Source of the DNA: Geodermatophilus saharensis | GTDB taxonomy: Bacteria > Actinomycetota > Actinomycetes > Mycobacteriales > Geodermatophilaceae | DNA: 64,000 nt | NCBI RefSeq assembly: GCF_900188205.1 | Contig: NZ_FZOH01000003.1 | Location: 22,539 to 86,538, forward strand | Direction of reading: 5' to 3' | In this document: positions 1 through 64,000 of the stretch, in pieces | Numbering within the stretch: the stretch's first letter is position 1 | Layout: the number at the start of each line of letters is the position of its first letter | The notes under the pieces: model-generated | Seen by the model: the letters and a program-made list of their open reading frames with translations, nothing else | Told to the model about the DNA's origin: nothing | The model's database searches: none | Position numbers and translations under genes: made by a program

Positions 1-263
1 GCCTCGTGGGCCTCGGCGAGGACGGGCAGGTGCTCCAGCGCGCGACCGACGGTCACCAGCCGGGCGGCAGCCGCAGACGACAGCCGGCAGTGCCCCCGCA
101 GCCACGAGGTCATCGACCGCTGCCCGTCGCGCTCCGGGGCCTGGGACAGCTCGACCGCGCGCACCCGGCGGGCCAGGGCGGCGTCGGTCCGGTTGCGCCC
201 GGCGACGAGCGCGGCGACGTCATCCAGGACGTCGTCACCGGCCTGCCACCCACCCGAACACAT
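1..263 (-). CDS. DUF222 (13E12-type) HNH endonuclease family protein, N-terminal part only
   Basis: About 87 N-terminal residues are visible; the gene runs off the left edge of the window. The ATG at 263 starts MCSGGWQAGDDVLDDVAALV, and later come RRVRAVELSQAPERDGQ and TSWLRGHCRLSSAAAARLV. This is the N-terminal DUF222 region of the actinobacterial 13E12 repeat family, whose full-length members usually carry a C-terminal HNH nuclease motif; that part lies outside the window. A -10 box (TATCCT, 270-275) sits 6 nt before the ATG with no Shine-Dalgarno, so the mRNA is probably leaderless. A truncated near-copy, with its upstream DNA, lies at 27427-27635. The cellular role of the family is not settled. 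Confidence 0.8.
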   Translation of the reverse strand, partial: MCSGGWQAGDDVLDDVAALVAGRNRTDAALARRVRAVELSQAPERDGQRSMTSWLRGHCRLSSAAAARLVTVGRALEHLPVLAEAHE

Positions 264-269
264 GTACGA

Positions 270-275
270 AGGATA
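270..275 (-). promoter_or_regulatory. -10 box of the DUF222 gene (leaderless)
   Basis: TATCCT on the minus strand, 6 nt before the ATG at 263. The same layout (TAGCCT, 6 nt, GTG) precedes the truncated copy at 27492. Upstream, a shared block GACCTGCGGATACGG and a shared CTGTGGACAG occur in both copies. Confidence 0.55.
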
Positions 276-411
276 TCGGAACGGACGCCGTCCCGTGAGC
301 CGTATCCGCAGGTCAGAGAGCTGTCCACAGATCCGCCAGGCTACTTGCGCGGCGGTCGGTGCGGGTCTCGGCGAGTATCGGGACGGCAACGACCCGAGCG
401 AGAGGACCGAC

Positions 412-1872
412 GTGGCACTCCTGGACGACGGCGCGTGGCAGGGCAAGGTCTGGACCGGCGCGTGGACCGACGGGTCCGGCGGCACCTACGACGCGGTGGA
501 GCCGGCCACCGGCGACGTCATCGCCCCGGTCGGGGAGGCGACCCCCGGGGACGTCGCCGCCGCGGCCGAGCGGGCGGCGGAGGCCCAGCGCGCGTGGGCG
601 GCCGCGCCGTTCGAGGAGCGGGCCCGCGTCCTGCGCCGCGCCGGTCAGGTGCTCGAGGACTCCGCCGAGGAGATCAGGGACTGGCTGGCGCGGGAGTCCG
701 GCGCCATCCAGCCGTTCGGCGACTTCCAGGTCCACACCAGCGCCCAGGAGTGCTACGAGGCCTCCGCCCTGCCGGGCCTGCCCTACGGCGAGGTGCTGCG
801 CACCGGCGCCCCGCGGCTGTCGTTCGCCCGCCGCCTGCCGGCCGGCGTCGTCGGGGTCATCGCGCCGTTCAACGTGCCCACCATCCTCGCCATCCGCGCC
901 GTCGCCCCGGCGCTCGCGCTCGGCAACGCCGTCGTCCTCAAGCCCGACCCGCGCACCGCCATCTCCGGCGGCGCGCTGTTCGCCCGGGTCTTCGAGGAGG
1001 CGGGGCTGCCGGCCGGCGTGCTACAGGTGCTGCCTGGCGGCGCCGACGTCGGCGAGGCCCTGGTCACCGTGCCGCAGACGCGCGTCATCGCCTTCACCGG
1101 CTCCACCAGGGCCGGCCGCGCGGTGGGCGCGCTGGCCGGGCAGCACCTCAAGCGGGCCCACCTCGAGCTCGGCGGCAACTCCGCGCTGATCGTGCTGCCC
1201 GACGTCGACGTCACCGCCGCAGCGGGCGTCGGCGCGTGGGGCACCTTCGCCCACCAGGGCCAGATCTGCATGGCTACCAGCCGGCACCTCGTGCACGAGT
1301 CGATCGCCGAGGAGTACACCGCCGTCCTCGCCGAGAAGGTCGAGAAGCTGCCGGTCGGCGACCCGTTCCGCGAGGAGGTGGCGCTCGGCCCGCTCATCGA
1401 CGCCGGCCAGCGCGACCGGGTGCACGGGCTGGTCACCGCCAGCGTCGAGCGGGGCGCCACGGTGCGCACCGGCGGCACCTACGAGGGGCTGTTCTACCGG
1501 CCGACGGTGCTCGGCGGGGTCGCCGTCGACCACCCGGCCTACGCCGAGGAGATCTTCGGCCCCGTGGCCCCGGTGACCCCCTTCTCGAGCCTCGACGAGG
1601 TCGTGGAGCTGGCCGGCGGCACGGAGTACGGGCTGTCCCTCGGGATCCTGACGCGCGACGTCGCCGCCGGGCTCCAGCTCGCCGAGCGCATCCCGAGCGG
1701 CCTGGTGCACGTCAACGACCAGACGGTCAACGACGAGGCGGTCGCCCCCTTCGGCGGCGTCGGCGCCTCCGGCACCGGCTCCCGCCACGGCGGCCCGCAG
1801 GCCAACGTCGAGGCGTTCACCGAGACCCAGTGGGTGACCGTGCGCGGGGACCTGCCGGCCTACCCCTTCTGA
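412..1872 (+). CDS. NAD(P)-dependent aldehyde dehydrogenase, benzaldehyde/vanillin dehydrogenase-like
   Basis: The 486-residue protein has the normal length of the ALDH superfamily and should oxidise an aldehyde to its acid in the cytoplasm. LELGGN carries the general-base glutamate and the downstream GQICMAT the nucleophilic cysteine. AFTGST belongs to the nucleotide-binding region, and EEIFGPVAPV and NDQTVNDEAVAPFGG are typical C-terminal motifs. The motif set resembles benzaldehyde or vanillin dehydrogenases more than betaine-aldehyde types, but the substrate cannot be read from sequence. The GTG start is chosen because GAGAGGA lies 5 nt upstream; longer reading frames extend into DNA that includes the DUF222 promoter. 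No partner gene is adjacent, and a palindromic terminator follows. Confidence 0.85.
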   Translation: MALLDDGAWQGKVWTGAWTDGSGGTYDAVEPATGDVIAPVGEATPGDVAAAAERAAEAQRAWAAAPFEERARVLRRAGQVLEDSAEEIRDWLARESGAIQPFGDFQVHTSAQECYEASALPGLPYGEVLRTGAPRLSFARRLPAGVVGVIAPFNVPTILAIRAVAPALALGNAVVLKPDPRTAISGGALFARVFEEAGLPAGVLQVLPGGADVGEALVTVPQTRVIAFTGSTRAGRAVGALAGQHLKRAHLELGGNSALIVLPDVDVTAAAGVGAWGTFAHQGQICMATSRHLVHESIAEEYTAVLAEKVEKLPVGDPFREEVALGPLIDAGQRDRVHGLVTASVERGATVRTGGTYEGLFYRPTVLGGVAVDHPAYAEEIFGPVAPVTPFSSLDEVVELAGGTEYGLSLGILTRDVAAGLQLAERIPSGLVHVNDQTVNDEAVAPFGGVGASGTGSRHGGPQANVEAFTETQWVTVRGDLPAYPF

Positions 1873-1878
1873 CCGCCC

Positions 1879-1943
1879 ACCCGCCCGTGCACGTCCGCGG
1901 AAGTGCCCCGACCCGCCCGTGCACGTCCGCGGACGTGCACGGG
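1879..1943. terminator. direct repeat plus perfect 28-bp palindrome between convergent genes
   Basis: A 23-bp unit (ACCCGCCCGTGC through CCGCGGA) occurs at about 1878-1900 and again at 1910-1932. The second copy continues into a perfect palindrome at 1916-1943 (half-site CCCGTGCACGTCCG followed by its exact complement). It lies between the convergent aldehyde dehydrogenase and pxpC stops, so it is best read as a bidirectional terminator. No T-run is present, which is usual in such GC-rich genomes. Confidence 0.6.
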
Positions 1944-1945
1944 CC

Positions 1946-2779
1946 TCACCGGCGCAGGCGGAGGGTCTGGCCGGGGCGCAGCTGCGCGCAGCGGTCGACG
2001 TCGTCGTCGGCGACGTAGCCGGCCACCGGGTAGCCGCCGGTGACCGGCGCGTCGGCGAGGAACAGCACCGGCTGTCCCGACGGCGGCACCTGCAGCGCGC
2101 CGCGCAGCAGCCCCTCGCTGGGCAGCTCGGCGGTCACCGCGCGGCCGAGCCGCGGGCCGGCCAGCCGCAGCCCGACCCGGTTGCTCTCCGCGGTGACCGT
2201 CCACGCCGCGGTGCCCAGCGCCTCCCGCGCCGCGGGCGTCAGCCAGTCGCCGCGGGGGCCGGGCAGCAGCCGCACGGTCACCTCGCCGCCGGGCGGGTCG
2301 GGCACCGGGGCGAGGTCGACCCCCGGCGGCGGGAAGGCGGCCTGCCCGACCGGCAGCCGGTCCCCGGCGCGCAGGGGTGCCGGGCCGAGCCCGGAGAGCA
2401 CGTCGGTGGACCGCGAGCCGAGCACCGGGTCGACGGCGATCCCGCCGCGGACGGCCAGGTAGGTGCGCAGCCCCGCCGCCGGCGTCCCCAGCCCGAGCGT
2501 CGTCCCGGCGCGCAGCGGGCCGGGCGCGGCGTGCACCGGGGACCCGGGGCAGCGCGCGCCTGTGGTGACGACGAGCAGGTCGGCGTCGGCCCGCACCGCC
2601 AGCCCGCCGAGGGTGACCTCCAGGACGGCGGCCCCCGGGTCGTTGCCCACCAGCCGGTTGGCCAGCGCGGCCGAGGCCCGGTCGGCCGCGCCCGAGCGGC
2701 CCACCCCGATGCCCGCCCGTCCCGGCCGGCCCCGGTCCTGCACCGTGGTCAGCGGCCCCGGCGCCAGGACGGTCAGCAC
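1946..2779 (-). CDS. pxpC: 5-oxoprolinase subunit C (KipA/biotin-dependent carboxyltransferase family)
   Basis: This 277-residue protein is the large subunit of the prokaryotic ATP-dependent 5-oxoprolinase PxpABC, which opens pyroglutamate to glutamate. Family features are the N-terminal VLAPGPLTTVQDRGR, the central GSRSTDVLSGLG, and the C-terminal EGLLRGALQVPPSGQP followed by DAPVTGGYPVAGYV. The GTG start lies inside the last codons of pxpB (7-nt overlap), which implies translational coupling. It is the last gene of pxpABC on the minus strand. Confidence 0.9.
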   Translation of the reverse strand: MLTVLAPGPLTTVQDRGRPGRAGIGVGRSGAADRASAALANRLVGNDPGAAVLEVTLGGLAVRADADLLVVTTGARCPGSPVHAAPGPLRAGTTLGLGTPAAGLRTYLAVRGGIAVDPVLGSRSTDVLSGLGPAPLRAGDRLPVGQAAFPPPGVDLAPVPDPPGGEVTVRLLPGPRGDWLTPAAREALGTAAWTVTAESNRVGLRLAGPRLGRAVTAELPSEGLLRGALQVPPSGQPVLFLADAPVTGGYPVAGYVADDDVDRCAQLRPGQTLRLRR

Positions 2780-3381
2780 GGCGTGAACCGCACCCGCACG
2801 CCCGGGCGCAGCAGCGCGGCGGGGTCGCGGGCCAGGTCGAACACCGCGACGTCGGTGCGCCCCACCAGCTGCCAGCCGCCCGGCGACGCGCGCGGGTAGA
2901 CGCCGGTGAACCCGCCGGCCAGCGCCACCGACCCGGCCGGCACCCGGGTGCGCGGCGCGGCCCGGCGCGGCAGGTCCCACCCGCCCCCGGCCGGCGTCAG
3001 GTAGCCGAAGCCGGGGGCGAAGCCGGAGAACGCGACGGTCCACTCCGTGCCGGTGTGCCGCCGCACCACCTCGCCGGGGTCCACGCCCAGGTGCGCGGCG
3101 ACGTCGCCGAGGTCCTCGCCGTCGTAGGCCACCGGCAGCTCCACCAGGTCGCCGGCGGCCGCGCGCCCCGGCCGGGGACGGGTCCGCCGCACCGCCGCCT
3201 CGACGGCGTCCAGGGTGGTGACCGCCGGGTCGGTGACCACCAGCACCGTGCGCGCGGCCGGGACGAGGTCGACGACGCCGGGCGGGCGGTCCTCCTGCAG
3301 CGCCGCGTACAGGCCGAGGACGTCGTCGAGGCCGGGCAGCTCCACCAGCAGCGCGGTGGAGCCGCTGGGCAGCACCCGCAT
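2773..3381 (-). CDS. pxpB: 5-oxoprolinase subunit B (KipI family)
   Basis: The 202-residue protein is the small KipI-type subunit that pairs with PxpC. It opens with [15 protein letters not shown] and carries the characteristic GFAPGFGYL and TRVPAGSVALAGGFTGVYP motifs near the C terminus. Its ATG shares one base with the stop codon of pxpA (TGATG), and its end overlaps pxpC by 7 nt, so the three subunits are made from one transcript. In Bacillus the KipI/KipA homologues were first described as regulators of the sporulation kinase KinA; the complete pxpABC set here favours the metabolic role. Confidence 0.9.
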   Translation of the reverse strand: MRVLPSGSTALLVELPGLDDVLGLYAALQEDRPPGVVDLVPAARTVLVVTDPAVTTLDAVEAAVRRTRPRPGRAAAGDLVELPVAYDGEDLGDVAAHLGVDPGEVVRRHTGTEWTVAFSGFAPGFGYLTPAGGGWDLPRRAAPRTRVPAGSVALAGGFTGVYPRASPGGWQLVGRTDVAVFDLARDPAALLRPGVRVRFTPC

Positions 3382-4133
3382 CACGGCGCGAAGGGTGCGA
3401 GGTCGACCCCTGCCCCGGTCAGCGCCGCCCGCACCCGGCGCGCGACGTCGACCGCGCCGGGGGTGTCGCCGTGCACGCAGATCGACCGGGGGGCCAGGTG
3501 CAGCTCGCCGCCGTCGACGTCGGTGACCGGCTGCCCGGTGGCCATGGCCACGCAGCGGCGGGCGATCTCCCCGGGGTCGGTCAGCACGGCGCCGGGCAGC
3601 CGCCGCGACACCAGCGTGCCCTGCGGCGTGTAGGCGCGGTCGGCGAACGCCTCCGCGACGACGGGCAGCCCGGCCTCGCCTGCCAGGCGCAGCCAGGCCG
3701 AGCCGGGCAGGCCGAGCACCGGCAGCGTGCGGTCGTACTCCACGACGGCGCGCACCACCGCTGCCGCCTGCTCCTCGTGCCCCACGATCGCGTTGTACAG
3801 CGCCCCGTGCGGCTTGACGTAGCGGACCCGGGTGCCGGCCACGCGGGCGAAGGCCTCCAGCGCGCCGACCTGGTAGAGCACGTCCTGGGTGAGCGCGTCG
3901 GGCTCGACATCGACGAACCGGCGGCCGAAGCCGGCCAGGTCGCGGTAGCCCACCTGCGCGCCGATCGCGACGCCGGCCGCCGCGGCCCGGTCGCAGACCC
4001 GGCGCAGGATCACCGGGTCGCCGGCGTGGAAGCCGCAGGCGACGTTCGCGCTGGTGACCACGCCGAGCAGCGCGTCGTCGTCGCCGAGGGTCCACCGGCC
4101 GAAGCCCTCGCCGAGGTCGGAGTTGAGGTCCAC
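3381..4133 (-). CDS. pxpA: 5-oxoprolinase subunit A (LamB/YcsF family)
   Basis: The 250-residue protein has the usual length for LamB/YcsF. Diagnostic motifs are [11 protein letters not shown] at the start, [37 protein letters not shown] and [10 protein letters not shown] near the end. It is the first gene of pxpABC and acts in the cytoplasm in 5-oxoproline clearance. The GTG start gives the canonical N terminus. The EamA exporter gene ends 27 nt upstream on the same strand, so the two units may share a transcript. Confidence 0.9.
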
Positions 4134-4160
4134 GCCCGCGATCCTGCTCGGGGGAGGCGC

Positions 4161-5063
4161 TCAGCGGCCACGCTGGGCGAGCAGCACGCTCCCGAGGGCC
4201 AGGACGACGCCGGCCAGCTGCAGCGGCCCGAGCGACTGCCCGAGCAGGGCCCAGCCGGCGGCCGCGGCGACGACGGGGGAGAGCAGCCCGAGGAAGCTCA
4301 CCCGGTCGGCGGGCAGCAGGCCGATGCCGCGCAGCCACAGCACGTAGGCCAGCGCGGTGTTCACCACCGCCAGGTACACGAACCCGCCGACCTCGCCGGC
4401 GGTGACCGTCGTCGGCAGCCCCTCCACGGCGAGGGCCAGCGGCAGCAGCAGCGCCCCGCCGGCGGCCAGCTGCCAGCCGGTGAAGGCCAGCACCGGGACC
4501 GGCCGCCCCCACCGCTTGGTGAGCACCACGCCGGTGCCCATGCAGCCGGTGGCCACCAGCCCGGCGACGACGCCGAGGGGGTCGAGCCTCGCTGCGTCGG
4601 TGAGGACGACGAGGGCGACGCCGGTGACGCCCGCCGCGCCGAGGGCGAACGTGCGGCCCCGCAGCGGCAGTCCGAGCAGCGGCAGCGAGAGCAGCGCGAC
4701 CACCAGGGGCTGCACCGCGCCGAGCACCGCGGCCACCCCGCCGGGCAGCCGGTAGGCGGCCACGAACAGCAGGGCGAAGAACGCGCCGATGTTCAGCGTG
4801 CCGAGCACCGCCGCCTTCCACCACCAGGCCCCGCGGGGGAGCACGCGGCCGGCCGCCACGAGCAGCAGGCCGGCGGGCAGCGCCCGCACCGTCGCGGCCA
4901 GCAGCGGGCGGTCGGGCGGCAGCCACTCGGTGGTGACGACGTAGGTGGTCCCCCAGGTGACCGGCGCGACGGCGGTCAGCGCGGTGAGCACCCACAGCGG
5001 CCGGACCCGCCGCCGGGGCGGGGCCGGGACCGCGGCAACCGGTTCCTGCATCGTGGCGGTCAC
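4161..5063 (-). CDS. EamA/DMT-family exporter
   Basis: The 300-residue protein has about ten hydrophobic segments and the two-fold EamA repeat of the drug/metabolite transporter superfamily (examples are PVTWGTTYVV early, GAVQPLVVALLSLPLL centrally and GLLSPVVAAAAGWALLGQ in the second half). The substrate is unknown; relatives export metabolites or amino acids. The GTG at 5063 is used because GAGGGGAG lies about 7 nt upstream; an ATG 12 nt further in is the alternative. The gene is divergent from a MarR repressor with a palindromic operator between them, so it is probably a target of that regulator. Confidence 0.8.
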   Translation of the reverse strand: MTATMQEPVAAVPAPPRRRVRPLWVLTALTAVAPVTWGTTYVVTTEWLPPDRPLLAATVRALPAGLLLVAAGRVLPRGAWWWKAAVLGTLNIGAFFALLFVAAYRLPGGVAAVLGAVQPLVVALLSLPLLGLPLRGRTFALGAAGVTGVALVVLTDAARLDPLGVVAGLVATGCMGTGVVLTKRWGRPVPVLAFTGWQLAAGGALLLPLALAVEGLPTTVTAGEVGGFVYLAVVNTALAYVLWLRGIGLLPADRVSFLGLLSPVVAAAAGWALLGQSLGPLQLAGVVLALGSVLLAQRGR

Positions 5064-5085
5064 GACCTGCTCCCCTCGACAGCAT

Positions 5086-5121
5086 GTATCTCGATAGCAA
5101 GATACTTGGCAACGAGTATCT
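5086..5121. promoter_or_regulatory. MarR-type operator with three half-sites
   Basis: The divergent gap holds GTATCT at 5086-5091, AGATAC at 5100-5105 and GTATCT at 5116-5121. The first pair forms an 18-bp MarR-like dyad (minus strand TATCTTGCTATCGAGATA); the second pair repeats the dyad in the other phase. The stretch is clearly richer in A and T than its surroundings and lies just upstream of both start codons. Autorepression plus repression of the exporter is the natural reading. Confidence 0.65.
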
Positions 5122-5151
5122 GTCAACCGTGAGACGTGGCAGGATCGGGGC

Positions 5152-5658
5152 GTGACCGACCGGGACGGCGTGGACGCCATCGTCGAGCAGTGGGCGCGCG
5201 AGCGGCCCGACCTCGACACCACGGCGATGGCCGTCTTCGGCCGGGTCTACCGCACCGCGCGGCTGGTGGGGGACGCCCAGGAGCGGTGCTACGCGCGCTT
5301 CGGCATCACCCGGGCCGACTTCGACGTCCTGGCCACGCTGCGCCGGGCCGGCGGGCCCGACGGCCTCTCGCCCGGCCGCCTCACCGGGGCGCTGATGCTC
5401 AGCAGCGGGGGGATGACCGGCCGGCTGGACCGGCTGGAGCGGGCCGGGCACCTGGTGCGCGCGCCGGACCCGGCCGACCGGCGCGCGCTGCTGGTGCGGC
5501 TGACCGACTCCGGCCGGGCACTGGTCGACGAGGCCGTCACCGCGGGGCTCGCCGAGCAGCAGCGGCTGCTCGGCGGGATGTCCCCGGCGGCGGTGCGGCG
5601 GCTCGACGGCCTGCTCCGCGACCTGCTCGCCTCCGTCGAGGAGCGCGCCGACGGGTGA
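5152..5658 (+). CDS. MarR-family transcriptional regulator
   Basis: The 168-residue protein shows the winged-helix MarR fold: FGITRADFDVLATLRRAG leads into helix 3, SPGRLTGALMLSSGGMTGRLDRLE is the recognition region, and DPADRRALLVRLTDSGRALV is the wing. The closing helix allows dimerisation. It probably binds the half-sites at 5086-5121 and controls itself and the divergent EamA exporter. No obvious redox cysteine pair is present, so the signal is likely a small ligand. The GTG start lacks a good Shine-Dalgarno. Confidence 0.85.
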   Translation: MTDRDGVDAIVEQWARERPDLDTTAMAVFGRVYRTARLVGDAQERCYARFGITRADFDVLATLRRAGGPDGLSPGRLTGALMLSSGGMTGRLDRLERAGHLVRAPDPADRRALLVRLTDSGRALVDEAVTAGLAEQQRLLGGMSPAAVRRLDGLLRDLLASVEERADG

Positions 5659-5667
5659 GCCCGCCGG

Positions 5668-7167
5668 TCAGTGCGGGAGCGGCTCCGCGCGGGCCCCGCG
5701 GCGCACCCGGGAGTGCCGGTACCCGTAGAGGGCGTACACCAGCATCCCGAGCCCGAGCCAGGCGAGGAAGCGCAGCCACGTCTCGATGCTCAGGTTGAGC
5801 ATCAGGTAGAGGCAGGCCACCGCCGCCACGACCGGCAGGACCGGGGAGAACGGCACCCGGAACGGGCGCGGGAGGTCGGGCCGGGTGCGCCGCAGCACCA
5901 CCACGGCCAACGAGACGAGCAGGAACGCGAACAGCGTGCCGATGCTCACCAGGTCGGCCAGTGTCCCCAGCGGCACGAACGTGGCCAGCACCAGCACGAG
6001 CGCGGCGAACAGCAGCGTGATCCGCGCGGGCACGCCGGTGCGGGGGCTGACCCGGGCGACGGCGGGCGGCAGCAGTCCGTCGCGGCCCATGGCGAAGCCG
6101 ATCCGGCCGATCGTGATCAGGTCGACCAGGATCACCGACGTCAGGCCGGCCACCGCCGCGATCGCCACCAGCGACGCTGCCCAGCCCAGCCCGACCTGGT
6201 CGAAGGCGTCGGCGATCGGCGCCCCCTCGTCGATGCTGCCGTACTCGACCATGCCGACCAGGACGAAGGAGACGCCCACGTAGAGCGCGGTGGCCAGCGC
6301 CAGCGTGCCGAGCAGGCCCAGGGGCACGTCCCGGGCCGGGCGCCGGCACTCCTCGGAGAGGTTGGCCACCGCCTCGAAGCCGGTGTAGGCGAAGAACACG
6401 ACCGCGGCGGCGGTGAGCACCCCGCCGATGCCGAAGGCGACCGGCTCGAGACCGGCGACGACCTCGACGAGCGGGCGGGACAGGCCGCTGCCGCCCTCGG
6501 CCGGCTGCGCGGGCGGCACGAACGGCGTGAGGTTCGCGCCGCGCACGAACCAGGCCCCCACCAGGATCACGAACACGCAGACGGCGACCTTGACCACCAC
6601 CAGCGCGCCGGTGACCCGCGCCGACTCCCGGATGCCGAGCACCGCCACCGCGGTGAGCACCAGGACGATCGCGGCCGCGCCCACGTTGACCGTGGACGTC
6701 TCGCCGAACACCGACGGCGGCAGGTCGAGCAGGTTGCCCACGTACCCCGACCAGCCGCGCGCGACGACGGCCGCCCCGAGGGCGAACTCGAGGAACAGGT
6801 CCCAGCCGATCACCCAGGCCACCACCTCGCCGGCGGTCGCGTAGGCGTAGGTGTAGGCGCTGCCCGCCGTCGGGACCGAGGAGGCGAGCTCGGCGTAGCA
6901 GAGGGCGGCCAGCAGGGCGACCAGCCCGGCGACGGCGAAGGAGACCACCACCGCCGGGCCGGCGTCGTTCTTCGCGGTCACGCCGGTCAGGGTGAAGATC
7001 CCCGTCCCGATGACGATCCCGATCCCGAACCCGACCAGGTGCCGGGCCGACAGCCGCTTGCGCAGCCGGCCGGTGCCGTGCCCTCCCTCGTGCGTCTCGC
7101 CCTCGCCGACGCCGTCGCCCACGTCGGCGCGGACGGCCTCGACCGACTTCGTCCGGAACAGGTCCAC
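5668..7167 (-). CDS. APC-superfamily amino-acid permease (cationic amino-acid transporter type)
   Basis: This integral membrane protein of about 499 residues has 12-14 hydrophobic helices. The first helix motif GFGIGIVIGTGIFTLTG and the segment SVPTAGSAYTYAYATAGE are typical of CAT/YfnA-like permeases; FFAYTGFEAVANLSEECRRPARDVP is the conserved loop around helix 6. The charged N-terminal stretch is cytoplasmic. The GTG at 7167 is preferred: a TAGCGT -10 box (7175-7180) sits 7 nt upstream and no ribosome site is seen, suggesting a leaderless mRNA. It could be called about 50 residues longer, but that extension has no hydrophobic or conserved content. Confidence 0.85.
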   Translation of the reverse strand: MDLFRTKSVEAVRADVGDGVGEGETHEGGHGTGRLRKRLSARHLVGFGIGIVIGTGIFTLTGVTAKNDAGPAVVVSFAVAGLVALLAALCYAELASSVPTAGSAYTYAYATAGEVVAWVIGWDLFLEFALGAAVVARGWSGYVGNLLDLPPSVFGETSTVNVGAAAIVLVLTAVAVLGIRESARVTGALVVVKVAVCVFVILVGAWFVRGANLTPFVPPAQPAEGGSGLSRPLVEVVAGLEPVAFGIGGVLTAAAVVFFAYTGFEAVANLSEECRRPARDVPLGLLGTLALATALYVGVSFVLVGMVEYGSIDEGAPIADAFDQVGLGWAASLVAIAAVAGLTSVILVDLITIGRIGFAMGRDGLLPPAVARVSPRTGVPARITLLFAALVLVLATFVPLGTLADLVSIGTLFAFLLVSLAVVVLRRTRPDLPRPFRVPFSPVLPVVAAVACLYLMLNLSIETWLRFLAWLGLGMLVYALYGYRHSRVRRGARAEPLPH

Positions 7168-7205
7168 CGAGGGGACGCTAGGTCGCCTCCCGGCGGCCCG
7201 CGCGT

Positions 7206-8075
7206 TCAGACCTCGTCGACGGGGAAGCTCCGCGACGGGGACACGAACTCGTCCTGGGCCGCGACCAGCAGGATCTCCCGCGACCCGGCCTCCTCGGTGC
7301 GGCGCAGCAGGCCCCACACGCTGGCGGCGGCCCGGCCCAGCGCCTCGCCGGCCGAGCGGGTGTCGAGCCAGTGCGCGAGGAACAGCGCGGCGATCGCGTC
7401 ACCGGCGCCGTTGACCGACACAGACAGCCGCGGCGTGCGCACGCGGAAGTGCCGGCCGCCCTCGGAGGCGAGCAGGTCCACGGCGTCCTCGGGGGTGTCC
7501 TCGGCGTCCAGCGAGGTGGTCAGCACCACCCGCGGGCCCAGGTCCTGCACGGCGGCGACGGCCTCCTTCACGGAGGCCAGCGACCGCGTGGTCATCTGCG
7601 AGAGCAGGTCGAGCTCGTAGTGGTTGGGGGTCACCAGGTCGGCGGCGGGGACGGCGACCTCGCGCATGAGCTCCTCGATGCCCGGCCGGACGAACACGCC
7701 CCGGCCGACGTCGCCGATCACCGGGTCGCAGCAGTAGACGGCGTCGGGGTTGGCCGCCCGCACCCGGCTGACGGTGCCGACGACGGCGTGGCCGATGTCG
7801 GCCGAGCCCAGGTACCCCGACAGGACGGCGTCGGCGGTGCCGAGCACGCCGCGGTCGGCGATGCCGTCGACGACCTCCTCGACCGCCTGGCCGTCGAAGA
7901 CCCGTCCGGTCCAGGCCCCGTAGCCGGTGTGGTTGGAGAACTGGACGGTGTGCACCGGCCAGACCTCGACGCCGAGGCGCTGCAGCGGGAACACGGCCGA
8001 GGAGTTGCCCACGTGCCCGTAGGCGACGTGCGACTGGATCGAGAGGACGTTGACCACGAGGGGGAACGGTGCCAT
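7206..8075 (-). CDS. pdxY: pyridoxal kinase
   Basis: The 289-residue ribokinase-fold enzyme phosphorylates pyridoxal to pyridoxal 5'-phosphate in the B6 salvage pathway. [27 protein letters not shown] is the standard N terminus; [33 protein letters not shown] and the anion-hole/base motif [17 protein letters not shown] follow in the family order. All key elements look intact. The gene stands alone between the permease and blh; the 28-nt gap to blh allows read-through from the rhodopsin unit. Confidence 0.92.
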
Positions 8076-8103
8076 GCCGGCCGGCGCGGTGGCGCCCGGG
8101 GAC

Positions 8104-9075
8104 TCACGCCGCGGCAGCGGGCGGCGGGCCGGCGCGGTCGAGCCAGCCGACGACGAGGGCGTGCGGCAGCGTGAGGGCCGCCAGCAGCGGCAGGTCGGTG
8201 GCCAGGAACCCGTGCCACCCTCCCGCGGCCGACCACAGGGCGGCCAGGACGGCGAGGGCGGCGAGGGTCGGCAGTGAGGAGGCGGCGGCGAACCGGCGCA
8301 GCGGCCGGCCCAGCCGCCCGGCCGCCAGGTCACCGGCGCCGGCCGGGTCGTCGGCGAGCACGCGCGCGAGGTGCCGGACGGAGTGCCAGCAGCCGAACCA
8401 CACGCCGAAGGCGGCGAACGGCGGGGCCACTCCCACCAGGACCAGCAGGACGGCGACCTCGGCGGCCTCGAGCCACCGGCCGGCCAGCAGTCGCTCCACG
8501 GCGAGCGCGCCGCCGGCCGGGAGGACGACGGCGAGCACCACGGCCACGACCGCCGGCGGGACGGCGCCCCCGCTCCCCGGCACGACGGCGGCCAGCACCG
8601 GCGCCGCCTCGCCGGCGCCGCGGGCCAGGGGGACCAGCAGCACCAGACCGCCGAGCACCAGCGACGCCACCGCCTGCCGCCGCACCGGCCGGCCGGCGCG
8701 CAGGTCGGCGAAGGCGGTCTCGCCGGTGCCGAAGTGCCAGACGGACAGGGCGACGAACGCGAGCAGCGCGGGAGCGGGCGCGGCGCGGAAGAGCAGCCAG
8801 GCGAGCGTGGCGACGGCGGCGTAGCCGAGGGCGAACAGCGCCGTCCGGGGCGGCCGCCAGCCCAGCCGGTGGGCCGGGACGAGGTGGTCGGCGGCGCCGT
8901 GGGGGAGACCGAGCAGCAGTCCGGCGACCAGGGGCACCCACGCGAGGTCCCCCCAGCCCACCGCCACCTCGACGGCGACGACGGCGAGCGCCGCGCCGAG
9001 CGAGACGGCCGTGGCCGCCCGGGCCGGCGCGGCGAACGGCGTCGCCGCCGCCGGCCGGACCGGGGACGGCAGCAC
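8104..9075 (-). CDS. blh: Brp/Blh-family beta-carotene 15,15'-dioxygenase (retinal formation)
   Basis: The roughly 323-residue protein is very hydrophobic and carries the conserved histidines of the family: GLLLGLPHGAADHLVP, LSVWHFGTGE, WFGCWHSVRHLARV and LTLPHALVVGWLDR. Known Brp/Blh enzymes cleave beta-carotene into two retinals at the membrane. It directly follows the rhodopsin gene (start 4 nt after that stop), so chromophore and opsin are made together. The GTG at 9075 is my choice. A longer frame to 9219 would overlap the opsin tail and begin in the tandem repeat; it looks spurious. No carotenoid synthesis genes are in the window. Confidence 0.88.
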   Translation of the reverse strand: MLPSPVRPAAATPFAAPARAATAVSLGAALAVVAVEVAVGWGDLAWVPLVAGLLLGLPHGAADHLVPAHRLGWRPPRTALFALGYAAVATLAWLLFRAAPAPALLAFVALSVWHFGTGETAFADLRAGRPVRRQAVASLVLGGLVLLVPLARGAGEAAPVLAAVVPGSGGAVPPAVVAVVLAVVLPAGGALAVERLLAGRWLEAAEVAVLLVLVGVAPPFAAFGVWFGCWHSVRHLARVLADDPAGAGDLAAGRLGRPLRRFAAASSLPTLAALAVLAALWSAAGGWHGFLATDLPLLAALTLPHALVVGWLDRAGPPPAAAA

Positions 9076-9079
9076 GGCC

Positions 9080-10123
9080 TCAGCGCCGGTCGGTCGCCGT
9101 GCGCGTGGCCCCGCCGCGGCCGTCCCGACCGTCGGGACCGTGCCGGTCGTGCTCGTGCCGGTCGTGCTCGTGCCGGTCGTGCTCGTGCCGGTCGCGCTCG
9201 ACCCAGGTCCGCCCGTCACCGTGCCCGCCCCGCAGGTCGGCGGCCGCCGAGAGGGAGACGCGGCCGAGTTCGGGCAGCACGCCGTCGCTCTCGTGCACGT
9301 TGCTGATCCACACCGGCTCCGGGTGGGTGTCCTCGCCGGCGCGCACGTCCTCGGCGGTGCGCAGCAGCGCCACCTTGTGGACCAGCAGGCCGAAGCCGAC
9401 CTTGGCGACGACGTCGGCGGCGGAGTAGGCGACCTGCGTGGTGGCCCACCAGGCCGGGGTGACGTCGGCGAACACCGGGATCGCGTACACGAGCGGGTAC
9501 ACGCCGAAGCTCGCCAGCAGCACGATCGTCGCGTTGCGCAGGCTCACCGCGGCCGGCCGGCTCATGTGCGGCAACGACGCGCGCACCGCCCCGGCGAGCG
9601 CGACGTACAGGTAGGCGAAGAAGGCCGTGCTGATGAGGCCCCACACGACGAGCGCGGTGCGGTCGCGCCCGTCGGCGACGAGCTGGGCGCCGACGTAGCC
9701 GGTGAGGATCATCAGGAACGCCGCGGTCGTCGTCGTGAGGCGCAGGTGCCGGGCCCGCGCCCCGGTCAGCGAGCAGACCGCGAGCAGCTCGACGGTGAGC
9801 AGCGGCACGGTGACCGCCCAGTCGGGATAGCGCGTGGACCCGGTGAAGCGGGCCTCGGCGTTCGGCACGTACACGCCGTCGGTGAGCGTGAAGCCGGAGT
9901 CCCACTTCAGGAACAGGACCAGGTAGCTGATCGTCGCGATCGCCGCCAGGCACAGCCCGGCGTGCATGGCCGGCCGGTAGCGGCGGCCGACCTCCTGCCG
10001 GCTCGCCCAGGTGTAGAGGAAGTAGGCGAACAGCGAGAAGCCCCCCGCCATGAGCGCGAAGTGCACCAGGTCGTACAGACCCAGGGACATCGTCTGCAGC
10101 TCGGGGGGCGGGGTGTCGACCAC
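9080..10123 (-). CDS. microbial rhodopsin, proteorhodopsin/xanthorhodopsin-type outward proton pump
   Basis: Seven helices span roughly residues 17-39, 55-74, 98-120, 127-150, 156-178, 196-218 and 225-252. Helix C reads RYPDWAVTVPLLTVE: Asp101, Thr105 and Glu112 match the DTE proton-pump motif, and Leu109 matches the green-tuning position. The retinal lysine is Lys241 in ADVVAKVGFG. Helix E has VVWGLIST: Gly162 aligns with bacteriorhodopsin Trp138, the position where xanthorhodopsin has the glycine window for a carotenoid antenna. The histidine partnering the acceptor in proteorhodopsin helix B is not evident. A tail of about 95 residues ends in HEHDR repeats. GGAGG at 10134-10138 supports GTG 10123 or, with short spacing, GTG 10129. 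Co-oriented with blh. Confidence 0.93.
   Translation of the reverse strand: MVDTPPPELQTMSLGLYDLVHFALMAGGFSLFAYFLYTWASRQEVGRRYRPAMHAGLCLAAIATISYLVLFLKWDSGFTLTDGVYVPNAEARFTGSTRYPDWAVTVPLLTVELLAVCSLTGARARHLRLTTTTAAFLMILTGYVGAQLVADGRDRTALVVWGLISTAFFAYLYVALAGAVRASLPHMSRPAAVSLRNATIVLLASFGVYPLVYAIPVFADVTPAWWATTQVAYSAADVVAKVGFGLLVHKVALLRTAEDVRAGEDTHPEPVWISNVHESDGVLPELGRVSLSAAADLRGGHGDGRTWVERDRHEHDRHEHDRHEHDRHGPDGRDGRGGATRTATDRR
9141..9200. repeat. four tandem 15-bp repeats in the rhodopsin tail
   Basis: TGCCGGTCGTGCTCG is repeated at 9141, 9156, 9171 and 9186; the fourth copy has one change. Because 15 is a multiple of three the opsin frame is kept, giving HEHDR units around residues 308-328. Copy-number change by slippage would lengthen or shorten the tail without breaking the gene. 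Confidence 0.9.
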
Positions 10124-10182
10124 GTCCACGGGACCTCCGGGGGCAGGGAGAGGGGCAGCGGGCCTCCGCTCGACCCCGCTCG

Positions 10183-10226
10183 GCCCTACCCGATCCGGCC
10201 TCGCACAATCGTTTGCCGTCTGGCAA
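10183..10226. promoter_or_regulatory. divergent promoter/operator region between rhodopsin and MarR-molybdoenzyme operon
   Basis: On the minus strand TAGGGC (10183-10188) is a likely -10 for the opsin gene, giving a leader of roughly 50 nt before GGAGG. An inverted repeat TTGCC-GTCT-GGCAA lies at 10213-10226, a plausible operator for the divergent MarR protein. The DNA around 10200-10226 is locally less GC-rich. Both assignments are inferred from position only. Confidence 0.4.
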
Positions 10227-10289
10227 GCACCGCGCCACACTCGGCGCCGGACGTCTCCCGGCGTCCGCCACCGGTGCGGGGAGGGGCCC

Positions 10290-10757
10290 GTGGACCGCGA
10301 CACCGACGAGCGGGTGCTGCTGGCTGCCGTCCGCACGGCGATGGGCGTCTCGGTGCGCGCCGCCGACCTCGTCGGCACGTCGCCGGTGCAGCTGCGCGCC
10401 CTGACGGTCCTGAGCGAGCGGCCCGGCCTGAGCGTCGGGCAGCTCGCGGAGGGCATGCGGGTCGCCGTCTCGACGGCGAGCCGGCTGGCCGACCGGCTCG
10501 CCGTGGCCGGGCTGGCCGACCGCCGGCCCTCGGCGGCGGACGGTCGCAGCGTCACCCTCCGGCTCACCGCCGACGGCGAGCAGCTCCTCGACCGGTACGA
10601 CGACCTGCGGCTGGCCGACCTCACGGCCTGCCTGGACCGGCTGCCGCCGGACCGGCGGCACCGGGTGCTCGCCGGGCTGCGGGCACTGACCTCCCCGGCG
10701 GAGCCCCCCGCGGGTACCGGCCGGGTCGGCGCACGACGACGGGAGGACCAGCCGTGA
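10290..10757 (+). CDS. MarR-family transcriptional regulator
   Basis: The 155-residue winged-helix protein has SPVQLRALTVLSERPGLSVGQLAEGM, a recognition segment VAVSTASRLADRLAVAGLADR, and the wing SAADGRSVTLRLTADG. It starts at GTG 10290 with GGGAGG 6 nt upstream. Its stop overlaps the GTG of the molybdenum oxidoreductase (GTGA), so it is the first gene of that operon. It is also divergent from the rhodopsin gene, and might control both through the inverted repeat at 10213-10226. The signal is unknown. Confidence 0.82.
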   Translation: MDRDTDERVLLAAVRTAMGVSVRAADLVGTSPVQLRALTVLSERPGLSVGQLAEGMRVAVSTASRLADRLAVAGLADRRPSAADGRSVTLRLTADGEQLLDRYDDLRLADLTACLDRLPPDRRHRVLAGLRALTSPAEPPAGTGRVGARRREDQP

Positions 10758-13189
10758 CGCGCATCGACCGGATCGCCGATCCGTGGGGGACGCGCACGCC
10801 GTACGGGCCGGGGGAGACCTGGCCGGTGCGGGTCGACCGGTACCTCGCCGACGGCCTGACCGACGGCGACGTCGACCGCTGGGTGCCCTCGGCGTCGATC
10901 CTGCACAGCAACGGCGACGGGCTGGACATCGCGGTCAAGGACGGCCGCATCGTCGGCGTCCGCGGCCGCGCGGAGGACCGGGTCAACCACGGCCGGCTCG
11001 ACCCCAAGGACCTCTACGGCTGGCAGGCCAACCACTCCCCTGACCGGCTCACCCGGCCGCTCGTCCGGCGCGACGGCGAGCTGGTGGAGACCGACTGGGA
11101 CACCGCGATGGACGCCGTCGCCGGCCGCTGCCGGGAGCTGCTCGACGAGCAGGGCCCCAGCGCGGTCGGCTTCTACACCTCCGGCCAGCTCTTCCTCGAG
11201 GAGTACTACACGCTCGGGCTGATCGCCCACGGCGGCATCGGCACCAACCACGTCGACGGCAACACCCGGCTGTGCACCGCCACCGCCGCGGCCGCGCTGA
11301 AGGAGACCTTCGGCTGCGACGGCCAGCCGGGCAGCTACACCGACGTCGACTCCGCCGACGTCATCGCGCTGTTCGGGCACAACGTCGCCGAGACGCAGAC
11401 GGTGCTGTGGATGCGGATCCTCGACCGGCTGACCGGGCCGAACCCGCCGGCCGTCGTCTGCGTCGACCCGCGCGAGACGCCGGTGGCCCGGGCCGCGACG
11501 GTGCACCTGGCCCCGCGGCCGGGCACCAACGTGGTGCTGATGAACGCGCTGCTGCACGAGGTCGTCGGCAACGGCTGGATCGACCGGGAGTACGTCGAGG
11601 CCCACACCGTCGGCTTCGAGGAGCTCGAGAAGCGGCTGCGGGACTACCCGCCCGAGGTGGCCGAGCAGGTGTGCGACGTCCCGGCCGCGCAGGTCCGCGA
11701 GGCCGCCCGGGTCCTGGGCACCGCGCAGCGGCTGCTGTCGACCGTGCTGCAGGGCTTCTACCAGTCCCACCAGGCCACCGCCGCCGCCGTCCAGGTCAAC
11801 AACCTCAACGTCGTCCGCGGCATGCTCGGCAAGCCCGGCTGCGGGATCCTGCAGATGAACGGCCAGCCCACCGCCGAGAACACCCGCGAGGCCGGCGCCG
11901 ACGGCGACCTCGCCGGCTTCCGCAACTGGTCCGACGACGCGCAGGTCGCCGACCTGGCCCGGGTGTGGAACCTCGACCCGATGGACATCCCGCACTACTC
12001 GCCGCCCACGCACGCGATGCAGATGTTCCGGCACGCCGAGGAGGGGTCGCTGCGCTGGCTGTACGTCACCGCCACCAACCCCGCGGTGTCACTGCCCGAG
12101 GCGGGCCGCATCCGGTCGATCCTCGCGCAGGAGCGGCTCTTCCTCGTCGTCCAGGACCTCTTCCTGACCGAGACCGCGCAGCTGGCCGACGTCGTGCTGC
12201 CCGCCGCCACGTGGGGGGAGAAGACCGGCACCTTCACCAACGTCGACCGCACGGTGCACCTGTCGGAGAAGGCGGTCGACCCGCCCGGCGAGGCCCGCGC
12301 CGACCTCGACATCCTCGTCGACCTCGCCCGCCGGCTCGACCTCCGGGACAAGGACGGCGCCCCGCTGGTGAAGTGGAGCGACCCCGAGGGCGCCTTCGAG
12401 GGCTGGAAGGAGTGCTCGCGCGGCCGGCCCTGCGACTACAGCGGGCTGTCCTACGCCCGGCTGCGCGAGCACAACGGCATCCAGTGGCCGGTCACCGACG
12501 ACGCGCCCGACGGCACCGAGCGGCTCTACGTCGACGGCCGGTTCCACGCCGCCCCCGACTACTGCGAGAGCTACGGCCGCGACCTGGTCACCGGTGCCCC
12601 GCTCGACGACGTCGAGTACAAGGCGCTCAACCCCGACGGGAAGGCGGTGCTCAAGGCCGCCGAGTACCTGCCGCCGCACGAGCTGCCCACCCAGGAGTAC
12701 CCGTTCCAGCTGATCACCGGCCGGACGCTCTACCAGTTCCACACCCGCACCAAGACCGCCCGGGCGCCACAGCTGCAGGCGGCCGCGCCCGACGTGTGGG
12801 TGGAGATGTCGGTCTCCGACGCCGCCGACCGCGGCCTCGGCGAGGGCGACCTGCTGGAGGTGTGCACCGCGCGCGGCCGGGTCGAGGCGCGGCTGCGGGT
12901 CAGCGGCATCCGGCCCGGGGTGCTGTTCCTGCCCTTCCACTACGGCTGGTGGGACTCCCCGGACGGGCAGCGGGCGGCCAACGAGCTCACCCCGACCGAC
13001 TGGGACCCGGTGTCCAAGCAGCCGATCTTCAAGACGGCGGCCGCGGCGGTGACCCTGCTGGCGGCCTCCGGCGGCACGCCGTCCCCCGCGCCGACGACGA
13101 CCGGTTCCCGCCCCGTGGCCGCGGACGTGCCGCCCACCCGCGGCGGCGAGGCGGCGCTGGCCGAGGAGACCGTCGGGGGTGCGCGGTGA
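10754..13189 (+). CDS. bis-MGD molybdenum oxidoreductase (nitrate reductase-like) lacking all [4Fe-4S] cysteines
   Basis: The 811-residue protein follows the NasA/NarB/formate dehydrogenase layout: N-terminal domain, molybdopterin domains (residues about 100-620) and a C-terminal dinucleotide-binding domain (about 660-770, containing YPFQLITGRTLYQFHTRTKT). NTRLCTATAA supplies Cys174, the expected Mo ligand. The N-terminal cluster site normally reads C-x2-C-x3-C-x27-C; here the same spacing is S48-x2-H51-x3-D55-x27-D83, so none of the four cysteines remains while flanking residues (DIAVKDGRIVGVRG, then GRL) are well conserved. No Tat signal is seen, so it is cytoplasmic. The last 40 residues are low-complexity. 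Start and stop overlap neighbours as GTGA, forming an operon with MarR and the next gene. Substrate and electron donor are unknown. Confidence 0.88.
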   Translation: MTRIDRIADPWGTRTPYGPGETWPVRVDRYLADGLTDGDVDRWVPSASILHSNGDGLDIAVKDGRIVGVRGRAEDRVNHGRLDPKDLYGWQANHSPDRLTRPLVRRDGELVETDWDTAMDAVAGRCRELLDEQGPSAVGFYTSGQLFLEEYYTLGLIAHGGIGTNHVDGNTRLCTATAAAALKETFGCDGQPGSYTDVDSADVIALFGHNVAETQTVLWMRILDRLTGPNPPAVVCVDPRETPVARAATVHLAPRPGTNVVLMNALLHEVVGNGWIDREYVEAHTVGFEELEKRLRDYPPEVAEQVCDVPAAQVREAARVLGTAQRLLSTVLQGFYQSHQATAAAVQVNNLNVVRGMLGKPGCGILQMNGQPTAENTREAGADGDLAGFRNWSDDAQVADLARVWNLDPMDIPHYSPPTHAMQMFRHAEEGSLRWLYVTATNPAVSLPEAGRIRSILAQERLFLVVQDLFLTETAQLADVVLPAATWGEKTGTFTNVDRTVHLSEKAVDPPGEARADLDILVDLARRLDLRDKDGAPLVKWSDPEGAFEGWKECSRGRPCDYSGLSYARLREHNGIQWPVTDDAPDGTERLYVDGRFHAAPDYCESYGRDLVTGAPLDDVEYKALNPDGKAVLKAAEYLPPHELPTQEYPFQLITGRTLYQFHTRTKTARAPQLQAAAPDVWVEMSVSDAADRGLGEGDLLEVCTARGRVEARLRVSGIRPGVLFLPFHYGWWDSPDGQRAANELTPTDWDPVSKQPIFKTAAAAVTLLAASGGTPSPAPTTTGSRPVAADVPPTRGGEAALAEETVGGAR

Positions 13190-13668
13190 AGCTGGGACTG
13201 GCCATCGAGGAGCTGCACCGGTCGGAGTCGCACCTGGCGCGCAGCCTGCTGGCGGTGTCCGACCGGCACGCGGCGGACCACGAGATCTTCCACGTCGCTC
13301 GGGACCTCGCCGGCTGGTCGCGGCGCCACGTCGCCGAGCTGGCGCGCACCGGCCGCGACTTCGGCGTCGAGCTGGACCCGGAGCCGCCGGAGGACCCCGG
13401 CGTCCTGGAGCGCGTCCGGCAGGCGACGTCGGACCGGCTCGGCCGGCGGCCCGAGCCCGGGCTGCTGCTGCTCGCCGACCTGCGCCACGTGCACCGGCAG
13501 GCGGCCGGCGTCTCGCTGGACTGGGAGCTGCTGGCCCAGGCCGCCCAGGGGGCGCGCAAGCGGGAGCTGCTGGAGCTGGCGCAGCGCTGCCACCCGGACA
13601 CGCTGCGGCAGATGCGGTGGGCCAACGCCCAGCTCAAGGAGTCCGCGACCCAGGTCCTCACGAGCTGA
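13186..13668 (+). CDS. small all-helical protein co-transcribed with the molybdenum oxidoreductase
   Basis: The 160-residue protein is predicted to be nearly all helix, possibly a four-helix bundle. The N-terminal helices read AIEELHRSESHLARSLL and then DHEIFHVARDLAGWSRRHV; the second contains an E33-x-x-H36 pair like that of ferritin-like diiron proteins, with Glu9/Glu14 available in helix one. A matching second E-x-x-H is not evident, so metal binding is only a possibility. There is no signal peptide. The start overlaps the upstream stop (GTGA), which ties it tightly to the molybdoenzyme; a subunit, chaperone or electron-transfer partner is plausible. I do not recognise the family. Confidence 0.75.
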   Translation: MKLGLAIEELHRSESHLARSLLAVSDRHAADHEIFHVARDLAGWSRRHVAELARTGRDFGVELDPEPPEDPGVLERVRQATSDRLGRRPEPGLLLLADLRHVHRQAAGVSLDWELLAQAAQGARKRELLELAQRCHPDTLRQMRWANAQLKESATQVLTS

Positions 13669-13674
13669 CCGTCC

Positions 13675-14565
13675 TCACCAGCTGACGGCGGGGTCCCCGG
13701 GCAGCCGGTGGCCGTGGTCGTCGGCGTAGGCGGCCACCCGCGCCCGCACGTCCCCGCCGCGGTGGAGGAACTGCCGGTCGAGCACGCCGGTGAGGTCCTC
13801 GAGCGCGACGCCGAGGAACGTGGCGGCCGTGCGGACCTGCGCGTCGGGGGAGCGGCCGCCGGCCCCGGCGAGCTCGAGGGCGACGGGCAGCTGCAGCGGC
13901 AGCGCCGTCTCCGGGTCGACGTCGCGGAAGTAGTGGGTCTCGGCGTGCTGGGTGAGGTCGACGCGCACCTGGACCAGGTCGACGGCGATCTCCCGGAGCA
14001 GACCCGCGCCGACGGCCGCCGCCGGGAGGGCGGCCCGCCGCAGCAGGGCCAGCCGCAGCGCCAGCGCGCGGCGGCGGCTCAGCGCCGGGTAGACCTGCAG
14101 CACCCAGGTGACCGCCGCGGTGAGGAGCACGAAGCCGACGACCGCCTCCACCGGCACGGCCAGCCGCAGCCACGGGCTCTCCGGGACGATGTCGCCGAAG
14201 CCGAGCGTGGCGAGGGTGACCAGGGACAGGTAGACGGCGTCGAGGGCGCCGCTGCGGCCGGGCGCCAGCCCGCTGCCGTAGACGAAGGCGTCGGGCAGGT
14301 GCGGCCAGTAGACGAGGGTGAAGCCGAGCACCAGCAGCAGGACCCAGGACAGCGCGACGACGACCATCGCCAGCGGCCCGCCGAGGAAGCCGGTGCCCGA
14401 GCGGCGGCGGGACTCCCGGCCGGCCCGCCACAGCACCGTCATCAGCCGCCGGCTGAGCCCGCGCCGCCCGCTCGGGTGCCACAGCGTGTGCACGACGTCG
14501 CGCAGCACCAGCAGCACGAGCACCGCGCCCAGCACCGTCGATCCCCAGCCGGCCGCCGTCGCCAC
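13675..14565 (-). CDS. two-helix potassium channel family protein
   Basis: The 296-residue protein has an N-terminal membrane helix (residues about 7-25), two further segments (about 65-90 and 135-160) and between them a pore loop LVTLATLGFGDIVPE, where TLGFGD matches the K+ channel selectivity filter (T-x-G-F/Y-G-D). The C-terminal 130 residues are soluble and lack a recognisable RCK/TrkA nucleotide domain. It should form a tetrameric K+ pore in the plasma membrane. The GTG at 14565 has no clear ribosome site. It converges with the helical-protein gene, 6 nt apart. Confidence 0.8.
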   Translation of the reverse strand: MATAAGWGSTVLGAVLVLLVLRDVVHTLWHPSGRRGLSRRLMTVLWRAGRESRRRSGTGFLGGPLAMVVVALSWVLLLVLGFTLVYWPHLPDAFVYGSGLAPGRSGALDAVYLSLVTLATLGFGDIVPESPWLRLAVPVEAVVGFVLLTAAVTWVLQVYPALSRRRALALRLALLRRAALPAAAVGAGLLREIAVDLVQVRVDLTQHAETHYFRDVDPETALPLQLPVALELAGAGGRSPDAQVRTAATFLGVALEDLTGVLDRQFLHRGGDVRARVAAYADDHGHRLPGDPAVSW

Positions 14566-14639
14566 GCCGCGAGCGTGCCAGCCGCCGGCCCCGCGGCGGG
14601 CGCGGTTGGCCGCGGGCGGCGGGGGGCAGGACCGGCCGC

Positions 14640-15590
14640 GTGACGATCCGCATCGGAGTGGTGGGGGCCGGTTTCATCGCCGGCCGGCACGTCGAGTCGC
14701 TGACCGGCCTCGACGGCGTCGCCGTCCCCGGGGTCGCCGACCCGCAGGCCGACCGCGCGCAGCGGCTGGCGGAGCGGGCCGGCGGGCGGGCGTACGGGGC
14801 GTGGGAGGACCTGCTCGACGGCGAGGAGCTCGACGCGCTCTACGTCTGCGTCCCGCCCGGCCAGCACGGCGCCGTGGAGGACGCCGCGATCGACGCCGGC
14901 CTGCCGCTGTTCGTGGAGAAGCCGCTGGGCACCGATCTCGCCACCGCCGAGCGGCTGGCGGAGCGGATCGCCGCGGCCGGACTGCTGACCGCCGTCGGCT
15001 ACCACTGGCGCTACCTCGACACCCTCGAGCAGGCCCGCGGGCTGCTCGCCGGCCGGCCGCCGCGGCTGCTGCTGGGCACGTGGCTCGACGCGGCGCCCAC
15101 CGCGCCGTGGTGGGCGCGGCAGGACCAGTCCGGCGGGCAGACCGTCGAGCAGGCCACCCACCTGCTCGACGTCGCCCGGGTGCTGGCCGGCGAGGTGGAG
15201 TCCGGCTGGGCCGCCGGCGGCCGCTCCCCGGACGGCCCCGGCGACGTCCACGACGCGTGCACCGCGTCGCTGCGCTTCGCCGGCGGCGCGCTCGCCTCGT
15301 TCTCCACCACCTGCCTGGCCCCGCGCGGCTACCGCATCGGCCTGCAGGTGGTCGCCCCCGGGCTCGGACTGGAGCTCACCGAGCACGAGCTGCGGATCGC
15401 CGACGCCGACGGCGAGCGCACCGTCGAGCGGGCCGCCGACCCGATCGAGGCCGAGGACGCGGCGTTCGTGGCCGCCGTCCGCGGCGAGGGCGACGACGTC
15501 CGCACGCCCTACGCCGAGGCGCTGCGGACCCACCGGCTCGCCGTGGCCGTGGCGCAGGCGGCGGCCGGCGGGGGGACGGTGCGGCTGTGA
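14640..15590 (+). CDS. Gfo/Idh/MocA-family NAD(P)-dependent oxidoreductase
   Basis: The 316-residue protein begins IRIGVVGAGFIAGRHVESL, a Rossmann GxGxxG motif, followed by DALYVCVPPGQH and VEKPLGTDL, the EKP motif of the family with the usual lysine. GYHWRYLD and GGQTVEQATHLLDVARVL are the catalytic-domain signatures. Family members oxidise or reduce sugars, inositols or related polyols; the substrate here is not identifiable. It shares a GTGA overlap with the next gene, a zinc-type dehydrogenase, so the two act together. Confidence 0.85.
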   Translation: MTIRIGVVGAGFIAGRHVESLTGLDGVAVPGVADPQADRAQRLAERAGGRAYGAWEDLLDGEELDALYVCVPPGQHGAVEDAAIDAGLPLFVEKPLGTDLATAERLAERIAAAGLLTAVGYHWRYLDTLEQARGLLAGRPPRLLLGTWLDAAPTAPWWARQDQSGGQTVEQATHLLDVARVLAGEVESGWAAGGRSPDGPGDVHDACTASLRFAGGALASFSTTCLAPRGYRIGLQVVAPGLGLELTEHELRIADADGERTVERAADPIEAEDAAFVAAVRGEGDDVRTPYAEALRTHRLAVAVAQAAAGGGTVRL

Positions 15591-16672
15591 GGCCGGTCCG
15601 CACCCTCGGCGTCCTGCGCCCCGGCGAGCCGGCCGTCCTCGACGATCCCGAGCCCGACCCCGGGCCCGGCCAGGTGTGGGTGACCACCGAGTACAGCGGG
15701 ATCAGCGCCGGCACCGAGGTGGCGCTGGTGCGCGGCACCGACGCCCACCACGTCACCCGCTGGGACCCCGAGCTGCGCTCCTTCACCCCCGGGGAGCCGG
15801 CCGCCGGCTACCCGGTGCGCGGGCTGGGCTACATGGAGGTCGGGCTGGTCACCGAGAGCCGCAGCCCCGACCTCGCCGAGGGCACCCGGGTGGCGATGGC
15901 CTACGGGCACCGCACCGGCCGCTGCGCCGACCCCGCGACCGCGCACGTCGTCCCCGTGCCCGACGACCTCGACCCGCTGCTCGGCGTCTACCTCGCCCAC
16001 ATGGGGCCGATCTGCGCCAACGGCCTGCTGCACGCGAGCGCGCAGGCCGCCGGGCCCGGCGGCGGGCTCGGCGACGGCGTCCGCGACCGGCACGTCCTGG
16101 TCACCGGCGCCGGGGTGATCGGGCTGGTCTGCGCGCTGCTCGCGGCGCGGCACGGCGCCGCCGACGTCGTCGTCGCGGAGCCCTCCCCGCAGCGGCGGGC
16201 GGTGGCCGCGGCGCTCGGGCTGGCCACCGTCGACGGCGACGGCTGGCACGAGGTCAAGCAGCGGTGGCGGCACGGGCCGGGCGACGCCGGCGCCGACCTC
16301 GCGCTGCAGTGCCGCGGCCACGACACCGCGCTGGCCACCGCGCTCAAGGCGCTGCGGCCGCAGGGCGTCGTCGTCGACCTCGGCTTCTACCAGGGCGGCG
16401 CCGGGGCGGTGCGGCTCGGCGAGGAGTTCCACCACAACGGCCTGTCGGTCGTGTGCGCCCAGATCAGCCGGGTGCCGCGGGGGATGGCCGGCGCCTGGCC
16501 GCGGCGCGCGCTGTCGGCCGCCACGCTCGACCTGCTGCGCGAGCGCGGCGAGGACGTCCGCCGGCACCTGGTCACCGACGTCGTGCCCTTCGACGAGGGT
16601 CCGGCGCTGCTGACCGACCTCGCGCAGCGCCGCCTCCCCGCCCCGCCGCTGCAGGCCGTACTGCGGTTCTGA
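15587..16672 (+). CDS. MDR-superfamily (zinc-type alcohol dehydrogenase-like) oxidoreductase
   Basis: The 361-residue protein has a GroES-like N-terminal half (PGQVWVTTEYSGISAGTEVALVRG, GLGYMEVGLV) and a Rossmann half with HVLVTGAGVIGLVCALLAARHGA and VVDLGFYQGGAG. The classical catalytic zinc cysteine of alcohol dehydrogenases (GICGSD) is replaced by YSGISAGTE, and no four-cysteine structural zinc loop is seen, so it is probably a zinc-independent member. Such genes are often paired with a Gfo/Idh/MocA dehydrogenase, as here. The physiological substrate is unknown. Confidence 0.82.
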   Translation: MRPVRTLGVLRPGEPAVLDDPEPDPGPGQVWVTTEYSGISAGTEVALVRGTDAHHVTRWDPELRSFTPGEPAAGYPVRGLGYMEVGLVTESRSPDLAEGTRVAMAYGHRTGRCADPATAHVVPVPDDLDPLLGVYLAHMGPICANGLLHASAQAAGPGGGLGDGVRDRHVLVTGAGVIGLVCALLAARHGAADVVVAEPSPQRRAVAAALGLATVDGDGWHEVKQRWRHGPGDAGADLALQCRGHDTALATALKALRPQGVVVDLGFYQGGAGAVRLGEEFHHNGLSVVCAQISRVPRGMAGAWPRRALSAATLDLLRERGEDVRRHLVTDVVPFDEGPALLTDLAQRRLPAPPLQAVLRF

Positions 16673-16726
16673 CCGCACCCGGCGGGCACGTCCCGGCGCG
16701 TCGCGCGGTGCGTCGCGCGGACCGAC

Positions 16727-16755
16727 TTGTCGCGGAACACGATCGGCGGGATCCT
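16727..16755 (+). promoter_or_regulatory. possible promoter of the His/Pro-repeat gene
   Basis: TTGTCG (16727-16732), a 17-nt spacer and GATCCT (16750-16755) lie about 60 nt before the ATG at 16818. Just upstream is a direct repeat GCGTCGCGCGG at 16698 and 16710. Support is by pattern only. Confidence 0.35.
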
Positions 16756-16817
16756 GCGGTCACCGCCGCGGACGCCGGGGACCCGGGCTGCGCGGCGCGG
16801 TCCAGAGGAGGGCCGCC

Positions 16818-17264
16818 ATGGGCTGGGCAGTCGTCAGCGTCGCCGGCTTCCTGGTGACCACGGGGCTGGTCGTGGCGATGGCGCGGAGCAACACCGCCCG
16901 CTGGGAGCGCGACCACCGCGCGGCACAGGTGGCCGCGCGGGCGCACGCGGCCCGCGGACGCAGCGTCTGGTCGGCCACGCTCGGCCGACGGCACGCCCAG
17001 TCGGAGGCGGCGGCGCGCCGGCCGCACCTGCACCTGCCGCACGTGCGCCTGCCGGCCGGACTGGTGGCCCGGCTGCCGCACCCCCACGTGCCGCACCCGC
17101 ACCTGCCGCACCCCCACCTGGAGGCGGTGCGCCTGCCGGCCCTGCACCTGCCGCGCCGCGTCCGCCGGGCGCCGGAGCCGGAGGGGGAACCGCTGCCGGA
17201 GGCGGAACCGCAGCCGGCGGGCGCCGACGGCGACACCACCGGCGTGACGGGCGGGAGCGGCTGA
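16818..17264 (+). CDS. single-pass membrane protein with His/Pro repeats, function unknown
   Basis: The 148-residue protein has one N-terminal membrane helix (AVVSVAGFLVTTGLVVAMA, residues 4-22), a basic cytoplasmic-looking linker, and then from residue about 69 a repetitive region: HLHLPHVRLP, RLPHPHVPHPHLPHPHLE and RLPALHLPRR. The PHPH core would be an extended, metal-capable rod. The C terminus is acidic and proline-rich (EPEGEPLPEAEPQPAG). GAGGAGG lies 6 nt before the ATG. I do not recognise a family. Ni/Zn/Cu binding or a structural spacer are both possible. Confidence 0.7.
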   Translation: MGWAVVSVAGFLVTTGLVVAMARSNTARWERDHRAAQVAARAHAARGRSVWSATLGRRHAQSEAAARRPHLHLPHVRLPAGLVARLPHPHVPHPHLPHPHLEAVRLPALHLPRRVRRAPEPEGEPLPEAEPQPAGADGDTTGVTGGSG

Positions 17265-17268
17265 CCGG

Positions 17269-18084
17269 CTACCCGGCGGCCGGGTAGGGCAACGTGCCCG
17301 TGCGGACGTCCCAGGGCACCGCGCCGGGCCGCCGCGACCGCTGGGCCACCTCGCGGGCCGCCTGCCGGGCCGCCCGGCGGGCCGCGTCCTGCCGCGCAGC
17401 CGACCGCTGCACGTGCGCGGCCCGCGCCTCGGCCAGGCCCGGCGCGGTCACCCCGTCGGCGGTCAGGGCGCAGGCGGCCGACCGCACCCAGCGCACCCGG
17501 TCGCCGGCGTCGCGGACCCCGACGAGCAGGCCCCGGTCGTGGCGCCGCAGCGACAGCGCCGCGCCGCGCACGCTCGCCTCGGTGGCCGCGGCGTCGTCGG
17601 CGCCGGGGCCGTAGAGCCAGGTGACCGACCGAGCGGTGCGGCGGAGGCGGTCGTCACGCGCCCGCCAGGCGGTGTCGCCCAGCGGCGTGAGCTGCACCTC
17701 CAGGGCGGCGCCGAGCGCGTCGACGGCCACGTGCAGGCCGACGGGCCCGTCCCGGCCGGTCAGCGTCTCCACCCGCGGCCGGTGACCCTGGCCGGTGAGC
17801 CACGCGGTGAGTGCGGGGCGGTAGCGCAGGGGGTCGTAGGCGCGGGCCGCCGTCGCCGGGCGGGCGACGAGGGCGCACGGCTGCCCGCCGGTGTGCCGGA
17901 AGGCCGCCGTGTCGCCGTCGGTGACGACCGCGAGCAGCGCGCCGCAGCCGCCGGCCCGCCGCGCGCACCAGAAGGCGCCGCCGGCCTGCTCGTCGAGCAG
18001 GCGCGCCCCGGCGGCGTCCGCGGGCAGCTCGACGGCGGCGCTGCCCTCCGGCCCGTCGGTCACCGCCCAGCACAGTCCGTCCAC
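17269..18084 (-). CDS. CoiA-like protein (tentative), zinc-knuckle plus nuclease-like region
   Basis: The roughly 271-residue protein has FWCARRAGGCGALLAVV followed by AAFRHTGGQPCALVARP, a C/H-rich opening like that of competence protein CoiA. It continues with HVAVDALGAALEVQL, a D-x5-E-x-Q arrangement resembling a PD-(D/E)XK-type core, and ends in a basic Ala/Arg-rich helix. CoiA proteins are linked to DNA uptake in Firmicutes; actinobacterial relatives are uncharacterised. Start GTG 18084 is chosen because TACCGT lies 7 nt upstream (leaderless); a TTG at 18114 would add ten residues. It converges with the His/Pro-repeat gene. Confidence 0.55.
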   Translation of the reverse strand: MDGLCWAVTDGPEGSAAVELPADAAGARLLDEQAGGAFWCARRAGGCGALLAVVTDGDTAAFRHTGGQPCALVARPATAARAYDPLRYRPALTAWLTGQGHRPRVETLTGRDGPVGLHVAVDALGAALEVQLTPLGDTAWRARDDRLRRTARSVTWLYGPGADDAAATEASVRGAALSLRRHDRGLLVGVRDAGDRVRWVRSAACALTADGVTAPGLAEARAAHVQRSAARQDAARRAARQAAREVAQRSRRPGAVPWDVRTGTLPYPAAG

Positions 18085-18155
18085 GCGCCGCACGGTAGGA
18101 GCGGGGTCCGACAATCCGGGCGGGTGCCTTCATCGCGACAAGGGCACCCCCGTCG

Positions 18156-19943
18156 TCAGCGGGCGAGGGAGCGGAAGAGGTCGATCAGGCGGTCGGCGTG
18201 CGCGTCGAACACGTGCCGCTCGCGGGCGGCCAGCGCCGCGGCCTGCCCGGCCCGGGTCGCCACCTCCTGGTGCAGCGCCGCGGCGACGTCGTCGGCCGAG
18301 CGGTAGAACAGCCCCGTCCCGTCGGCGCGCAGCACCCGCTCCACCGACACCCGCGAGCCCGGGTTGGCCTGCTGCAGCAGCGGGAGCCCCGCGGTCAGGC
18401 AGACCGGCAGCCGGGCGGGGGAGTTCAGGTCGTCCCAGGTGGCCCGGCGCAGGTCGCCGCCGTTGGCCGAGTCGAAGCGGTGCAGCCAGCCGGCGTCGTG
18501 CCGGGACAGCTCGCGCACCCACTCCTCCGGCCCGACCGCCGGGTGCACGTGCACGAACCCCGGCCTGCGGGCGAGCGCCTCGTCGAGCCAGCCGGTCCAG
18601 GACCCCTTCGGCCCGGGCGCGCGCACCTGCCCGTAGAGGTGGGTGTGCACGCCGCGGTCGGCCAGCGCCAGCACCCAGTCCAGGTCCAGCCCCGAGGGCC
18701 GGCCGACGACGGCGGCGTGCGGCTGACCGTCGGCGTCGGACAGCTTCGGCGACAGCGGCGCGTCGAGCCAGTCGCGCTTGGGCAGGTCGCCGTCGAGCAC
18801 GCCCAGCCGGGCGGGGTCGACCCGGCCGGACAGGGCGAGGGCGAACCAGTCGCGCTCCTCCTCGGTGGCCAGCAGGACGGCGTCGGCGCCGCAGACGAGG
18901 TCGGCCAGCAGCGGCCACTCCCCGCGGACGACGCTGCGCTGCGGCGCCTCCTTGAAGTGCCACACGAACGGCAGGTCGGGGAAGGCCTGCCGCACCGCGT
19001 GCGCGAACGGCACCGCCCGCCAGTTCAGCTGCGCCCACACGACGTCCGGGGCCAGTGCGCGCACGCCGTCGCGCCAGGTGTCGCGGTCCAGGTCGGGCAC
19101 GGAGCCGAAGGGCAGCGGCCCGACGGTGGCGTCGCCGAGCCCGTCGGCGGTCCACAGCCCGGTGAGCCGGTGTCCGCGCTCGGCCAGTGCCAGCACCCGC
19201 TCGGGGTTGAACGCCAGTTCACCGACGACGAGCACCGACAGCCCGTCGGCGGCGGCCGGGTGGTCCCGCGACCGGAACCGCGCGTAGCGGGAGCGCTCGT
19301 CGAGGTCGGTGCCGTCGGTGGAGACGAAGCGCAGCGGCTGCGCCACCCGGTAGCGGGTGCGGAACACGTTGGGGCCACCGTCGAAGGCCTCCCGGATCGC
19401 CCGGGACCGCTGCGCGGGGTGCTGGGTCCACGCGCAGCTGACCCGGCCGGTGCCCGTCGTCGTCCCGCGGGCGGCCACCCGGGTCCACATCAGCCGGTCG
19501 AGGTCGTCGGTCTCCAGCTCGGCGCGCTCGGTCCACCGGTCGCCGGTGCGCCGGTGCACGACCTGCACCAGCTGCGCGTACGCGGTGCCGGCCGGCTCGA
19601 CCAGCGCGGCGCGGACCAGCACGACGGCGGGGTCGGCCAGCCGGTCGAGGGCGGTGGCCAGGTGCTCGGGGAACCAGACGTCGTCGGCCGGCAGGTACGC
19701 CACGACCGGGGCGGTGGTCGCGTCCAGTGCGGTGTTGAGGGCCGCGCCCAGGCCGCGGTTGTCCTCGGTGCGCAGCAGCCGCACCCGGGGGTCGTCGGGC
19801 ACGGTCACCGGCGCGCGCGACCCGTCGTCGACGACCACCGCCTCCCACGCCGTCTCCTCCTGGGCCAGCAGCGACTCCAGCGCCCGCGGGAGGAAGGCCG
19901 CCTGCTCGTGCACCGGCACGAGGACGGCGACCCGGGGTCTCAC
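18156..19943 (-). CDS. two-domain glycosyltransferase (GT2 fused to GT-B type)
   Basis: The 595-residue protein starts with a GT-A family 2 domain (RVAVLVPVHEQAAFLPRALESLLAQ, AVVVDDGS, then YLPADDVWFPEHL with the DxD-like acid pair, residues 1 to about 230). The second half (about 265-595) looks like a GT-B fold: VLVVGELAFNPERVLALAERGH, VWHFKEAPQRSVV, and HAAVVGRPSGLDLDWVLALADRGVHTHLYGQV. Two transferases in one chain suggests successive sugar additions to the same acceptor. The GTG start overlaps the stop of the GT4 gene upstream (GTGA), so they form a pair. Confidence 0.78.
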   Translation of the reverse strand: MRPRVAVLVPVHEQAAFLPRALESLLAQEETAWEAVVVDDGSRAPVTVPDDPRVRLLRTEDNRGLGAALNTALDATTAPVVAYLPADDVWFPEHLATALDRLADPAVVLVRAALVEPAGTAYAQLVQVVHRRTGDRWTERAELETDDLDRLMWTRVAARGTTTGTGRVSCAWTQHPAQRSRAIREAFDGGPNVFRTRYRVAQPLRFVSTDGTDLDERSRYARFRSRDHPAAADGLSVLVVGELAFNPERVLALAERGHRLTGLWTADGLGDATVGPLPFGSVPDLDRDTWRDGVRALAPDVVWAQLNWRAVPFAHAVRQAFPDLPFVWHFKEAPQRSVVRGEWPLLADLVCGADAVLLATEEERDWFALALSGRVDPARLGVLDGDLPKRDWLDAPLSPKLSDADGQPHAAVVGRPSGLDLDWVLALADRGVHTHLYGQVRAPGPKGSWTGWLDEALARRPGFVHVHPAVGPEEWVRELSRHDAGWLHRFDSANGGDLRRATWDDLNSPARLPVCLTAGLPLLQQANPGSRVSVERVLRADGTGLFYRSADDVAAALHQEVATRAGQAAALAARERHVFDAHADRLIDLFRSLAR

Positions 19944-21193
19944 GCGGCGGGCTCGAGGTCGGCGGCCGTGCCCAGCACCCGGTCGTAGACGGCGGCCACG
20001 CGCGCCGACAGCGCCGGCCACCCGTACTCGGCCGAGCGCGCGCGGGCACCGGCGGCCAGCCGCGCCCGCAGCACGTCGTCGCCGGTGACCCGGTCCAGCG
20101 CGGCGGCCAGCGCGTCGACGTCGCCCGGCGGCACGAGCAGCCCGGTGACCCCGTGCCGCACCACCTCGGGGATCCCGCCGACGTCGCTGGCGACCACCGG
20201 CAGGCCCGCGGCCATCGCCTCGGTGAGCACCGAGCCCATCTCCTCGTACGCCGAGGGCAGCACCAGCACGTCGAGGGAGGCCAGCACCGCGGGCACGCGG
20301 GCGTGCTCGACGAAGCCGGCGAGGGTGATCCGGTCGGCGGCGGGGCTCTCGGCGGCCAGCCGCTCGACCAGCGCCCGGTCGGGACCGTCGCCGACGACGA
20401 CCAGCGAGGCCTGCTCCCGCATCCGCCCGAACGCCCGCACCAGCGTGCCGGGGCTCTTCTGCGGCGCCAGCCGGCCGACGTAGCCGATGCGCGGCCGCGG
20501 CACCCCGGGGAGGACGTCGGCCGCGGGGGCGGCGAACAGCGCGGGGTCGAAGCCGGACGGGACGACGGAGACGCGGTCGGGGGGCACGCCGTCGTCGTGC
20601 AGGGCGGTGGCGGTGCGCCCGGTGAGGACGACGACGGCGTCGGCGCGCCGCAGCGAGCTGCGCTCGATCCAGCCGCCCAGCGCGCGCAGCAGCCGCACCT
20701 TCGGGCCGCGGCCGGCCAGGGTGTGCCCGACGCTGCAGTGCACGGTGACCACCAGGGGGCAGCGGTGCACCCGCGCGGCCAGCCGGGCCAGCGGCAGGGT
20801 GGCGAGGTCCTCGCCCTGGTGGGCGTGCACGACGTCGACCGGCGCCCGGCTGCCGGCGCGCAGCACCGCCGGCAGCCCGGACAGCGCCCACAGCTGACGC
20901 AGCCGCGGCACCGGCACCCCGGTGCGGTGCACCCGGGCGGCGACGCCCAGCGACGAGGTCCCCGCCGGGCCGGCCAGCCGCGCCGTCACCACCGTCTGCC
21001 GCACGCCGCGGGCGTCGAGGCAGCGGGTGAGCGTCGCCGTGTGGTTCTGCATGCCGCCGATCGGGTCGAAGCGCGCCGCGCGGGCGTCGAGCTCGCCGGG
21101 GAGGGCTCCGGCCCGGGCCGGCCGCCGGGCCGCCGGGGGTTCGAAGACGCTGCACAGGCGCAGCACGTGCAGGTCAGCGGCGGGGCGGGACAC
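19940..21193 (-). CDS. family 4 glycosyltransferase
   Basis: The 417-residue GT-B enzyme has an N-terminal acceptor domain (FDPIGGMQNHTATLTRCL, VDVVHAHQGEDLATLPL) and a C-terminal nucleotide-sugar domain with PRIGYVGRLAPQKSPGTLVRAF and the E-x7-E region YEEMGSVLTEAMAAGLPVVASDVGGIPEVV. It retains a nucleotide sugar, probably in cell-surface glycan synthesis at the inner face of the membrane. GTG 21193 is preferred since GGAGG lies 9 nt upstream, and TACCAG at 21226-21231 may be the -10. It leads the operon with the fused glycosyltransferase. Confidence 0.87.
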   Translation of the reverse strand: MSRPAADLHVLRLCSVFEPPAARRPARAGALPGELDARAARFDPIGGMQNHTATLTRCLDARGVRQTVVTARLAGPAGTSSLGVAARVHRTGVPVPRLRQLWALSGLPAVLRAGSRAPVDVVHAHQGEDLATLPLARLAARVHRCPLVVTVHCSVGHTLAGRGPKVRLLRALGGWIERSSLRRADAVVVLTGRTATALHDDGVPPDRVSVVPSGFDPALFAAPAADVLPGVPRPRIGYVGRLAPQKSPGTLVRAFGRMREQASLVVVGDGPDRALVERLAAESPAADRITLAGFVEHARVPAVLASLDVLVLPSAYEEMGSVLTEAMAAGLPVVASDVGGIPEVVRHGVTGLLVPPGDVDALAAALDRVTGDDVLRARLAAGARARSAEYGWPALSARVAAVYDRVLGTAADLEPAA

Positions 21194-21277
21194 GCGGGTG
21201 GACCTCCGGCTCCTCGGGGGCGGGACTGGTAGTGCACCACGAGTTAGCGCACGGCACAGCCGGGGCAGTGGGGCGGG

Positions 21278-22336
21278 GTGATCACGCCGCTCGCCGACCC
21301 GGCCGTCCGCCGGGTGGCGCTGGTCCGGCTCCGGGTGGGCCTGGGCGACCTGCTGTGCACCGTCCCCGCGCTGCGCCGGCTGCGCGCCGCCCGTCCCGAC
21401 GTCGAGGTGACGCTGGTGACCTTCGGCCGGATGGCGCCGGTGGTGGCGCGCCTCGGCGTCCCGGTCGGGCTGCTGTCCTTCCCCGGCGCGCCGGGCATCC
21501 CCGACGGCCCGGTCGAGGCCGGGGGGTGGGAGCCGTTCACCGCGGCCGCCCGGGAGCGCCGCTTCGACCTCGCGCTGCAGGCCTACGGCGACCGGCCGGC
21601 CGCCAACCGGGTCACCGCCGCGCTCGGCGCCCGGCTGACCGGCGGGTTCGCCCCCACCGGGTGGCAGCCCCCGCCGGGCACCGAGGCGCTGCACCTGCGG
21701 TACCCGCTGCACCTGCACGAGGCGGCGCGGCACGTCGCGCTGCTGGAGCACCTGGGCCTGCCGCCCGGCGGGGACGCGGCCATGGGCTTCCCGGTCACCG
21801 CCGACGACGAGGCCGAGCACGCCGCCACCCTCGCCGCGGCCGGGCTCGAGCCGGGCCGCTACGCCGTCCTGCACCCGGGCGCGTCGGCGCCCACCCGGCG
21901 CTGGCCGGTGGACCGCTACGCCGCGGTCGGCGACGCGCTGGCCGCCGACGGGCTGGCCGTCGTCGTCACGGGGGTGCCCGCCGAGCGGGAGATCTCCGCG
22001 CGCGTGGTCGCGGCGATGCGCGCCCCGGCGGTCGACCTCACCGGCGCCACCAGCCTGGGCGGGCTGGCCGCGCTGCTGCGCGACAGCGCGGTGCTGGTCG
22101 GCAACGACACCGGCTCGGCGCACCTCGCCGCCGCCGTCGGCGCCCGCTCCGTGACGGTCTTCCTCCCCGGCGACCCGGTGCGCTGGGCCCACCCCGGGCC
22201 GCGGCACCGCGCCCTGACGCCGACCGTCGCCTGCGCGCCCTGCCCGCACCTGGCCTGCCCGATCGAGTTCCGCTGCGCCCTGACCGTGTCGCCGGCCGCC
22301 GTCGCCGGCGCCGCGCGGGAGCTGGCGGCCTCGTGA
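21278..22336 (+). CDS. family 9 glycosyltransferase (heptosyltransferase-like)
   Basis: The 352-residue protein carries the family 9 pattern: VALVRLRVGLGDLLCTVPALRRLR at the start, AVLHPGASAPTRRWPVDRYA in the donor domain, and VGNDTGSAHLAAAVGARSVTVFLPGDP. A cysteine-rich segment CAPCPHLACPIEFRC lies near the C terminus. The family is best known from lipopolysaccharide core synthesis; in an actinobacterium without LPS it more likely modifies a capsular or secreted glycan. It is divergent from the GT4 pair and overlaps the next glycosyltransferase (GTGA). Confidence 0.85.
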   Translation: MITPLADPAVRRVALVRLRVGLGDLLCTVPALRRLRAARPDVEVTLVTFGRMAPVVARLGVPVGLLSFPGAPGIPDGPVEAGGWEPFTAAARERRFDLALQAYGDRPAANRVTAALGARLTGGFAPTGWQPPPGTEALHLRYPLHLHEAARHVALLEHLGLPPGGDAAMGFPVTADDEAEHAATLAAAGLEPGRYAVLHPGASAPTRRWPVDRYAAVGDALAADGLAVVVTGVPAEREISARVVAAMRAPAVDLTGATSLGGLAALLRDSAVLVGNDTGSAHLAAAVGARSVTVFLPGDPVRWAHPGPRHRALTPTVACAPCPHLACPIEFRCALTVSPAAVAGAARELAAS

Positions 22337-23385
22337 GGGTCTCGTTCGTCGCCGACTCCGACGGCTGGGGCGGCGCGGAGGTGTGGCTGACCCACCACCT
22401 GCGCCGGGCCGCCGACGCCGGCGCGACGGCGTCACTGGTGTGCGCCGAGCCGGTGGCGTCCGGCTTCGCGCACCTCGACGTCGACCGCACCGTCGTGCCG
22501 CTGACCCGGCACACCGCCGCGGCGCCGCGGACCCGGGCGGCGCTGGCCGCGCAGCGCCCCGACGTCGTCGTGGTCAACCTCGTCGACCCCGCGTCCAACG
22601 CCGCCGCGGTCGCCGCCGCGCAGGAGGTGGCACCCACCGCGGGGGTGCTGCACCTGGTCGGCGACACCCGGGCGGGGGAGGAGCGGGCCGCGCTGACCGG
22701 GCTCTACCGGCGGATGGCCGCGGTGGTCAGCCCCTCGGAGGACGGCCGCGTGCAGGTGGTGGCCGACCTCGGCGTCGACCCGGCGCGGGTGCACGTGGTG
22801 CCCAACGGCGTCGACGTGCCGCCCGACCCCGCCGGGCCGGCCGGGCGCCCGGTGCCGCGGATCGGCGCGTTCGGCCGGCTCACCGCGCAGAAGGGCTTCG
22901 ACGTGCTGCTCGCGGCGCTGCGCCGGCTCGACGTGCCCTTCGACGCCGTCGTCGGCGGGGCCGGCCGCGACGGCGAGGCCCTGCGCGCCGCGGCCGCCGG
23001 CCTGCCGGTGACCTTCCCCGGCTGGGTCTCCGACGCCCGCGGCTTCCTCGCCGGGCTGGACCTGTTCGTGCTGTCCTCGCGGGTCGAGGCCCTGCCCCTG
23101 GCGCTGCTGGAGGCGATGGCCGAGGGGCTGCCGTGCGTGGCCACCGACGTCGGCGACGTCCGGCGCGCGGTGGGGGAGGACGCCGTCGTCGTGCCGGTGG
23201 AGGACGCCGGCGCGCTGGCCGCGGCGCTGCGCGGGCTGCTCACCGACCCCGCCCGGCGCGCCGCCCTGGGTGTCCGGGCCCGGGTGCGGGCGGTACGCGA
23301 CCTCGACGCCGGGCTGATGACCGCGCGGACGTTCCGGGTGCTCTCCGGCGTGGCGGGCGGCGCTGCGGGTAACCGACAGCGATGA
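22333..23385 (+). CDS. family 4 glycosyltransferase
   Basis: The 350-residue GT-B enzyme opens with VSFVADSDGWGGAEVWLTHHLRRA and has HVVPNGVDVP, RIGAFGRLTAQKGFDVLLAAL and the donor-site SSRVEALPLALLEAMAEGLPCVATDVGDV. It probably adds a sugar to the same surface glycan as the adjacent family 9 enzyme, with which it shares a GTGA overlap. The stop codon overlaps the ATG of the next small gene (ATGA). Confidence 0.87.
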   Translation: MRVSFVADSDGWGGAEVWLTHHLRRAADAGATASLVCAEPVASGFAHLDVDRTVVPLTRHTAAAPRTRAALAAQRPDVVVVNLVDPASNAAAVAAAQEVAPTAGVLHLVGDTRAGEERAALTGLYRRMAAVVSPSEDGRVQVVADLGVDPARVHVVPNGVDVPPDPAGPAGRPVPRIGAFGRLTAQKGFDVLLAALRRLDVPFDAVVGGAGRDGEALRAAAAGLPVTFPGWVSDARGFLAGLDLFVLSSRVEALPLALLEAMAEGLPCVATDVGDVRRAVGEDAVVVPVEDAGALAAALRGLLTDPARRAALGVRARVRAVRDLDAGLMTARTFRVLSGVAGGAAGNRQR

Positions 23386-23558
23386 GCAAGAACAACGACG
23401 CCGACGCCCAGCGCGCGGCCGCCCGCGAGGCGAAGAAGCAGGGGCTCTCGCCCAGCGAGGCCGGCGTCACGACCGGCGCCTCGAAGCAGACCCACCACGT
23501 CCGGAAGGGCGACGACCGGCACGAGCACTCCAGCGCCCAGGGGAAGAGCAAGACCTGA
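23382..23558 (+). CDS. 58-residue hydrophilic protein, function unknown
   Basis: The ATG overlaps the upstream glycosyltransferase stop (ATGA). The product begins MSKNNDADAQRAAAREAKKQ, continues GLSPSEAGVTTGASKQTHHV and ends RHEHSSAQGKSKT; it is very charged, lacks hydrophobic helices and is probably disordered. A TAACCG sequence 6 nt before the ATG may be its own -10. A strong terminator follows directly. I do not recognise it; the size and coding bias support a real gene. Confidence 0.6.
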   Translation: MSKNNDADAQRAAAREAKKQGLSPSEAGVTTGASKQTHHVRKGDDRHEHSSAQGKSKT

Positions 23559-23559
23559 G

Positions 23560-23607
23560 GGCCGGGGGTGGCGGCGTCCCTCCGTCGGGCGCCGCCGCTC
23601 CCCGGCC
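23560..23607. terminator. bidirectional terminator hairpin
   Basis: GGCCGGGG (23560-23567) pairs with CCCCGGCC (23600-23607) and GGCGGCG (23570-23576) with CGCCGCC (23590-23596), giving a 15-bp interrupted stem. It lies between the convergent small-protein and rhodanese stops. Confidence 0.75.
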
Positions 23608-23611
23608 GGTC

Positions 23612-24022
23612 TCAGCCGACGGACCCGGCCGTCGTGGGCAGCCCGTCGGCCACCCAGGCACGGTGCCCGCCGATGACGTCGCTCGCCGTCGCGAGGCCCA
23701 GCGAGCGCAGTGCGTCGGCGGCCAGGCTGGAGGTGTAGCCCTCCTGGCAGAGGACGACGACGTCGACGTCGTACCCGGTGGCCTGCGGGACCCGCGCGTC
23801 GCTCTCCGGGTCGAACCGCCACTCGAGGTGGTTGCGCTCGACGACGAGCGCGCCGGGCACCTCGCCCTCGGCCTCGCGCTGCGACTGCGGCCGGATGTCG
23901 ACCAGCACCGCACCGTCGGCGACCCGGCGCGCGGCCTCGGCCGGCGTCACGCGAGTGATCCGGGACCGGGCCTCGGCCAGCAGCTGGTCGACGCTCTTGG
24001 CGCCGGGCGGGCGGCCGCTCAC
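23612..24022 (-). CDS. rhodanese-like sulfurtransferase
   Basis: The 136-residue single-domain rhodanese has ADGAVLVDIRPQSQREAEG, the interdomain HLEWRFDP, and the active-site loop VVLCQEGYTSSLAADAL with the persulfide cysteine, followed by GGHRAWVADGLP. It probably transfers sulfane sulfur or detoxifies sulfur species. The GTG start overlaps the cysteine dioxygenase stop (GTGA), so both are translated from the mRNA that carries the cysteine-type leader peptide at 24670-24750. Confidence 0.88.
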   Translation of the reverse strand: MSGRPPGAKSVDQLLAEARSRITRVTPAEAARRVADGAVLVDIRPQSQREAEGEVPGALVVERNHLEWRFDPESDARVPQATGYDVDVVVLCQEGYTSSLAADALRSLGLATASDVIGGHRAWVADGLPTTAGSVG

Positions 24023-24597
24023 CAGTCGACGCCGGCGCGCTCGGTGCCGGTGTGCAACAGCACCCCGCCGTCGAGGTCGTAGGTGCTCATCTGCCGGAGT
24101 CCGGGGGTGTAGGCGTGCACGCTCACGGCCGCTGCGGTGCCCCGGTTGGTCACCCGGTGCACGTGGTGCGGGCCGAAGGGCCGCACCCGCCCGGCGGTCA
24201 GCTGGGCGCGCACCTCCCGGACGGCGCCGACCGGCCCGCCGACGGTGTCCTCGGTCAGCGTCCCGCGGACGACGGCGAAGGCGCCGGCCGAGCCGCCGTG
24301 GTCGTGCAGCGGCGTGCCCTGGCCGGGCAGCCAGGTCAGCAGCCAGACCTGGGCGCCGGCGAGGTCGGTGGCCAGGGCGGGGTCGAGCAGGGCGGCGGCG
24401 TCCTCGGCCGGCAGCAGGCCGGTCCAGCGGCTGGCGGCGCGGTACTCGACCCGCGGCAGCCAGGCCTCGGCGACGGCGGCCAGGGCGGCGGCGACCGCGG
24501 CGGCGGAGGTGGTGCGGGCGGCGGTGCCTGCGGTGGTGTCCGCCGGGGTCGTGCGCCCCTGGGAGGCGTCGGTCAGCAGGGAGGTGAGCGGGGGCAT
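24019..24597 (-). CDS. cysteine dioxygenase type I
   Basis: The 192-residue cupin oxidises L-cysteine to cysteine sulfinate with O2 and Fe(II). PLHDHGGSAGAFAVVRG provides the first two iron histidines and PHHVHRVTNRG the third; the overall length fits bacterial enzymes of this type. A thiol dioxygenase acting on mercaptopropionate is the alternative, but the cysteine-responsive leader upstream favours cysteine. CCGGAGCC just before the ATG acts as the ribosome site. It forms an operon with the rhodanese. Confidence 0.87.
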   Translation of the reverse strand: MPPLTSLLTDASQGRTTPADTTAGTAARTTSAAAVAAALAAVAEAWLPRVEYRAASRWTGLLPAEDAAALLDPALATDLAGAQVWLLTWLPGQGTPLHDHGGSAGAFAVVRGTLTEDTVGGPVGAVREVRAQLTAGRVRPFGPHHVHRVTNRGTAAAVSVHAYTPGLRQMSTYDLDGGVLLHTGTERAGVDW

Positions 24598-24624
24598 CGG
24601 GGCTCCGGGTGCAGGGCGCGCCGG

Positions 24625-24641
24625 CGCCCCGTCGGGGGGCG
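24625..24641 (-). promoter_or_regulatory. candidate attenuator hairpin before cysteine dioxygenase
   Basis: CGCCCC (24625-24630) and GGGGCG (24636-24641) can pair between the leader-peptide stop and the cysteine dioxygenase ATG, within a wider GC-rich inverted pattern. This is where an attenuation structure would be expected; alternative pairings with the leader-peptide region were not computed. Confidence 0.3.
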
Positions 24642-24669
24642 GGCGCGGGAGGTGGCGGTGGTCGGGCGC

Positions 24670-24750
24670 TCAGGCGGCCGGACACAGCGCGCTGGCCACC
24701 CGCAGCAGGTCGACGGCGGACCGGCGGGTGAGCGTCAGGGCGGGTGCCAC
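24670..24750 (-). CDS. cysteine-type leader peptide (LRVASALC family)
   Basis: A 26-codon reading frame starts at GTG 24750 and ends TGA 24670. It contains TRRSAVDLLRVASALC followed by PAA. The LLRVASALC ending matches short leader peptides found before sulfur-metabolism genes in many actinobacteria, in which ribosome pausing at the cysteine codon is thought to sense cysteine supply. It has its own promoter with TTGACA and sits 72 nt before the cysteine dioxygenase gene. Confidence 0.8.
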   Translation of the reverse strand: MAPALTLTRRSAVDLLRVASALCPAA

Positions 24751-24756
24751 GCCGCC

Positions 24757-24785
24757 ATCCGACCCGGCGCCCGAATGTGTGTCAA
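24757..24785 (-). promoter_or_regulatory. promoter of the leader peptide-cysteine dioxygenase-rhodanese operon
   Basis: A consensus TTGACA (24780-24785) is followed by a 17-nt spacer and TCGGAT (24757-24762), then 6 nt to the GTG of the leader peptide. This arrangement implies a leaderless leader-peptide transcript. Confidence 0.6.
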
Positions 24786-24840
24786 GTCGATCGGCGTGGT
24801 GCACTTTGGCGTGTCGCGTGTCAGGGCCGCGTGGACGGCG

Positions 24841-25743
24841 TCAGGCGGGCAGGACGACGGTGCGCAGCTCGTGCGCGCCGTCGGGGCGGGTGGCCTCGTA
24901 GAACCAGCGGGCACCCCCGCCGGGCAGCGCGACGACGTCGGCGTAGCGCAGCCCGTGCGGCGCGTGGGGGCTCTGCAGGTACGGCCCGCCCGGGGCGGCG
25001 CGGAAGCCGCCGCCGTCGAGCCGGGCGAGGCCGGTGCGCTCCTCCCAGTTCTCCGCCGCGGTGGCCCGGCCGTCGTAGAGCGCCCAGGTGCGGTCGCCGT
25101 CGAGGACGACCGTGCTGAACCGCACGCCGCGGGCGTCCCAGCCGCCCGGGGTGCCGGCCAGCGCGGTGCCGCGCCAGGTCCAGGTGACGCCGTCGGGGCT
25201 GGTGGCGTGCTCGGTGGTCATCCGGTCGGTGGCGCCGGGGTCGTCGAGCGGGTGCACCGAGGCCCACAGGTGCCACTGGCCGCCGTCCCACCGCACGACG
25301 GGGTCCTTGGGCGCCTCGGTGGCGCTGCCGGGCAGCACGGTGCGCGGCTCGGCCGCGGCCAGCCCCTCCACGGTGCCGGCCTCCAGCAGGTCCACCCGCC
25401 AGTGCCGGGTGCCCGGCGTCGCGCAGCTGACGTAGAGCCGCCATCGGCCCTCGGGCGTGTGCACCAGCGCCGGCCGCTCCAGCGACTCGGCGCCGAAGCG
25501 CTCCTTGCCGAGCGCGAGGACCGGCTCGAAGCGGACGCCGTCGTCGGACCGCGCCACCACGGTGCCGAAGCCGCGGCCCTCGCCGACCGGGCGGCGCAGC
25601 CGGTGGGCCAGCCACCAGGTGCCCTCGACCAGCTGGGCCGACGGCGCGCCGGCCCACGATCCCGGGCGCGGGTCCTCCGGCTCGACGGCGACCTCGGCCT
25701 CGGCCCAGAAGCGGTCGGGCGCCGGGGGGCGGGGCGCGGTCAC
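24841..25743 (-). CDS. beta-propeller glycosidase-like protein, uncharacterised
   Basis: The 300-residue protein has the repeated blade-like segments of five-bladed propeller hydrolases (GH32/43/130-like): GAPSAQLVEGTWWLAHRLRRP, GTVVARSDDGVRFEPVLAL, ERPALVHTPEGRWRLYVSC, KDPVVRWDGGQWHLWASVH, STVVLDGDRTWALYDGRA and LRYADVVALPGGGARWFYE. No signal peptide is visible, so it is probably cytoplasmic. Catalytic acids cannot be assigned by eye. GAGAGGAG lies 7 nt before the GTG. It is divergent from a sulfotransferase; glycan handling is a guess. Confidence 0.6.
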   Translation of the reverse strand: MTAPRPPAPDRFWAEAEVAVEPEDPRPGSWAGAPSAQLVEGTWWLAHRLRRPVGEGRGFGTVVARSDDGVRFEPVLALGKERFGAESLERPALVHTPEGRWRLYVSCATPGTRHWRVDLLEAGTVEGLAAAEPRTVLPGSATEAPKDPVVRWDGGQWHLWASVHPLDDPGATDRMTTEHATSPDGVTWTWRGTALAGTPGGWDARGVRFSTVVLDGDRTWALYDGRATAAENWEERTGLARLDGGGFRAAPGGPYLQSPHAPHGLRYADVVALPGGGARWFYEATRPDGAHELRTVVLPA

Positions 25744-25810
25744 TGGACGGCTCCTCTCGGCCAGGTGGCGGACCTCCCCGTGTGTACACCGCAGGACGGG
25801 GGTGGGCCGG

Positions 25811-26779
25811 GTGTCCGCTGACGCCGGCCGGCTCCCGCAGTTCGTGATCGCCGGTGCCCCCAAGGCCGGGACGACGGCGCTGCACGCGGCGCTGGCCACC
25901 CACCCGGGGCTGTACCTGTCGCCGGTCAAGGAGCCGAAGTACTACCTGACCGACGGCCGCCCGCCGCCGCGCAGCCGCCAGCGCGGACCCGGGGACGCGC
26001 ACAGCGCGCGGGAGTGGGTGTGGCGGCGGGAGGACTACCTGCGGCTGTTCGACGGCGCCCCGCCGGGGACGGTGCGCGGGGAGAGCACGCCGTTCTACCT
26101 CCACGACCGCGCCGCGCAGCGCCGCCTGGCCGCCGACGTCCCGGGGATCCGCGTGGTGGTCGTCGTGCGCGACCCGGTGGACCGGGCGTGGTCGAACTGG
26201 GTGCACCTGCGCGCCGACGGCCTGGAGCCCGAGGCGGACTTCGGCACCGCCGTCTCGCGGGAGGACGCGCGGGTGGCCGCCGGCTGGGCGCCCTTCTGGC
26301 ACTACCGCGGGCTGGGGCGCTACGGCGAGCAGCTGCGCGACCTGTACGCCGTGCTGCCGCGGTCGCAGGTGCTCCTGCTGCGCTACCGGCAGCTGGTCGA
26401 CACCCCGCGCGAGACGCTCGACCGGGTCAGCGACTTCCTCGGCGTCGAGCCGGGGGTGGCGCACACGGTGGCGCCGGAGAACGTGAAGCCCCACGTCCCG
26501 GACACGCCCCGCTACCGGGCGCTGGCCCGGGTGGTGCGGGCCGGTGCGGCGGTGGGCGCGTTCGCGCCGCCGCAGGTGTGGCGGCAGGTCTCGCGGCCGC
26601 TGCTCGCCGCGCTGCACGCCGGCCGCGTGCCCCGGCCGCCGCTGCCGGTCGAGGTGCGCCGCGCGGTGCTCGCCCCGCTGCTGCCCGACATCGCGCTGCT
26701 CGAGGAGCTCACCGGGGAGTCCTTCGACGACTGGCGCCGCGACACCGGCCGCGGCGACTTCGGCTCCCGCCGGTCCTGA
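25811..26779 (+). CDS. sulfotransferase
   Basis: The 322-residue protein has the PAPS-binding loop FVIAGAPKAGTTALHAAL (5'-phosphosulfate motif) and the 3'-phosphate motif VVVVRDPVDRAWSNWVHLR, with the conserved arginine and serine. YYLTDGRPP and WHYRGLGRYGEQL follow the pattern of the heparan/carbohydrate-type Sulfotransfer family in actinobacteria. It would transfer sulfate from PAPS to a hydroxyl or amine acceptor, possibly a surface glycan or glycolipid. The GTG start leaves only 9 residues before the PAPS strand. Confidence 0.85.
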   Translation: MSADAGRLPQFVIAGAPKAGTTALHAALATHPGLYLSPVKEPKYYLTDGRPPPRSRQRGPGDAHSAREWVWRREDYLRLFDGAPPGTVRGESTPFYLHDRAAQRRLAADVPGIRVVVVVRDPVDRAWSNWVHLRADGLEPEADFGTAVSREDARVAAGWAPFWHYRGLGRYGEQLRDLYAVLPRSQVLLLRYRQLVDTPRETLDRVSDFLGVEPGVAHTVAPENVKPHVPDTPRYRALARVVRAGAAVGAFAPPQVWRQVSRPLLAALHAGRVPRPPLPVEVRRAVLAPLLPDIALLEELTGESFDDWRRDTGRGDFGSRRS

Positions 26780-26782
26780 GGG

Positions 26783-27352
26783 TCAGCGGCGCCCCCGGTA
26801 GGTCAGGTGGGTGCACGTCCGGCTCACCTCGACCGACGCCTGTTGGAGCTGCTGGCGGCCGGCGCCGGTGGACAGCGGGGTGCCCCCGCCCAGGACCTCC
26901 GGGGCGAGGTGCAGGCGCAGCTCGTCGAGCAGCCCGTCCCGCAGGCACGAGCCGACCAGCGCCCCGCCGCCCATGACGAAGACGTCGCGGTCGCCGGCGG
27001 CTGCCCGGGCCCGTCGGATCGCCGTGGCGGGGCCGTCGGTCACGAACGTGAAGGTGTGGGTGGCCGCGAGCCGGTGCTCCGCCGGCGGGCTGCTGGTGAC
27101 GACGACGAAGGGCGGCCGGGCGTCGACCGTCGCGCCGTAGCCCATGCCGTCGCTCCACCCCCGGTCGACGTCGTCGAAGGTGCGCCGGCCCATGACGACG
27201 GCACCGGAGGCGGCGACGTGCCGCTCGAGGACCCCGCGGTCGACGGGGTCGTCGCTGCGCAGCGCCCAGGCGTGGATGGCCTCGACGCCGTCGTCGGGGC
27301 CATCCACGAAGCCGTCGAGGGAGACCGTGATGTCGCCGATGACGAGGGTCAT
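26783..27352 (-). CDS. RibD C-terminal/dihydrofolate reductase-like protein
   Basis: The 189-residue protein begins MTLVIGDITVSLDGFVDGPDD and contains GAVVMGRRTFDDVDRGW, PPFVVVTSSPP, DVFVMGGGALVGSCLRDGLLDELRLHLAPEVLGGG. This is the stand-alone RibD_C family, with the NADPH-binding GGG motif. Members reduce diverse substrates and most are uncharacterised; it is not the housekeeping folA. A second member of the family lies at 55790-56332. It converges closely (3 nt) with the sulfotransferase gene. Confidence 0.82.
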   Translation of the reverse strand: MTLVIGDITVSLDGFVDGPDDGVEAIHAWALRSDDPVDRGVLERHVAASGAVVMGRRTFDDVDRGWSDGMGYGATVDARPPFVVVTSSPPAEHRLAATHTFTFVTDGPATAIRRARAAAGDRDVFVMGGGALVGSCLRDGLLDELRLHLAPEVLGGGTPLSTGAGRQQLQQASVEVSRTCTHLTYRGRR

Positions 27353-27426
27353 GTGGTGTGGACGCCGCTGGGGCCGCGCACTCATCGCCGGTGTGGTGCT
27401 CGAGGTGGTGTCAAGGGGTGGCGCCT

Positions 27427-27491
27427 GTGGACAGGCGCCTGACCTGCGGATACGGGTCGCCGGGCGGCCCGTTCTGCGGTAGCCTCCGTAC
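27427..27491 (+). repeat. upstream segment shared with the DUF222 gene at the left edge
   Basis: This segment aligns without gaps to the reverse complement of about 264-330: both have CTGTGGACAG, then GACCTGCGGATACGG, 32 variable bases, and a TAGCCT/TATCCT -10 box 6 nt before the start codon. The conserved 5' flank shows that the repeat unit includes the promoter. Confidence 0.75.
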
Positions 27492-27635
27492 GTGTGTTCG
27501 GGTAGGTGGCAGGCCGGTGGCGACGTCCTGGATGACGTCGCCGCGCTGGTGGCCGAGCGCAACCGGATCGACGCGGCCCTGGCCCGCCGGGTGCGGGCGG
27601 CCGAGCTGTCCCAGGCGCCGGAGCGGGACGGGCAG
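27492..27635 (+). pseudogene. truncated DUF222 (13E12-type) gene fragment
   Basis: GTG 27492 opens a frame starting MCSGRWQAGGDVLDDVAALV and continuing to QAPERDGQ. Over these 48 codons only five residues differ from the left-edge DUF222 protein. Homology stops abruptly at 27635, where the DNA changes to the 3' end of the neighbouring hydrolase gene, so all downstream coding sequence (several hundred codons in full-length members) is missing. The -10 TAGCCT at 27480-27485 is intact, so a short transcript may still be made antisense to the lactonase-like gene. Confidence 0.85.
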
Positions 27636-27652
27636 GCCGCCTGCGGAGTGCC

Positions 27653-28276
27653 TCAGCCGGCGCTGGGTCGCCACGGTTCGTGCGCGTGCGCGAGCCAGAC
27701 CATCTCCGGGTCGAGCCCGCGGATCAGCAGCTGGCCCTCGGTCTGCGGCTCGTCGAGCTCGCCGGACCACACCGCTGCGTCGCCGGCGATGACCACCGGT
27801 CGCCCGCCGGTCTCGACGACCACCACCTGCGTGCCGGGCGTGTGGCCAGGGGCCGGGACGAGCCGGAGCCCGGGGAGCAGCTCGAGCTCCCCGTCGACCG
27901 GCACGTACCGCACTCCGGGCGCCTCGACCCACTCCCGGATCGTGTAGTCGTCCTGGCTGCGCGCGTCGTCGAGCTCCCGGCGCTGGACGTAGACCGGCGT
28001 GCCGGCGAAGAGGTGGTTGCCGCCGCAGTGGTCGAAGTGCAGGTGCGTGTTGACGACCACGTCGATGCCGGCGGGATCGACGTCCTGCTCGCTCCACGGG
28101 CGCACGCGGGGATCCATGTCGGCGACGAGCGGGTGTGTCTCCGTCATGCCGGTGTCGACCAGCACCCGCCCCTCGGGATGGTCGACGACGTACACGTAGA
28201 CCGGCATCAGCTCGCCCTCGGCGACCAGGTCGGCGACCCGGACCGGCGTGATCGTGGTGCCAGCGGGCGCGTTCAT
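27653..28276 (-). CDS. MBL-fold hydrolase, N-acyl homoserine lactonase-like
   Basis: The 207-residue metallo-beta-lactamase-fold protein has VLVDTGMTETHPLV, the metal motif NTHLHFDHCGGN (HxHxDH), PAPGHTPGTQVVVVETGG with the third histidine, VVIAGDAAVWSG with the bridging aspartate, and a terminal HAHEPW histidine. The layout fits AiiA/AttM-type lactonases, but other small lactones or esters are possible. The ATG at 28276 has no ribosome site of its own; it overlaps the stop of a 14-codon upstream frame with a strong one. Its 3' end abuts the DUF222 fragment. Confidence 0.82.
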   Translation of the reverse strand: MNAPAGTTITPVRVADLVAEGELMPVYVYVVDHPEGRVLVDTGMTETHPLVADMDPRVRPWSEQDVDPAGIDVVVNTHLHFDHCGGNHLFAGTPVYVQRRELDDARSQDDYTIREWVEAPGVRYVPVDGELELLPGLRLVPAPGHTPGTQVVVVETGGRPVVIAGDAAVWSGELDEPQTEGQLLIRGLDPEMVWLAHAHEPWRPSAG

Positions 28277-28317
28277 CGTGCGACGACCGGCGGGGTGGCG
28301 GTCGAGGGGAGGGTCAT
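28273..28317 (-). CDS. 14-codon upstream open reading frame coupled to the lactonase-like gene
   Basis: AAGGAG (28324-28329) lies 6 nt before an ATG that encodes MTLPSTATPPVVAR and then stops. Its TGA overlaps the ATG of the hydrolase (ATGA). The hydrolase start has no ribosome site, so translation probably reaches it by termination-reinitiation from this frame. The peptide has no recognisable feature. Confidence 0.5.
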   Translation of the reverse strand: MTLPSTATPPVVAR

Positions 28318-28505
28318 GGACGGCTCCTTCACCGTGCTGTGGCCGGCGCGACCTGCTCGGGCCGTGGTCGGCCGGCAGCGGCTGCTCAGTGGGGTCACGC
28401 TCATGCGTAGACGCTGCGAGCTACCACGACTCATCGCCGCACGCGGCGCCCCGAGGACGGGCACCGGGTCGACAGGAGCGGTGCAACCGTGGTTGCATCA
28501 TCGCC
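28277..28505. other. divergent intergenic region between lactonase-like gene and chromate operon
   Basis: About 230 nt. Apart from the 14-codon frame (28273-28317) and the palindrome at 28482-28497 I see no gene. Confidence 0.5.
28482..28497. promoter_or_regulatory. palindromic operator before the chrB-chrA operon
   Basis: TGCAACC-GT-GGTTGCA, perfect 7-bp arms, ends 8 nt before the GTG of the chrB-N gene. The location over the core promoter of an apparently leaderless gene fits a repressor site. ChrB itself is a reported chromate-responsive regulator in other bacteria and is the obvious candidate to bind. Confidence 0.6.
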
Positions 28506-29003
28506 GTGGCGGCCGTCGGGGAGTGGGTGTTGCTCTCGTACCGCCTGCCGCGCGAACCGTCGGGCCCGCGGACGACGCTGTGGCGGCGGCTGCGCCGGCT
28601 CGGCGTGGCCCAGCTCGGGGACGGCGTGGTGGCCCTCCCCGCCGACGCGCGCACCCGCGAGTCGCTCGAGTGGCTCGCCGACGACGTCCTCGCCGCCGGC
28701 GGCAGCGCCGGGGTCTGGCTCGCCCGCCCGGCCGGCACCGCCCAGGAGCGCGAGCTGGCCGCCGGGATGGCCGCGGCCCGGGCGGAGGAGTACCGCGCGT
28801 TCACCGCGGAGTGCGCAGCGGCCCTCGCGTCCCCCGACGCCGACCGTGCCCGCGCGCTGCGGCGGCTGCGCGGTGAGTGGCGCGCCATCGGCCGGCGCGA
28901 CTTCTTCCCGCCGGCCGAGCGGGACCCGGCCGGCGCGGCGCTGCGGGCGCTGGCCGAGGCGGTCGGCGAGCCGCTGGCGGCCGGGCGGGGGAGCCGGCGG
29001 TGA
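28506..29003 (+). CDS. ChrB N-terminal domain protein (chromate-resistance regulator half)
   Basis: The 165-residue protein begins GEWVLLSYRLPREPSGPRTTLWRRLRRLG and continues GDGVVALPADARTRESLEWLADDV, the N-terminal domain of ChrB. The second half is helical and charged. In other bacteria ChrB is a single protein of about 310 residues; here its C-terminal domain is a separate gene joined by a GTGA overlap. The start lies 8 nt after a perfect palindrome. Probable role: sensing chromate and controlling the operon. Confidence 0.8.
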   Translation: MAAVGEWVLLSYRLPREPSGPRTTLWRRLRRLGVAQLGDGVVALPADARTRESLEWLADDVLAAGGSAGVWLARPAGTAQERELAAGMAAARAEEYRAFTAECAAALASPDADRARALRRLRGEWRAIGRRDFFPPAERDPAGAALRALAEAVGEPLAAGRGSRR

Positions 29004-29431
29004 GGTGGGCGACCCGGGCCGGGGTGCACGTCGACCGCGCCGCCTGCGCCTGGCTGATCCGCCGGTTCGTCGACCCGGACGCCGAGTTCGTCTTCGTCGC
29101 CGACCCCGCCGACGTGCCGGCCGACGCCACGCCCTTCGACATGCGCGGCGCGGAGCTCGGCCACGTCGGCGGGAACTGCTCGTTCGAGACGATCCTGCGC
29201 GTCCACGGCCTCACCGACCCCGCGCTGGAGCGGATCGGCGAGATCGTGCACGAGGCCGACCTCGACGACGGCCGCTTCGACGCCCCCGAGGCCCCGGGCC
29301 TCGACGTCCTGCTGCGCGGCCTGTCGATGACCGGCGACGACGAGCGCACCCTCGCCGTCTCCGGGCCGCTGTTCGACGGGCTCCACGAGTACGTCCGCCG
29401 CCGCCTGCTGCTCGGCCGTGAACCGGCCTGA
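29000..29431 (+). CDS. ChrB C-terminal domain protein
   Basis: The 143-residue protein starts RWATRAGVHVDRAACAWLIRRFVDPDAEFVFV and has FDMRGAELGHVGGNCSFETILRVHGLTDPALERIGEIVHEADL, the conserved core of the ChrB C-terminal domain, with Cys/His/Asp/Glu residues that could bind an oxyanion or metal. It is split from the N-terminal domain gene but overlaps it by 4 nt, so both products should be made in similar amounts and may form a complex. Confidence 0.82.
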   Translation: MRWATRAGVHVDRAACAWLIRRFVDPDAEFVFVADPADVPADATPFDMRGAELGHVGGNCSFETILRVHGLTDPALERIGEIVHEADLDDGRFDAPEAPGLDVLLRGLSMTGDDERTLAVSGPLFDGLHEYVRRRLLLGREPA

Positions 29432-29446
29432 CCCCGACGGAGACCC

Positions 29447-30826
29447 GTGACCCCCGAGCCGCGCCCGACCCCCGCCGAGACCCGCCCGGCGACGGCGGTG
29501 CCACCGTTCCGCACCGCCGTCCGCGCGTGGTTCCTGGTGTCCCTGCAGACCTTCGGCGGCCCCGCCGGCCAGATCGCGGTCATGCAGCGCGAGCTGGTCG
29601 ACGAGCGCCGCTGGATCGGCCAGCGCCGGTTCCTGCACGCCATGAACTACTGCATGCTGCTGCCCGGCCCCGAGGCCCAGCAGCTGGCCACCTACGTCGG
29701 CTGGCTGCTGCACGGCACGCGCGGCGGCCTCGTCGCCGGGGGGTTGTTCGTCCTCCCGGGCGTCCTCGCGCTGCTGGCCCTGTCGGTGGTCTACGTCGCC
29801 TTCGGCGACACCACCGCGGTGGCCGCGCTGTTCGCCGGGCTGGCGCCGGCGGTGGTGGCGATCGTCGTGCAGGCGGTGCAGCGGGTGGGCCGGCGCGCGC
29901 TCACCAGCCCGCCGCTGGTCGCCATCGCCGTCGCCGCGTTCCTGGCGCTGGCGCTGTTCGCCGTCCCGTTCCCGCTCGTCGTGCTCGCCGCCGGGCTCGT
30001 GGGCTGGGTGCTCGGCCGCCGGCGCCCGGCGGCGGTCGCCGAGCCACCCGCCGACGACGGCCTCGCACCGGTCATCGCCGACGACGCCCTGCACTCCGAG
30101 CGCCCCTCCGGTCGCCGCACGCTCACCGTGCTCGCCGCCGGGCTGCTCGCCTGGGCCGTGCCGCTGGGCGCCGTCGTCCTGCTCAACGGCCCCGGCAGCA
30201 CGCTCTCCGAGCAGGGGCTGTTCTTCTCCGGCGCCGCGGTGGTCACCTTCGGCGGCGCCTACGCGGTGCTCGCCTACGTCGCGCAGGCCGCCGTGGGCAC
30301 CTACGGCTGGCTGGCGCCGGGGGAGATGGTGCGCGGGCTGGCGCTGGCCGAGACCACGCCCGGGCCGCTCATCATGGTCGTGCAGTTCGTCGCCTTCGTC
30401 GGCGCCTTCCGCGCCCCCGGCGGGCTCGACCCCTGGGCCGCCGCGGTGCTCGCCTCGCTGCTGGTCACCTGGGTGACGTTCGTGCCGAGCTTCCTGTTCG
30501 TCCTGCTCGGCGCCCCCTACATCGAGCGGCTGCGCGGCAACCGGTCGCTGTCGGCCGCGCTCACCGGCATCACCGCCGCGGTCGTCGGCGTCATCGCCAG
30601 CCTCGGCCTCTACTTCGCCGTCCACACGCTGTTCTCCGAGACCGTGCGGCTCGGCCCGCTGGCGCTGGAGCTGCCCGACCCCTCCGCCGTGCGCCCGGTG
30701 GCCTGGGCCGTCGCCGCGGTCGCCGCCGTCCTGCTGTTCCGGCTGCGGTGGTCGGTGCTGCGGACGCTCGGCGTCTGCGCCGTGCTCGGGCTGGCCGCCG
30801 GCCTGGCCGGGCTGCCGGTGACGTGA
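29447..30826 (+). CDS. chrA: ChrA chromate efflux transporter, two-domain
   Basis: The 459-residue membrane protein is a long-chain CHR transporter with two homologous halves. The first carries FLVSLQTFGGPAGQIAVMQRELVDERRWI and NYCMLLPGPEAQQLATYVGWLLHG; the second carries VTFGGAYAVLAYVAQ and GLALAETTPGPLIMVVQFVAFVGAF. It exports chromate from the cytoplasm using the proton-motive force. About 15 nt separate it from the chrB-C gene. The signature residues of both halves look intact. Confidence 0.9.
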   Translation: MTPEPRPTPAETRPATAVPPFRTAVRAWFLVSLQTFGGPAGQIAVMQRELVDERRWIGQRRFLHAMNYCMLLPGPEAQQLATYVGWLLHGTRGGLVAGGLFVLPGVLALLALSVVYVAFGDTTAVAALFAGLAPAVVAIVVQAVQRVGRRALTSPPLVAIAVAAFLALALFAVPFPLVVLAAGLVGWVLGRRRPAAVAEPPADDGLAPVIADDALHSERPSGRRTLTVLAAGLLAWAVPLGAVVLLNGPGSTLSEQGLFFSGAAVVTFGGAYAVLAYVAQAAVGTYGWLAPGEMVRGLALAETTPGPLIMVVQFVAFVGAFRAPGGLDPWAAAVLASLLVTWVTFVPSFLFVLLGAPYIERLRGNRSLSAALTGITAAVVGVIASLGLYFAVHTLFSETVRLGPLALELPDPSAVRPVAWAVAAVAAVLLFRLRWSVLRTLGVCAVLGLAAGLAGLPVT

Positions 30827-30909
30827 GGGTGGGTGACCGGCGGCCGGCCGGGTAGGGCTCCCGGCCGAGGGCGGCGGGCAGCCCGGCCCGCCCCGGACGG
30901 GAGGCAGAG

Positions 30910-32334
30910 ATGGCGATCGCGACGATCAACCCGGCCACCGGCGAGACGCTGAAGACCTACGAACCGCTGTCGGACGACGCCGTCGACGAGAAGATCGGCC
31001 GGGCCGCGGCCGCGTACCGCTCCTACCGGCTGACCAGCCCCGAGGAGCGCGTGGGCTGGCTGCGCGCGGCCGCCGACGTGCTCGACGACGACACCGACAC
31101 CGTGGCCGCGCTCATGGTCACCGAGATGGGCAAGACGCTCGCCGCGGCGAAGGCCGAGGCGGCCAAGTGCGCCAAGGCGCTGCGGTACTACGCCGAGCAC
31201 GGCCCGGCGATGCTCGAGCCGCAGCCGGCCGACGCCGCCGCCGTGGGCGCGGAACGCGCCTTCGTCGTGCACCGGCCGATCGGGGTGGTGCTGGCGATCA
31301 TGCCGTGGAACTTCCCGCTCTGGCAGGCGATGCGGTTCGCCGCCCCGGCGCTCATGGCCGGCAACGTCGGGCTGCTCAAGCACGCGAGCAACGTGCCGCA
31401 GACGGCGCTGTACCTGGAGGAGCTCTTCCGCAAGGCCGGCTTCCCCGCCGACGTCTTCCAGACCCTGCTCATCGGCTCCTCGGCCATCGAGCGGGTGCTG
31501 CGCGACGACCGGGTCGCCGCCGCCACGCTCACCGGCAGCGCCCCCGCGGGGCAGTCGGTCGCTGCGATCGCCGGGGACGTGCTGAAGAAGACCGTGCTCG
31601 AGCTCGGCGGCAGCGACCCGTTCATCGTCATGCCCTCCGCCGACCTCGACCGTGCCGCCGAGGTCGCCGTCACCGCGCGCTGCCAGAACAACGGGCAGAG
31701 CTGCATCGCCGCCAAGCGGTTCTTCGTGCACCGCGACGTCGCCGAGGAGTTCACCCGGCTGTTCGCCGAGAAGCTCGCCGCGCTCACCGTCGGCGACCCG
31801 ATGGACGAGGGCACCCAGGTCGGCCCGCTGGCCACCGAGTCCGGCCGGGAGGACGTGGAGCGGTACGTGCAGGACGCCGTCGACAAGGGCGCGACCGTCG
31901 TCGTCGGCGGCAACCGTCCCGACCGCCCCGGCTGGTACTACGAGCCGACCCTGCTCACCGGGATCACCCCGGAGATGGACCTCTACGACGAGGAGGTCTT
32001 CGGCCCGGTGGCCGCGCTGTGGACCGTCGACGGCCTGGAGGAGGCGATCGAGATCGCCAACAGCCACCCCTACGGCCTCGGCGCGAACCTGTGGAGCGAG
32101 GACGAGCAGGAGCGCGCGACGTTCGTCCGCGACGTCGAGAGCGGCATGGCGTTCGTCAACGGGATGGTCACCAGCTACCCGGAGCTGCCCTTCGGCGGGG
32201 TCAAGCAGAGCGGCTACGGCCGCGAGCTCACCGAGCTCGGCATGTACGAGTTCATGAACGCCACGACCGTGTGGATCGGCCCGCCGAGCAGCCAGCAGGG
32301 CCCCGGCGACACCGCCGGCGCCGCCTCGGAGTGA
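30910..32334 (+). CDS. gabD1: NADP+-dependent succinate-semialdehyde dehydrogenase
   Basis: The 474-residue enzyme closely follows mycobacterial GabD1: MAIATINPATGETLKTYEPL, EMGKTLAAAKAEAAKCAKALRYYAEH, AIMPWNFPLWQAMRFAAPALMAGNVGLLKHASNVPQ, LTGSAPAGQSV, VLELGGSDPFIVMP with the base glutamate, and NNGQSCIAAKRFFVH with the catalytic cysteine. It turns succinate semialdehyde into succinate, in GABA breakdown or a variant TCA route. GGGAGG precedes the ATG, and GGTAGGGC at 30851-30858 is a likely -10 region. No GABA aminotransferase is nearby. Confidence 0.92.
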   Translation: MAIATINPATGETLKTYEPLSDDAVDEKIGRAAAAYRSYRLTSPEERVGWLRAAADVLDDDTDTVAALMVTEMGKTLAAAKAEAAKCAKALRYYAEHGPAMLEPQPADAAAVGAERAFVVHRPIGVVLAIMPWNFPLWQAMRFAAPALMAGNVGLLKHASNVPQTALYLEELFRKAGFPADVFQTLLIGSSAIERVLRDDRVAAATLTGSAPAGQSVAAIAGDVLKKTVLELGGSDPFIVMPSADLDRAAEVAVTARCQNNGQSCIAAKRFFVHRDVAEEFTRLFAEKLAALTVGDPMDEGTQVGPLATESGREDVERYVQDAVDKGATVVVGGNRPDRPGWYYEPTLLTGITPEMDLYDEEVFGPVAALWTVDGLEEAIEIANSHPYGLGANLWSEDEQERATFVRDVESGMAFVNGMVTSYPELPFGGVKQSGYGRELTELGMYEFMNATTVWIGPPSSQQGPGDTAGAASE

Positions 32335-32362
32335 CCCCGGCGTCCCGGGGTAGCAGGCCCCT

Positions 32363-32950
32363 GTGACGAAGACGACGACGGACAACCACTTCGTGGCCCA
32401 GGCGGTGCACGACCTCGGCACGGCGCTGTGGTTCGGCGGCGCGGTGATGGGGATCGCCGGTGTGAACAAGTCCGGCAGCGACCTGACCTCCGGGATCGAC
32501 AAGGTCCGGGTGGCCAGCTCCGCCTGGAGCCGGTTCGCGCCGGCCCAGTGGGGTGGCATCGCCGCGACGCTGGGCGCCGGCCTGCAGTTGACCCGGTCCA
32601 ACCGGGGGCGGCTGGCGCTGCAGCAGGGCTACGGGACGGTCGGTGCGCTCAAGGCGGCGCTGACCGTGGCCGGGGCCGGGGCGACCGCCTACGCCGCCTA
32701 CACGGGCAAGAAGATCGGGGAGCTGGCGGAGCAGGCGAACCGCGACGGCGGCGTCGAGGTCAAGGACGCCACCCTGCCCTCGGCGGGCACCCCGCCGGAG
32801 ATCAGGACGTGGCAGGGCCGGCAGCGGGTCGCGCAGGCCGCCGTCCCGGCGCTGGCCGGTGCGGTGGTCGTCTGCAACGCCTGGCTGGTGCAGGCCCACC
32901 GGCCGGCGTCGACCGTCAAGGGCGTCCTGGGGCGCCTGCTGCCGGTCTAG
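32363..32950 (+). CDS. membrane protein of unknown function
   Basis: The 195-residue protein has several moderately hydrophobic segments (around residues 20-33, 60-75, 92-112 and 155-172) and Gly/Ala-rich helices such as GALKAALTVAGAGATAYAAYTG. A hydrophilic loop (KKIGELAEQANRDGGVEVKD) sits between the third and fourth. I do not recognise a function. TAGCAG lies 6 nt before the GTG, so the mRNA is probably leaderless and the gene has its own promoter although it closely follows gabD1. Confidence 0.7.
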   Translation: MTKTTTDNHFVAQAVHDLGTALWFGGAVMGIAGVNKSGSDLTSGIDKVRVASSAWSRFAPAQWGGIAATLGAGLQLTRSNRGRLALQQGYGTVGALKAALTVAGAGATAYAAYTGKKIGELAEQANRDGGVEVKDATLPSAGTPPEIRTWQGRQRVAQAAVPALAGAVVVCNAWLVQAHRPASTVKGVLGRLLPV

Positions 32951-32955
32951 CGGCA

Positions 32956-32992
32956 CCGCCGGCCGGGCGCCGTCAGGGTGCCCGGCCGGCGG
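32956..32992. terminator. bidirectional terminator, 13-bp perfect stem
   Basis: CCGCCGGCCGGGC (32956-32968) pairs exactly with GCCCGGCCGGCGG (32980-32992) around an 11-nt loop, filling the gap between two convergent stop codons. Confidence 0.85.
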
Positions 32993-33892
32993 TCAGCCGC
33001 CGTCGGGGTGCTCGGCGCGGACCACGAACCGGCTGCCGCTGCCGGCGGGCAGCACGGCCAGGGAGACGGCGGGGGAGACCTTCTCCGCCAGCCACAGCAG
33101 CAGCAGCCGCCGGTCGGCGGGGACCTCGTGCGGGTGCAGCGCCGGGTAGGCACCCGCGACGGCGACCTCGCAGGCGACCGCCGCGCCGTCGCGCGCCACC
33201 CGCACCGGCACGCCGTCGGGGTGCCCGGACAGGTCCGCGGCGGTGCGGACCGCCTCGTGCAGGACCAGGACGAGCTCGTCGCGCAGGGTGCCGGACAGGC
33301 CGGCGTCGGCCATCACCGCCGTCCACCACGCGCGGTTGCCCGCCGCGGCGTGCGGGTCGAGCGTGCGCCGGGCCAGCTCCGTGCCGGCAGCCGGCCGCGG
33401 GGCCGCCTCCAGCTCCGGGTTCGGCAGGTCGGTGCCCGAGCACCACAGCAGCGGGTGGGTGCTGCGGGCCGTGGCCACGGCGGCCGGCGGGGCGGCCGCC
33501 GTGTCGACCAGGCAGCTCAGCTCCACCGGCCGGACCGCCACGGCGGCGGTGGCCTCGTGCTCGGCGGAGCGCCAGCGGGCGGCGTCGGACAGCAGCGCCG
33601 GCGGCGGCTGGCTCAGCACCGCCACCCGCCTCCCCGACCCCGGGGCCAGCAGCCGGGACCACTCGTCGGCCAGCTCCCGGGGCGGCACGCGCACCAGCCG
33701 CTGCTGCGGCGCGAAGGTCACCGGCGCGCCGGGCAGCTCCTCGGTGAGCGCCCGCCGGACGGCGTCGTCGACGTGGGCCACCACCGGCGACCCCGCCGCG
33801 ACCGCCCGGCGGCACAGCTCGACGGCCACCCGCCCGGCCTCCTCCGCCCCGGCGTGGAAGGCGCACCGGTGCACGGCGGACGTCGCGGTCAC
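32993..33892 (-). CDS. RsbA-like regulatory protein (MEDS-like plus HATPase domain)
   Basis: The 299-residue protein has a degenerate MEDS-like N-terminal part (HRCAFHAGAEEAGRVAVELC, residues about 8-150) and a C-terminal GHKL ATPase-like part with ELVLVLHEAVRTAADLSGHPD and PADRRLLLLWLAEKVSP. The N-box asparagine is not clearly present. This domain pair is found in anti-sigma-factor regulators of the RsbA family. It is the last gene of a three-gene operon with a MEDS-STAS protein (GTGA overlap) and a GAF-ANTAR protein, so partner switching is likely. Confidence 0.68.
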   Translation of the reverse strand: MTATSAVHRCAFHAGAEEAGRVAVELCRRAVAAGSPVVAHVDDAVRRALTEELPGAPVTFAPQQRLVRVPPRELADEWSRLLAPGSGRRVAVLSQPPPALLSDAARWRSAEHEATAAVAVRPVELSCLVDTAAAPPAAVATARSTHPLLWCSGTDLPNPELEAAPRPAAGTELARRTLDPHAAAGNRAWWTAVMADAGLSGTLRDELVLVLHEAVRTAADLSGHPDGVPVRVARDGAAVACEVAVAGAYPALHPHEVPADRRLLLLWLAEKVSPAVSLAVLPAGSGSRFVVRAEHPDGG

Positions 33893-34686
33893 CGCCCCGC
33901 CCCGCCGCCGTCCGTCAGCCGGACCTCGCGGCCCGGGTGCCGCCCGGCCATCAGCGTGACCAGCCGGCCGGTCAGCCGGGAGGCACCCACCAGCGTCAGC
34001 CCGGGGGGCCCGGCCGCCGCCGCCACCAGCGCGTCGGCCGCCCCGACGTCGAGGAAGCGCAGGTCGGTCACGTCCCAGGTCGCCGGCCGCGCGGCGACCC
34101 GTAGCGTCGCGTGGAGGACGGCGCGCAGCGCGTCGGCGTTGGCCGAGTCCAGCTCCCCGGCCATGCGCAGCACCGCCCCGGCGACGACGAGGCGGAAGAC
34201 GCCGTCGTCGTACTCGGCCCGGGCGTCGTGCTCGTGGTCGTGCAGCCGCGTCAGCTGCTCCCGCTGGCCGGGCACGAGCAGGTCCCGGAAGTAGGGGCAG
34301 AGCACGGTGAGCGGCAGGTGGGTGACCAGCTCGGTCACGACCGCCTCGAACGGGTTGTCCCCGGCCGAGGTGAGCGCGCCGCTGAACCGGACGCCGGGCC
34401 AGCCCTCGGCGACCGCGCCGGTGATCGCGTCGCGGACCGCGTCCGGGTCCGGCGGCAGGATCCGGACCGGGCGGTCGAGCGCCTGCGCCGACGTCGATCC
34501 CGGCCGGCCCGAGCCGAGCAGGCCCTGCCGGCGCAGCCGGGTCCACATCCGCTCCTCGCGGTCGCCCAGCCCCACGAGGATCACCTGCTCGCCCCGGCGC
34601 ACGCCCTCGGCGACGAAGTCGCCGACCACCTGGGCGTGCGCCTCCTCGCTGTCGAGGACCACCCAGTCGTGCCGGCCGGTGCTCAT
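33889..34686 (-). CDS. MEDS-STAS domain protein
   Basis: The 265-residue protein begins with a MEDS sensory domain (HDWVVLDSEEAHAQVVGDFVAEGVRRGEQVILVG, then VRFSGALTSAG and LCPYFRDLLVPGQ) and ends with a STAS domain (FRLVVAGAVLRMAGELDSANADALRAVL, WDVTDLRFLDVGAADALVAAA). STAS domains of anti-anti-sigma factors are controlled by a phosphorylatable Ser/Thr near FLD; here the position reads FLDVGAAD, without an obvious serine. The HATPase neighbour is its probable partner. Confidence 0.75.
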   Translation of the reverse strand: MSTGRHDWVVLDSEEAHAQVVGDFVAEGVRRGEQVILVGLGDREERMWTRLRRQGLLGSGRPGSTSAQALDRPVRILPPDPDAVRDAITGAVAEGWPGVRFSGALTSAGDNPFEAVVTELVTHLPLTVLCPYFRDLLVPGQREQLTRLHDHEHDARAEYDDGVFRLVVAGAVLRMAGELDSANADALRAVLHATLRVAARPATWDVTDLRFLDVGAADALVAAAAGPPGLTLVGASRLTGRLVTLMAGRHPGREVRLTDGGGAGR

Positions 34687-34689
34687 CGG

Positions 34690-35430
34690 TCAGGGTCCCC
34701 CGGGAGCCCGCCCGTCCCCGCCCGCGGAGACCGGACGCGGCGTCTCGCCGGTCTCGGTGACCAGGGCGGCGACGTCTCGGACCTTGCGGTGGGTGTCCTG
34801 GGAGGCGCGCACGAGGATGCCGAAGGCGGTGTCGGCGGTGATCCGGTAGCGCTCCATCAGCACGCCCTTCGCCTGTCCGATGAGGTCGCGGCTGTCCAGG
34901 GCCACGACGAGGTTGGTGGTGCGCCGCACGGTGTGCAGCGCCAGCGCGACCTGCCCGGCCACCGGGACCAGCGTCGCGCGGTCGGCGCCCGGACCGGCAC
35001 CGGTGGCGTAGACCGACAGGGCGCCGATCACCTCGGCGCCGGTGTCGAGGGGCAGGCAGGTGGCCGCCCGCACGCCCGCGGCGGCGGCCGCACCGGCCAG
35101 CAGCGGCCACCGCAGATCGCGGCCGAGGTCGCCGCTGCCGGCCGGGGTGCCGGCCAGGGCGGCCAGCAGCGGACCCTGCCCGCGGCCCACCTGCACCGCG
35201 TCGAGCCCGGCGGCCGGTCCGGTGTCCCCCTGGGGCGCGACCGGCCGGCGGCCGGTGCCCAGCAGGGTCAGCGCCACCGACGCGTCCGGCGGCAGCAGGG
35301 TCGCCACGTCGTCGAGGACGGCCCGGACGGCGGCCTCCGGGTCCTCCGCGGCGTGCCACCGGCGGGCCGCGGCCAGCAGCCAGCCGGCGAGGTCGGGTCG
35401 GGGACGGGGGACGGTCGTGACAGGGTGCAC
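34690..35430 (-). CDS. GAF-ANTAR transcription antitermination regulator
   Basis: The 246-residue protein has a GAF domain (residues about 20-165, ATCLPLDTGAEVIGALSVYA) and a C-terminal ANTAR RNA-binding domain (ALDSRDLIGQAKGVLMERYRITADTAFGILVRASQDTHRKVRDVA). ANTAR proteins bind paired hexaloop RNA hairpins to prevent termination. GGAGG lies 7 nt before the GTG. It is the first gene of an operon with MEDS-STAS and MEDS-HATPase genes (3-nt gap). A paralogue lies at 61288-61995. Confidence 0.85.
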   Translation of the reverse strand: MHPVTTVPRPRPDLAGWLLAAARRWHAAEDPEAAVRAVLDDVATLLPPDASVALTLLGTGRRPVAPQGDTGPAAGLDAVQVGRGQGPLLAALAGTPAGSGDLGRDLRWPLLAGAAAAAGVRAATCLPLDTGAEVIGALSVYATGAGPGADRATLVPVAGQVALALHTVRRTTNLVVALDSRDLIGQAKGVLMERYRITADTAFGILVRASQDTHRKVRDVAALVTETGETPRPVSAGGDGRAPGGP

Positions 35431-35617
35431 CGCGGCACCTCCAGCCGGATCGGGCTCCGGTCGCGAAGTGGGTGAGGAGGGCCCCGTGGTTCGACGCGCT
35501 CTCTCTCCGGGTGCGGCCGATCGTGCCACCCGCAGGGACGACACGCCCACGACTCGCTCACGAGAGTGACCTGGCGCACACGCAGCGCGCAGATCGGCAC
35601 CGGCTAGCGTCGGGCCG

Positions 35618-36151
35618 GTGACCGGCACCGTCCGCGACGCGACCCCCGACGACGCCGCCGCGTGCGCCGCCGTCTACGCCCCCTACGTCACCGGCACCAC
35701 CGTCTCCTTCGAGACCACCCCGCCGACGACGGAGGAGATGGCGGCGCGGATCGCCACGGCTCTGGAGCGCCACGCCTGGCTGGTGCTCGAGGCCGACGGC
35801 GCCGTGCGGGGCTTCGCGTACGGCGGGCCCTTCATGAGCCGCGCGGCCTACCGGTGGTCGTGCTCGGTGAGCGTCTACCTCGAGCCGGGCCGGCGGCGCA
35901 CCGGCGCCGGCCGGGCCCTCTACGGCGCGCTGCTCGACCGGCTCGCCGCGCGCGGGTACCGGGTGGCGCTGGCCGGCGTCACGCTGCCCAACGACGCCAG
36001 CCTCGGCCTGCACCGGGCGCTCGGCTTCGAGCCCGTGGGCACCTACCGGCGGGTCGGCTGGAAGGACGGCGCCTGGCGCGACGTCACGTGGCTGCAGCGC
36101 GACCTGGGCCCCGGCCCCGCCGACGGCCCACCGCCCGCCGAGCCGCGCTGA
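35618..36151 (+). CDS. GNAT acetyltransferase, phosphinothricin acetyltransferase-like
   Basis: The 177-residue protein has VRDATPDDAAACAAVYAPYV, SFETTPPTTEEMAARI, the acetyl-CoA loop region EPGRRRTGAGRALYGALL, and the C-terminal GFEPVGTYRRVGWKDGAWRDVTWLQRDL. This is the Pat/Bar-like group of N-acetyltransferases, which acetylate phosphinothricin or methionine derivatives; the real substrate is not deducible. TAGCGT (35605-35610) lies 7 nt before the GTG, a clear leaderless promoter. Confidence 0.85.
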   Translation: MTGTVRDATPDDAAACAAVYAPYVTGTTVSFETTPPTTEEMAARIATALERHAWLVLEADGAVRGFAYGGPFMSRAAYRWSCSVSVYLEPGRRRTGAGRALYGALLDRLAARGYRVALAGVTLPNDASLGLHRALGFEPVGTYRRVGWKDGAWRDVTWLQRDLGPGPADGPPPAEPR

Positions 36152-36162
36152 CCGCCGCGCCC

Positions 36163-36190
36163 TACCCTCCCCGTCGGGACCGACGGGGAG
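36163..36190 (+). promoter_or_regulatory. mscL promoter overlapped by an inverted repeat
   Basis: TACCCT (36163-36168) is a good -10. An inverted repeat CTCCCCGTCGG-GA-CCGACGGGGAG (36167-36190) begins inside it and ends in the GGGGAG ribosome site, 6 nt before GTG 36197. It could act as an operator at the start site or, if transcription starts earlier, as a hairpin hiding the ribosome site. Confidence 0.5.
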
Positions 36191-36196
36191 GACGAC

Positions 36197-36607
36197 GTGC
36201 GCACGCTGCTGACCAACTTCCGGAACTTCGCCTTCTCGGGGAGCCTGGTCGACCTCGCGGTCGGCCTGGCGATCGGGGCGGCCTTCGCCACGGTGGTCGA
36301 GTCGCTGGTCGGCGACGTGATCCTCCCGCTGGTGGCGGCGGTCTTCGGCCAGCCGGACTTCGACGCCCTCGTGCTCACCGTCAACGGCGCGCAGATCCGC
36401 TACGGGTCGTTCCTCACCGCGTTCGTCTCGTTCCTGCTCCTCGCCCTGACGATCATGTTCCTGGTGCAGGCGATCCGCCGGGCCACCGGCCGGGAGACCG
36501 CCGGCGCGCAGGGCAACCGCGAGTGCGACCACTGCCGGAGCTTCATCCCGGTGGACGCCTCGGTCTGCATGTTCTGCACCCGCGACGTCGAGCCCGTCGT
36601 CCCCTGA
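36197..36607 (+). CDS. mscL: large-conductance mechanosensitive channel with C-terminal zinc ribbon
   Basis: The 136-residue protein has the MscL N terminus (NFRNFAFSGSLVDLAVGLAIGAAFATVVESLVGDVILPLVAAVFG), a periplasmic loop, and the second helix SFLTAFVSFLLLALTIMFLVQAI. It opens under osmotic downshock. Instead of the usual bundle-forming helix the end reads ECDHCRSFIPVDASVCMFCTRDV: C-x2-C-x10-C-x2-C, a zinc-ribbon pattern. GGGGAGGA precedes the GTG. Confidence 0.9.
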   Translation: MRTLLTNFRNFAFSGSLVDLAVGLAIGAAFATVVESLVGDVILPLVAAVFGQPDFDALVLTVNGAQIRYGSFLTAFVSFLLLALTIMFLVQAIRRATGRETAGAQGNRECDHCRSFIPVDASVCMFCTRDVEPVVP

Positions 36608-36665
36608 CACCGGCCCCGGCCCCCGCTCGGAAACCCGGGCGACGGGCGGGCGGGCCGGTGCCAGC

Positions 36666-37325
36666 ATGCGGGGCGTGGACGTGCTCTCGTCGCTGCCGGC
36701 GTTCCTCCTGGCGGTGGTGCTCATCTCGGCCTCGCCGGGGCCGGCGATGGCCCTGATCCTGCGCCGGGCCGCACTGCGCGGGTTCCGCGCGACGGTCCCG
36801 ACCGTGCTGGGCCTGGAGCTCGGCCTCTACGCGTGGGCGCTGCTCGCCGCGGCCGGGTTCGCCGCGCTGGTCGCCGCCTCCGAGGTCGCCTTCCTGGTGC
36901 TGCGGGTCGTGGGCGCCGTCGTGCTGGTCTGGCTGGGCCTGCAGGCGTGGCGCTCGGCCTGGCGGGAGCACCGCGCCGCCGCCGGGGGCCCGCTGGCGCC
37001 GGAGGTGCCGCCCGCCGGGCGCCGCGGCCGGTGGGTGGCGTTCGGCGAGGGGCTGCTCGTGCAGCTCGCGAACCCGAAGGCCGCCGTCTTCATGATCGCG
37101 TTCTACCCGCAGTTCGTGCCGGCCGACCGGCCGCTGTTCGCCACCACCGCGGTGCTGGCGCTCCTGCAGGTCGCGATCGAGCTGGTGCTGTACCTGTCGC
37201 TGGCCGCCGGGGTGGCCCGCGCCGGCGGGTGGTTCCGGCGGCGGCGGGTGCGCCAGGCGCTGGAGACGGCCAGCGGCACCGCCCTCGTCGGCCTCGGCGT
37301 CCGGGTGGCGGTGTCCTCCCGCTGA
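36666..37325 (+). CDS. LysE/RhtB-family exporter
   Basis: The 219-residue membrane protein has about six helices and family motifs: LISASPGPAMALILRRAALRGFRAT in helix one, VVLVWLGLQAWRSAWR, and GEGLLVQLANPKAAVFMIAFYPQFV. It exports an amino acid or related metabolite; the substrate is not predictable. The ATG at 36666 has no ribosome site; a GTG at 36675, 7 nt after a CAGCAT box, is an alternative leaderless start. Confidence 0.82.
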   Translation: MRGVDVLSSLPAFLLAVVLISASPGPAMALILRRAALRGFRATVPTVLGLELGLYAWALLAAAGFAALVAASEVAFLVLRVVGAVVLVWLGLQAWRSAWREHRAAAGGPLAPEVPPAGRRGRWVAFGEGLLVQLANPKAAVFMIAFYPQFVPADRPLFATTAVLALLQVAIELVLYLSLAAGVARAGGWFRRRRVRQALETASGTALVGLGVRVAVSSR

Positions 37326-37401
37326 CCTCCCGCCGGCCCCCTCCGCGGCCGGGCGCCACCCGCTACGGTCTGCGCCGGCACCGACGGGACGGGGAGGGCG
37401 C

Positions 37402-38238
37402 GTGACCACACCGGTCAGGCACGGTCAGGGGACGCTGGCCACCGGGCAGTACTGGCAGGGCTGGGCGGTGCCCGACCCGGTCGGCGTCGTGGTGCTGGTG
37501 CACGGCGCCCACGAGCACGGCGGCCGGTACGCACACGTCGCCGAGCGGCTCGGCGCCACCGGGTACGCCTCCTACGCCCCCGACCACCCCGGTCACGGCC
37601 GCTCCCCGGGCCGCCGCGGCGACATCCGCAGCCTGGCCGCGGCCGTCGAGGGCGTCGCGCAGACCGCCCGCGCCGCCGCCGACCGCCACCCCGGCGTCCC
37701 GCTGTTCGTCTACGGCCACAGCCTCGGCGGCCTGGTGGCGCTGCAGTACCTCACCGGCACCCCGCACGAGCGGGTCGTCGGTGCCGTCGTCTCCGCGCCC
37801 GCCCTCGACACCAGCACCGCCACCCCGGCGCAGCGCGTGCTCGCGCCGGTGCTCTCCCGCGTCGCCCCCGGCCTCGGCGTGCTCACCCTCGACGCCGAGA
37901 CGGTCAGCCGCGACCCCGAGGTGGTGGCCGCCTACCGGGCCGACCCGCTCAACCACACCGGGAGGATGGTCGCCCGCACCGGCACCGAGATCATGCTCGG
38001 TGCCGCCGGGATGCCGGCCCGGCTTCGGGACCTGCGGCTGCCGCTGCTGGTGGTGCACGGCGGCGACGACCGGCTGATGCCGCCGTCGGCCAGCGAGGTC
38101 GTGCGGCAGCACGCCGGGTCGCCGGACCTCACGGTGCGCGTCTACGACGGGCTGTACCACGAGCCGCACAACGAGCCGGAGAAGGACCGGGTGCTCGACG
38201 ACGTCGTCGCCTGGCTCGACGCCCACCGCGGCAGCTGA
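37402..38238 (+). CDS. alpha/beta hydrolase, monoacylglycerol lipase-like
   Basis: The 278-residue protein has VVLVHGAHEHGGRYAHVAERLGATGYASYAPDHPGHGRS, the nucleophile elbow VYGHSLGGLVAL (Ser), the acid in VVHGGDDRLMPP and the histidine in GLYHEPHNE. This matches the monoacylglycerol lipase group typified by mycobacterial Rv0183. There is no signal peptide. A likely -10 TACGGT lies at 37364-37369, and GGGGAGGG precedes the GTG. Confidence 0.85.
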   Translation: MTTPVRHGQGTLATGQYWQGWAVPDPVGVVVLVHGAHEHGGRYAHVAERLGATGYASYAPDHPGHGRSPGRRGDIRSLAAAVEGVAQTARAAADRHPGVPLFVYGHSLGGLVALQYLTGTPHERVVGAVVSAPALDTSTATPAQRVLAPVLSRVAPGLGVLTLDAETVSRDPEVVAAYRADPLNHTGRMVARTGTEIMLGAAGMPARLRDLRLPLLVVHGGDDRLMPPSASEVVRQHAGSPDLTVRVYDGLYHEPHNEPEKDRVLDDVVAWLDAHRGS

Positions 38239-38319
38239 GGCGCTCGCGCGGCGGCGGCCGCCGGTCCGTGACAGGGTCCCGGGCAGCGGTGCCGACGACG
38301 GCGCCGGACGGGAGTGACG

Positions 38320-38904
38320 GTGACCGACGCCCTCGGTGACGGGCTGCGCCTGCTGCGCGCCTTCGCCAGCAACCCGCGCCAGATCGGCGCCGTGCTGCCC
38401 ACCTCCCGGACGGCGGTGCGCGCCATGCTCGACCTCGCCGACGTCCCCGCGGCCGGGCTCGTGGTGGAGCTCGGGGCCGGCACCGGGGTGGCCACCCGGG
38501 AGATCCTGGCCCGGCTCGGTCCCGCCGCCCGGCTGGTCGCCGTCGAGATCGAGCCGCGGCTGGCCCGCCTGCTCACCGAGCGGTTCGGCGACCCGCGGCT
38601 GCAGGTGGTGTGCGGCTCCGCCGAGGACCTCGACGCCCACCTCGACGGCGACCGGGCCGACGTCGTCGTCTCCATGCTGCCGTTCACCTCGCTGGAGGCC
38701 GGGCTGCGCCGCCGGCTGCTCGACGTGCTGCCGCGTGCCCTGCGCCCCGGCGGGACGGCGCTGGTCATCCAGTACTCGCCGCTGGTGCGTGGCGAGCTGC
38801 GCCGCCGGTTCGCCGCGGTGCGCACCGTCGTCACGCCGTGGAACGTGCCGCCGGCCTTCCTGTTCGCCTGCACCGGCCCGGGAGCGGCAGCCGCCGGGCG
38901 GTGA
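38320..38904 (+). CDS. class I SAM-dependent methyltransferase, phospholipid N-methyltransferase-like
   Basis: The roughly 194-residue protein has FASNPRQIGAVLPTSRTAVRAML, then motif I LVVELGAGTGVATREIL, VAVEIEPRLARLL, and DVVVSMLPFTSLEAGLRRRLL. The pre-motif 'GAVLPTS' and the SMLPF motif resemble PmtA/KsgA-like phospholipid N-methyltransferases. Acceptor unknown. GTG 38320 is preferred since GGGAG lies 5 nt upstream; GTG 38314 would add two residues. Confidence 0.75.
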   Translation: MTDALGDGLRLLRAFASNPRQIGAVLPTSRTAVRAMLDLADVPAAGLVVELGAGTGVATREILARLGPAARLVAVEIEPRLARLLTERFGDPRLQVVCGSAEDLDAHLDGDRADVVVSMLPFTSLEAGLRRRLLDVLPRALRPGGTALVIQYSPLVRGELRRRFAAVRTVVTPWNVPPAFLFACTGPGAAAAGR

Positions 38905-38907
38905 GCC

Positions 38908-38937
38908 GCCGGCCCCCGTCACACCGGGCGGGCCGGC
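38908..38937. terminator. terminator hairpin between convergent genes
   Basis: GCCGGCCC (38908-38915) pairs with GGGCCGGC (38930-38937) around a 14-nt loop. It overlaps the last codons of the antiporter gene, as expected where stops nearly meet. Confidence 0.55.
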
Positions 38938-40580
38938 AGCAGGTGCTCCTGGTGGTCGAGCTCGCGCTCCAGCGTGCGCAGCCCGTCGTCGGGGAGCCGG
39001 CCCAGGTCGCGCCAGCGCAGCAGCTCCTGCCGCTCGGCGTCGATCACCGCCCGGCGCACCCGCAGCGCCGCCTCGTACTCCGGGGACATCGGCACCTCCC
39101 CGGCGGCGTCCTCGAGCACCTCCAGCCGCCGCCGGTAGCGGTCCACCCGGGTGCGCAGCGCGGCGCGGATCGACTCGATGGCGGCGTCGTCGAGGTGGTC
39201 GTGCTGCTCGGCCTGCAGCTCGTCGAGCCGGGTCAGCCCCGCCTCGACGGCGGCGACCCGCGCCTGGTTGCGCAGCCGGGCGGCGTCGGCGGCGTCGGCG
39301 CGCAGGCCCAGCCGGCGGACCAGCGGGGCGAAGGTGGCGCCCTGACCGACCAGGGTGACCAGCACCGCGAGGAACGCGCAGAACAGCAGCAGGTCGCGGT
39401 CGGGGAAGGGATCGCCGCCCTCGGTGACCAGCGGGATGGTGAAGACGGCGGCCAGGCTGATGACGCCGCGGGTGCCGGCCCAGCTCAGCACGGTGATCTC
39501 CCGCCCGGACAGCCGCGGCGCCGCGGGGGAGCGCCCGCCCGGCGGGGTCGTCTCGTCCTCGACCGGCGAGCCGCCCAGGCGCATGTGCAGGGCCTGCGGC
39601 GCGTGCTCGGTGAGCCACAGCCACAGCGGCCGCACCAGCAGCACCGCGCCGACGGTGATCGCCGCGGCGACCACCACGGTGGACGGCGCGTACTGGCCGA
39701 GGCCGCGGATGACCGCGGGCAGCTGCTGGCCGATGAGCAGGAAGACGACGCCCTCGAGCAGGAAGTCGACCAGCCGCCACACCGCGTCGGTCTGCAGCCG
39801 CGTGGCCCCCGACTGCCAGTACGGGGCGTTGTGCGCGATGACCAGCCCGGCGACGACGACGGCCAGCACTCCGGACACGTGCACGCTCTCGGCCAGCAGG
39901 TAGGCGACGAACGGCGTGGCCAGGGAGATGGCGTTGGACGTCAGCGGGTCGCGGCGCAGCCGGCGCAGCGGCCGGATGCCGTGGGCGACGACCAGGCCCG
40001 CGGCGACCCCGCCGGCCGCGGCCAGCGCGAACTGGCCGAGCGCACCCCAGGTGGAGAACCCGTCGCCGGAGGCCGCGGCGACCGCGACGGTGAGCAGGGT
40101 GAGCGCGGTCGCGTCGTTGAGCAGGCCCTCGCCCTGGATGAGGGTGACCAGCCGCGGGGGCAGGCCGACCCGGCGGCCGACGGCCAGCGCGGCGACGGGG
40201 TCCGGCGGGGCGACCGCGGCGCCGAGGGCGATCCCGGCGGCGAGCGTGGCGCCGGGCACCCACAGCGCGAAGCCGGCGCCGATGACGACCGCGGTGACGA
40301 GCACCAGCAGCACCGAGAGGCCGACGACGGTGCGCAGGTTGGCCCGGATCGCGATGAGCGAGGAGTCCAGCGCGGCGCTGTAGAGCAGCGGCGGGATCAG
40401 GACGCTGAGGACGACCTCCGGGTCCAGCGTCAGGTTCGGGCCGGGCAGCAGCGCGTAGACCAGCCCGGTCACCGTGAGCAGCGCCGCCGCGGGGAGACCG
40501 GTGCGGTCGGCCAGCCAGCGGGCGGCGACGATGACCGCGACCGCGGCCAGGACGAGCAGCAGGACGGTCTCGGGGTGCAC
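38919..40580 (-). CDS. CPA1-family Na+/H+ antiporter
   Basis: The 553-residue protein has about 12 helices followed by a cytoplasmic domain of about 150 residues rich in charged helices. LIPPLLYSAALDSS, GAAVAPPDPVAALAVGRRVGLP, the ion-binding region IQGEGLLNDATALTLL (NDA), and VLSWAGTRGVISLAAVFTIPL are CPA1/NhaP hallmarks. It exchanges Na+ (or K+) for protons for pH and salt homeostasis. GGAGG lies 8 nt before GTG 40580. Confidence 0.88.
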   Translation of the reverse strand: MHPETVLLLVLAAVAVIVAARWLADRTGLPAAALLTVTGLVYALLPGPNLTLDPEVVLSVLIPPLLYSAALDSSLIAIRANLRTVVGLSVLLVLVTAVVIGAGFALWVPGATLAAGIALGAAVAPPDPVAALAVGRRVGLPPRLVTLIQGEGLLNDATALTLLTVAVAAASGDGFSTWGALGQFALAAAGGVAAGLVVAHGIRPLRRLRRDPLTSNAISLATPFVAYLLAESVHVSGVLAVVVAGLVIAHNAPYWQSGATRLQTDAVWRLVDFLLEGVVFLLIGQQLPAVIRGLGQYAPSTVVVAAAITVGAVLLVRPLWLWLTEHAPQALHMRLGGSPVEDETTPPGGRSPAAPRLSGREITVLSWAGTRGVISLAAVFTIPLVTEGGDPFPDRDLLLFCAFLAVLVTLVGQGATFAPLVRRLGLRADAADAARLRNQARVAAVEAGLTRLDELQAEQHDHLDDAAIESIRAALRTRVDRYRRRLEVLEDAAGEVPMSPEYEAALRVRRAVIDAERQELLRWRDLGRLPDDGLRTLERELDHQEHLLPARPV

Positions 40581-40636
40581 CCGCGCATCCTCCCCGAGGG
40601 GCCGGCGGTGTCCGTTCCGCCACCCCCGGGCGGGTG

Positions 40637-41626
40637 CTACGCGGCGACGGCGTCCATGGCCTCGGCGACCAGGGTGACCGAGCGCAGCCGGGCCTCGGCG
40701 GTGGGCGCCTGGTGGGCGACGATGAGCTCGTCGGCGTCGGCCAGCCGCGCGAAGGCGGTCAGCTGCTCGCGCACCTGGCCGGGGGTGCCGGCGGCGGTGT
40801 GGGTGAGCATCGAGTCCACGTGCCGGCCGGCGCCGGAGGACAGCAGCAGGTCCGCCTCGTCGTCGGACAGGTCGCGGCCCTGGCCGAACAGGCCCACCGC
40901 CAGCCGCCGGCGGGTGGCCGCGAGCCCGGCCTGTGCGGCCTCGGCCGTGTCGGCGGCCAGCGCGTTGACCCCGGCGATGACGTAGGGGGCGTCGAGCTGC
41001 TCGGAGGGGCGGAAGTCGCGCCGGTAGGCGGCCACCGCGGGCTCGAGCATCTGCGGTGCGAAGTGCGAGGCGAAGGCGTAGGGCAGGCCCAGCGCGGCGG
41101 CCAGGCCCGCGCCGAACATCGACGATCCCAGGACGTAGAGCGGCACGTCCGTCCCGCGGCCGGGGACGGCCTGCACGCCGGGGACCCGCGAGCGGCCGGT
41201 GAGGTAGCCCTGCAGCTCCAGCACGTCCTGCGGGAAGCGCTCGGCGGCGGCGGGGTCGCGGCGCAGCGCCCAGGCGGTGTTCTGGTCCGAGCCGGGTGCC
41301 CGGCCGAGGCCGAGGTCGATGCGGCCGGGGTGCACCGAGGCCAGCGTGCCGAACTGCTCGGCGATCACCAGCGGCGAGTGGTTGGGCAGCATGACGCCCC
41401 CGGCGCCGAGCCGGATGGTGCGCGTGTGGGCGGCCACGTGGGCGATGAGCACGCTGGTCGCCGAGGAGGCGATGGCCGGCATGTTGTGGTGCTCGGCGTA
41501 CCAGACCCGCCGGTAGCCGGCCTCCTCCGCGCGCTGCGCGAGGGCCACGCTGGCGGCGATGCTCTCCCCGACGGTCTCCCCGCGGGCGACGGGGGCGAGG
41601 TCGAGCACGGACAGCGGGGTGCGCAC
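40637..41626 (-). CDS. LLM-class (luciferase-like) flavin-dependent oxidoreductase
   Basis: The 329-residue protein opens [53 protein letters not shown] and has [40 protein letters not shown], the typical (beta/alpha)8 FMN/F420 luciferase-like pattern of the alkanal-monooxygenase-like group. No flavin reductase is adjacent. GTG 41626 is chosen because CAGGAG lies 7-8 nt upstream. It is divergent from the hemerythrin gene. Confidence 0.83.
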
Positions 41627-41761
41627 GGGAGAGCTCCTGGAGGACGGCGACGGGAGGACGGCGGTCGTTGTCCGGTGCAACCCCGAGGGCCGCCGGGCTC
41701 TTCCGCAGCCGCGGTAGTCGGTCGCAAGTCACCGGCAACCGGACCGCGGGACGGTCCGACC

Positions 41762-42475
41762 GTGACCGCGACCGCCCCGCTGCCGTTCCCCGTCACCCCC
41801 CGCCGCCCGGGGGAGCCCGAGGCCGACGTCACGCGCCTGGCGCTGGCCCACCGCGCGCTGCGCGGTGGCTGCCGGCTGCTGGCCGACGTCGCCGCCGAGG
41901 TCGCCGGCGGCGCGTCGTGCCTCCCCGAGCGGGGGCGGGCGCTGGTGGCCTTCGGGCGCGCGGTGCTCGGCGAGGTGCGGGCGCACACCGCGCGCGAGGA
42001 CACCGTGCTGTGGCCGGTGGTCGCCGCCTGCGCCGGGACGCACGCCGCCGACCTGGAGCCGCTGACCGAGGACCACGCCGCCCTGCGGGCCCTGATCGGG
42101 CGGGCCGGGGCGGCGCTGCCCGCGCTCGCCGCCGCGGACCCGGCCGCCGCGGGCGCGTCGGCCACCGCGCTCACGGAGCTGGCCGACGCGCTCGACGAGC
42201 ACGTCGAGGAGGAGGAGCGGGAGGTCTTCCCGGTGGTGCGCCGGTGCGTGTCGGCGCGCGACCTGGCCCGCTACGAGGCGCTCTGCGCGCGGGGCACCGG
42301 CCTGCGGCAGGCGGCGTTCGCGCTGCCGTGGCTCGCCGACACCTGCGGGGACCCCGCCGAGCGGGCCGGGCTGCTGGCCGCGACCCCGGCTCCGCTGCGG
42401 GTGGTCCTGCGGCTGGCCGAGCCCGGCTGGCGGCGCCGGCGCGACCTCGTCGCCGGGGGTGCCGCCGGCGGTTAG
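41762..42475 (+). CDS. hemerythrin HHE domain protein
   Basis: The 237-residue protein has the helical hemerythrin-like metal residues in order: LALAHRALRGG, VRAHTAREDTVLWPVV, LTEDHAALRALI and LDEHVEEEEREVFPVV, each with the H, HxxxE or HxxxE-type ligands for a diiron site. A C-terminal extension of about 70 residues (CGDPAERAGLLAATPAPLRVVLR) follows. It may bind O2, NO or iron. Its stop overlaps the SARP gene stop by 4 nt (convergent). Confidence 0.8.
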   Translation: MTATAPLPFPVTPRRPGEPEADVTRLALAHRALRGGCRLLADVAAEVAGGASCLPERGRALVAFGRAVLGEVRAHTAREDTVLWPVVAACAGTHAADLEPLTEDHAALRALIGRAGAALPALAAADPAAAGASATALTELADALDEHVEEEEREVFPVVRRCVSARDLARYEALCARGTGLRQAAFALPWLADTCGDPAERAGLLAATPAPLRVVLRLAEPGWRRRRDLVAGGAAGG

Positions 42476-45400
42476 TCGCGCCGGCCGGGCAGGTCGCGGG
42501 CGTCGGCGATCCAGCCGGGGTGGCCGGTGCGCGCTGCCACGGCGACGGCGACCTCGCGGTGCGCCGCGGCCGCGGCGAGGTCACCCCGCGCGGCGGCCAG
42601 CCGGGCCAGCAGGGTCGCCGTCGGGCCGAGGGCCATCTGGGCGGTGTGCGTCCCGCAGACGGTGTCCCGGTAGGGGAGCAGCTCGGCCTCGGCCTCGGCC
42701 ATCCGCGCGGCGTCGCCGAGGGCCAGCCCCACCAGGCCGCGGCAGTACTGCAGGAACGGGGTGAACAGGTCCCGCACCACCCGGTGGCGCGACGGGCCCA
42801 GCGACCGCGCCTCCTCCGCCCGCCCGGCCAGCACCAGGGCCAGCGCCTGCATCTCGGCCGCGAGCTCCGGCGAGATCGGCGCCAGCGCGGCCATCTCCTC
42901 CGGGGGCACCGTCCAGGCCCCGGGGTCGGCGAGCTGCAGGGACAGCTGGGTCGTCAGCCGCAGCGCCCGCGCGACCTGCGGGTAGTAGCCGGCGTCGAGC
43001 AGCGCCTGCTCGGCCACGTCGTAGGCCGCCTCGGCGTCGGCCGTCCGCCCGGCGACGGCGGCGCGCAGGCCGGCGTAGCAGCGGGCGATGCCGGACAGCA
43101 GCGGCAGCCCGTAGGCCGCGGACAGCCGCTCGGCCTCCCCGGCGTGCACGTCGGCGGCCTCGAGGTCGAGCACGGTGCAGGCGTCCTGCAGCAGCACCAG
43201 CCGCGCCACCGCCTCGAACAGGCCGAAGCCCTCGCGCTGGGCGACGGCGAGCAGCTCGGTGCCCAGCGCCGTGGCCTCGCTGCGGTCGGTCCCGCGCACG
43301 GCGTGGAACTGGCGGACCGTCAGCGCGTGGGCCAGCGCCAGCGGGTCCCCGCCGAGGCGGGCGTCGGCCAGCGCCTGCGCGGAGACCTCGACCGCGCGGT
43401 CCTCGTGCCGCTCCTCGAGCTCGACGGCGAGCATCGCCAGCAGCCGGGCGCGCTGGGGGTCCCCCGCGGGCAGGCCGGCGACGGCCCGCTCGGTGCGCTC
43501 GACGAACCGGTCGTCGACGGGGTCGACCCAGGCGTTCCAGAAGGTCGGCACGTCCGAGGACAGCAGCACCGCGGCGGTCAGCGCGGCCGGCGCGTCCTCG
43601 GGCAGCACCGCCAGCGCCCGGGTGCGCAGCGCGCGCGCCTCCCCGACGGCGCCGGCCAGCGCGGTGGCGTGCGCCTGGGCGCCCAGCAGCCGGGCGAGGG
43701 CCGCCCCGTCGCCGGGCCGGGCCGTCGCGGTCGCCTCGGCCGCCCGGCCCCACATGACCGCGGCGTCGGCGTGGGCGAAGCGGCGCTCGGCGAGCTCGGC
43801 GGCGGCCTGCGCCCAGCGGGCGGCGGCCGCGGCCGACCCCGGCCCGGCCGCGGCGGTGTGGTGGGCCAGCGCGGTGACGTCGTCGGGCCGCAGGCGCTCC
43901 AGGACGGCGGCCACCCGCCCGTGCAGCCGGGTGCGGCGCAGCGAGGACAGGTCCTCGTAGAGGGTGTCGCGGACCAGGGCGTGCACGAAGCGCAGCCGGC
44001 CGGCGCCGGGCTCGACCAGCAGCCCGCTGACCAGCGCCGTCTCCAGCGCCTCGACCAGCGCGTCCTCGTCGTCGGCGCCGTCGGCCGGGGCGGCCGCGGC
44101 CAGCAGGACCTCGGCGTCGACGTCGCGGCCGAGGACGGCGGCCAGCCGCAGCAGCGTGCCGGTGCGCGCGGGCAGCGTGGCCAGCCGGTGCCGGACGACG
44201 TCGCGCACGGTGCCGGGGACCGCGTCGACGTCGGCGCCGGCGTCGACCAGCCGCAGGAGCTCCCGCACGTAGAACGGGTTGCCGTCGGCGCGGGCGGCGA
44301 TCGCGGCGCGGGTGCGGCCGTCGACCGGGGTGAGCGCCCAGTCCTCGACCAGCGCGAAGACCGCGCCGCGGTCCAGGCCGCGCAGCGACAGGCCCAGCGG
44401 CGAGCGGCGGGCGAGGGCGGCCAGGACGTCGGCCAGCCCGCCGGTCTCCTCGGCGCGGTGACCGGCGACCACCAGCACCGGGCACCCGGCCAGCGCCGGC
44501 AGCAGGTCCAGCAGCAGGGCGGTGGTCTCGCGGTCGGCGCGGTGCAGGTCGTCGACGGTGACCAGCAGCGGCGTGGCCGAGGCGACGGCGGAGAGCCAGC
44601 CGGCCACCGCGCGGTGCAGCCGGAACCGGTTGCCGGTCGGGTCGCCGCCGGTGTCGGCGGGGGCGTCGTCGGTCAGCAGCCGGGCCAGCGGTGCGGCGTC
44701 CGCCGGCGGGACGGCGGCGGCCAGCGCGCGCAGCGCCGAGGCCCACGGCCACGCGGGCGGCGCGCCGTCGGTCTCCGGGCAGGACACCGCGAGCGTGGTC
44801 CAGCCGCGGCCGGCGTACTCCGCGCGCAGGTGGTCGAGCACGGTGGACTTGCCGCTGCCGGCCTCCCCGGCCAGCACGGCCACCTGCAGCCGGCCCTCCG
44901 CGGCGCGGGCCGCCGCCGCGTCCAGCGCGGCGAGCTCGGCGTCCCGGCCGACCGGGCGGGGCACCTGCGGCGCCGGCCCGGGGGCGAGGACCGGCGGGGT
45001 GACGGGTGCGGGGTCGGCGGCGACGGGCGCGGCCCGGCCGACGGCGGGCGCGGGCGGGCGCGCGGGCAGCAGCGAGGGGGACTGGGTCAGCACCGCCTCC
45101 TCCAGCGCCCGCAGCTCCGGGCCGGGGTCGACGCCGAGCTCGTCGGCCAGCCGCGTGCGGACCTCGCGCAGCGCGGCCAGCGCCTCGCCCTGCCGGCCGG
45201 CGCGGTAGAGCCCGAGCGCCAGCAGCCGCCAGCCCTCCTCACGCAGCGGGTGCTCGGCCACGTGGGCGCGCAGCAGCGGCAGCGGGTCGCGCCCGCCGGG
45301 GGCGTCGAGGGCCACCGCGGCGCGCCGCTCGATCGCCGTCAGGCGCAGCTCGTCGAGGCGGGCGGCCTCCGGCGCGGCCCACGGCTCGTCGGCGTACTCG

Positions 45401-45849
45401 GCGTAGGCCGGGCCCCGCCACAGGTCGATCGCGGCGCTGTAGCGGTCCCGGGCCGCGGCGGGGTCGGTCGCGGCGAGCCGGTCGCCCTCGTCGAGCAGCC
45501 GCACGGCCTGCAGCACGTCGACGGCGTCCTCGTCGGGGCGCAGGGCGTAGCCGGGCGGCACGGTGACCAGCAGCCGGGCCGGCGTCCGCGGCGCGCGGCC
45601 GGGCTCGAGGATGCGGCGCAGGTGGCTGACGTGGGCCTGCAGGGACCCCATCGCGTCGGCGGGGGAGGCGGCCCGCCACAGGTCGGCGACGATCATCTCG
45701 GCGGGGACCATGCGGCCGCCGGCGACCAGCAGCCGGGCGATCACCGAGCGCTGCCGGCGACCCCCGAGGTCGAGGGGCGTCCCGTCCCGGACGGCGCCGA
45801 CCCCACCCAACACCCGGAACGAGACGGTTCCGGCACTCCCCGTGCCCAT
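42472..45849 (-). CDS. SARP/AfsR-type transcriptional regulator with AAA ATPase and TPR-like region
   Basis: The 1125-residue protein has an OmpR-like winged helix (residues about 8-100, FRVLGGVGAVRDGTPLDLGGRRQRSVIARLL), a BTAD domain (about 110-255, AYAEYADEPWAAPEAARLDELRLTAIERR), then an ATPase with Walker A LAGEAGSGKSTVL and Walker B LLVTVDDLHRAD, and a long Ala-rich helical C-terminal half like TPR repeats. Such proteins activate secondary-metabolite or adaptive genes, but no biosynthetic cluster lies in the window. TATGCT (45859-45864) lies 9 nt before the ATG. Confidence 0.88.
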   Translation of the reverse strand: MGTGSAGTVSFRVLGGVGAVRDGTPLDLGGRRQRSVIARLLVAGGRMVPAEMIVADLWRAASPADAMGSLQAHVSHLRRILEPGRAPRTPARLLVTVPPGYALRPDEDAVDVLQAVRLLDEGDRLAATDPAAARDRYSAAIDLWRGPAYAEYADEPWAAPEAARLDELRLTAIERRAAVALDAPGGRDPLPLLRAHVAEHPLREEGWRLLALGLYRAGRQGEALAALREVRTRLADELGVDPGPELRALEEAVLTQSPSLLPARPPAPAVGRAAPVAADPAPVTPPVLAPGPAPQVPRPVGRDAELAALDAAAARAAEGRLQVAVLAGEAGSGKSTVLDHLRAEYAGRGWTTLAVSCPETDGAPPAWPWASALRALAAAVPPADAAPLARLLTDDAPADTGGDPTGNRFRLHRAVAGWLSAVASATPLLVTVDDLHRADRETTALLLDLLPALAGCPVLVVAGHRAEETGGLADVLAALARRSPLGLSLRGLDRGAVFALVEDWALTPVDGRTRAAIAARADGNPFYVRELLRLVDAGADVDAVPGTVRDVVRHRLATLPARTGTLLRLAAVLGRDVDAEVLLAAAAPADGADDEDALVEALETALVSGLLVEPGAGRLRFVHALVRDTLYEDLSSLRRTRLHGRVAAVLERLRPDDVTALAHHTAAAGPGSAAAAARWAQAAAELAERRFAHADAAVMWGRAAEATATARPGDGAALARLLGAQAHATALAGAVGEARALRTRALAVLPEDAPAALTAAVLLSSDVPTFWNAWVDPVDDRFVERTERAVAGLPAGDPQRARLLAMLAVELEERHEDRAVEVSAQALADARLGGDPLALAHALTVRQFHAVRGTDRSEATALGTELLAVAQREGFGLFEAVARLVLLQDACTVLDLEAADVHAGEAERLSAAYGLPLLSGIARCYAGLRAAVAGRTADAEAAYDVAEQALLDAGYYPQVARALRLTTQLSLQLADPGAWTVPPEEMAALAPISPELAAEMQALALVLAGRAEEARSLGPSRHRVVRDLFTPFLQYCRGLVGLALGDAARMAEAEAELLPYRDTVCGTHTAQMALGPTATLLARLAAARGDLAAAAAHREVAVAVAARTGHPGWIADARDLPGRRD

Positions 45850-45970
45850 GACGGCGAGAGCATAGGTGGCGCCGCCGCCCCGGGTCAGCCTCCTGTGGCG
45901 GGAACCACCCCGATCCGGTCACCGCCGGCCCCACGGGCCCCGCCCGCCCGACGGGACCCGCGTGGTGGTG

Positions 45971-47209
45971 CTAGACGGATCCGCGGGTGCGCCTCGGCCG
46001 CGGGGACGCCGACTCGACCGGCGCGTCGGGGCCCTCGACGCCGAGCCGCCGCTCGAAGCCGGGCGGCACCACCACGTCGTCGCGGGACAGCTCGGCGGTG
46101 GACTCCCGGCCCAGGCCGGTGAGCGCGGACCCCAGGCCGTCGCGCAGCAGGTCCAGCACGTTCTCCACACCCGCCTGGCCGTTGGCCGCCAGCCCCCACA
46201 GGTAGGCCCGGCCGATCATGACGGCCTTCGCGCCCAGGGCCAGGGCCTTGGCGACGTCGGAGCCGCGGCGGATGCCGCCGTCGAGCAGCACCTCCACGGA
46301 GTCGCCGACCGCCTCGGCCACCGCCGGCAGCGCGCGGATCGAGGCCGGCGTGCCGTCGAGGTTGTTGCCGCCGTGGTTGGACACCGAGATCGCGGTGACG
46401 CCGGCGTCCACGGCGCGCTTGGCGTCGTCGACGCGCATGACGCCCTTGAGCATGAACGGGCCGTCCCACTGGGAGCGCAGCCAGGCGACGTCCTCCCAGC
46501 TGGGCATGGGCGACTGCATCCACATGCCGTACGCGCCGAAGAACGTGGGCGCGGTCTCGCCCGGGGTGGGGACCATGTTCGGGACGGTGAGGTCGGGGAT
46601 GTGCCCGGTCCTGGCGAAGTCCCACAGCCAGCGGGGGCGCAGCAGCACCTGCGGCGCGTAGCGGCGGGCGGCCTCGAAGTCGATCTTCGAGGGGATGAAC
46701 GGGCTGCCCCAGTCGCGGCCGTAGGCGAACGACCAGTCGAGGGTGGCGATCATCCCGACGGCGCCGGCCCGCTTGGCGCGGTCCATGCGGGCGAGCATCT
46801 CCTCCCGGGTGCCCACCCAGTACATCTGGAAGAACGTCTGCGGGTTGGCCGCCACGACCTCCTCCACCGGCTTGCTGGCGAAGGAGGACAGCCCCATCGC
46901 CACGCCGCGGGCCGCCGCGGCCCGGGCGACGGCGACCTCGCCGTCGGGGTGCACCGCCTGCACACCGGTCGGGCTGATCAGCACCGGCATGGACACGTCC
47001 TGGCCCATGACGCGGGTGGCCATCTCGCGCTTGTTGGACAGGCCCGCCGTGTGCGGGGCGAAGCCCAGCTCGTCGAAGGCGCGCAGGTTGTCGTCGACGG
47101 TCAGGCCCTTCTCCGACCCGGCCACCAGCGCGCCGTAGACGCCCTTGGGCAGCCGCCGCCTCGCCCGCCGCTGGGCCTCGGCCACCGTCTCGAACCACGC
47201 GTTCGCCAT
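45971..47209 (-). CDS. mftD: pre-mycofactocin synthase (LldD-like flavoprotein)
   Basis: The 412-residue FMN enzyme follows MftD closely: MANAWFETVAEAQRRARRRLP, LISPTGVQAVHPDGEVAVARAAAARG, SSFASKPVEEVVAANPQTFFQMYWVG, TLDWSFAYGRDWGSP, VSNHGGNNLDGTP, and the flavin-binding LDGGIRRGSDVAKALALGAKAVMIGRAYLWGLAANGQAG. MftD oxidatively deaminates the mycofactocin precursor to make the redox-active dicarbonyl. CAGGAG lies 6-7 nt before the ATG. None of mftA, B, C, E or F is in the window, so the gene is separated from the usual cluster. A different alpha-hydroxyacid oxidase is the alternative. Confidence 0.87.
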   Translation of the reverse strand: MANAWFETVAEAQRRARRRLPKGVYGALVAGSEKGLTVDDNLRAFDELGFAPHTAGLSNKREMATRVMGQDVSMPVLISPTGVQAVHPDGEVAVARAAAARGVAMGLSSFASKPVEEVVAANPQTFFQMYWVGTREEMLARMDRAKRAGAVGMIATLDWSFAYGRDWGSPFIPSKIDFEAARRYAPQVLLRPRWLWDFARTGHIPDLTVPNMVPTPGETAPTFFGAYGMWMQSPMPSWEDVAWLRSQWDGPFMLKGVMRVDDAKRAVDAGVTAISVSNHGGNNLDGTPASIRALPAVAEAVGDSVEVLLDGGIRRGSDVAKALALGAKAVMIGRAYLWGLAANGQAGVENVLDLLRDGLGSALTGLGRESTAELSRDDVVVPPGFERRLGVEGPDAPVESASPRPRRTRGSV

Positions 47210-47319
47210 GTCGTCTCCTGCTCCGTCGGACCCGTGGGGCCGGGCTGCGCCGGGGATGGCACTGAGTGCCACCCTAGCGCCGGAGGTGTTGCGCAGACCA
47301 CACCTGGCGGAGACGGCTC

Positions 47320-47347
47320 GGCCCCGCGACCGAGGGGTCGCGGGGCC
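47320..47347 (-). terminator. terminator hairpin, 12-bp perfect stem with 4-nt loop
   Basis: GGCCCCGCGACC, loop GAGG, GGTCGCGGGGCC. It lies just downstream of the small gene at 47367-47510 and upstream of mftD, isolating the two. Confidence 0.8.
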
Positions 47348-47366
47348 GGAGGAGGGTGCCGGCGGG

Positions 47367-47510
47367 TCAGCGGCGGGCGGCCAGCGCGGCGATCTCGTGC
47401 GCCGACTCCTGCGTGGGAGCGGCGGCGAGGGCGCGCTGCAGGGCGCGCTCGTCGCGGCGGGCGCGGGCGGTGGCCCGGGCGGCGGTGAGGGCGGAGCGGA
47501 GGCGGGTCAT
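47367..47510 (-). CDS. 47-residue basic helical protein, function unknown
   Basis: AAGGAA lies 6 nt before the ATG. The product, [20 protein letters not shown] through [21 protein letters not shown], is an Ala/Arg-rich amphipathic helix with a more neutral C-terminal half. A strong terminator follows. Small proteins of this kind are common in related genomes but I do not know a function. Confidence 0.55.
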
Positions 47511-47720
47511 GGCGGTTCCTTCCGGGCGACGGTCCACGGCGACGGTCGCTCCCGGCCGTCCCCGGCGGGCCCGCCAGGTGCGGTGCCGGTCACAGAAAAC
47601 CGGCGCCCACCTGCTGGGTCTGCAAATCCAACTGTCCTCCCGACCGGGCTGGCGCGCCAGCGCCGAGACCGTGATCCGCGCTGCACCCGGCCCGGTGAGA
47701 CGCCCGCCACACCGGCGGGC

Positions 47721-47761
47721 TAGCGTCGGGCCCGCCGACCCGCCGCCCGAGACCCCGGAGG
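47721..47761 (+). promoter_or_regulatory. promoter and ribosome site of the dienelactone hydrolase gene
   Basis: GCTAGCGTCGGGCC (TAGCGT at 47721-47726) repeats the promoter sequence at 35603, and GGAGG lies at 47757-47761. No ATG, GTG or TTG follows at proper spacing; a CTG does, 5 nt later. Confidence 0.5.
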
Positions 47762-47766
47762 CCGTC

Positions 47767-48480
47767 CTGCCCAGCACCGTCGTCCCCGGTGGCGTCAGCA
47801 CCCCGCAGCTGTCCGCGCACCTCGCCGTCCCGCCGGTGGGGGAGGGGCCCTGGCCCGGCGTGGTCGTCGTCCACGAGGCGTTCGGGCTGACCGACGACGT
47901 CCGCGACCACGCCGACCGGCTCGCGGCCGCGGGCTACCTGGCGGTCGCGCCCGACCTGTTCAGCGCCGGCGGGGCCCGGCGCTGCCTGCGCTCGACGTTC
48001 CGGGCGCTCAACCGCGGCGAGGGTCCGGCGTTCGGCGACCTCGAGGCCGCCCGCCGCTTCCTCGCCGACCGCGACGACTGCACCGGCCGCGTCGGGGTCC
48101 TCGGCTTCTGCCTGGGCGGCGGGTTCGCGCTGGTGGGCGCCACCCGGGGCTTCGACGTCTCCGCGCCCAACTACGGCTTCCTGCCGAGGGACGCCGAGCG
48201 GGTGCTGGCCGGCGCCTGCCCGGTCGTGGCCAGCTACGGCCGCCGCGACCCCGCGCTGCGCGGCGCCGCCGACCGGCTGGACCGGGTGCTCACCGACCTC
48301 GGCGTCGAGCACGACGTGCACGAGTACCCCGACGCCGGGCACTCCTTCCTCAACCGGCACCCCGGGCCGATCACCGCGCTGGAGAAGGTGCTCGGCGGCG
48401 GCCACCACCGGCCCTCGGCCGAGGACGCCTGGGGGCGGATCCTGCGCTTCCTCGACCGGCACCTGCGGACGGCGGCGTGA
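47767..48480 (+). CDS. dienelactone hydrolase family protein
   Basis: The 237-residue alpha/beta hydrolase has [37 protein letters not shown], the cysteine nucleophile elbow [13 protein letters not shown], the aspartate in [10 protein letters not shown] and the histidine in [10 protein letters not shown]. It opens lactone or ester rings, classically in chlorocatechol degradation. The start is unusual: CTG 47767 fits the upstream GGAGG and TAGCGT box, while the in-frame GTG codons at 47671 and 47695 precede that promoter. It overlaps the racemase gene by 4 nt (GTGA). Confidence 0.82.
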
Positions 48481-49577
48481 GCGGGCCGCTGGCGGGGCTG
48501 CGGGTCGTCGAGCTCGGCGGCATCGGCCCCGGCCCGCACGCGGCGATGGTGCTCGCCGACCTCGGTGCCGACGTCGTCCGCGTGGAGCGGCCCTCCGGCG
48601 GGCTGCGGGTCGGCGGCACGGGGCGCGACGTCGTGCTGCGCGGGCGCCGCCCGGTCGTCGCCGACGTCAAGACGCCCGAGGGCCGCGAGCTCGTGCTGTC
48701 CCTGGTGGAACGCGCCGACGTGCTGCTCGACGTCTTCCGGCCCGGCGTCGCCGAGCGCCTGGGCCTGGGGCCGGAAGAGTGCCTGTCCCGCAACCCCGGG
48801 CTGGTGTACGCGCGGATGACCGGCTGGGGCCAGGACGGACCGTGGGCCGACCGCGCCGGGCACGACGTCAACTACCTCGGCCTCACCGGCACCCTCGCCG
48901 CGCTGGGCCGCGACGGGCGCACGCCGCAGGCCCCGCTCAACCTGGTCGCCGACTACGCCGGCGGGTCGATGCTGCTGCTCGTCGGCGTCCTGGCCGCGCT
49001 GCACGAGCGCTCGCGGTCCGGGCGCGGCCAGGTGGTCGACGCCGCCATGGTCGACGGCGTCGCGCTGGTGTCGCAGCTGATGTGGTCGATGCGCGGGATG
49101 GGCGTGTGGTCCGACCGCCCCGGCACCAACCTGCTCGACGGCGGCGCGCCCTTCTACGACGTCTACCCCTGCGCGGACGGCCGGTTCGTCGCCGTCGGGG
49201 CGCTGGAGCCGCAGTTCTACGCGGCGCTGCTCGACGGCCTCGGGCTCAGCGGCGCCGGCCTGCCGCCGCAGTCCGACCGCCGGGGCTGGCCCCGGCTGCG
49301 CGCGGCGTTCACCGAGGCCTTCGCCGCGCACCCGCGCGCGCACTGGGAGCGGGTGTTCGAGGGCACCGACGCCTGCGTCACCCCCGTCCTGGAACCCGCC
49401 GAGGCGCCCGGGCACCCGCACCTGGCCGCGCGCGGCACGTTCACCGAGGTCGACGGCGTGGTGCAGGCGGCGCCCGCGCCCCGGTTCTCCCGGACACCGG
49501 CCGGCCCGGCCGCGCCGGTGCCCCCGGGGCCCGCCGACGCCGCCGCCGTCCTGCAGGAGTGGTCGCGTCCGCGCTGA
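48477..49577 (+). CDS. CaiB/BaiF-type CoA enzyme, alpha-methylacyl-CoA racemase-like
   Basis: The 366-residue protein has [77 protein letters not shown] and [13 protein letters not shown]. The GHDVNY histidine, the VADYAGG aspartate and the glutamate in [10 protein letters not shown] match the catalytic set of mycobacterial methylacyl-CoA racemase. It would epimerise branched 2-methylacyl-CoAs before beta-oxidation. It lies in an operon with dienelactone hydrolase and, 28 nt on, a crotonase. Confidence 0.85.
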
Positions 49578-49605
49578 CCGGACGCCGAGACGAGGAGGTC
49601 GACGG

Positions 49606-50370
49606 GTGCCCGATCCCGTGCTGGTGGAGCGCCGCGGCGCCGTGCAGGTCATCACCATCAACCGGCCGGAGGCCAAGAACGCCCTCGACGCCGCCGTCGC
49701 CCAGGGCGTGGCCGCCGCCGTCGACGAGCTCGACGCCGACGGCGACCTGCGCGCCGGCGTGCTCACCGGCGCCGGCGGCACCTTCTCGGCCGGCATGGAC
49801 CTCAAGGCCTTCCTGCGCGGGGAGCGGCCGGCGATCGAGGGCCGCGGGCTGTGCGGCATCACCCAGACCCCGCCGCGCAAGCCGCTGGTCGCCGCCGTCG
49901 AGGGCTGGGCGCTGGCCGGCGGGTTCGAGCTGGTGCTCGCCTGCGACCTCGTCGTCGCCGGGCGGACGGCGCGCTTCGGCGTGCCCGAGGTCAGCCGCTC
50001 GCTGGTGGCCGCGGCCGGCGCCGCGCTGTTCCTGCCCCGGCGGATCCCGCGGGCGGTCGCCATGGAGATGCTGCTGACCGGCCAGCCGGTCGACGCCGAG
50101 CGGGTCGCCGCGGTCGGGCTGGTCAACCGCGTCGTCGACGAGGGCGGCGCGCTGGAGGCCGCCGTCGAGCTGGCCGGCGTGATCGCCGCCAACGGCCCGC
50201 TCGCCGTCGCCGCCACGAAGCAGATCGCCCAGGGCACCACCGACTGGACCGCCGAGGAGGGCTGGGCGCGCCAGCAGGAGCTCATCGAGCCGGTGTTCAC
50301 CTCCGAGGACGCCCGCGAGGGCGCGACCGCGTTCGCCGAGCGCCGCCCGCCGGTCTGGCGCGGCCGCTGA
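49606..50370 (+). CDS. enoyl-CoA hydratase/isomerase (crotonase) family protein
   Basis: The 254-residue protein has ITINRPEAKNALDAAVAQG, the oxyanion-hole region GTFSAGMDLKAFL, and VAAVEGWALAGGFELVLACDLVVAGRTARFGVPEVSRSL. The catalytic position corresponding to the first hydratase glutamate reads LVAAAGAALFLP and lacks it, while GVPEV retains the second acid, so the reaction may be isomerisation or another crotonase chemistry. GAGGAGG precedes the GTG. It is in an operon with the racemase. Confidence 0.85.
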   Translation: MPDPVLVERRGAVQVITINRPEAKNALDAAVAQGVAAAVDELDADGDLRAGVLTGAGGTFSAGMDLKAFLRGERPAIEGRGLCGITQTPPRKPLVAAVEGWALAGGFELVLACDLVVAGRTARFGVPEVSRSLVAAAGAALFLPRRIPRAVAMEMLLTGQPVDAERVAAVGLVNRVVDEGGALEAAVELAGVIAANGPLAVAATKQIAQGTTDWTAEEGWARQQELIEPVFTSEDAREGATAFAERRPPVWRGR

Positions 50371-50380
50371 GGTCCGGCGG

Positions 50381-51481
50381 CTAGCCCCGCGGCGCCGGGC
50401 CGGTCGAGGTCCGCACCACCAGCTCGGTGGGCAGCAGCACCGGCCCCGGCGCCGGCCGGCCGGCGATCCGGTCGAGCAGCGCCCGCGCCGCCGCCCCGCC
50501 CTTCTCCCGGGTCGGCTGCCGCACGGTGGTGAGCCCGAGCCCGCCCGCGGGGGTCGCGTCGTCGAACCCGGCGACCGACAGGTCCCGCGGCACCCGCAGG
50601 CCGAGGCGGGCGGCGACGGCGAGCACCCCCTCGGCGATCCGGTCGCTCAGGCACAGCACCGCCGTCGGCCGGGGGTCGGCGGCGAGGACGGCGGCCGCGC
50701 CGGCCTCGCCCACCGCCGGCGTGCTGTCCTCGCCGTGGAACACGGGCACCGCCGACCACGCCAGCCCGGCGGCCTCGACGGCGTCGCGGTAGCCGGCGAG
50801 CCGGTCGCGGGTCACGGCGTAGGTGGCCCCGGCCTGCACCGCCTCGTCGGCCAGCCCGCGCCGGATCGGCTCCTGGTGCATCCCGAAGGAGACGACGGCG
50901 AGCCGGCGGTGCCCCAGGTCGAGCAGGTGCCGGGCCACCGCGGCCGCGGCGGCCCGGTCGTCGACGCCCACCCACGGCGTCCCGGGCGCGCCGAGCGCGG
51001 CCAGCCGCGCGGGCCGGGGCTGGTCGACGACGGCCAGCGGCAGCCCGCGGGCGACGGCCGCGGCCAGCAGCGGGTCGTCGTCACCGAGGGAGCAGACCAC
51101 CAGCCCGTCGACGACGGCGGAGTGCACCGCGGCCAGGCGCCGGCGCGCGTCGGTCGACCCGGGGACCAGCAGCAGCCCGGCGCCCTCCGGCTCGGCCACC
51201 GTGGAGGCCCCGGCCAGCAGCGCGACGGCGACCGGGTCGTCGAAGGCGTAGGACAGCCCGTTGTCGTAGGCGACGCCGATCGCGCCCACCCGCCCTCGGC
51301 GCAGCCCCGCGGCCAGCGGGTTGGGGCCCGGGTAGCCCAGCCGCGCGGCGGTGGCCAGCACCTGCTCGCGCAGCGCGGGGGAGAGCTGGTCGGGCCGGGA
51401 GAACGCGTTGGACACCGTCTTCGCCGACACCCCCAGCTGCGCCGCGACGTCGCGCAGGGTCCGGGGGCGGTCGGCGGGCAC
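50381..51481 (-). CDS. LacI-family transcriptional regulator
   Basis: The 366-residue protein has an N-terminal helix-turn-helix TLRDVAAQLGVSAKTVSNAFSRPDQLSPALREQVLATAARLGY and the periplasmic-binding-like effector domain (VGAIGVAYDNGLSYAF, DGLVVCSLGDDDPLL, VGVDDRAAAAAVARHLLDLGHRRLAVVSFG, SVAGFDDATPAGGLGLTTVRQP). It is divergent from an MFS exporter with a palindrome between them and so probably controls both. The inducer is unknown. The GTG at 51481 gives the canonical length. Confidence 0.88.
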   Translation of the reverse strand: MPADRPRTLRDVAAQLGVSAKTVSNAFSRPDQLSPALREQVLATAARLGYPGPNPLAAGLRRGRVGAIGVAYDNGLSYAFDDPVAVALLAGASTVAEPEGAGLLLVPGSTDARRRLAAVHSAVVDGLVVCSLGDDDPLLAAAVARGLPLAVVDQPRPARLAALGAPGTPWVGVDDRAAAAAVARHLLDLGHRRLAVVSFGMHQEPIRRGLADEAVQAGATYAVTRDRLAGYRDAVEAAGLAWSAVPVFHGEDSTPAVGEAGAAAVLAADPRPTAVLCLSDRIAEGVLAVAARLGLRVPRDLSVAGFDDATPAGGLGLTTVRQPTREKGGAAARALLDRIAGRPAPGPVLLPTELVVRTSTGPAPRG

Positions 51482-51497
51482 GGGCCCATGATCCGTG

Positions 51498-51511
51498 CTT
51501 CATCGATGAAG
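51498..51511. promoter_or_regulatory. LacI-type operator
   Basis: CTTCATCGATGAAG is a perfect 14-bp palindrome centred on CG, the usual LacI-family form. It lies 16 nt before the LacI start and 22 nt before the MFS start, well placed to repress both. Confidence 0.75.
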
Positions 51512-51533
51512 AAGCCGGGTACCCGCCCTGGAC

Positions 51534-52904
51534 GTGACCCCCGAGGTCGACGCCCCCCCGACCGCCCGCGGCGCGGTGCCGGTGCTGTGCGCGGTCCAGT
51601 TCGTCGACGTCCTCGGCACGACCCTGGTGATCGCGGCGCTGCCCACGGTGCTGGCCGACCTCGGCGCCCCCGCGTCGGCGGCGACACCGGTGGTCACCGT
51701 CTACGCCGTCCTCTTCGGTGCCCTGCTCGTCCTCGGCGCCCGGCTCGGCGACCGGTACGGGCACGTCCGGGTCCTGCAGGCCGGGCTCGCGGTCTTCGGG
51801 ATCGCGTCCCTGGGTGCGGCGACCGCGCCGTCGGTGGGCGTGCTGGTGGCCGCCCGCGGCGCCCTCGGCGTGGCCGCCGCGCTGTCGGTGCCGCCCGCGC
51901 TGCGGCTGCTCACCGCCGCGACCCCGGACGGGACGGCCCGCCGCCGGGCGCTGGCCGCCTGGAGCGCGACCGGTGCCGCGGCGGGGGCGTCGGGCCTGGT
52001 CCTCGGCGGCGTGCTCACCGAGCTGGCCGGCTGGCGGGTGCTGTTCTGGCTGACCGTGCCGCTGTCGGTCCTGCTGCTCGCCGCGGTGGGCCGGACCGCG
52101 CCGCCCGTCCCGCGCCGCGCCGAGGGCGCCCTCGACCTGGCCGGCGCCGGCGTGCTCACGGTCGCGGTGGCCGCCGTCGTCACCGGGGCCGCGCTGCTCG
52201 AGGACCCCGGGCACCGCCTCACCGGGGCGCTGCTGGTCGCCGCCGGGCTGGCGGCCGCCGCGGTGCTCCCGGCGGTGGAGCGCCGCGCCGCCGACCCGCT
52301 GCTGCCCCGGGCCGCCGTGCGCCACCCCGGGCTGCGCGCCGGCGTGCTCGCCTCGGCCGCCAACACCGCCGGGACGAGCTCGGCGGTCACCCTCGCCACG
52401 CTGCACCTGCAGCAGGCCGAGGGGTTCGGGGCGGCGGCCGCCGGCCTGGCGCTGGTGCCCTTCAGCCTGTGCGTGGTGGCCGGCGCCGCCCTGGCCGCCC
52501 GGGTGCTCGGCCGGGTCCCGGCGCGCACGGCCGCCGCGGCGGGCCTGGCCGTCGTCGCCGCCGGTGACCTCGTCCTGCTCGCCGCGGCCACCGGCCCGTG
52601 GGCCGTCCCCGCCGGGGTCGCCGTCTCCGGGCTCGGCATCGGGCTGTCGTCGGTGGCGGCCACCGCGCTCGGCACCGACGTCGTCCCCGAACTGCAGGGG
52701 ACCGCCGCCGGCGTGCTCAACACCGCCGCCCAGCTGGGCACGGCGCTGGGCGTGGCGGTCGTGCTGCTCGTCGCCGCGGCGACGGCGGGCACGTCCCTGC
52801 CGCTGGCCGGGACGCCCCTGGGGTGGCTCACCGCCGCTGCGCTCGCGGCCGTCCCGGCGGTGCTCCTGCTGCGGTCCCCCGGCACCGCCGCGGGCGGGGG
52901 TTAG
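51534..52904 (+). CDS. MFS transporter, DHA2-like drug exporter
   Basis: The 456-residue protein has 13-14 helices. FVDVLGTTLVIAALPTVLADLG is helix one of the DHA2 group; GALLVLGARLGDRYGHVRVLQAGLAVFG holds motif A, and GLVLGGVLTELAGWRVLFWLTVPLSV motif C and the central region. It exports a small molecule by proton antiport. The divergent LacI regulator and palindrome suggest substrate-induced expression. Its stop codon forms part of a TAGTGT box that may be the thiolase promoter. Confidence 0.85.
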   Translation: MTPEVDAPPTARGAVPVLCAVQFVDVLGTTLVIAALPTVLADLGAPASAATPVVTVYAVLFGALLVLGARLGDRYGHVRVLQAGLAVFGIASLGAATAPSVGVLVAARGALGVAAALSVPPALRLLTAATPDGTARRRALAAWSATGAAAGASGLVLGGVLTELAGWRVLFWLTVPLSVLLLAAVGRTAPPVPRRAEGALDLAGAGVLTVAVAAVVTGAALLEDPGHRLTGALLVAAGLAAAAVLPAVERRAADPLLPRAAVRHPGLRAGVLASAANTAGTSSAVTLATLHLQQAEGFGAAAAGLALVPFSLCVVAGAALAARVLGRVPARTAAAAGLAVVAAGDLVLLAAATGPWAVPAGVAVSGLGIGLSSVAATALGTDVVPELQGTAAGVLNTAAQLGTALGVAVVLLVAAATAGTSLPLAGTPLGWLTAAALAAVPAVLLLRSPGTAAGGG

Positions 52905-52939
52905 TGTGCCGGTGACCACACCTGTCGAGGGGAGCAACG

Positions 52940-54082
52940 ATGCGTGACGCGGTGATCGTGGAGGCGGTGCGCACGCCGGTGGGCAAGCGCAACGGCGGGC
53001 TGTCGGGGGTGCACCCGGTGGACCTGTCGGCGCACGTGCTGACCTCGCTGGCCGAGCGGGCCGGCGTCGACCCGGCGCAGATCGAGGACGTGATCTGGGG
53101 CTGCGTGTCCCAGGTCGGGGAGCAGACCTTCGACATCGCCCGAACCGCGGCGCTGGCCGCCGGGTGGCCGGAGACGGTGACCGGCGTGACCGTCGACCGG
53201 CAGTGCGGGTCCTCGCAGCAGTCGGTGCACTTCGCCGCCGCCGGGCTGGTGGCCGGGCACTACGACGTCGTCGTCGCCGGGGGTGTGGAGTCGATGTCGC
53301 GGGTGCCGATGGGCAGCGCGCGGGCCGACGCCGACCCCTTCGGCACCCGGTTCCTCGAGCGCTACGCCGGCGCGAAGATCAACCAGGGGCTGGGCGCGGA
53401 GACGATCGCGCAGCGGTGGGGCCTGTCCCGGCAGCAGTGCGACGAGTTCTCCGTCGCCAGCCACGAGAAGGCCGCCGCCGCCCGCGTCGAGGGCCGCTTC
53501 GACGCCCAGATCGCGCCGGTGACCACCCCCGACGGCACCGTCGTCGGCCAGGACGAGGGCATCCGCGAGTCCACGGTGGAGAAGCTCGGCACGCTCAAGA
53601 CCGCCTTCCGCGAGGACGGCGTCATCACCGCCGGCAACTCCTCGCAGATCTCCGACGGCGCCGCGGCGCTGCTGATGACGACGTCGGAGAAGGCCGCCGA
53701 GCTGGGGCTGCGCCCGGTGGCGCGGGTGCACACCGCGGTGCTCGCCGGCGCCGACCCGGTGGTCATGCTCACCGCGCCGATCCCGGCCACGCAGAAGGCG
53801 CTGGCGAGGTCGGGGCTGTCGGTCGACGAGATCGGCGCCTTCGAGGTCAACGAGGCGTTCGCGCCGGTGCCGCTGGCGTGGCTGGCCGACATCGGGGCCG
53901 ACGCCAAGGCGCTCAACCCCAACGGCGGCGCCATCGCCCTCGGCCACCCGCTCGGCGGCTCGGGCGCGCGGATCATGACCACGCTCGTGCACCACATGCG
54001 CGACAACGGCATCCGGTACGGCCTGCAGACGATGTGCGAGGGCGGCGGCCAGGCCAACGCCACCATCCTCGAGCTCCTGTAG
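52940..54082 (+). CDS. thiolase (acetyl-CoA acyltransferase), steroid/fatty-acid type
   Basis: The 380-residue thiolase has the acyl-enzyme cysteine in VDRQCGSSQQSVHFAAAGL, GGVESMSRVPMGS, the NEAFAPVPLAWL active-site region, NPNGGAIALGHPLGGSGARIMTTL with the catalytic histidine, and the second cysteine in GLQTMCEGGGQANA. The QCGSSQQ form is typical of actinobacterial 3-ketoacyl-CoA thiolases such as those acting on steroid side chains. GAGGGGA lies 6 nt before the ATG, and TAGTGT at 52902-52907 is the likely -10. Confidence 0.88.
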   Translation: MRDAVIVEAVRTPVGKRNGGLSGVHPVDLSAHVLTSLAERAGVDPAQIEDVIWGCVSQVGEQTFDIARTAALAAGWPETVTGVTVDRQCGSSQQSVHFAAAGLVAGHYDVVVAGGVESMSRVPMGSARADADPFGTRFLERYAGAKINQGLGAETIAQRWGLSRQQCDEFSVASHEKAAAARVEGRFDAQIAPVTTPDGTVVGQDEGIRESTVEKLGTLKTAFREDGVITAGNSSQISDGAAALLMTTSEKAAELGLRPVARVHTAVLAGADPVVMLTAPIPATQKALARSGLSVDEIGAFEVNEAFAPVPLAWLADIGADAKALNPNGGAIALGHPLGGSGARIMTTLVHHMRDNGIRYGLQTMCEGGGQANATILELL

Positions 54083-54109
54083 TCGCGTCCCGAGCCCACC
54101 TCCTCGTCG

Positions 54110-54148
54110 CGCTCGGGGCGGCCCCCGTGGAGGGGCCCGCCCCGAGCG
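54110..54148 (+). terminator. terminator hairpin, 12-bp perfect stem
   Basis: CGCTCGGGGCGG (54110-54121) pairs with CCGCCCCGAGCG (54137-54148), 27 nt after the thiolase stop. Further G/C-rich inverted sequences continue to about 54205. Confidence 0.7.
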
Positions 54149-54228
54149 GGCGAGGGGTGGGGGGCACGGGGGCCCTCCAACAGGGCCGCCCGCAGCGGCG
54201 GCCCCGGGCGCGGCTAGGTTCGCCGGTC

Positions 54229-55038
54229 GTGACGGCGACCGCCGGCGGGCCCACGCTGCTCGACGTCCTGACGCTCGAGGAGATCGACCGGGACCTCTAC
54301 CGCAGCACCCTGCTGTTCACCGACCCGCTGCCGCTCTACGGCGGCCAGGTCGCCGCGCAGGCGCTGCTCGCCGCCGGGCGCACGGTGGCGCCCGAGCGGC
54401 TGCCGCACTCGCTGCACGGCTACTTCCTGCGCAGCGGCGACGCCGCCCGCCCGACGGTGTTCCGGGTCGACCGGGACCGCGACGGCGGCTCGTTCTCCGC
54501 GCGCCGGGTCGTGGCGGTGCAGGGCGGCGAGGTCGTGCTGTCGATGTCGGCGTCGTTCCAGGCGCCCACCGCAGGCCCCGACCTGCAGGTGGCGGCGGCG
54601 CCGGCCGCCGAGCCGCCGCAGGACAGCGTGCCGTTCACCCTGCCCCGGCTGTTCACCATGGAGAGCCGCCGCCCGGCCCAGCCCCACCCCGGTGCCTCCT
54701 CGCCCACCCGGTTCTGGGCGCGGGCCACGGTGCCGCTGCCCGGCGACCCGCTGCTGCAGGCGTGCGGGCTGACCTACCTCTCCGACATCGGCACCGGGCT
54801 GGCCGCGCTGCCCGAGGACGAGGCGGCGCCGGGGCCCACGCTCGACCACGCCGTGTGGTTCCACCGCCCGGCCCGGCTCGACGAGTGGGTGCTGGTCGAC
54901 CTCGTCCCGCACACCGTCTCCGGCGGGCGCGGCTGGTACACCGGCTCGGTCACCACCGGCGACGGCGTCCTGGCCGCCAGCCTCGCCCAGGAGACGCTGT
55001 TCCGGCCCGGCCGCAACCCCTTCCGCCCGGGCCGCTGA
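54229..55038 (+). CDS. tesB: acyl-CoA thioesterase II
   Basis: The 269-residue protein has two hot-dog domains. Motifs are RSTLLFTDPLPLYGGQVAAQALLAA, LHGYFLRSGDAARPTVFRVDRDRDGGSFSARRVVAVQ, TYLSDIGTGLAALP and the C-terminal LDHAVWFHRPARLDEWVLVDLVPHTVSGGRGWYTGSV. The D-T/S-Q style catalytic residues of TesB are plausibly the aspartate in YLSDIG with Thr and Gln further on. It hydrolyses medium- or long-chain acyl-CoA. TAGGTT (54215-54220) lies 8 nt before the GTG (leaderless). Confidence 0.87.
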   Translation: MTATAGGPTLLDVLTLEEIDRDLYRSTLLFTDPLPLYGGQVAAQALLAAGRTVAPERLPHSLHGYFLRSGDAARPTVFRVDRDRDGGSFSARRVVAVQGGEVVLSMSASFQAPTAGPDLQVAAAPAAEPPQDSVPFTLPRLFTMESRRPAQPHPGASSPTRFWARATVPLPGDPLLQACGLTYLSDIGTGLAALPEDEAAPGPTLDHAVWFHRPARLDEWVLVDLVPHTVSGGRGWYTGSVTTGDGVLAASLAQETLFRPGRNPFRPGR

Positions 55039-55051
55039 CCGCCTCCGGGAG

Positions 55052-55072
55052 CCCGGCGGTGGCACCGCCGGG
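55052..55072 (+). terminator. terminator hairpin after tesB
   Basis: CCCGGCGGT, loop GGC, ACCGCCGGG: perfect 9-bp stem starting 13 nt after the stop. Confidence 0.7.
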
Positions 55073-55117
55073 CCGATCGGAGAGGATGGGGAGGCTGACT
55101 GGGGGAAGGACGACCAC

Positions 55118-55717
55118 GTGGCCAAGCACCGGGCACCCGACGGCGGTCCCACCGACTTCGACGCGGCGACGGCCGCGCTGGCCGACGTCACGGGTGACTA
55201 CACGATCGACGTCGCGCACACCCGCATCGGCATCCGGGCGCGGCACGCCATGGTGACGACGGTCCGCGGCGCGTTCACCGACTTCGAGGGCGAGGCGCAC
55301 CTCGACGTCGCCAAGCCCGGCGCGAGCACGGTCGGCATCCGCATCCGGACGGCGAGCATCGACACCGGCCAGGCCGACCGCGACGCCCACCTGCGCTCGC
55401 CGGACTTCCTCGACGTGGAGCGATGGCCGGAGCTCGTGTTCGCCTCCACCGACGTCGAGCAGGTCGACGACGGCGTCTACGAGGTCACCGGCGACCTCAC
55501 CATCCGCGACGTCACCCGGCCGGTGACCGTGGAGTTCACGCTCACCGGCTCGGCGCGGGACCCCTTCGGCAACACCCGCGTGGGCTTCGAGGGCGCGCTG
55601 GCGATCAAGCGCAGCGACTGGGGCCTGACCTGGAACACGCCGCTGGACACCGGCGGCGTGCTGGTCAGCGACCGGATCCAGATCGAGTTCGACGTCTCGG
55701 TGATCCGCACCGACTGA
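55118..55717 (+). CDS. YceI-family lipocalin-like protein
   Basis: The 199-residue protein has the YceI core: GDYTIDVAHTRIGIRARHAMVTTVRGAFTDFEG, IDTGQADRDAHLRSPDFLDVERWPELVF, YEVTGDLTIRDVTRPVTVEFTL and FGNTRVGFEGALAIKRSDWGLTWN. YceI proteins bind polyisoprenoids or amphiphilic lipids in a beta-barrel. No signal peptide is present, as is usual for actinobacterial members. GGAAGGA lies 7 nt before the GTG. Confidence 0.88.
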   Translation: MAKHRAPDGGPTDFDAATAALADVTGDYTIDVAHTRIGIRARHAMVTTVRGAFTDFEGEAHLDVAKPGASTVGIRIRTASIDTGQADRDAHLRSPDFLDVERWPELVFASTDVEQVDDGVYEVTGDLTIRDVTRPVTVEFTLTGSARDPFGNTRVGFEGALAIKRSDWGLTWNTPLDTGGVLVSDRIQIEFDVSVIRTD

Positions 55718-55758
55718 CGAAGGACCCCTCTGCCCCCACCACTGGCAGGTTCGCGGCG

Positions 55759-55776
55759 GGCCCCTGCGGAGGGGCC
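55759..55776. terminator. hairpin between convergent genes
   Basis: GGCCCCT, loop GCGG, AGGGGCC. It lies between the YceI stop and the RibD-like gene stop and could serve both strands. Confidence 0.7.
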
Positions 55777-55789
55777 GCCCAGCAGGGCC

Positions 55790-56332
55790 TCAACGCGCGA
55801 CGTCGTAGCGGACGCAGGTGAACTCGCCGTTCTGCGCGACCTCGCGGGTCACCAGCTCCACCCGCGCCGGCAGCAGCGGCGCACCCCCGCCCAGCGTCAC
55901 CGGCGCGATGGCGACGACGACCTCGTCGAGCAGCCCCGCCTCCGCCAGCTGGGCGGCCACCGGCCCGCCGCCGACCACCCACAGGTCGAGGTCCCCGGCC
56001 GCCGCGACCATCTCCGCGTGCAGCGCGCGCAGCTCCTCGGGCGTGGCCGGGGCGGCGAACCGGATGTCGGCACCGGGGAACGGCTCAAGCTCGCGGTGGG
56101 TGAGCACCCAGGCCGGCTGGGTGTACGACCAGGGGTCGGGGCCGCCGTTCTCGCGGATCCACCGGTAGCTGGTGGCGCCCATGACCATCGCCCCGAGCGA
56201 CTTCTCGAACGTCGAGAAGCCCATCGGCCCCTCCTGGTCGACCTGGCGCGACAGCAGCCACGACAGCGAGTTGTCGGCGTCGGCGATGAAGCCGTCGAGC
56301 GAGGTGGCGGTGTAGTAGACGGTGCGGGTCAT
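55790..56332 (-). CDS. RibD C-terminal/dihydrofolate reductase-like protein
   Basis: The 180-residue protein begins TRTVYYTATSLDGFIADADNSLSWLL and has GAMVMGATSYRWI, PAWVLTHRELEPFPGADI, LWVVGGGPVAAQLAEAGLLDEVVVAIAPVTLGGGAPLLP. This is the stand-alone RibD_C family with an NADPH-binding GGG motif; the substrate is unknown. The ATG overlaps the stop of the AraC-type gene (ATGA), so the two are co-expressed. Confidence 0.82.
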   Translation of the reverse strand: MTRTVYYTATSLDGFIADADNSLSWLLSRQVDQEGPMGFSTFEKSLGAMVMGATSYRWIRENGGPDPWSYTQPAWVLTHRELEPFPGADIRFAAPATPEELRALHAEMVAAAGDLDLWVVGGGPVAAQLAEAGLLDEVVVAIAPVTLGGGAPLLPARVELVTREVAQNGEFTCVRYDVAR

Positions 56333-57264
56333 CGGTCCCTCCGGGAGAGCCACTCGATGGGGTCGCCGGCGTCGACCGCGACGCCGGCCGCGCGCAGCCA
56401 GTGCCGCGCCAGCAGGCGGCGGTGCGCGGAGAAGGTGAGGACGTGCGCGACGACGCTGCCGAGGACGAAGCTCTCCGGCGGCTCGCACAGCGCGTCGACC
56501 AGCCGGTCGTTCCACGCGCCGCGCCGGGAGACCTCCCGCACGGCCGCCAGCCACCGCGGCGCGACCGCGTCGTGGCGGTCGAGCAGCGCGGCCGGGTCGT
56601 CGGCGCCGCGCGTCGGGGTGTCGGCGCCCTCGATGGAGGCCACCCAGACCTCGAGGGTCCACACCAGCTCGTCGAGGACGGCGGCCAGCGTCTCCTCCGT
56701 GCCGCTCCAGGCGAGCACCGACAGGCCGGGGGTGCGCACCCGGCGGTACTCCTCGTCGGGCAGGCCCTTGGCGAGCTCCAGCAGCGCCCGGGTGTCCTCG
56801 ACGCCGTGGTGCACCAGCAGCGCGGTGACCTCGTCGCCGCCGCGGCGCACCGGCTCGTCGGACACCCACAGCGACGACGGCGGGTGGAAGTGCAGGCCGT
56901 TGGGCGCGGGCAGCCAGTGCTCGTCGCGCGCCCGCACGCCGCCGTCCCCGGTGGTGGCCAGGCTGCCCGGCGTGCGGCCGTAGGCCCGCGCGAAGGCGCG
57001 GCTGAACCCCTCGACCGACTCGTAGCCGGCCGCGAGGGCCACCTCGGTGACGCTCGCGCCCTGCCGCAGCTGCCAGGCCGCGCGCTCCAGGACCACCCGG
57101 CGGCGCAGCGCCACCGGTGACTCCCCGGCGCCGACCGACACCTGCCGGCTGAAGTGGAACGGGGAGGCGTAGGCGTCGCCGGCCATGTCGGTGAGCGTGC
57201 GGTTGTCCTCGTCGAGGACGGCGTCGAGCAGCTCGCGCAGCCGGTCGCGTCCGGGTGGGGTCAC
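56329..57264 (-). CDS. AraC-type regulator with DinB-like C-terminal domain
   Basis: The 311-residue protein has an N-terminal AraC DNA-binding domain (residues about 10-105: SPFHFSRQVSVGAGESPVALRRRVVLERAAWQLRQGASVTEVALAAGYESVEGFSRAFARAYGRTPG) and a C-terminal helical part with LHFHPPSSLWV and LLVHHGVEDTRALLELA, then HVLTFSAHRRLLARHWLR, like DinB/YfiT metal-binding bundles. It probably regulates itself and the co-transcribed RibD-like gene. Confidence 0.78.
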   Translation of the reverse strand: MTPPGRDRLRELLDAVLDEDNRTLTDMAGDAYASPFHFSRQVSVGAGESPVALRRRVVLERAAWQLRQGASVTEVALAAGYESVEGFSRAFARAYGRTPGSLATTGDGGVRARDEHWLPAPNGLHFHPPSSLWVSDEPVRRGGDEVTALLVHHGVEDTRALLELAKGLPDEEYRRVRTPGLSVLAWSGTEETLAAVLDELVWTLEVWVASIEGADTPTRGADDPAALLDRHDAVAPRWLAAVREVSRRGAWNDRLVDALCEPPESFVLGSVVAHVLTFSAHRRLLARHWLRAAGVAVDAGDPIEWLSRRDR

Positions 57265-57318
57265 GGGGACCAGTCTGGCGAGCGCGGCGGCCGCGGCGCC
57301 CGACCGTTCTTGCGCTCC

Positions 57319-57930
57319 TCAGCCGGGAGCCCAGGCCCGCTCCACCGACCGGCGGCACCGGGCGGGGTCGTCCCCGGCCGCCGTCAGCAGGGCGACGGCG
57401 GTGTCGGTGGCCAGCGGGCCGAGGACCCCGGCCGGCAGGACGCCCTGGACGACGAGGGACACCAGGCCGTGCCCCGCCGCCCAGTAGCGGGTGGCGAGCG
57501 CGCCGGGGTCGGTGCCGGCGTCCAGCCGGCCCTCGTCGCGGGCGCGGGCGACCGCGACGACCAGCCGGTCGAAGGTGGCGTCAGCGGCGGGGGCGTCGGC
57601 CAGGTCGGCGCGGGTGTCGAACATCGCCCGGTAGAGCTCGGGGGAGTCGAGGGCGTTGCGCGCGTAGGCGACGCCCAGGGCGGCGAGGTCGTGCACGGGG
57701 TCGCCGGTGTGCGGGACGGCGTCGAGCCTGCGGGCCAGCCGCGTGAAGCCCTCCTGGCGGACCGCGCTCCACAGTCCCGGCATGCCGCCGAAGTGCGTGT
57801 ACACGGCCATGGTCGAGGCGCCGGTGCCCGCCACGAGCGCGCGCAGGGTCACCGGCTCCCGCTCGGCGAGCATCCGCGCCGCCCGCTCGACCAGCAGGTC
57901 GCGGACGGCGGGATCGGGTCGTCTGGCCAC
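57319..57930 (-). CDS. TetR-family transcriptional regulator
   Basis: The 203-residue protein has the TetR helix-turn-helix (LLVERAARMLAEREPVTLRALVAGTGASTMAVYTHFGGMPGLWSAVRQEGFTRLARRL) and a C-terminal ligand and dimerisation domain (NALDSPELYRAMFDT). It is divergent from a RidA-family gene with a palindrome at 57944-57958 between them, so it probably represses both. The ligand is unknown. Confidence 0.85.
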   Translation of the reverse strand: MARRPDPAVRDLLVERAARMLAEREPVTLRALVAGTGASTMAVYTHFGGMPGLWSAVRQEGFTRLARRLDAVPHTGDPVHDLAALGVAYARNALDSPELYRAMFDTRADLADAPAADATFDRLVVAVARARDEGRLDAGTDPGALATRYWAAGHGLVSLVVQGVLPAGVLGPLATDTAVALLTAAGDDPARCRRSVERAWAPG

Positions 57931-57943
57931 TGGCGCAGTATGT

Positions 57944-57958
57944 CATAGCGTTGCTATG
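57944..57958. promoter_or_regulatory. TetR operator
   Basis: CATAGC-GTT-GCTATG, perfect 6-bp arms, between the TetR start (57930) and the RidA start (57987). The region is notably AT-richer than its surroundings and overlaps the expected promoters. Confidence 0.75.
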
Positions 57959-57986
57959 TTATCCGCCTCACACCCCAGGAGGAGTC

Positions 57987-58394
57987 ATGACCGTCGAGCT
58001 GATCGACCCGCCCGGACTGCCCGTTCCCGGGATCTACCGCCAGATGGCCGTCACCCGCGGCAGCCGCACCGTCTACCTGGCCGGCCAGGTCGCGCGCACC
58101 GCCGAGGGGCAGCCGGTCGGCGCCGGTGACCTCGCCGCGCAGGCCGAGCAGGCGTTCCTCAACGTCGCCACCGCGCTCGAGGCCGCGGGCGGCTCCTTCG
58201 ACGACGTGGCGAAGCTCGTCCTCTACGTCGTCGACTGGGACGCGGGCAAGCTGCCGGCGCTCGGCGAGGGCGTGGCCCGGGCCTCGGCGCGGCTCGGGCG
58301 CGACCTCACCCGGCCGGTGACGCTGATCCCGGTCGTCGCGCTCGGCGAGCCCGACCTGCTCATCGAGGTCGACGCCACCGCCGTCCTCGACTGA
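57987..58394 (+). CDS. RidA family protein
   Basis: The 135-residue protein has YRQMAVTRGSRTVYLAGQVARTAEGQPVGAGDLAAQAEQAFLNVATALEAAGGSFDDVAKLVLYVVDW and ends VTLIPVVALGEPDLLIEVDATAVLD. RidA proteins are trimers that hydrolyse reactive enamine/imine intermediates; the usual arginine that binds the substrate carboxylate (R105 in RidA) is not obvious, so it may belong to another Rid subgroup. A perfect AGGAGG lies 5 nt before the ATG. Likely regulated by the divergent TetR protein. Confidence 0.85.
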   Translation: MTVELIDPPGLPVPGIYRQMAVTRGSRTVYLAGQVARTAEGQPVGAGDLAAQAEQAFLNVATALEAAGGSFDDVAKLVLYVVDWDAGKLPALGEGVARASARLGRDLTRPVTLIPVVALGEPDLLIEVDATAVLD

Positions 58395-58455
58395 GCCGCC
58401 GCGGCGCGCGGGGCGGCTGGTGTCGGTCGCGCACGACCGGGTAGGGCCCCCCGTC

Positions 58456-60018
58456 GTGCCACCCCGCTCCCCGGCCGAGGCCGCTCCCCGCTCCGCCGCC
58501 GGCCCGGACGAGGGGTACCGGCCCGACCCCAGGCGCTGGCACGCGCTGTCGGTCACCCTCGTCGTCGGGTTCATGTCGCTGCTCGACGTCAGCATCGTGT
58601 CGGTCGCGCTGCCCTCGCTGCAGAGCGACCTCGGCGCCACGCCGGCCACGGTGCAGTGGGTGGTGTCGGGCTACGCGCTGACCTTCGGGCTGGCCCTGGT
58701 CCCCGCCGGACGGCTGGGCGACGCGCTGGGCCGGCGGCGGCTGTTCCTCGCCGGGCTGGCCGGGTTCGTGCTGGCCAGCGCGGCCGCCGGCGCGGCGCCG
58801 TCGATCGGCTGGCTCGTCGCCGCGCGGCTGGTGCAGGGGCTGGCCGCCGGGTGCCTCGCGCCGCAGAACTCCGCGTTCATCCAGCAGCTCTTCCGCGGCG
58901 CCGAGCGCGGCCGTGCCTTCGGCCTGTTCGGCGCCACGGTCGGCATCTCCACCGCCGTCGGGCCGGTCGCCGGCGGGGCGATCCTCGGCCTGGCGTCGGG
59001 CCCCGACGGCTGGCGCTGGCTGTTCTACGTCAACGTGCCGATCGGCGTCGTCGCCTTCCTGCTGGCCCTGCGGCTGCTGCCGCGAGGCGGGTCGGGCGGG
59101 CGCGGGCGGATCGACGTCGTCGGGGTGCTGCTGCTCGGCGCCGGGGCGCTGGCCGTCCTGTTCCCGCTGGTGCAGGCCGAGGCCGGCGGGCTGTCGCGGC
59201 TGTGGTGGCTGTTCGCCGTCGGCGTGGCGCTGCTGGGCGCCTTCGTGGCCTGGGAGCGGCGGGTGGTGGCCCGCGACGGCCAGCCGGTGTTCGATCCCCG
59301 CCTGGTCACGCAGACCCGCGGGTACGGCATCGGGGCGGCGCTGGGCACCGTGTACTTCGTCGGCTTCAGCGGCATCTGGCTGGTGCTCGCGCTGTTCTTC
59401 CAGACCGGCCTGGGCTACACGCCGCTGCAGTCGGGCCTGGCGGTGACGCCCTTCGCGCTGGGGTCGGCGTCCTCGGCCGTGGTGGCCGGGCGGCTGGTCG
59501 AGCGGTACGGGCGGAGGCTGACCGTGCTCGGGCTGGTGACGGTGATCGCCGGCCTGGCGGCGGCTGCGGGCGTGCTGCTGCTCGTCCCGCCGTCGGCGGC
59601 CGGGTGGGCCATCGCGCCGGCGCTGCTGCTGGGCGGCGTCGGCGGTGGCCTGGTCATCTCGCCCAACATCACGATGACCCTGCGCGACGTGCCGGTGGCC
59701 ATGGCCGGCGCGGCCGGCGGCGGCCTGCAGACCGCCCAGCGCTTCGGCGCGGCGGTCGGCACCGCGGCGCTGCCGGGCCTGTTCTACCTGGTCCTCGGCG
59801 CCACTGGCGACGACTACCCCGTCGCCGCGGCGTCGGGACTGGCCGTGTCGGTGCTCGGCGCCGCCGCCGCGCTGGTGCTCGGCGTGGTCGACCTGCGGCG
59901 CAACCGGGCCGGGGACCGCGACGGCGCCGACCGCGCGGCCGGCGACGGGGGTCCGGTGCCCGGCGAGCGGCACGGTCCCGACGGCGTGCACAGCCACGGC
60001 CACGCCTGGCACGGCTGA
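58456..60018 (+). CDS. MFS transporter, DHA2 (EmrB/QacA) family
   Basis: The 520-residue protein has 14 helices. FMSLLDVSIVSVALPSLQSDLGATPATVQWVVSGYALTFGLALVPAGRLGDALGRRRLFLAG contains the conserved DVSIV and motif A; GPVAGGAILG is motif C. A His/Gly-rich hydrophilic tail ends VHSHGHAWHG. It is a proton-linked multidrug or metabolite exporter. GTG 58456 is preferred because TAGGGC (58442-58447) lies 8 nt upstream; an upstream in-frame start at 58420 precedes this box. Confidence 0.85.
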   Translation: MPPRSPAEAAPRSAAGPDEGYRPDPRRWHALSVTLVVGFMSLLDVSIVSVALPSLQSDLGATPATVQWVVSGYALTFGLALVPAGRLGDALGRRRLFLAGLAGFVLASAAAGAAPSIGWLVAARLVQGLAAGCLAPQNSAFIQQLFRGAERGRAFGLFGATVGISTAVGPVAGGAILGLASGPDGWRWLFYVNVPIGVVAFLLALRLLPRGGSGGRGRIDVVGVLLLGAGALAVLFPLVQAEAGGLSRLWWLFAVGVALLGAFVAWERRVVARDGQPVFDPRLVTQTRGYGIGAALGTVYFVGFSGIWLVLALFFQTGLGYTPLQSGLAVTPFALGSASSAVVAGRLVERYGRRLTVLGLVTVIAGLAAAAGVLLLVPPSAAGWAIAPALLLGGVGGGLVISPNITMTLRDVPVAMAGAAGGGLQTAQRFGAAVGTAALPGLFYLVLGATGDDYPVAAASGLAVSVLGAAAALVLGVVDLRRNRAGDRDGADRAAGDGGPVPGERHGPDGVHSHGHAWHG

Positions 60019-60028
60019 CCCGGAGCAC

Positions 60029-60360
60029 CTACCGCACGCCGCCCGGGAGCCGGTCGAGCAGCCGGCGCAGCCGGACCACCGCGCCGGTGGCCGACCGCAC
60101 GGGACGGGCGGCCGGCCGCGCCCAGACGTCGTCGAGCGCGGCGTTCCACGGCCCGTCGGCGTGCGCGGGGTACGGGTGGACCTCGGCCGCGAGGTCGGTG
60201 GTGCGCAGCCCGGTGCGGACGGCGAGGGTCAGCTCCGCGAGCGCGCCTCACCGGCCCGTGGCCCCACGACGGTGGCGCCCTCGATCCGCGACCGGCGCCC
60301 GAGCGCCAGCCGGGCGAAGCCGTCGGCGACCAGCAGGTCCCAGGGCCTCTCGCGCGGCAC
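60029..60360 (-). pseudogene. remnant of an FAD/NAD(P) disulfide oxidoreductase-type flavoprotein
   Basis: Reading the minus strand, ERPWDLLVADGFARLALGRR then ATVVGPRAGE matches the interface between NAD and dimerisation domains of mercuric-reductase/lipoamide-dehydrogenase-like proteins. After a two-base excess in a GCGC run at about 60243-60249 the frame shifts and continues ELTLAVRTGLRTTDLAAEVHPYP to the stop at 60029, the family's C-terminal domain. The FAD-binding and active-site domains are missing. It is the decayed 3' end of a gene. Confidence 0.65.
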
Positions 60361-60455
60361 GGCGCCCCTCCCGTCGGGATCGCCGGCACGGGAGCGCGGC
60401 GGAGGTCGGTGCGAACGTCCCACGGGGCGGCCCGTCCCGTGACGCGGCCTCCCGG

Positions 60456-61100
60456 TCAGCGCGCCTCCCGTGCGCGGCGACGCGCCGCGCGCAGTGGCTC
60501 GGGGAGCCGGACGCCGGCCGTCGTCGAGAGGACGAGGGCGGCGGCCGTGGCCGGGTCGGTGCGCCAGCCGGCCGACGCCACCACCGGCCGCACGCCCGGC
60601 GCGGTCCGCACCGCCCGGGCCACCTCCTCGCCGACGGCGAGCAGCGGGGCGGTGTCCCCGCGGGCCGGCCCCGGCTCCGGTCCGACGGCGACCAGCGGCC
60701 GGTCGGTGACCCCGGCGCTCGGCAGGTCCAGCGCCGCCCCGAGGTGCAGCGCGAGCCCGGCCCGCCTCGGGTGGTCGCGTCCGGCGGCGGCCACCAGCAG
60801 GACGTCGGGACGACGCCCGAGCGCGGCCACCGCCGCGGCCAGCAGCGGGCCCTCGCGCAGCGCGAGCAGCGACGGTGCGTACGGACCCGGAGCCGGGCCG
60901 GTCACCGTGGTGCCGGCGAGCACCCGCGGCCCGCGGGCGAGGACGGCGGCGGCCACGAGCCCGGCGCCACCGTCGGCGGCCGCGACCGCGGCGACCAGCG
61001 GCTCCCCGGCCGGCCGCCACGGCGGCGGGCGCTGCGCGGCCAGCCGGTCCTGCAGGGCCTCGAGGGCGACGGCGTCGTCCGGCCAGCCGGGAGCGGTCAC
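60456..61100 (-). CDS. endonuclease V-like protein lacking two catalytic aspartates
   Basis: The roughly 214-residue protein aligns along its length with endonuclease V (Nfi): SLLALREGPLLAAAVAAL, PDVLLVAAAGRDHPRRAGLALHLGAALDLPSAGVTDRPLVAVG and GVRPVVASAGWRTDPATAAALVL then RLPEPLRAARRRA. In active enzymes the strand VAGVD carries Asp35 and LLVDGQG carries Asp110; here they read VAAVA (Ala40) and LLVAAAG (Ala104). Glu83 of the REGP motif is retained. Cleavage of deaminated DNA is therefore unlikely. GTG 61100 is one of several possible starts. Confidence 0.72.
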   Translation of the reverse strand: MTAPGWPDDAVALEALQDRLAAQRPPPWRPAGEPLVAAVAAADGGAGLVAAAVLARGPRVLAGTTVTGPAPGPYAPSLLALREGPLLAAAVAALGRRPDVLLVAAAGRDHPRRAGLALHLGAALDLPSAGVTDRPLVAVGPEPGPARGDTAPLLAVGEEVARAVRTAPGVRPVVASAGWRTDPATAAALVLSTTAGVRLPEPLRAARRRAREAR

Positions 61101-61235
61101 GGCCGCCACGCTGCCCGCCCCGGCGAGGACCGGCACCACGGGGCACGCGGCCGGGGGACGCCGGTCGCGGCGGACCGCAGGGGCCGGGACACTGGTCGCA
61201 GCCGGCGCCGCCACCCGGGGGGCCGGGGCCGGTCA

Positions 61236-61270
61236 GGCCCTGCCGCTCGAGATCCCCGGGCGGCAGGGCC
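61236..61270 (-). terminator. terminator hairpin after the GAF-ANTAR gene
   Basis: GGCCCTGCCGC (61236-61246) pairs exactly with GCGGCAGGGCC (61260-61270) around a 13-nt loop, 17 nt past the stop at 61288. Confidence 0.75.
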
Positions 61271-61287
61271 GCCTGCGCCGGGCCGGG

Positions 61288-61995
61288 TCAGGCCGGGGGG
61301 AACTCGCCGGTGTCGACCAGGTGCGCGGCGAGGTCGCGGACCTTCGTGTTCGTCTCGTTGGAGACGCGGGCCAGCGCGTCGAACGCCTGGGACGCGGTGA
61401 GCCGGTAGCGCTCGATGAGGATCCCCTTGGCCTGGTCGATCACCGCCCGGGACTCCAGCGCCGCCTGCAGGTTCTGGGCCAGCTGCACGCTGCGGGCGTG
61501 CAGCTGGCCGTTCGCCACGGGGACCGCGGCGTGGTGCGCGAACCGCTCGGCGCGCTCTCGGGCCCCACCGGCGCCCAGCGGGAGCTGCAGGTACAGGTTG
61601 AGCCCGCCGGCCACGGGCCGCGGGGAGGGGAGGGGCATGGACACCACACCGCGCAGGCCGGCCGCGGCGGCGGCCGTGGCGAGCCCCGGCCAGCGCTCCT
61701 CGCGCTCGGTGTCGGCGACCACCGCCACCTCGCCGGTCCTCGCGGCGTGCACGCACGGGCCCTCGCCGGCGGTGTACTGGACCTCGTCGAGCGCGGCCGC
61801 GACCTGGGAGCTCGTCCCCACCGTGCGGGGGCTGTCGGCGCCCACGACGGTCACCGAGAGCGCCGGCCGGCCCCCCAGCACGTCGGCGGCGAGATCCGCG
61901 ACCTGCTCGAGCAGCAGGGGCAGGGGCCGGTCCAGCGGGATCAGGCCGAGGTCGAGGAGGGCAGCCGAGAAGGGGTCGCCGTCGGGGCGGGTCAC
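61288..61995 (-). CDS. GAF-ANTAR transcription antitermination regulator
   Basis: The roughly 235-residue protein has a GAF-like domain (residues about 15-160: ALSVTVVGADSPRTVGTSSQVAAALDEVQYTAGEGPCVHAARTGEVAVVAD) and a C-terminal ANTAR domain (ALESRAVIDQAKGILIERYRLTASQAFDALARVSNETNTKVRDLAAHLV). The QYTAGEGPCVHA segment is a common signature of this actinobacterial group, in which the cysteine may sense redox or thiol state. It stands alone, unlike the operon copy at 34690. GGAG lies 8 nt before GTG 61995. Confidence 0.85.
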   Translation of the reverse strand: MTRPDGDPFSAALLDLGLIPLDRPLPLLLEQVADLAADVLGGRPALSVTVVGADSPRTVGTSSQVAAALDEVQYTAGEGPCVHAARTGEVAVVADTEREERWPGLATAAAAAGLRGVVSMPLPSPRPVAGGLNLYLQLPLGAGGARERAERFAHHAAVPVANGQLHARSVQLAQNLQAALESRAVIDQAKGILIERYRLTASQAFDALARVSNETNTKVRDLAAHLVDTGEFPPA

Positions 61996-62342
61996 GAGTC
62001 GTACTCCGGGGGGCCGTGGAGCCGGCGGGGGCGTGCCGGCCGCAGGATCGGGGGCCCGGTGGTTCCAGGACCCCGAACGGGTGAGGGCGAGCCCCTCCTG
62101 CACGCCGGCTGTGTGACGCGCGCCCAGCAGGATACCGGGGACGGGGCGGGTGGCCGGGCCCGGCGGTCAGGGCTCGCCGCAGCGGGCGGCGACGTCGCGG
62201 GTCAGGTGCGGCTGGTCGGCGGCGACCTCCGCGAGGGTCACCGCGCGCTCCCGCGGCCTCCCGGCCGCCTCCTGCAGCCGGCGCCCCTGCACCAGCCACG
62301 TCGCCGCGCCTGACCCGTCGGTGCGGTGGGTAGCCCGGCAGC
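61996..62342. other. 347-nt region with at most one short reading frame
   Basis: On the minus strand a 41-codon frame (62167-62292, GTG start, VQGRRLQEAAGRPRERAVTL and then EVAADQPHLTRDVAARCGEP) has helix-like composition but no ribosome site or promoter I can identify. TAGCCC at 62331-62336 is the -10 of the next plus-strand gene. Nothing else is recognisable. Confidence 0.35.
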
Positions 62343-63233
62343 GTGCACACCCCCAGCACCGACCCCGCCGACGGGCCCCGCGAGGGCCGGCTGCAGCTGC
62401 GCGACGGGCGCACGATGGCCTACGCCGAGTGGGGCGACCCGGAGGGCCGGCCGGTGCTCGGCTGCCACGGCTCGCCGAGCTCGCGCCTGGAGCGGCACGT
62501 CGAGGACCCCGGCGCCTACCGCCGCTGGGGCGTGCGGCTGATCGTCCCGGACCGGCCCGGGTTCGGCCGGTCCGACCCGCAGCCGGGGCGACGGGTCACC
62601 GACTGGCCCGGCGACGTCGTCGAGCTGCTCGACTCCCTCGGCGTCGACCGGTTCGCCACGCTGAGCCTGTCCGGGGGCGCCGCGTACGCGCTGGCCTGCG
62701 CCCACGCGCTGCCCGACCGGGTGCACACCGTCGGCGTCCTCGGCGGCGCGCCGCCCCCCGACGTGCCCTGGCCGTGGCCGGGCTGGCTGCCGCCGACGGT
62801 GCGCGCCGCCGTGCACCGGCCCTCACCGGCGACGTCGGCGCTGCTGCGGCCGGTGTTCGCGCCGCTGACCGTCCGCCCGGCGCTGCTGCCGCGCTACCTG
62901 CAGCTGCGGCTCAACCCCGCCGACCGCCGGGTCATCGGCCGCCCGGCCGTGCGCCGGGTGCTGTCGGCGACGTTCACCGAGGGGCTGCGCCAGGGCGCGG
63001 CGTCGCTGGCCGAGGACCGGGCGCTGCTGTTCCGGCCGTGGGGCTTCCCGGTCGGGGAGGTGCGCCAGCAGGTGCACGTCTGGCACGGCACCCAGGACTG
63101 GCAGGTGCCGGTCGGGCTGGGCCGGGTGCTGGCGGCCATGCTGCCGCGCTGCCGCGCCCACTGGTACGCCGGCGAGGGGCACTTCCTGGTCTTCGACCAC
63201 GCCCGCGAGGTGTACGCCGCGCTCGCGCCGTGA
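62343..63233 (+). CDS. alpha/beta hydrolase fold protein
   Basis: The 296-residue protein has MAYAEWGDPEGRPVLGCHGSPSSRLER (HGSP oxyanion loop), LIVPDRPGFGRSDPQPG, the nucleophile region ATLSLSGGAAYALACAHALPDRV, the acid in HVWHGTQDWQVP and the histidine in YAGEGHFLV. The nucleophile elbow reads S-L-S-G-G rather than G-x-S-x-G, as in several hydrolases of this group. Substrate unknown. TAGCCC lies 6 nt before the GTG (leaderless). Confidence 0.82.
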   Translation: MHTPSTDPADGPREGRLQLRDGRTMAYAEWGDPEGRPVLGCHGSPSSRLERHVEDPGAYRRWGVRLIVPDRPGFGRSDPQPGRRVTDWPGDVVELLDSLGVDRFATLSLSGGAAYALACAHALPDRVHTVGVLGGAPPPDVPWPWPGWLPPTVRAAVHRPSPATSALLRPVFAPLTVRPALLPRYLQLRLNPADRRVIGRPAVRRVLSATFTEGLRQGAASLAEDRALLFRPWGFPVGEVRQQVHVWHGTQDWQVPVGLGRVLAAMLPRCRAHWYAGEGHFLVFDHAREVYAALAP

Positions 63234-63265
63234 GTGTCCCGCCGCGGACGGGGTAGCCGCGCGGC

Positions 63266-63898
63266 ATGCACCCCGACCAGCGCGGCAGCCGCGCCGTGCC
63301 CCCGACCTTCGTGAACGCCAACCGGCTGTGGGTGGACTCCCGCCTGCGCTACGAGATCGGGTACCGGGTGGAGGGGGCGGTGCTGCGCCGGCTCGGTGCG
63401 CACGGCACCCGCGCGGTGGAGATCGGTACCGGCCGCCGGGGCCTGGGCGCACGGGTCGCCGTCGAGCGGCTCGGCGCGACCGAGGTGACGGCGTTCGACC
63501 TGCACCCGGCCAGCGTCGGCCGCGCCCGGATCCGCTGCGCCGACCTCGCCGACCGGGTCACCTTCCGGGTCGGCGACGCCACCGCGCTGCCGGTCGACGA
63601 CGCGAGCGTCGACCTCGTCGTCGACTTCCACGCACTGCACCACGTCGTCGACTGGCGGGCCGCCGTCGCCGAGGCCGCGCGGGTGCTGCGGCCCGGCGGA
63701 CAGCTGGCGCTCACCGAGATGACCCGCCGGTTCGTCGACGCGCCCGCGCTGCGGGCGGTGTCGTGGCACCCGCCCGACCGGTTCTCCACCGACGAGCTCC
63801 TCGCGGAGCTGGCCGCCTCCGGCCTGCGCGTGCCGGAGGGCCGGCTGCGGCGGGCCGCCGGCGACCGGTGGATCCAGGCCGTCGCGACCCGGGCGTGA
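63266..63898 (+). CDS. class I SAM-dependent methyltransferase
   Basis: The 210-residue protein has motif I AVEIGTGRRGLGARVAVERLG, VTAFDLHPASVGRARIRCADLADRVTFRVGDATALPVDDASVDLVVDFHALHHVVDW, and RVLRPGGQLALTEM. This is the Methyltransf_11-type fold. The family signature GCGTG is modified to GTGRR. The acceptor is unknown. TAGCCG lies 6 nt before the ATG; the stop overlaps the next start (GTGA). Confidence 0.83.
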   Translation: MHPDQRGSRAVPPTFVNANRLWVDSRLRYEIGYRVEGAVLRRLGAHGTRAVEIGTGRRGLGARVAVERLGATEVTAFDLHPASVGRARIRCADLADRVTFRVGDATALPVDDASVDLVVDFHALHHVVDWRAAVAEAARVLRPGGQLALTEMTRRFVDAPALRAVSWHPPDRFSTDELLAELAASGLRVPEGRLRRAAGDRWIQAVATRA

Positions 63899-64000
63899 GC
63901 GTCGGCGGCACCGTCCGGGAGGCCCTGGCGCTGCTGCGCCGGCACGCCGGGCCGGTCTACACCACCTCGCTCGCGGTCACGCTGGTCAACACCGTGCCCG
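63895..64000 (+). CDS. N-terminal fragment of a probable membrane protein
   Basis: The 35 codons before the window edge read VSVGGTVREALALLRRHAGP and then VYTTSLAVTLVNTVP, an amphipathic opening followed by a hydrophobic segment. The start overlaps the methyltransferase stop (GTGA), suggesting co-expression. The family cannot be named from this much sequence. Confidence 0.55.
   Translation, partial: MSVGGTVREALALLRRHAGPVYTTSLAVTLVNTVP

Follow-up and report, generated by a model that had tools for sequence, protein, structure and literature searches.

A clade of probably cysteine-ligated molybdopterin oxidoreductases from Actinomycetota that lacks the N-terminal Fe-S cysteines

Among molybdoenzymes, TorA and BisC have no N-terminal Fe-S cluster. 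In the MopB/DMSO reductase superfamily at large, the N-terminal [4Fe-4S] motif is found in most, though not all, members and is not required (PMC10100899, in the sections used here). The active lineage that these sections of the 2023 superfamily study name as lacking the cluster is DorA, which is Ser-ligated; no Cys-ligated lineage of this kind is named in them (PMC10100899). Our literature search, with subscription papers mostly outside its coverage, found no paper on the Fe-S-free clade described below. The clade came to light through a gene in a 64,000-nucleotide stretch of the Geodermatophilus saharensis genome (the window; Table 1). The original prediction was that the four Fe-S cysteine positions of the encoded enzyme read S48/H51/D55/D83, with Cys174 retained. 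This was confirmed by the intact translation, which has no internal stop, and by alignment with 4-Cys relatives, where columns 48, 51, 55 and 83 hold the four cluster cysteines and column 174 the Mo cysteine.

Table 1. Positions in the window of the enzyme gene, its flanking genes and the codons of the former Fe-S site
Feature	Position	Strand	Remarks
MarR-family regulator	10290..10757	+	stop overlaps enzyme start; start codon inferred
Fe-S-free molybdopterin oxidoreductase, 811 aa (P0001)	10754..13189	+	translation, PF00384, PF01568, fold
Codon 48, first former Fe-S Cys position	10895..10897	+	S in 67, T in 25 and A in 13 of 105 rows; Ser in this protein
Codon 51, second former Cys position	10904..10906	+	His in 105/105
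Codon 55, third former Cys position	10916..10918	+	Asp in 105/105
Codon 83, fourth former Cys position	11000..11002	+	Asp here; Gly in 67/105 and in 9/9 compared 3-Cys relatives
Codons 85-86, Lys85 and Asp86	11006..11011	+	Lys invariant; Asp86 105/105 in clade, Gly in 9/9 3-Cys relatives
Codon 174, expected Mo-ligand Cys	11273..11275	+	105/105 rows; Thr175 next
Partner protein (160 aa; predicted helical bundle, ferritin-like)	13186..13668	+	GTG start overlaps enzyme stop by 4 nt

The Fe-S-free set comprises 105 distinct sequences including that of the window, the others being 62-89% identical, from Actinomycetota and their plasmids; 27 of the rows came from motif-free searches (22 whole-genome, 4 plasmid records and the window itself). 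None has a cysteine at position 48, 51, 55 or 83 and all keep Cys174, which upholds the proposal of a distinct subgroup with a Cys Mo ligand and without the Fe-S ligand set. As to whether S/H/D/D is conserved as a clade, the pattern held for H51 and D55, with S, T or A at 48, and failed for D83, present in only 38 rows. Since position 48 varies among S, T and A and position 83 between Gly and Asp, a new ligand set made of all four residues at exact spacing finds no support. Position 83 changed at least 19 times on the best tree of the rows, and D83 is therefore rejected as a replacement ligand fixed in the clade; the acid that is conserved close to the fourth cysteine site is D86. H51, D55 and D86 are identical in every row, so that the suspected His/Asp pattern goes beyond chance, and the alignment points to H51-D55-D86 as the candidate ligand set. 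Lys85, invariant in the clade, is common to the 4-Cys and 3-Cys relatives. Residues 48 and 83 looked strongly coupled (T with G 24:1, A with D 12:1), but the association was not significant on independent pairs.

Together with S/T48 or water, H51, D55 and D86 might bind another metal (one Fe, Zn or Mn) in place of the cluster, which would either relay electrons in a new way or plug the site structurally, a possibility that we regard as unlikely. Metals are commonly bound by His and by carboxylates, and the one His and two Asp here are fixed throughout the clade while 48 and 83 vary; in related enzymes the same cluster takes one Asp (NXR; PMC8387239) or one His (NAR and EbDH; PMC8840923). These precedents, however, still have three cysteines, the three residues could equally pair with K85, and Zn or Mn would be poorly suited as an electron relay. 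It is unlikely, too, that the former cluster cavity was refitted with a non-Fe-S metal centre at H51/D55/D86 acting as an oxygen-tolerant relay, four cysteines having become three and then none stepwise with the catalytic half unchanged.

The cysteines have not relocated within the domain, an outcome that would have spoken against the prediction: the stretch from residue 36 to residue 170 has Cys at no positions other than 113 (14/105) and 126 (8/105). Farther along, C560 and C604 are present in all rows and C554 in 103, and a cluster might persist through these residues or through His/Asp. We give this very little credence, for the three cysteines are remote in sequence, without cluster spacing and only partly present in the 3-Cys rows (C554 in 8/9, C560 in 9/9, C604 in 4/9); moreover, we know of no cluster at such a site without any Cys.

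By its domain profiles the enzyme is a member of the MopB/DMSO reductase superfamily, of the predicted Mo/W-bisPGD type. Both PF00384 (203.3 bits, cut-off 24) and PF01568 (97.2 bits, cut-off 26.8) pass, and the Fe4S4 domain PF04879 scores 17.4 bits, below the cut-off of 22.7 that the 3-Cys Halomonas relative passes with 48.9. The nearest fold is that of NapA of D. desulfuricans (2v45; TM 0.81/0.90, 31% identity), the mean pLDDT of the enzyme model being 71 over residues 51-60. The enzyme scores below the cut-offs of narrower family models: by far for the NCBIfams of the nitrate reductases NasC, NasA and NapA (NF047855, 412.6 vs 1100; NF041323, 379.6 vs 1000; TIGR01706, 304.5 vs 930.55), and also for formate dehydrogenase alpha TIGR01591 (463.6 vs 666.25), TIGR00509 of the DorA/TorA/BisC group (123 vs 1017.55) and TIGR02693 of AioA/IdrA (175.6 vs 359.05). 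In formate dehydrogenase alpha His generally follows the Mo Cys/Sec, as in 7qv7_S, and here Thr175 does so in all 105 Fe-S-free rows and in 9/9 3-Cys rows, with Met in 9/9 4-Cys rows; the Ser ligand of DorA, TorA and BisC is Cys174 throughout the clade; and Cys174 aligns with the Mo Cys of NapA, while AioA and IdrA have no amino-acid Mo ligand.

The nearest relatives outside the clade are C-C-C-G enzymes (10 rows, from Actinomycetota, Deinococcus, Hymenobacter, Halomonas and Staphylococcus). Because position 83 is already Gly in these Fe-S-bearing relatives, the fourth cysteine was lost earlier than the other three. Apart from position 48, the clade (at least 93%) is set off from nine 3-Cys relatives (at least 70%) at only four of the 811 positions: 10, 51, 55 and 86. 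Constraining the Fe-S-free clade to one group improved the score over that of the free tree by 3.3 log units (AU p 0.581); in the free tree one Fe-S-free row (L125) stood unresolved beside three 3-Cys rows. The series from four Cys through three Cys plus Gly to S/T/A-H-D with D86 thus fits a single loss as far as the aligned rows go, and the swap of the Fe-S site apparently happened once, in a fixed pattern.

Of 193 positions near-invariant in the 4-Cys rows, 117 are retained by the clade, each in 90% or more of its sequences, and the 3-Cys group retains 109, counted there as identical in all nine since it has nine rows. A lone decaying gene, with a pattern unique to this sequence, had been named as the other outcome adverse to the prediction; it is excluded by the intact frame, the pattern fixed in 105 rows and the kept core positions, and no other sign of decay was seen. 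The same evidence bears on whether the protein is a catalytically dead, cofactor-free scaffold comparable to FhcB or the Nqo3 domain. Such losses occur in the superfamily, where FhcB, Nqo3 and ActB are tabulated without Mo/W-bisPGD (Table 1 of PMC10100899), and yet the Mo Cys and Lys85 are present in all rows and the core is kept about as in the 3-Cys enzymes, making a dead scaffold very improbable.

A gene for the partner protein lies within 70 nt of the enzyme gene in 110 of 115 relatives, and in Halomonas (L118) the two are fused. The gene caller, which is crude, grouped the partner in 35 loci only; tblastn placed it beside nearly all enzymes. The AF2 model of the partner (pLDDT 90.7) gave ferritins as top Foldseek matches (best E 7.1e-3, none at E <=0.001; 3hiu_D, TM 0.75/0.79), a sequence search of the PDB found nothing (best E 0.37), and DUF892 matched 2 of 64 members. 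Ferritin-type di-iron ligands are E, ExxH, E, ExxH. The partner does not carry this set; the positions conserved in both classes are H48, D98, Q118 and K151, and of 8 partners that go with 3-Cys enzymes at least 7 lack the ExxH-like stretch near 33-36.

The enzyme's GTG start shares 4 nt with the MarR stop, and the MarR gene is probably the first of the operon in the G. saharensis genome. It lies outside the conserved core, because tblastn detected a MarR homologue close to the enzyme gene at just one of the 80 named loci and the annotated MarR genes of L123 and L157 are on the opposite strand. TM_HPP genes adjoin five distinct loci of the Fe-S-free type and 5 of the 13 3-Cys loci, and for FNT genes the counts are five and 1; genes of the nitrite transporter family thus adjoin a minority of relatives. 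No HPP gene was found at any of the 80 named loci, and the window itself gave no reported match to FNT or HPP. The window genome has MoaA-type and FdhD genes, and residues 1-40 of the protein contain no twin-Arg motif. Upstream regions were also scanned with the consensus of the DevR/DosR hypoxia box: among 104 stretches only L044 (14/20 letters) beat all of its 50 shuffles, as expected by chance, and the best candidates in the window were equalled by 23/50 and 50/50 shuffles.

Beside the enzyme no conserved electron-donor or redox partner gene was found with this crude gene caller, by which other neighbours may be missed. This, and the loss of the sole built-in relay, would suit a reaction without net electron input, that is, atom or group transfer between two substrates at Mo, or a non-redox reaction as in transhydroxylase and acetylene hydratase. 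However, the 3-Cys relatives, which presumably have a cluster, have the partner, some of the neighbours and almost every class-fixed residue in common with the clade, and therefore the chemistry was probably unchanged by cluster loss; the known transhydroxylase, moreover, is Ser-ligated (PMC10100899, Table 1). We consider such a reaction decidedly unlikely.

We favour, with somewhat better than even confidence, a cytoplasmic, Cys-ligated, Fe-S-free Mo/W-bisPGD oxidoreductase with an external donor and a small subunit of putative ferritin fold, acting perhaps on nitrate or nitrite. The ligand pattern and its conservation, the nesting of the classes, the partner and the neighbours are observed; cofactor content, electron route and substrate we infer. 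The ancestor would have had three cluster cysteines plus Gly and probably a [3Fe-4S] cluster. Cluster loss would date to a single ancestor of the actinobacterial clade, in which S/T/A, His and Asp replaced the three cysteines and Asp replaced the Gly that follows the bridging Lys. A polar H51-D55-K85-D86 network, which holds the proximal pterin, probably now closes the vacated cavity. By analogy with the Fe-S-free DMSO reductase group, an external donor docked at the former cavity, and not a built-in cluster, would deliver electrons to Mo by way of the pterin. The recurrence of HPP- and FNT-type transporter genes beside Fe-S-bearing and Fe-S-free forms makes a small N-oxyanion, nitrate or perhaps nitrite, the most likely substrate; as Thr, and not the Met of the 4-Cys rows, follows the Mo Cys, nitrate is not assured. 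FNT genes may also carry formate.

A Cys-ligated Nap/Nas-like clade in which the cluster was dropped, apparently once, with nearly all else kept, is a natural experiment on the purpose of the proximal cluster, for which the living 3-Cys sisters, about 60% identical, provide matched pairs. The clade is labelled 'nitrate reductase' in public plasmid records, and such labels may mislead nitrogen-cycle gene counts.

Among known systems, NapA of Desulfovibrio desulfuricans (2nap, 2v45) and NasA/NarB/NasC resemble the clade in the Cys Mo ligand and whole-length homology, NapA 2v45 being the best fold match, and differ in having their own Cys motif for [4Fe-4S] and Met after the Mo Cys. The 3-Cys 'nitrate reductases' of Deinococcus, Hymenobacter, Halomonas, Curtobacterium and Gloeothece are closer (57-64% identical; the Staphylococcus row 42%), share T175 and, in most, the partner gene, with HPP at the 5 loci given above, and differ in retaining three cluster cysteines and Gly86. 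AioA and IdrA have lost the fourth Cys. Their [3Fe-4S] cluster, which the 3-Cys relatives may share, is described in PMC10100899, which also gives them no amino-acid Mo ligand, unlike the clade. The DorA/TorA/BisC group is alike in lacking the cluster, with electrons that would enter from outside, and differs in its Ser Mo ligand (PMC10100899, Table 1). M. smegmatis NasN is a 1351-aa enzyme of other make-up (PMC7816997). Finally, the FS0 cluster of NarG/EbdA and NXR resembles the former site in having His or Asp at one position, whereas three Cys and the cluster are retained there.

The enzyme is encoded by an intact frame of 811 codons, whose molybdopterin oxidoreductase and dinucleotide-binding domains score far over the Pfam cut-offs and whose Fe4S4 domain reaches 17.4 bits, below the cut-off of 22.7; no NCBIfam cut-off was reached among the 25 families listed of 27. 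Its predicted structure (pLDDT 84.2, pTM 0.89) is nearest to 2v45, the periplasmic nitrate reductase of D. desulfuricans (TM 0.81/0.90 and 31% identity, from the model).

Relatives at least 60% identical occur in 19 of 296 genomes of the phylum, its own counted, and the next, below a gap, stand at about 41%; when a 3-Cys relative served as query for a second draw, 26 of 396 genomes matched with an E-value of at most 1e-200. Two peptide patterns, run against named genomes, matched at least 595 stretches, at least 586 of them encoding a relative with an E-value of at most 1e-3, of which the 80 most like the window enzyme were kept (titles all Actinomycetota); the closest named relative among these 80, from Geodermatophilus telluris, is 89-90% identical. 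Plasmid searches found relatives in 23 records, including Deinococcus, Hymenobacter, Halomonas and Gloeothece, and 15 were taken further. On 20 of the 23 the relatives are at least 57% identical (Actinomycetota, Deinococcus, Hymenobacter, Halomonas relatives and one cyanobacterium), and transposase genes adjoin some, which suggests spread via plasmids. The alignment holds 125 rows after removal of nine short or cut rows and of duplicates across the compared stretch; since picking by likeness to the window favours the Fe-S-free class, row numbers are no census.

At the former cluster positions 48/51/55/83, the Fe-S-free rows read SHDG (42), SHDD (25), THDG (24), AHDD (12), THDD (1) and AHDG (1), and the Fe-S-bearing rows CCCG (10) and CCCC (9). 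The row of L119, a plasmid locus of Gloeothece verrucosa PCC 7822 (Cy782201, 6001-8559), lacks the first three positions, and its other piece reads CCC. Left-out rows agree where they cover the positions: L048, L061, L148 and L149/L023 are Fe-S-free, L153 is CCCG, L034 is CCCC, and L031 and L035 cover the last two positions only, both Cys. The 3-Cys frame of L119 is interrupted near residue 80 and absent from the gene table, which is incomplete, and the partner is annotated there as two short proteins; this suggests a broken gene copy or errors in the sequence.

To the original question of whether S/H/D/D marks a clade, the answer is yes for H51 and D55, invariant in 105/105 Fe-S-free rows together with K85, D86 and C174, but not for position 48 (S 67, T 25, A 13; at least 14 changes on the best tree) or for D83, proposed as the fourth replacement residue, which is Asp in 38 rows and Gly in 67 (at least 19 changes). 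Because D86 is invariant and position 83 varies, D86 replaces D83 in the set. Between the clade (at least 93%) and nine of the ten CCCG rows (another residue in at least 70%; the distant Staphylococcus row L120 omitted), only positions 10, 51, 55 and 86 separate the classes; position 48 also does so, as 'not Cys'. Both His codons and both Asp codons are used at 51, 55 and 86, and residue identity therefore holds at the protein level. By our alignment, the Lys directly before D86 would be equivalent to K44 of FdhH, on which cluster occupancy and activity depend (PMC12176258). C560 and C604 are present in 105/105 Fe-S-free rows and C554 in 103/105; C604 occurs in only 4/9 3-Cys rows.

General decay does not accompany this change, as 117 of the 193 positions near-invariant in 4-Cys rows are kept in at least 90% of Fe-S-free rows, versus 109 in CCCG rows, where 90% of nine means all nine. 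A tree was computed from 62 of the 125 rows without columns 43-92 (long branches flagged: L033, L120, L026); in it, Fe-S-free rows nest among CCCG rows, which are themselves next to the 4-Cys outgroup. Read this way, loss of the fourth Cys would have preceded that of the other three; intermediates with one or two of the three were not seen in the 125-row alignment. The Fe-S-free locus L125 is unresolved next to three CCCG rows, and the free tree therefore requires two changes of class, as does a separate 60-row tree without two CCCG rows. Constraining all 45 Fe-S-free rows together improved the tree by 3.3 log units (AU p 0.581); a single cluster loss would therefore be compatible with the data, though not proven.

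The gene directly downstream encodes the partner, a 160-aa helical protein, and lies at most 70 nt from the enzyme in 110/115 relatives of both classes. In the Halomonas locus L118 it forms the C-terminal part of one 942-aa protein with the enzyme; one contig ends too early, L050 matches without a start codon found, and among the 115 a match is absent at L146 and L120. The partner model is a helical bundle (pLDDT 90.7) whose best Foldseek matches are ferritins, with weak E (best 0.007) and TM up to 0.75/0.79; conservation does not extend to the di-iron ligand pattern. We read the partner as a structural or docking subunit, with electron carriage only a possibility.

Features of the window around the enzyme gene
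Feature	Position	Strand	Remark
Beta-carotene dioxygenase-like gene	8104-9219	-	PF15461
15-bp tandem repeat	9139-9200		4.1 copies, 97% matches
Microbial rhodopsin	9080-10090	-	PF01036, 91.8 bits
Molybdopterin oxidoreductase	10754-13189	+	811 codons
Partner gene	13186-13668	+	overlaps enzyme stop by 4 nt

The enzyme gene overlaps at its start with a MarR gene, an arrangement that is not conserved (homologue near the enzyme in 1 of the 80 named loci, the best of at least 586), and no DevR box stood out upstream. The rhodopsin and dioxygenase-like genes stand back to back (8104-10090) and point away from the operon of the enzyme; they may encode a light-driven pump and a source of retinal for it. 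Of the same 80 loci, only L054 and L069 have both genes close to the enzyme. The tandem repeat coincides with D-R-H-E-H repeats in the rhodopsin frame's C-terminal tail. The 4.9-Mb host genome has five molybdopterin-domain matches, two in one frame, MoaA-type and FdhD genes and one NIR_SIR frame.

A TM_HPP gene adjoins 5/13 CCCG loci (L116, a fragment in one search only, L118, L119, L151, L155), some of which terminate shortly past the partner, and five distinct Fe-S-free loci (L126, L127, L128, L130, L133); none was found in the named loci (best 80 of at least 586). In seven cases it begins 565-593 nt past the enzyme stop, right behind the partner, and Pfam backs the assignment for four loci. 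An HPP protein is a candidate nitrite transporter (PMC4137279). FNT channel genes (formate/nitrite family) lie beside CCCG L151 and Fe-S-free L042, L043, L046, L047 and L131 (L043 and L047 are near copies, the latter's FNT by tblastn only); the substrate common to both families is nitrite. The residue after the Mo Cys is T175 in 105/105 Fe-S-free and 9/9 CCCG rows and Met in 4-Cys rows, which speaks against nitrate. Within our best explanation, nitrate or nitrite as substrate is possible, if somewhat doubtful. On the Curtobacterium plasmid D40 (L155, 9466-11481), behind the genes for the 3-Cys enzyme, its partner and HPP come those for an NTP-transferase and a molybdopterin-binding protein; this resembles a small set for making the cofactor.

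Clade members are publicly annotated as 'nitrate reductase'. Searches of full texts for the clade turned up no account of it, and Table 1 of a 2023 superfamily study lists metal ligands, not Fe-S content (PMC10100899). On the simplest reading there would be no cluster, the cavity would be closed by H51, D55, K85 and D86, and electrons would come from an outside donor; a new metal centre in place of the cluster is the bold alternative. A single His ligand of the proximal cluster is described for NAR and EbDH (PMC8840923), and a single Asp for NXR (PMC8387239). These enzymes, however, keep three Cys at the cluster, whereas the Fe-S-free clade keeps none.
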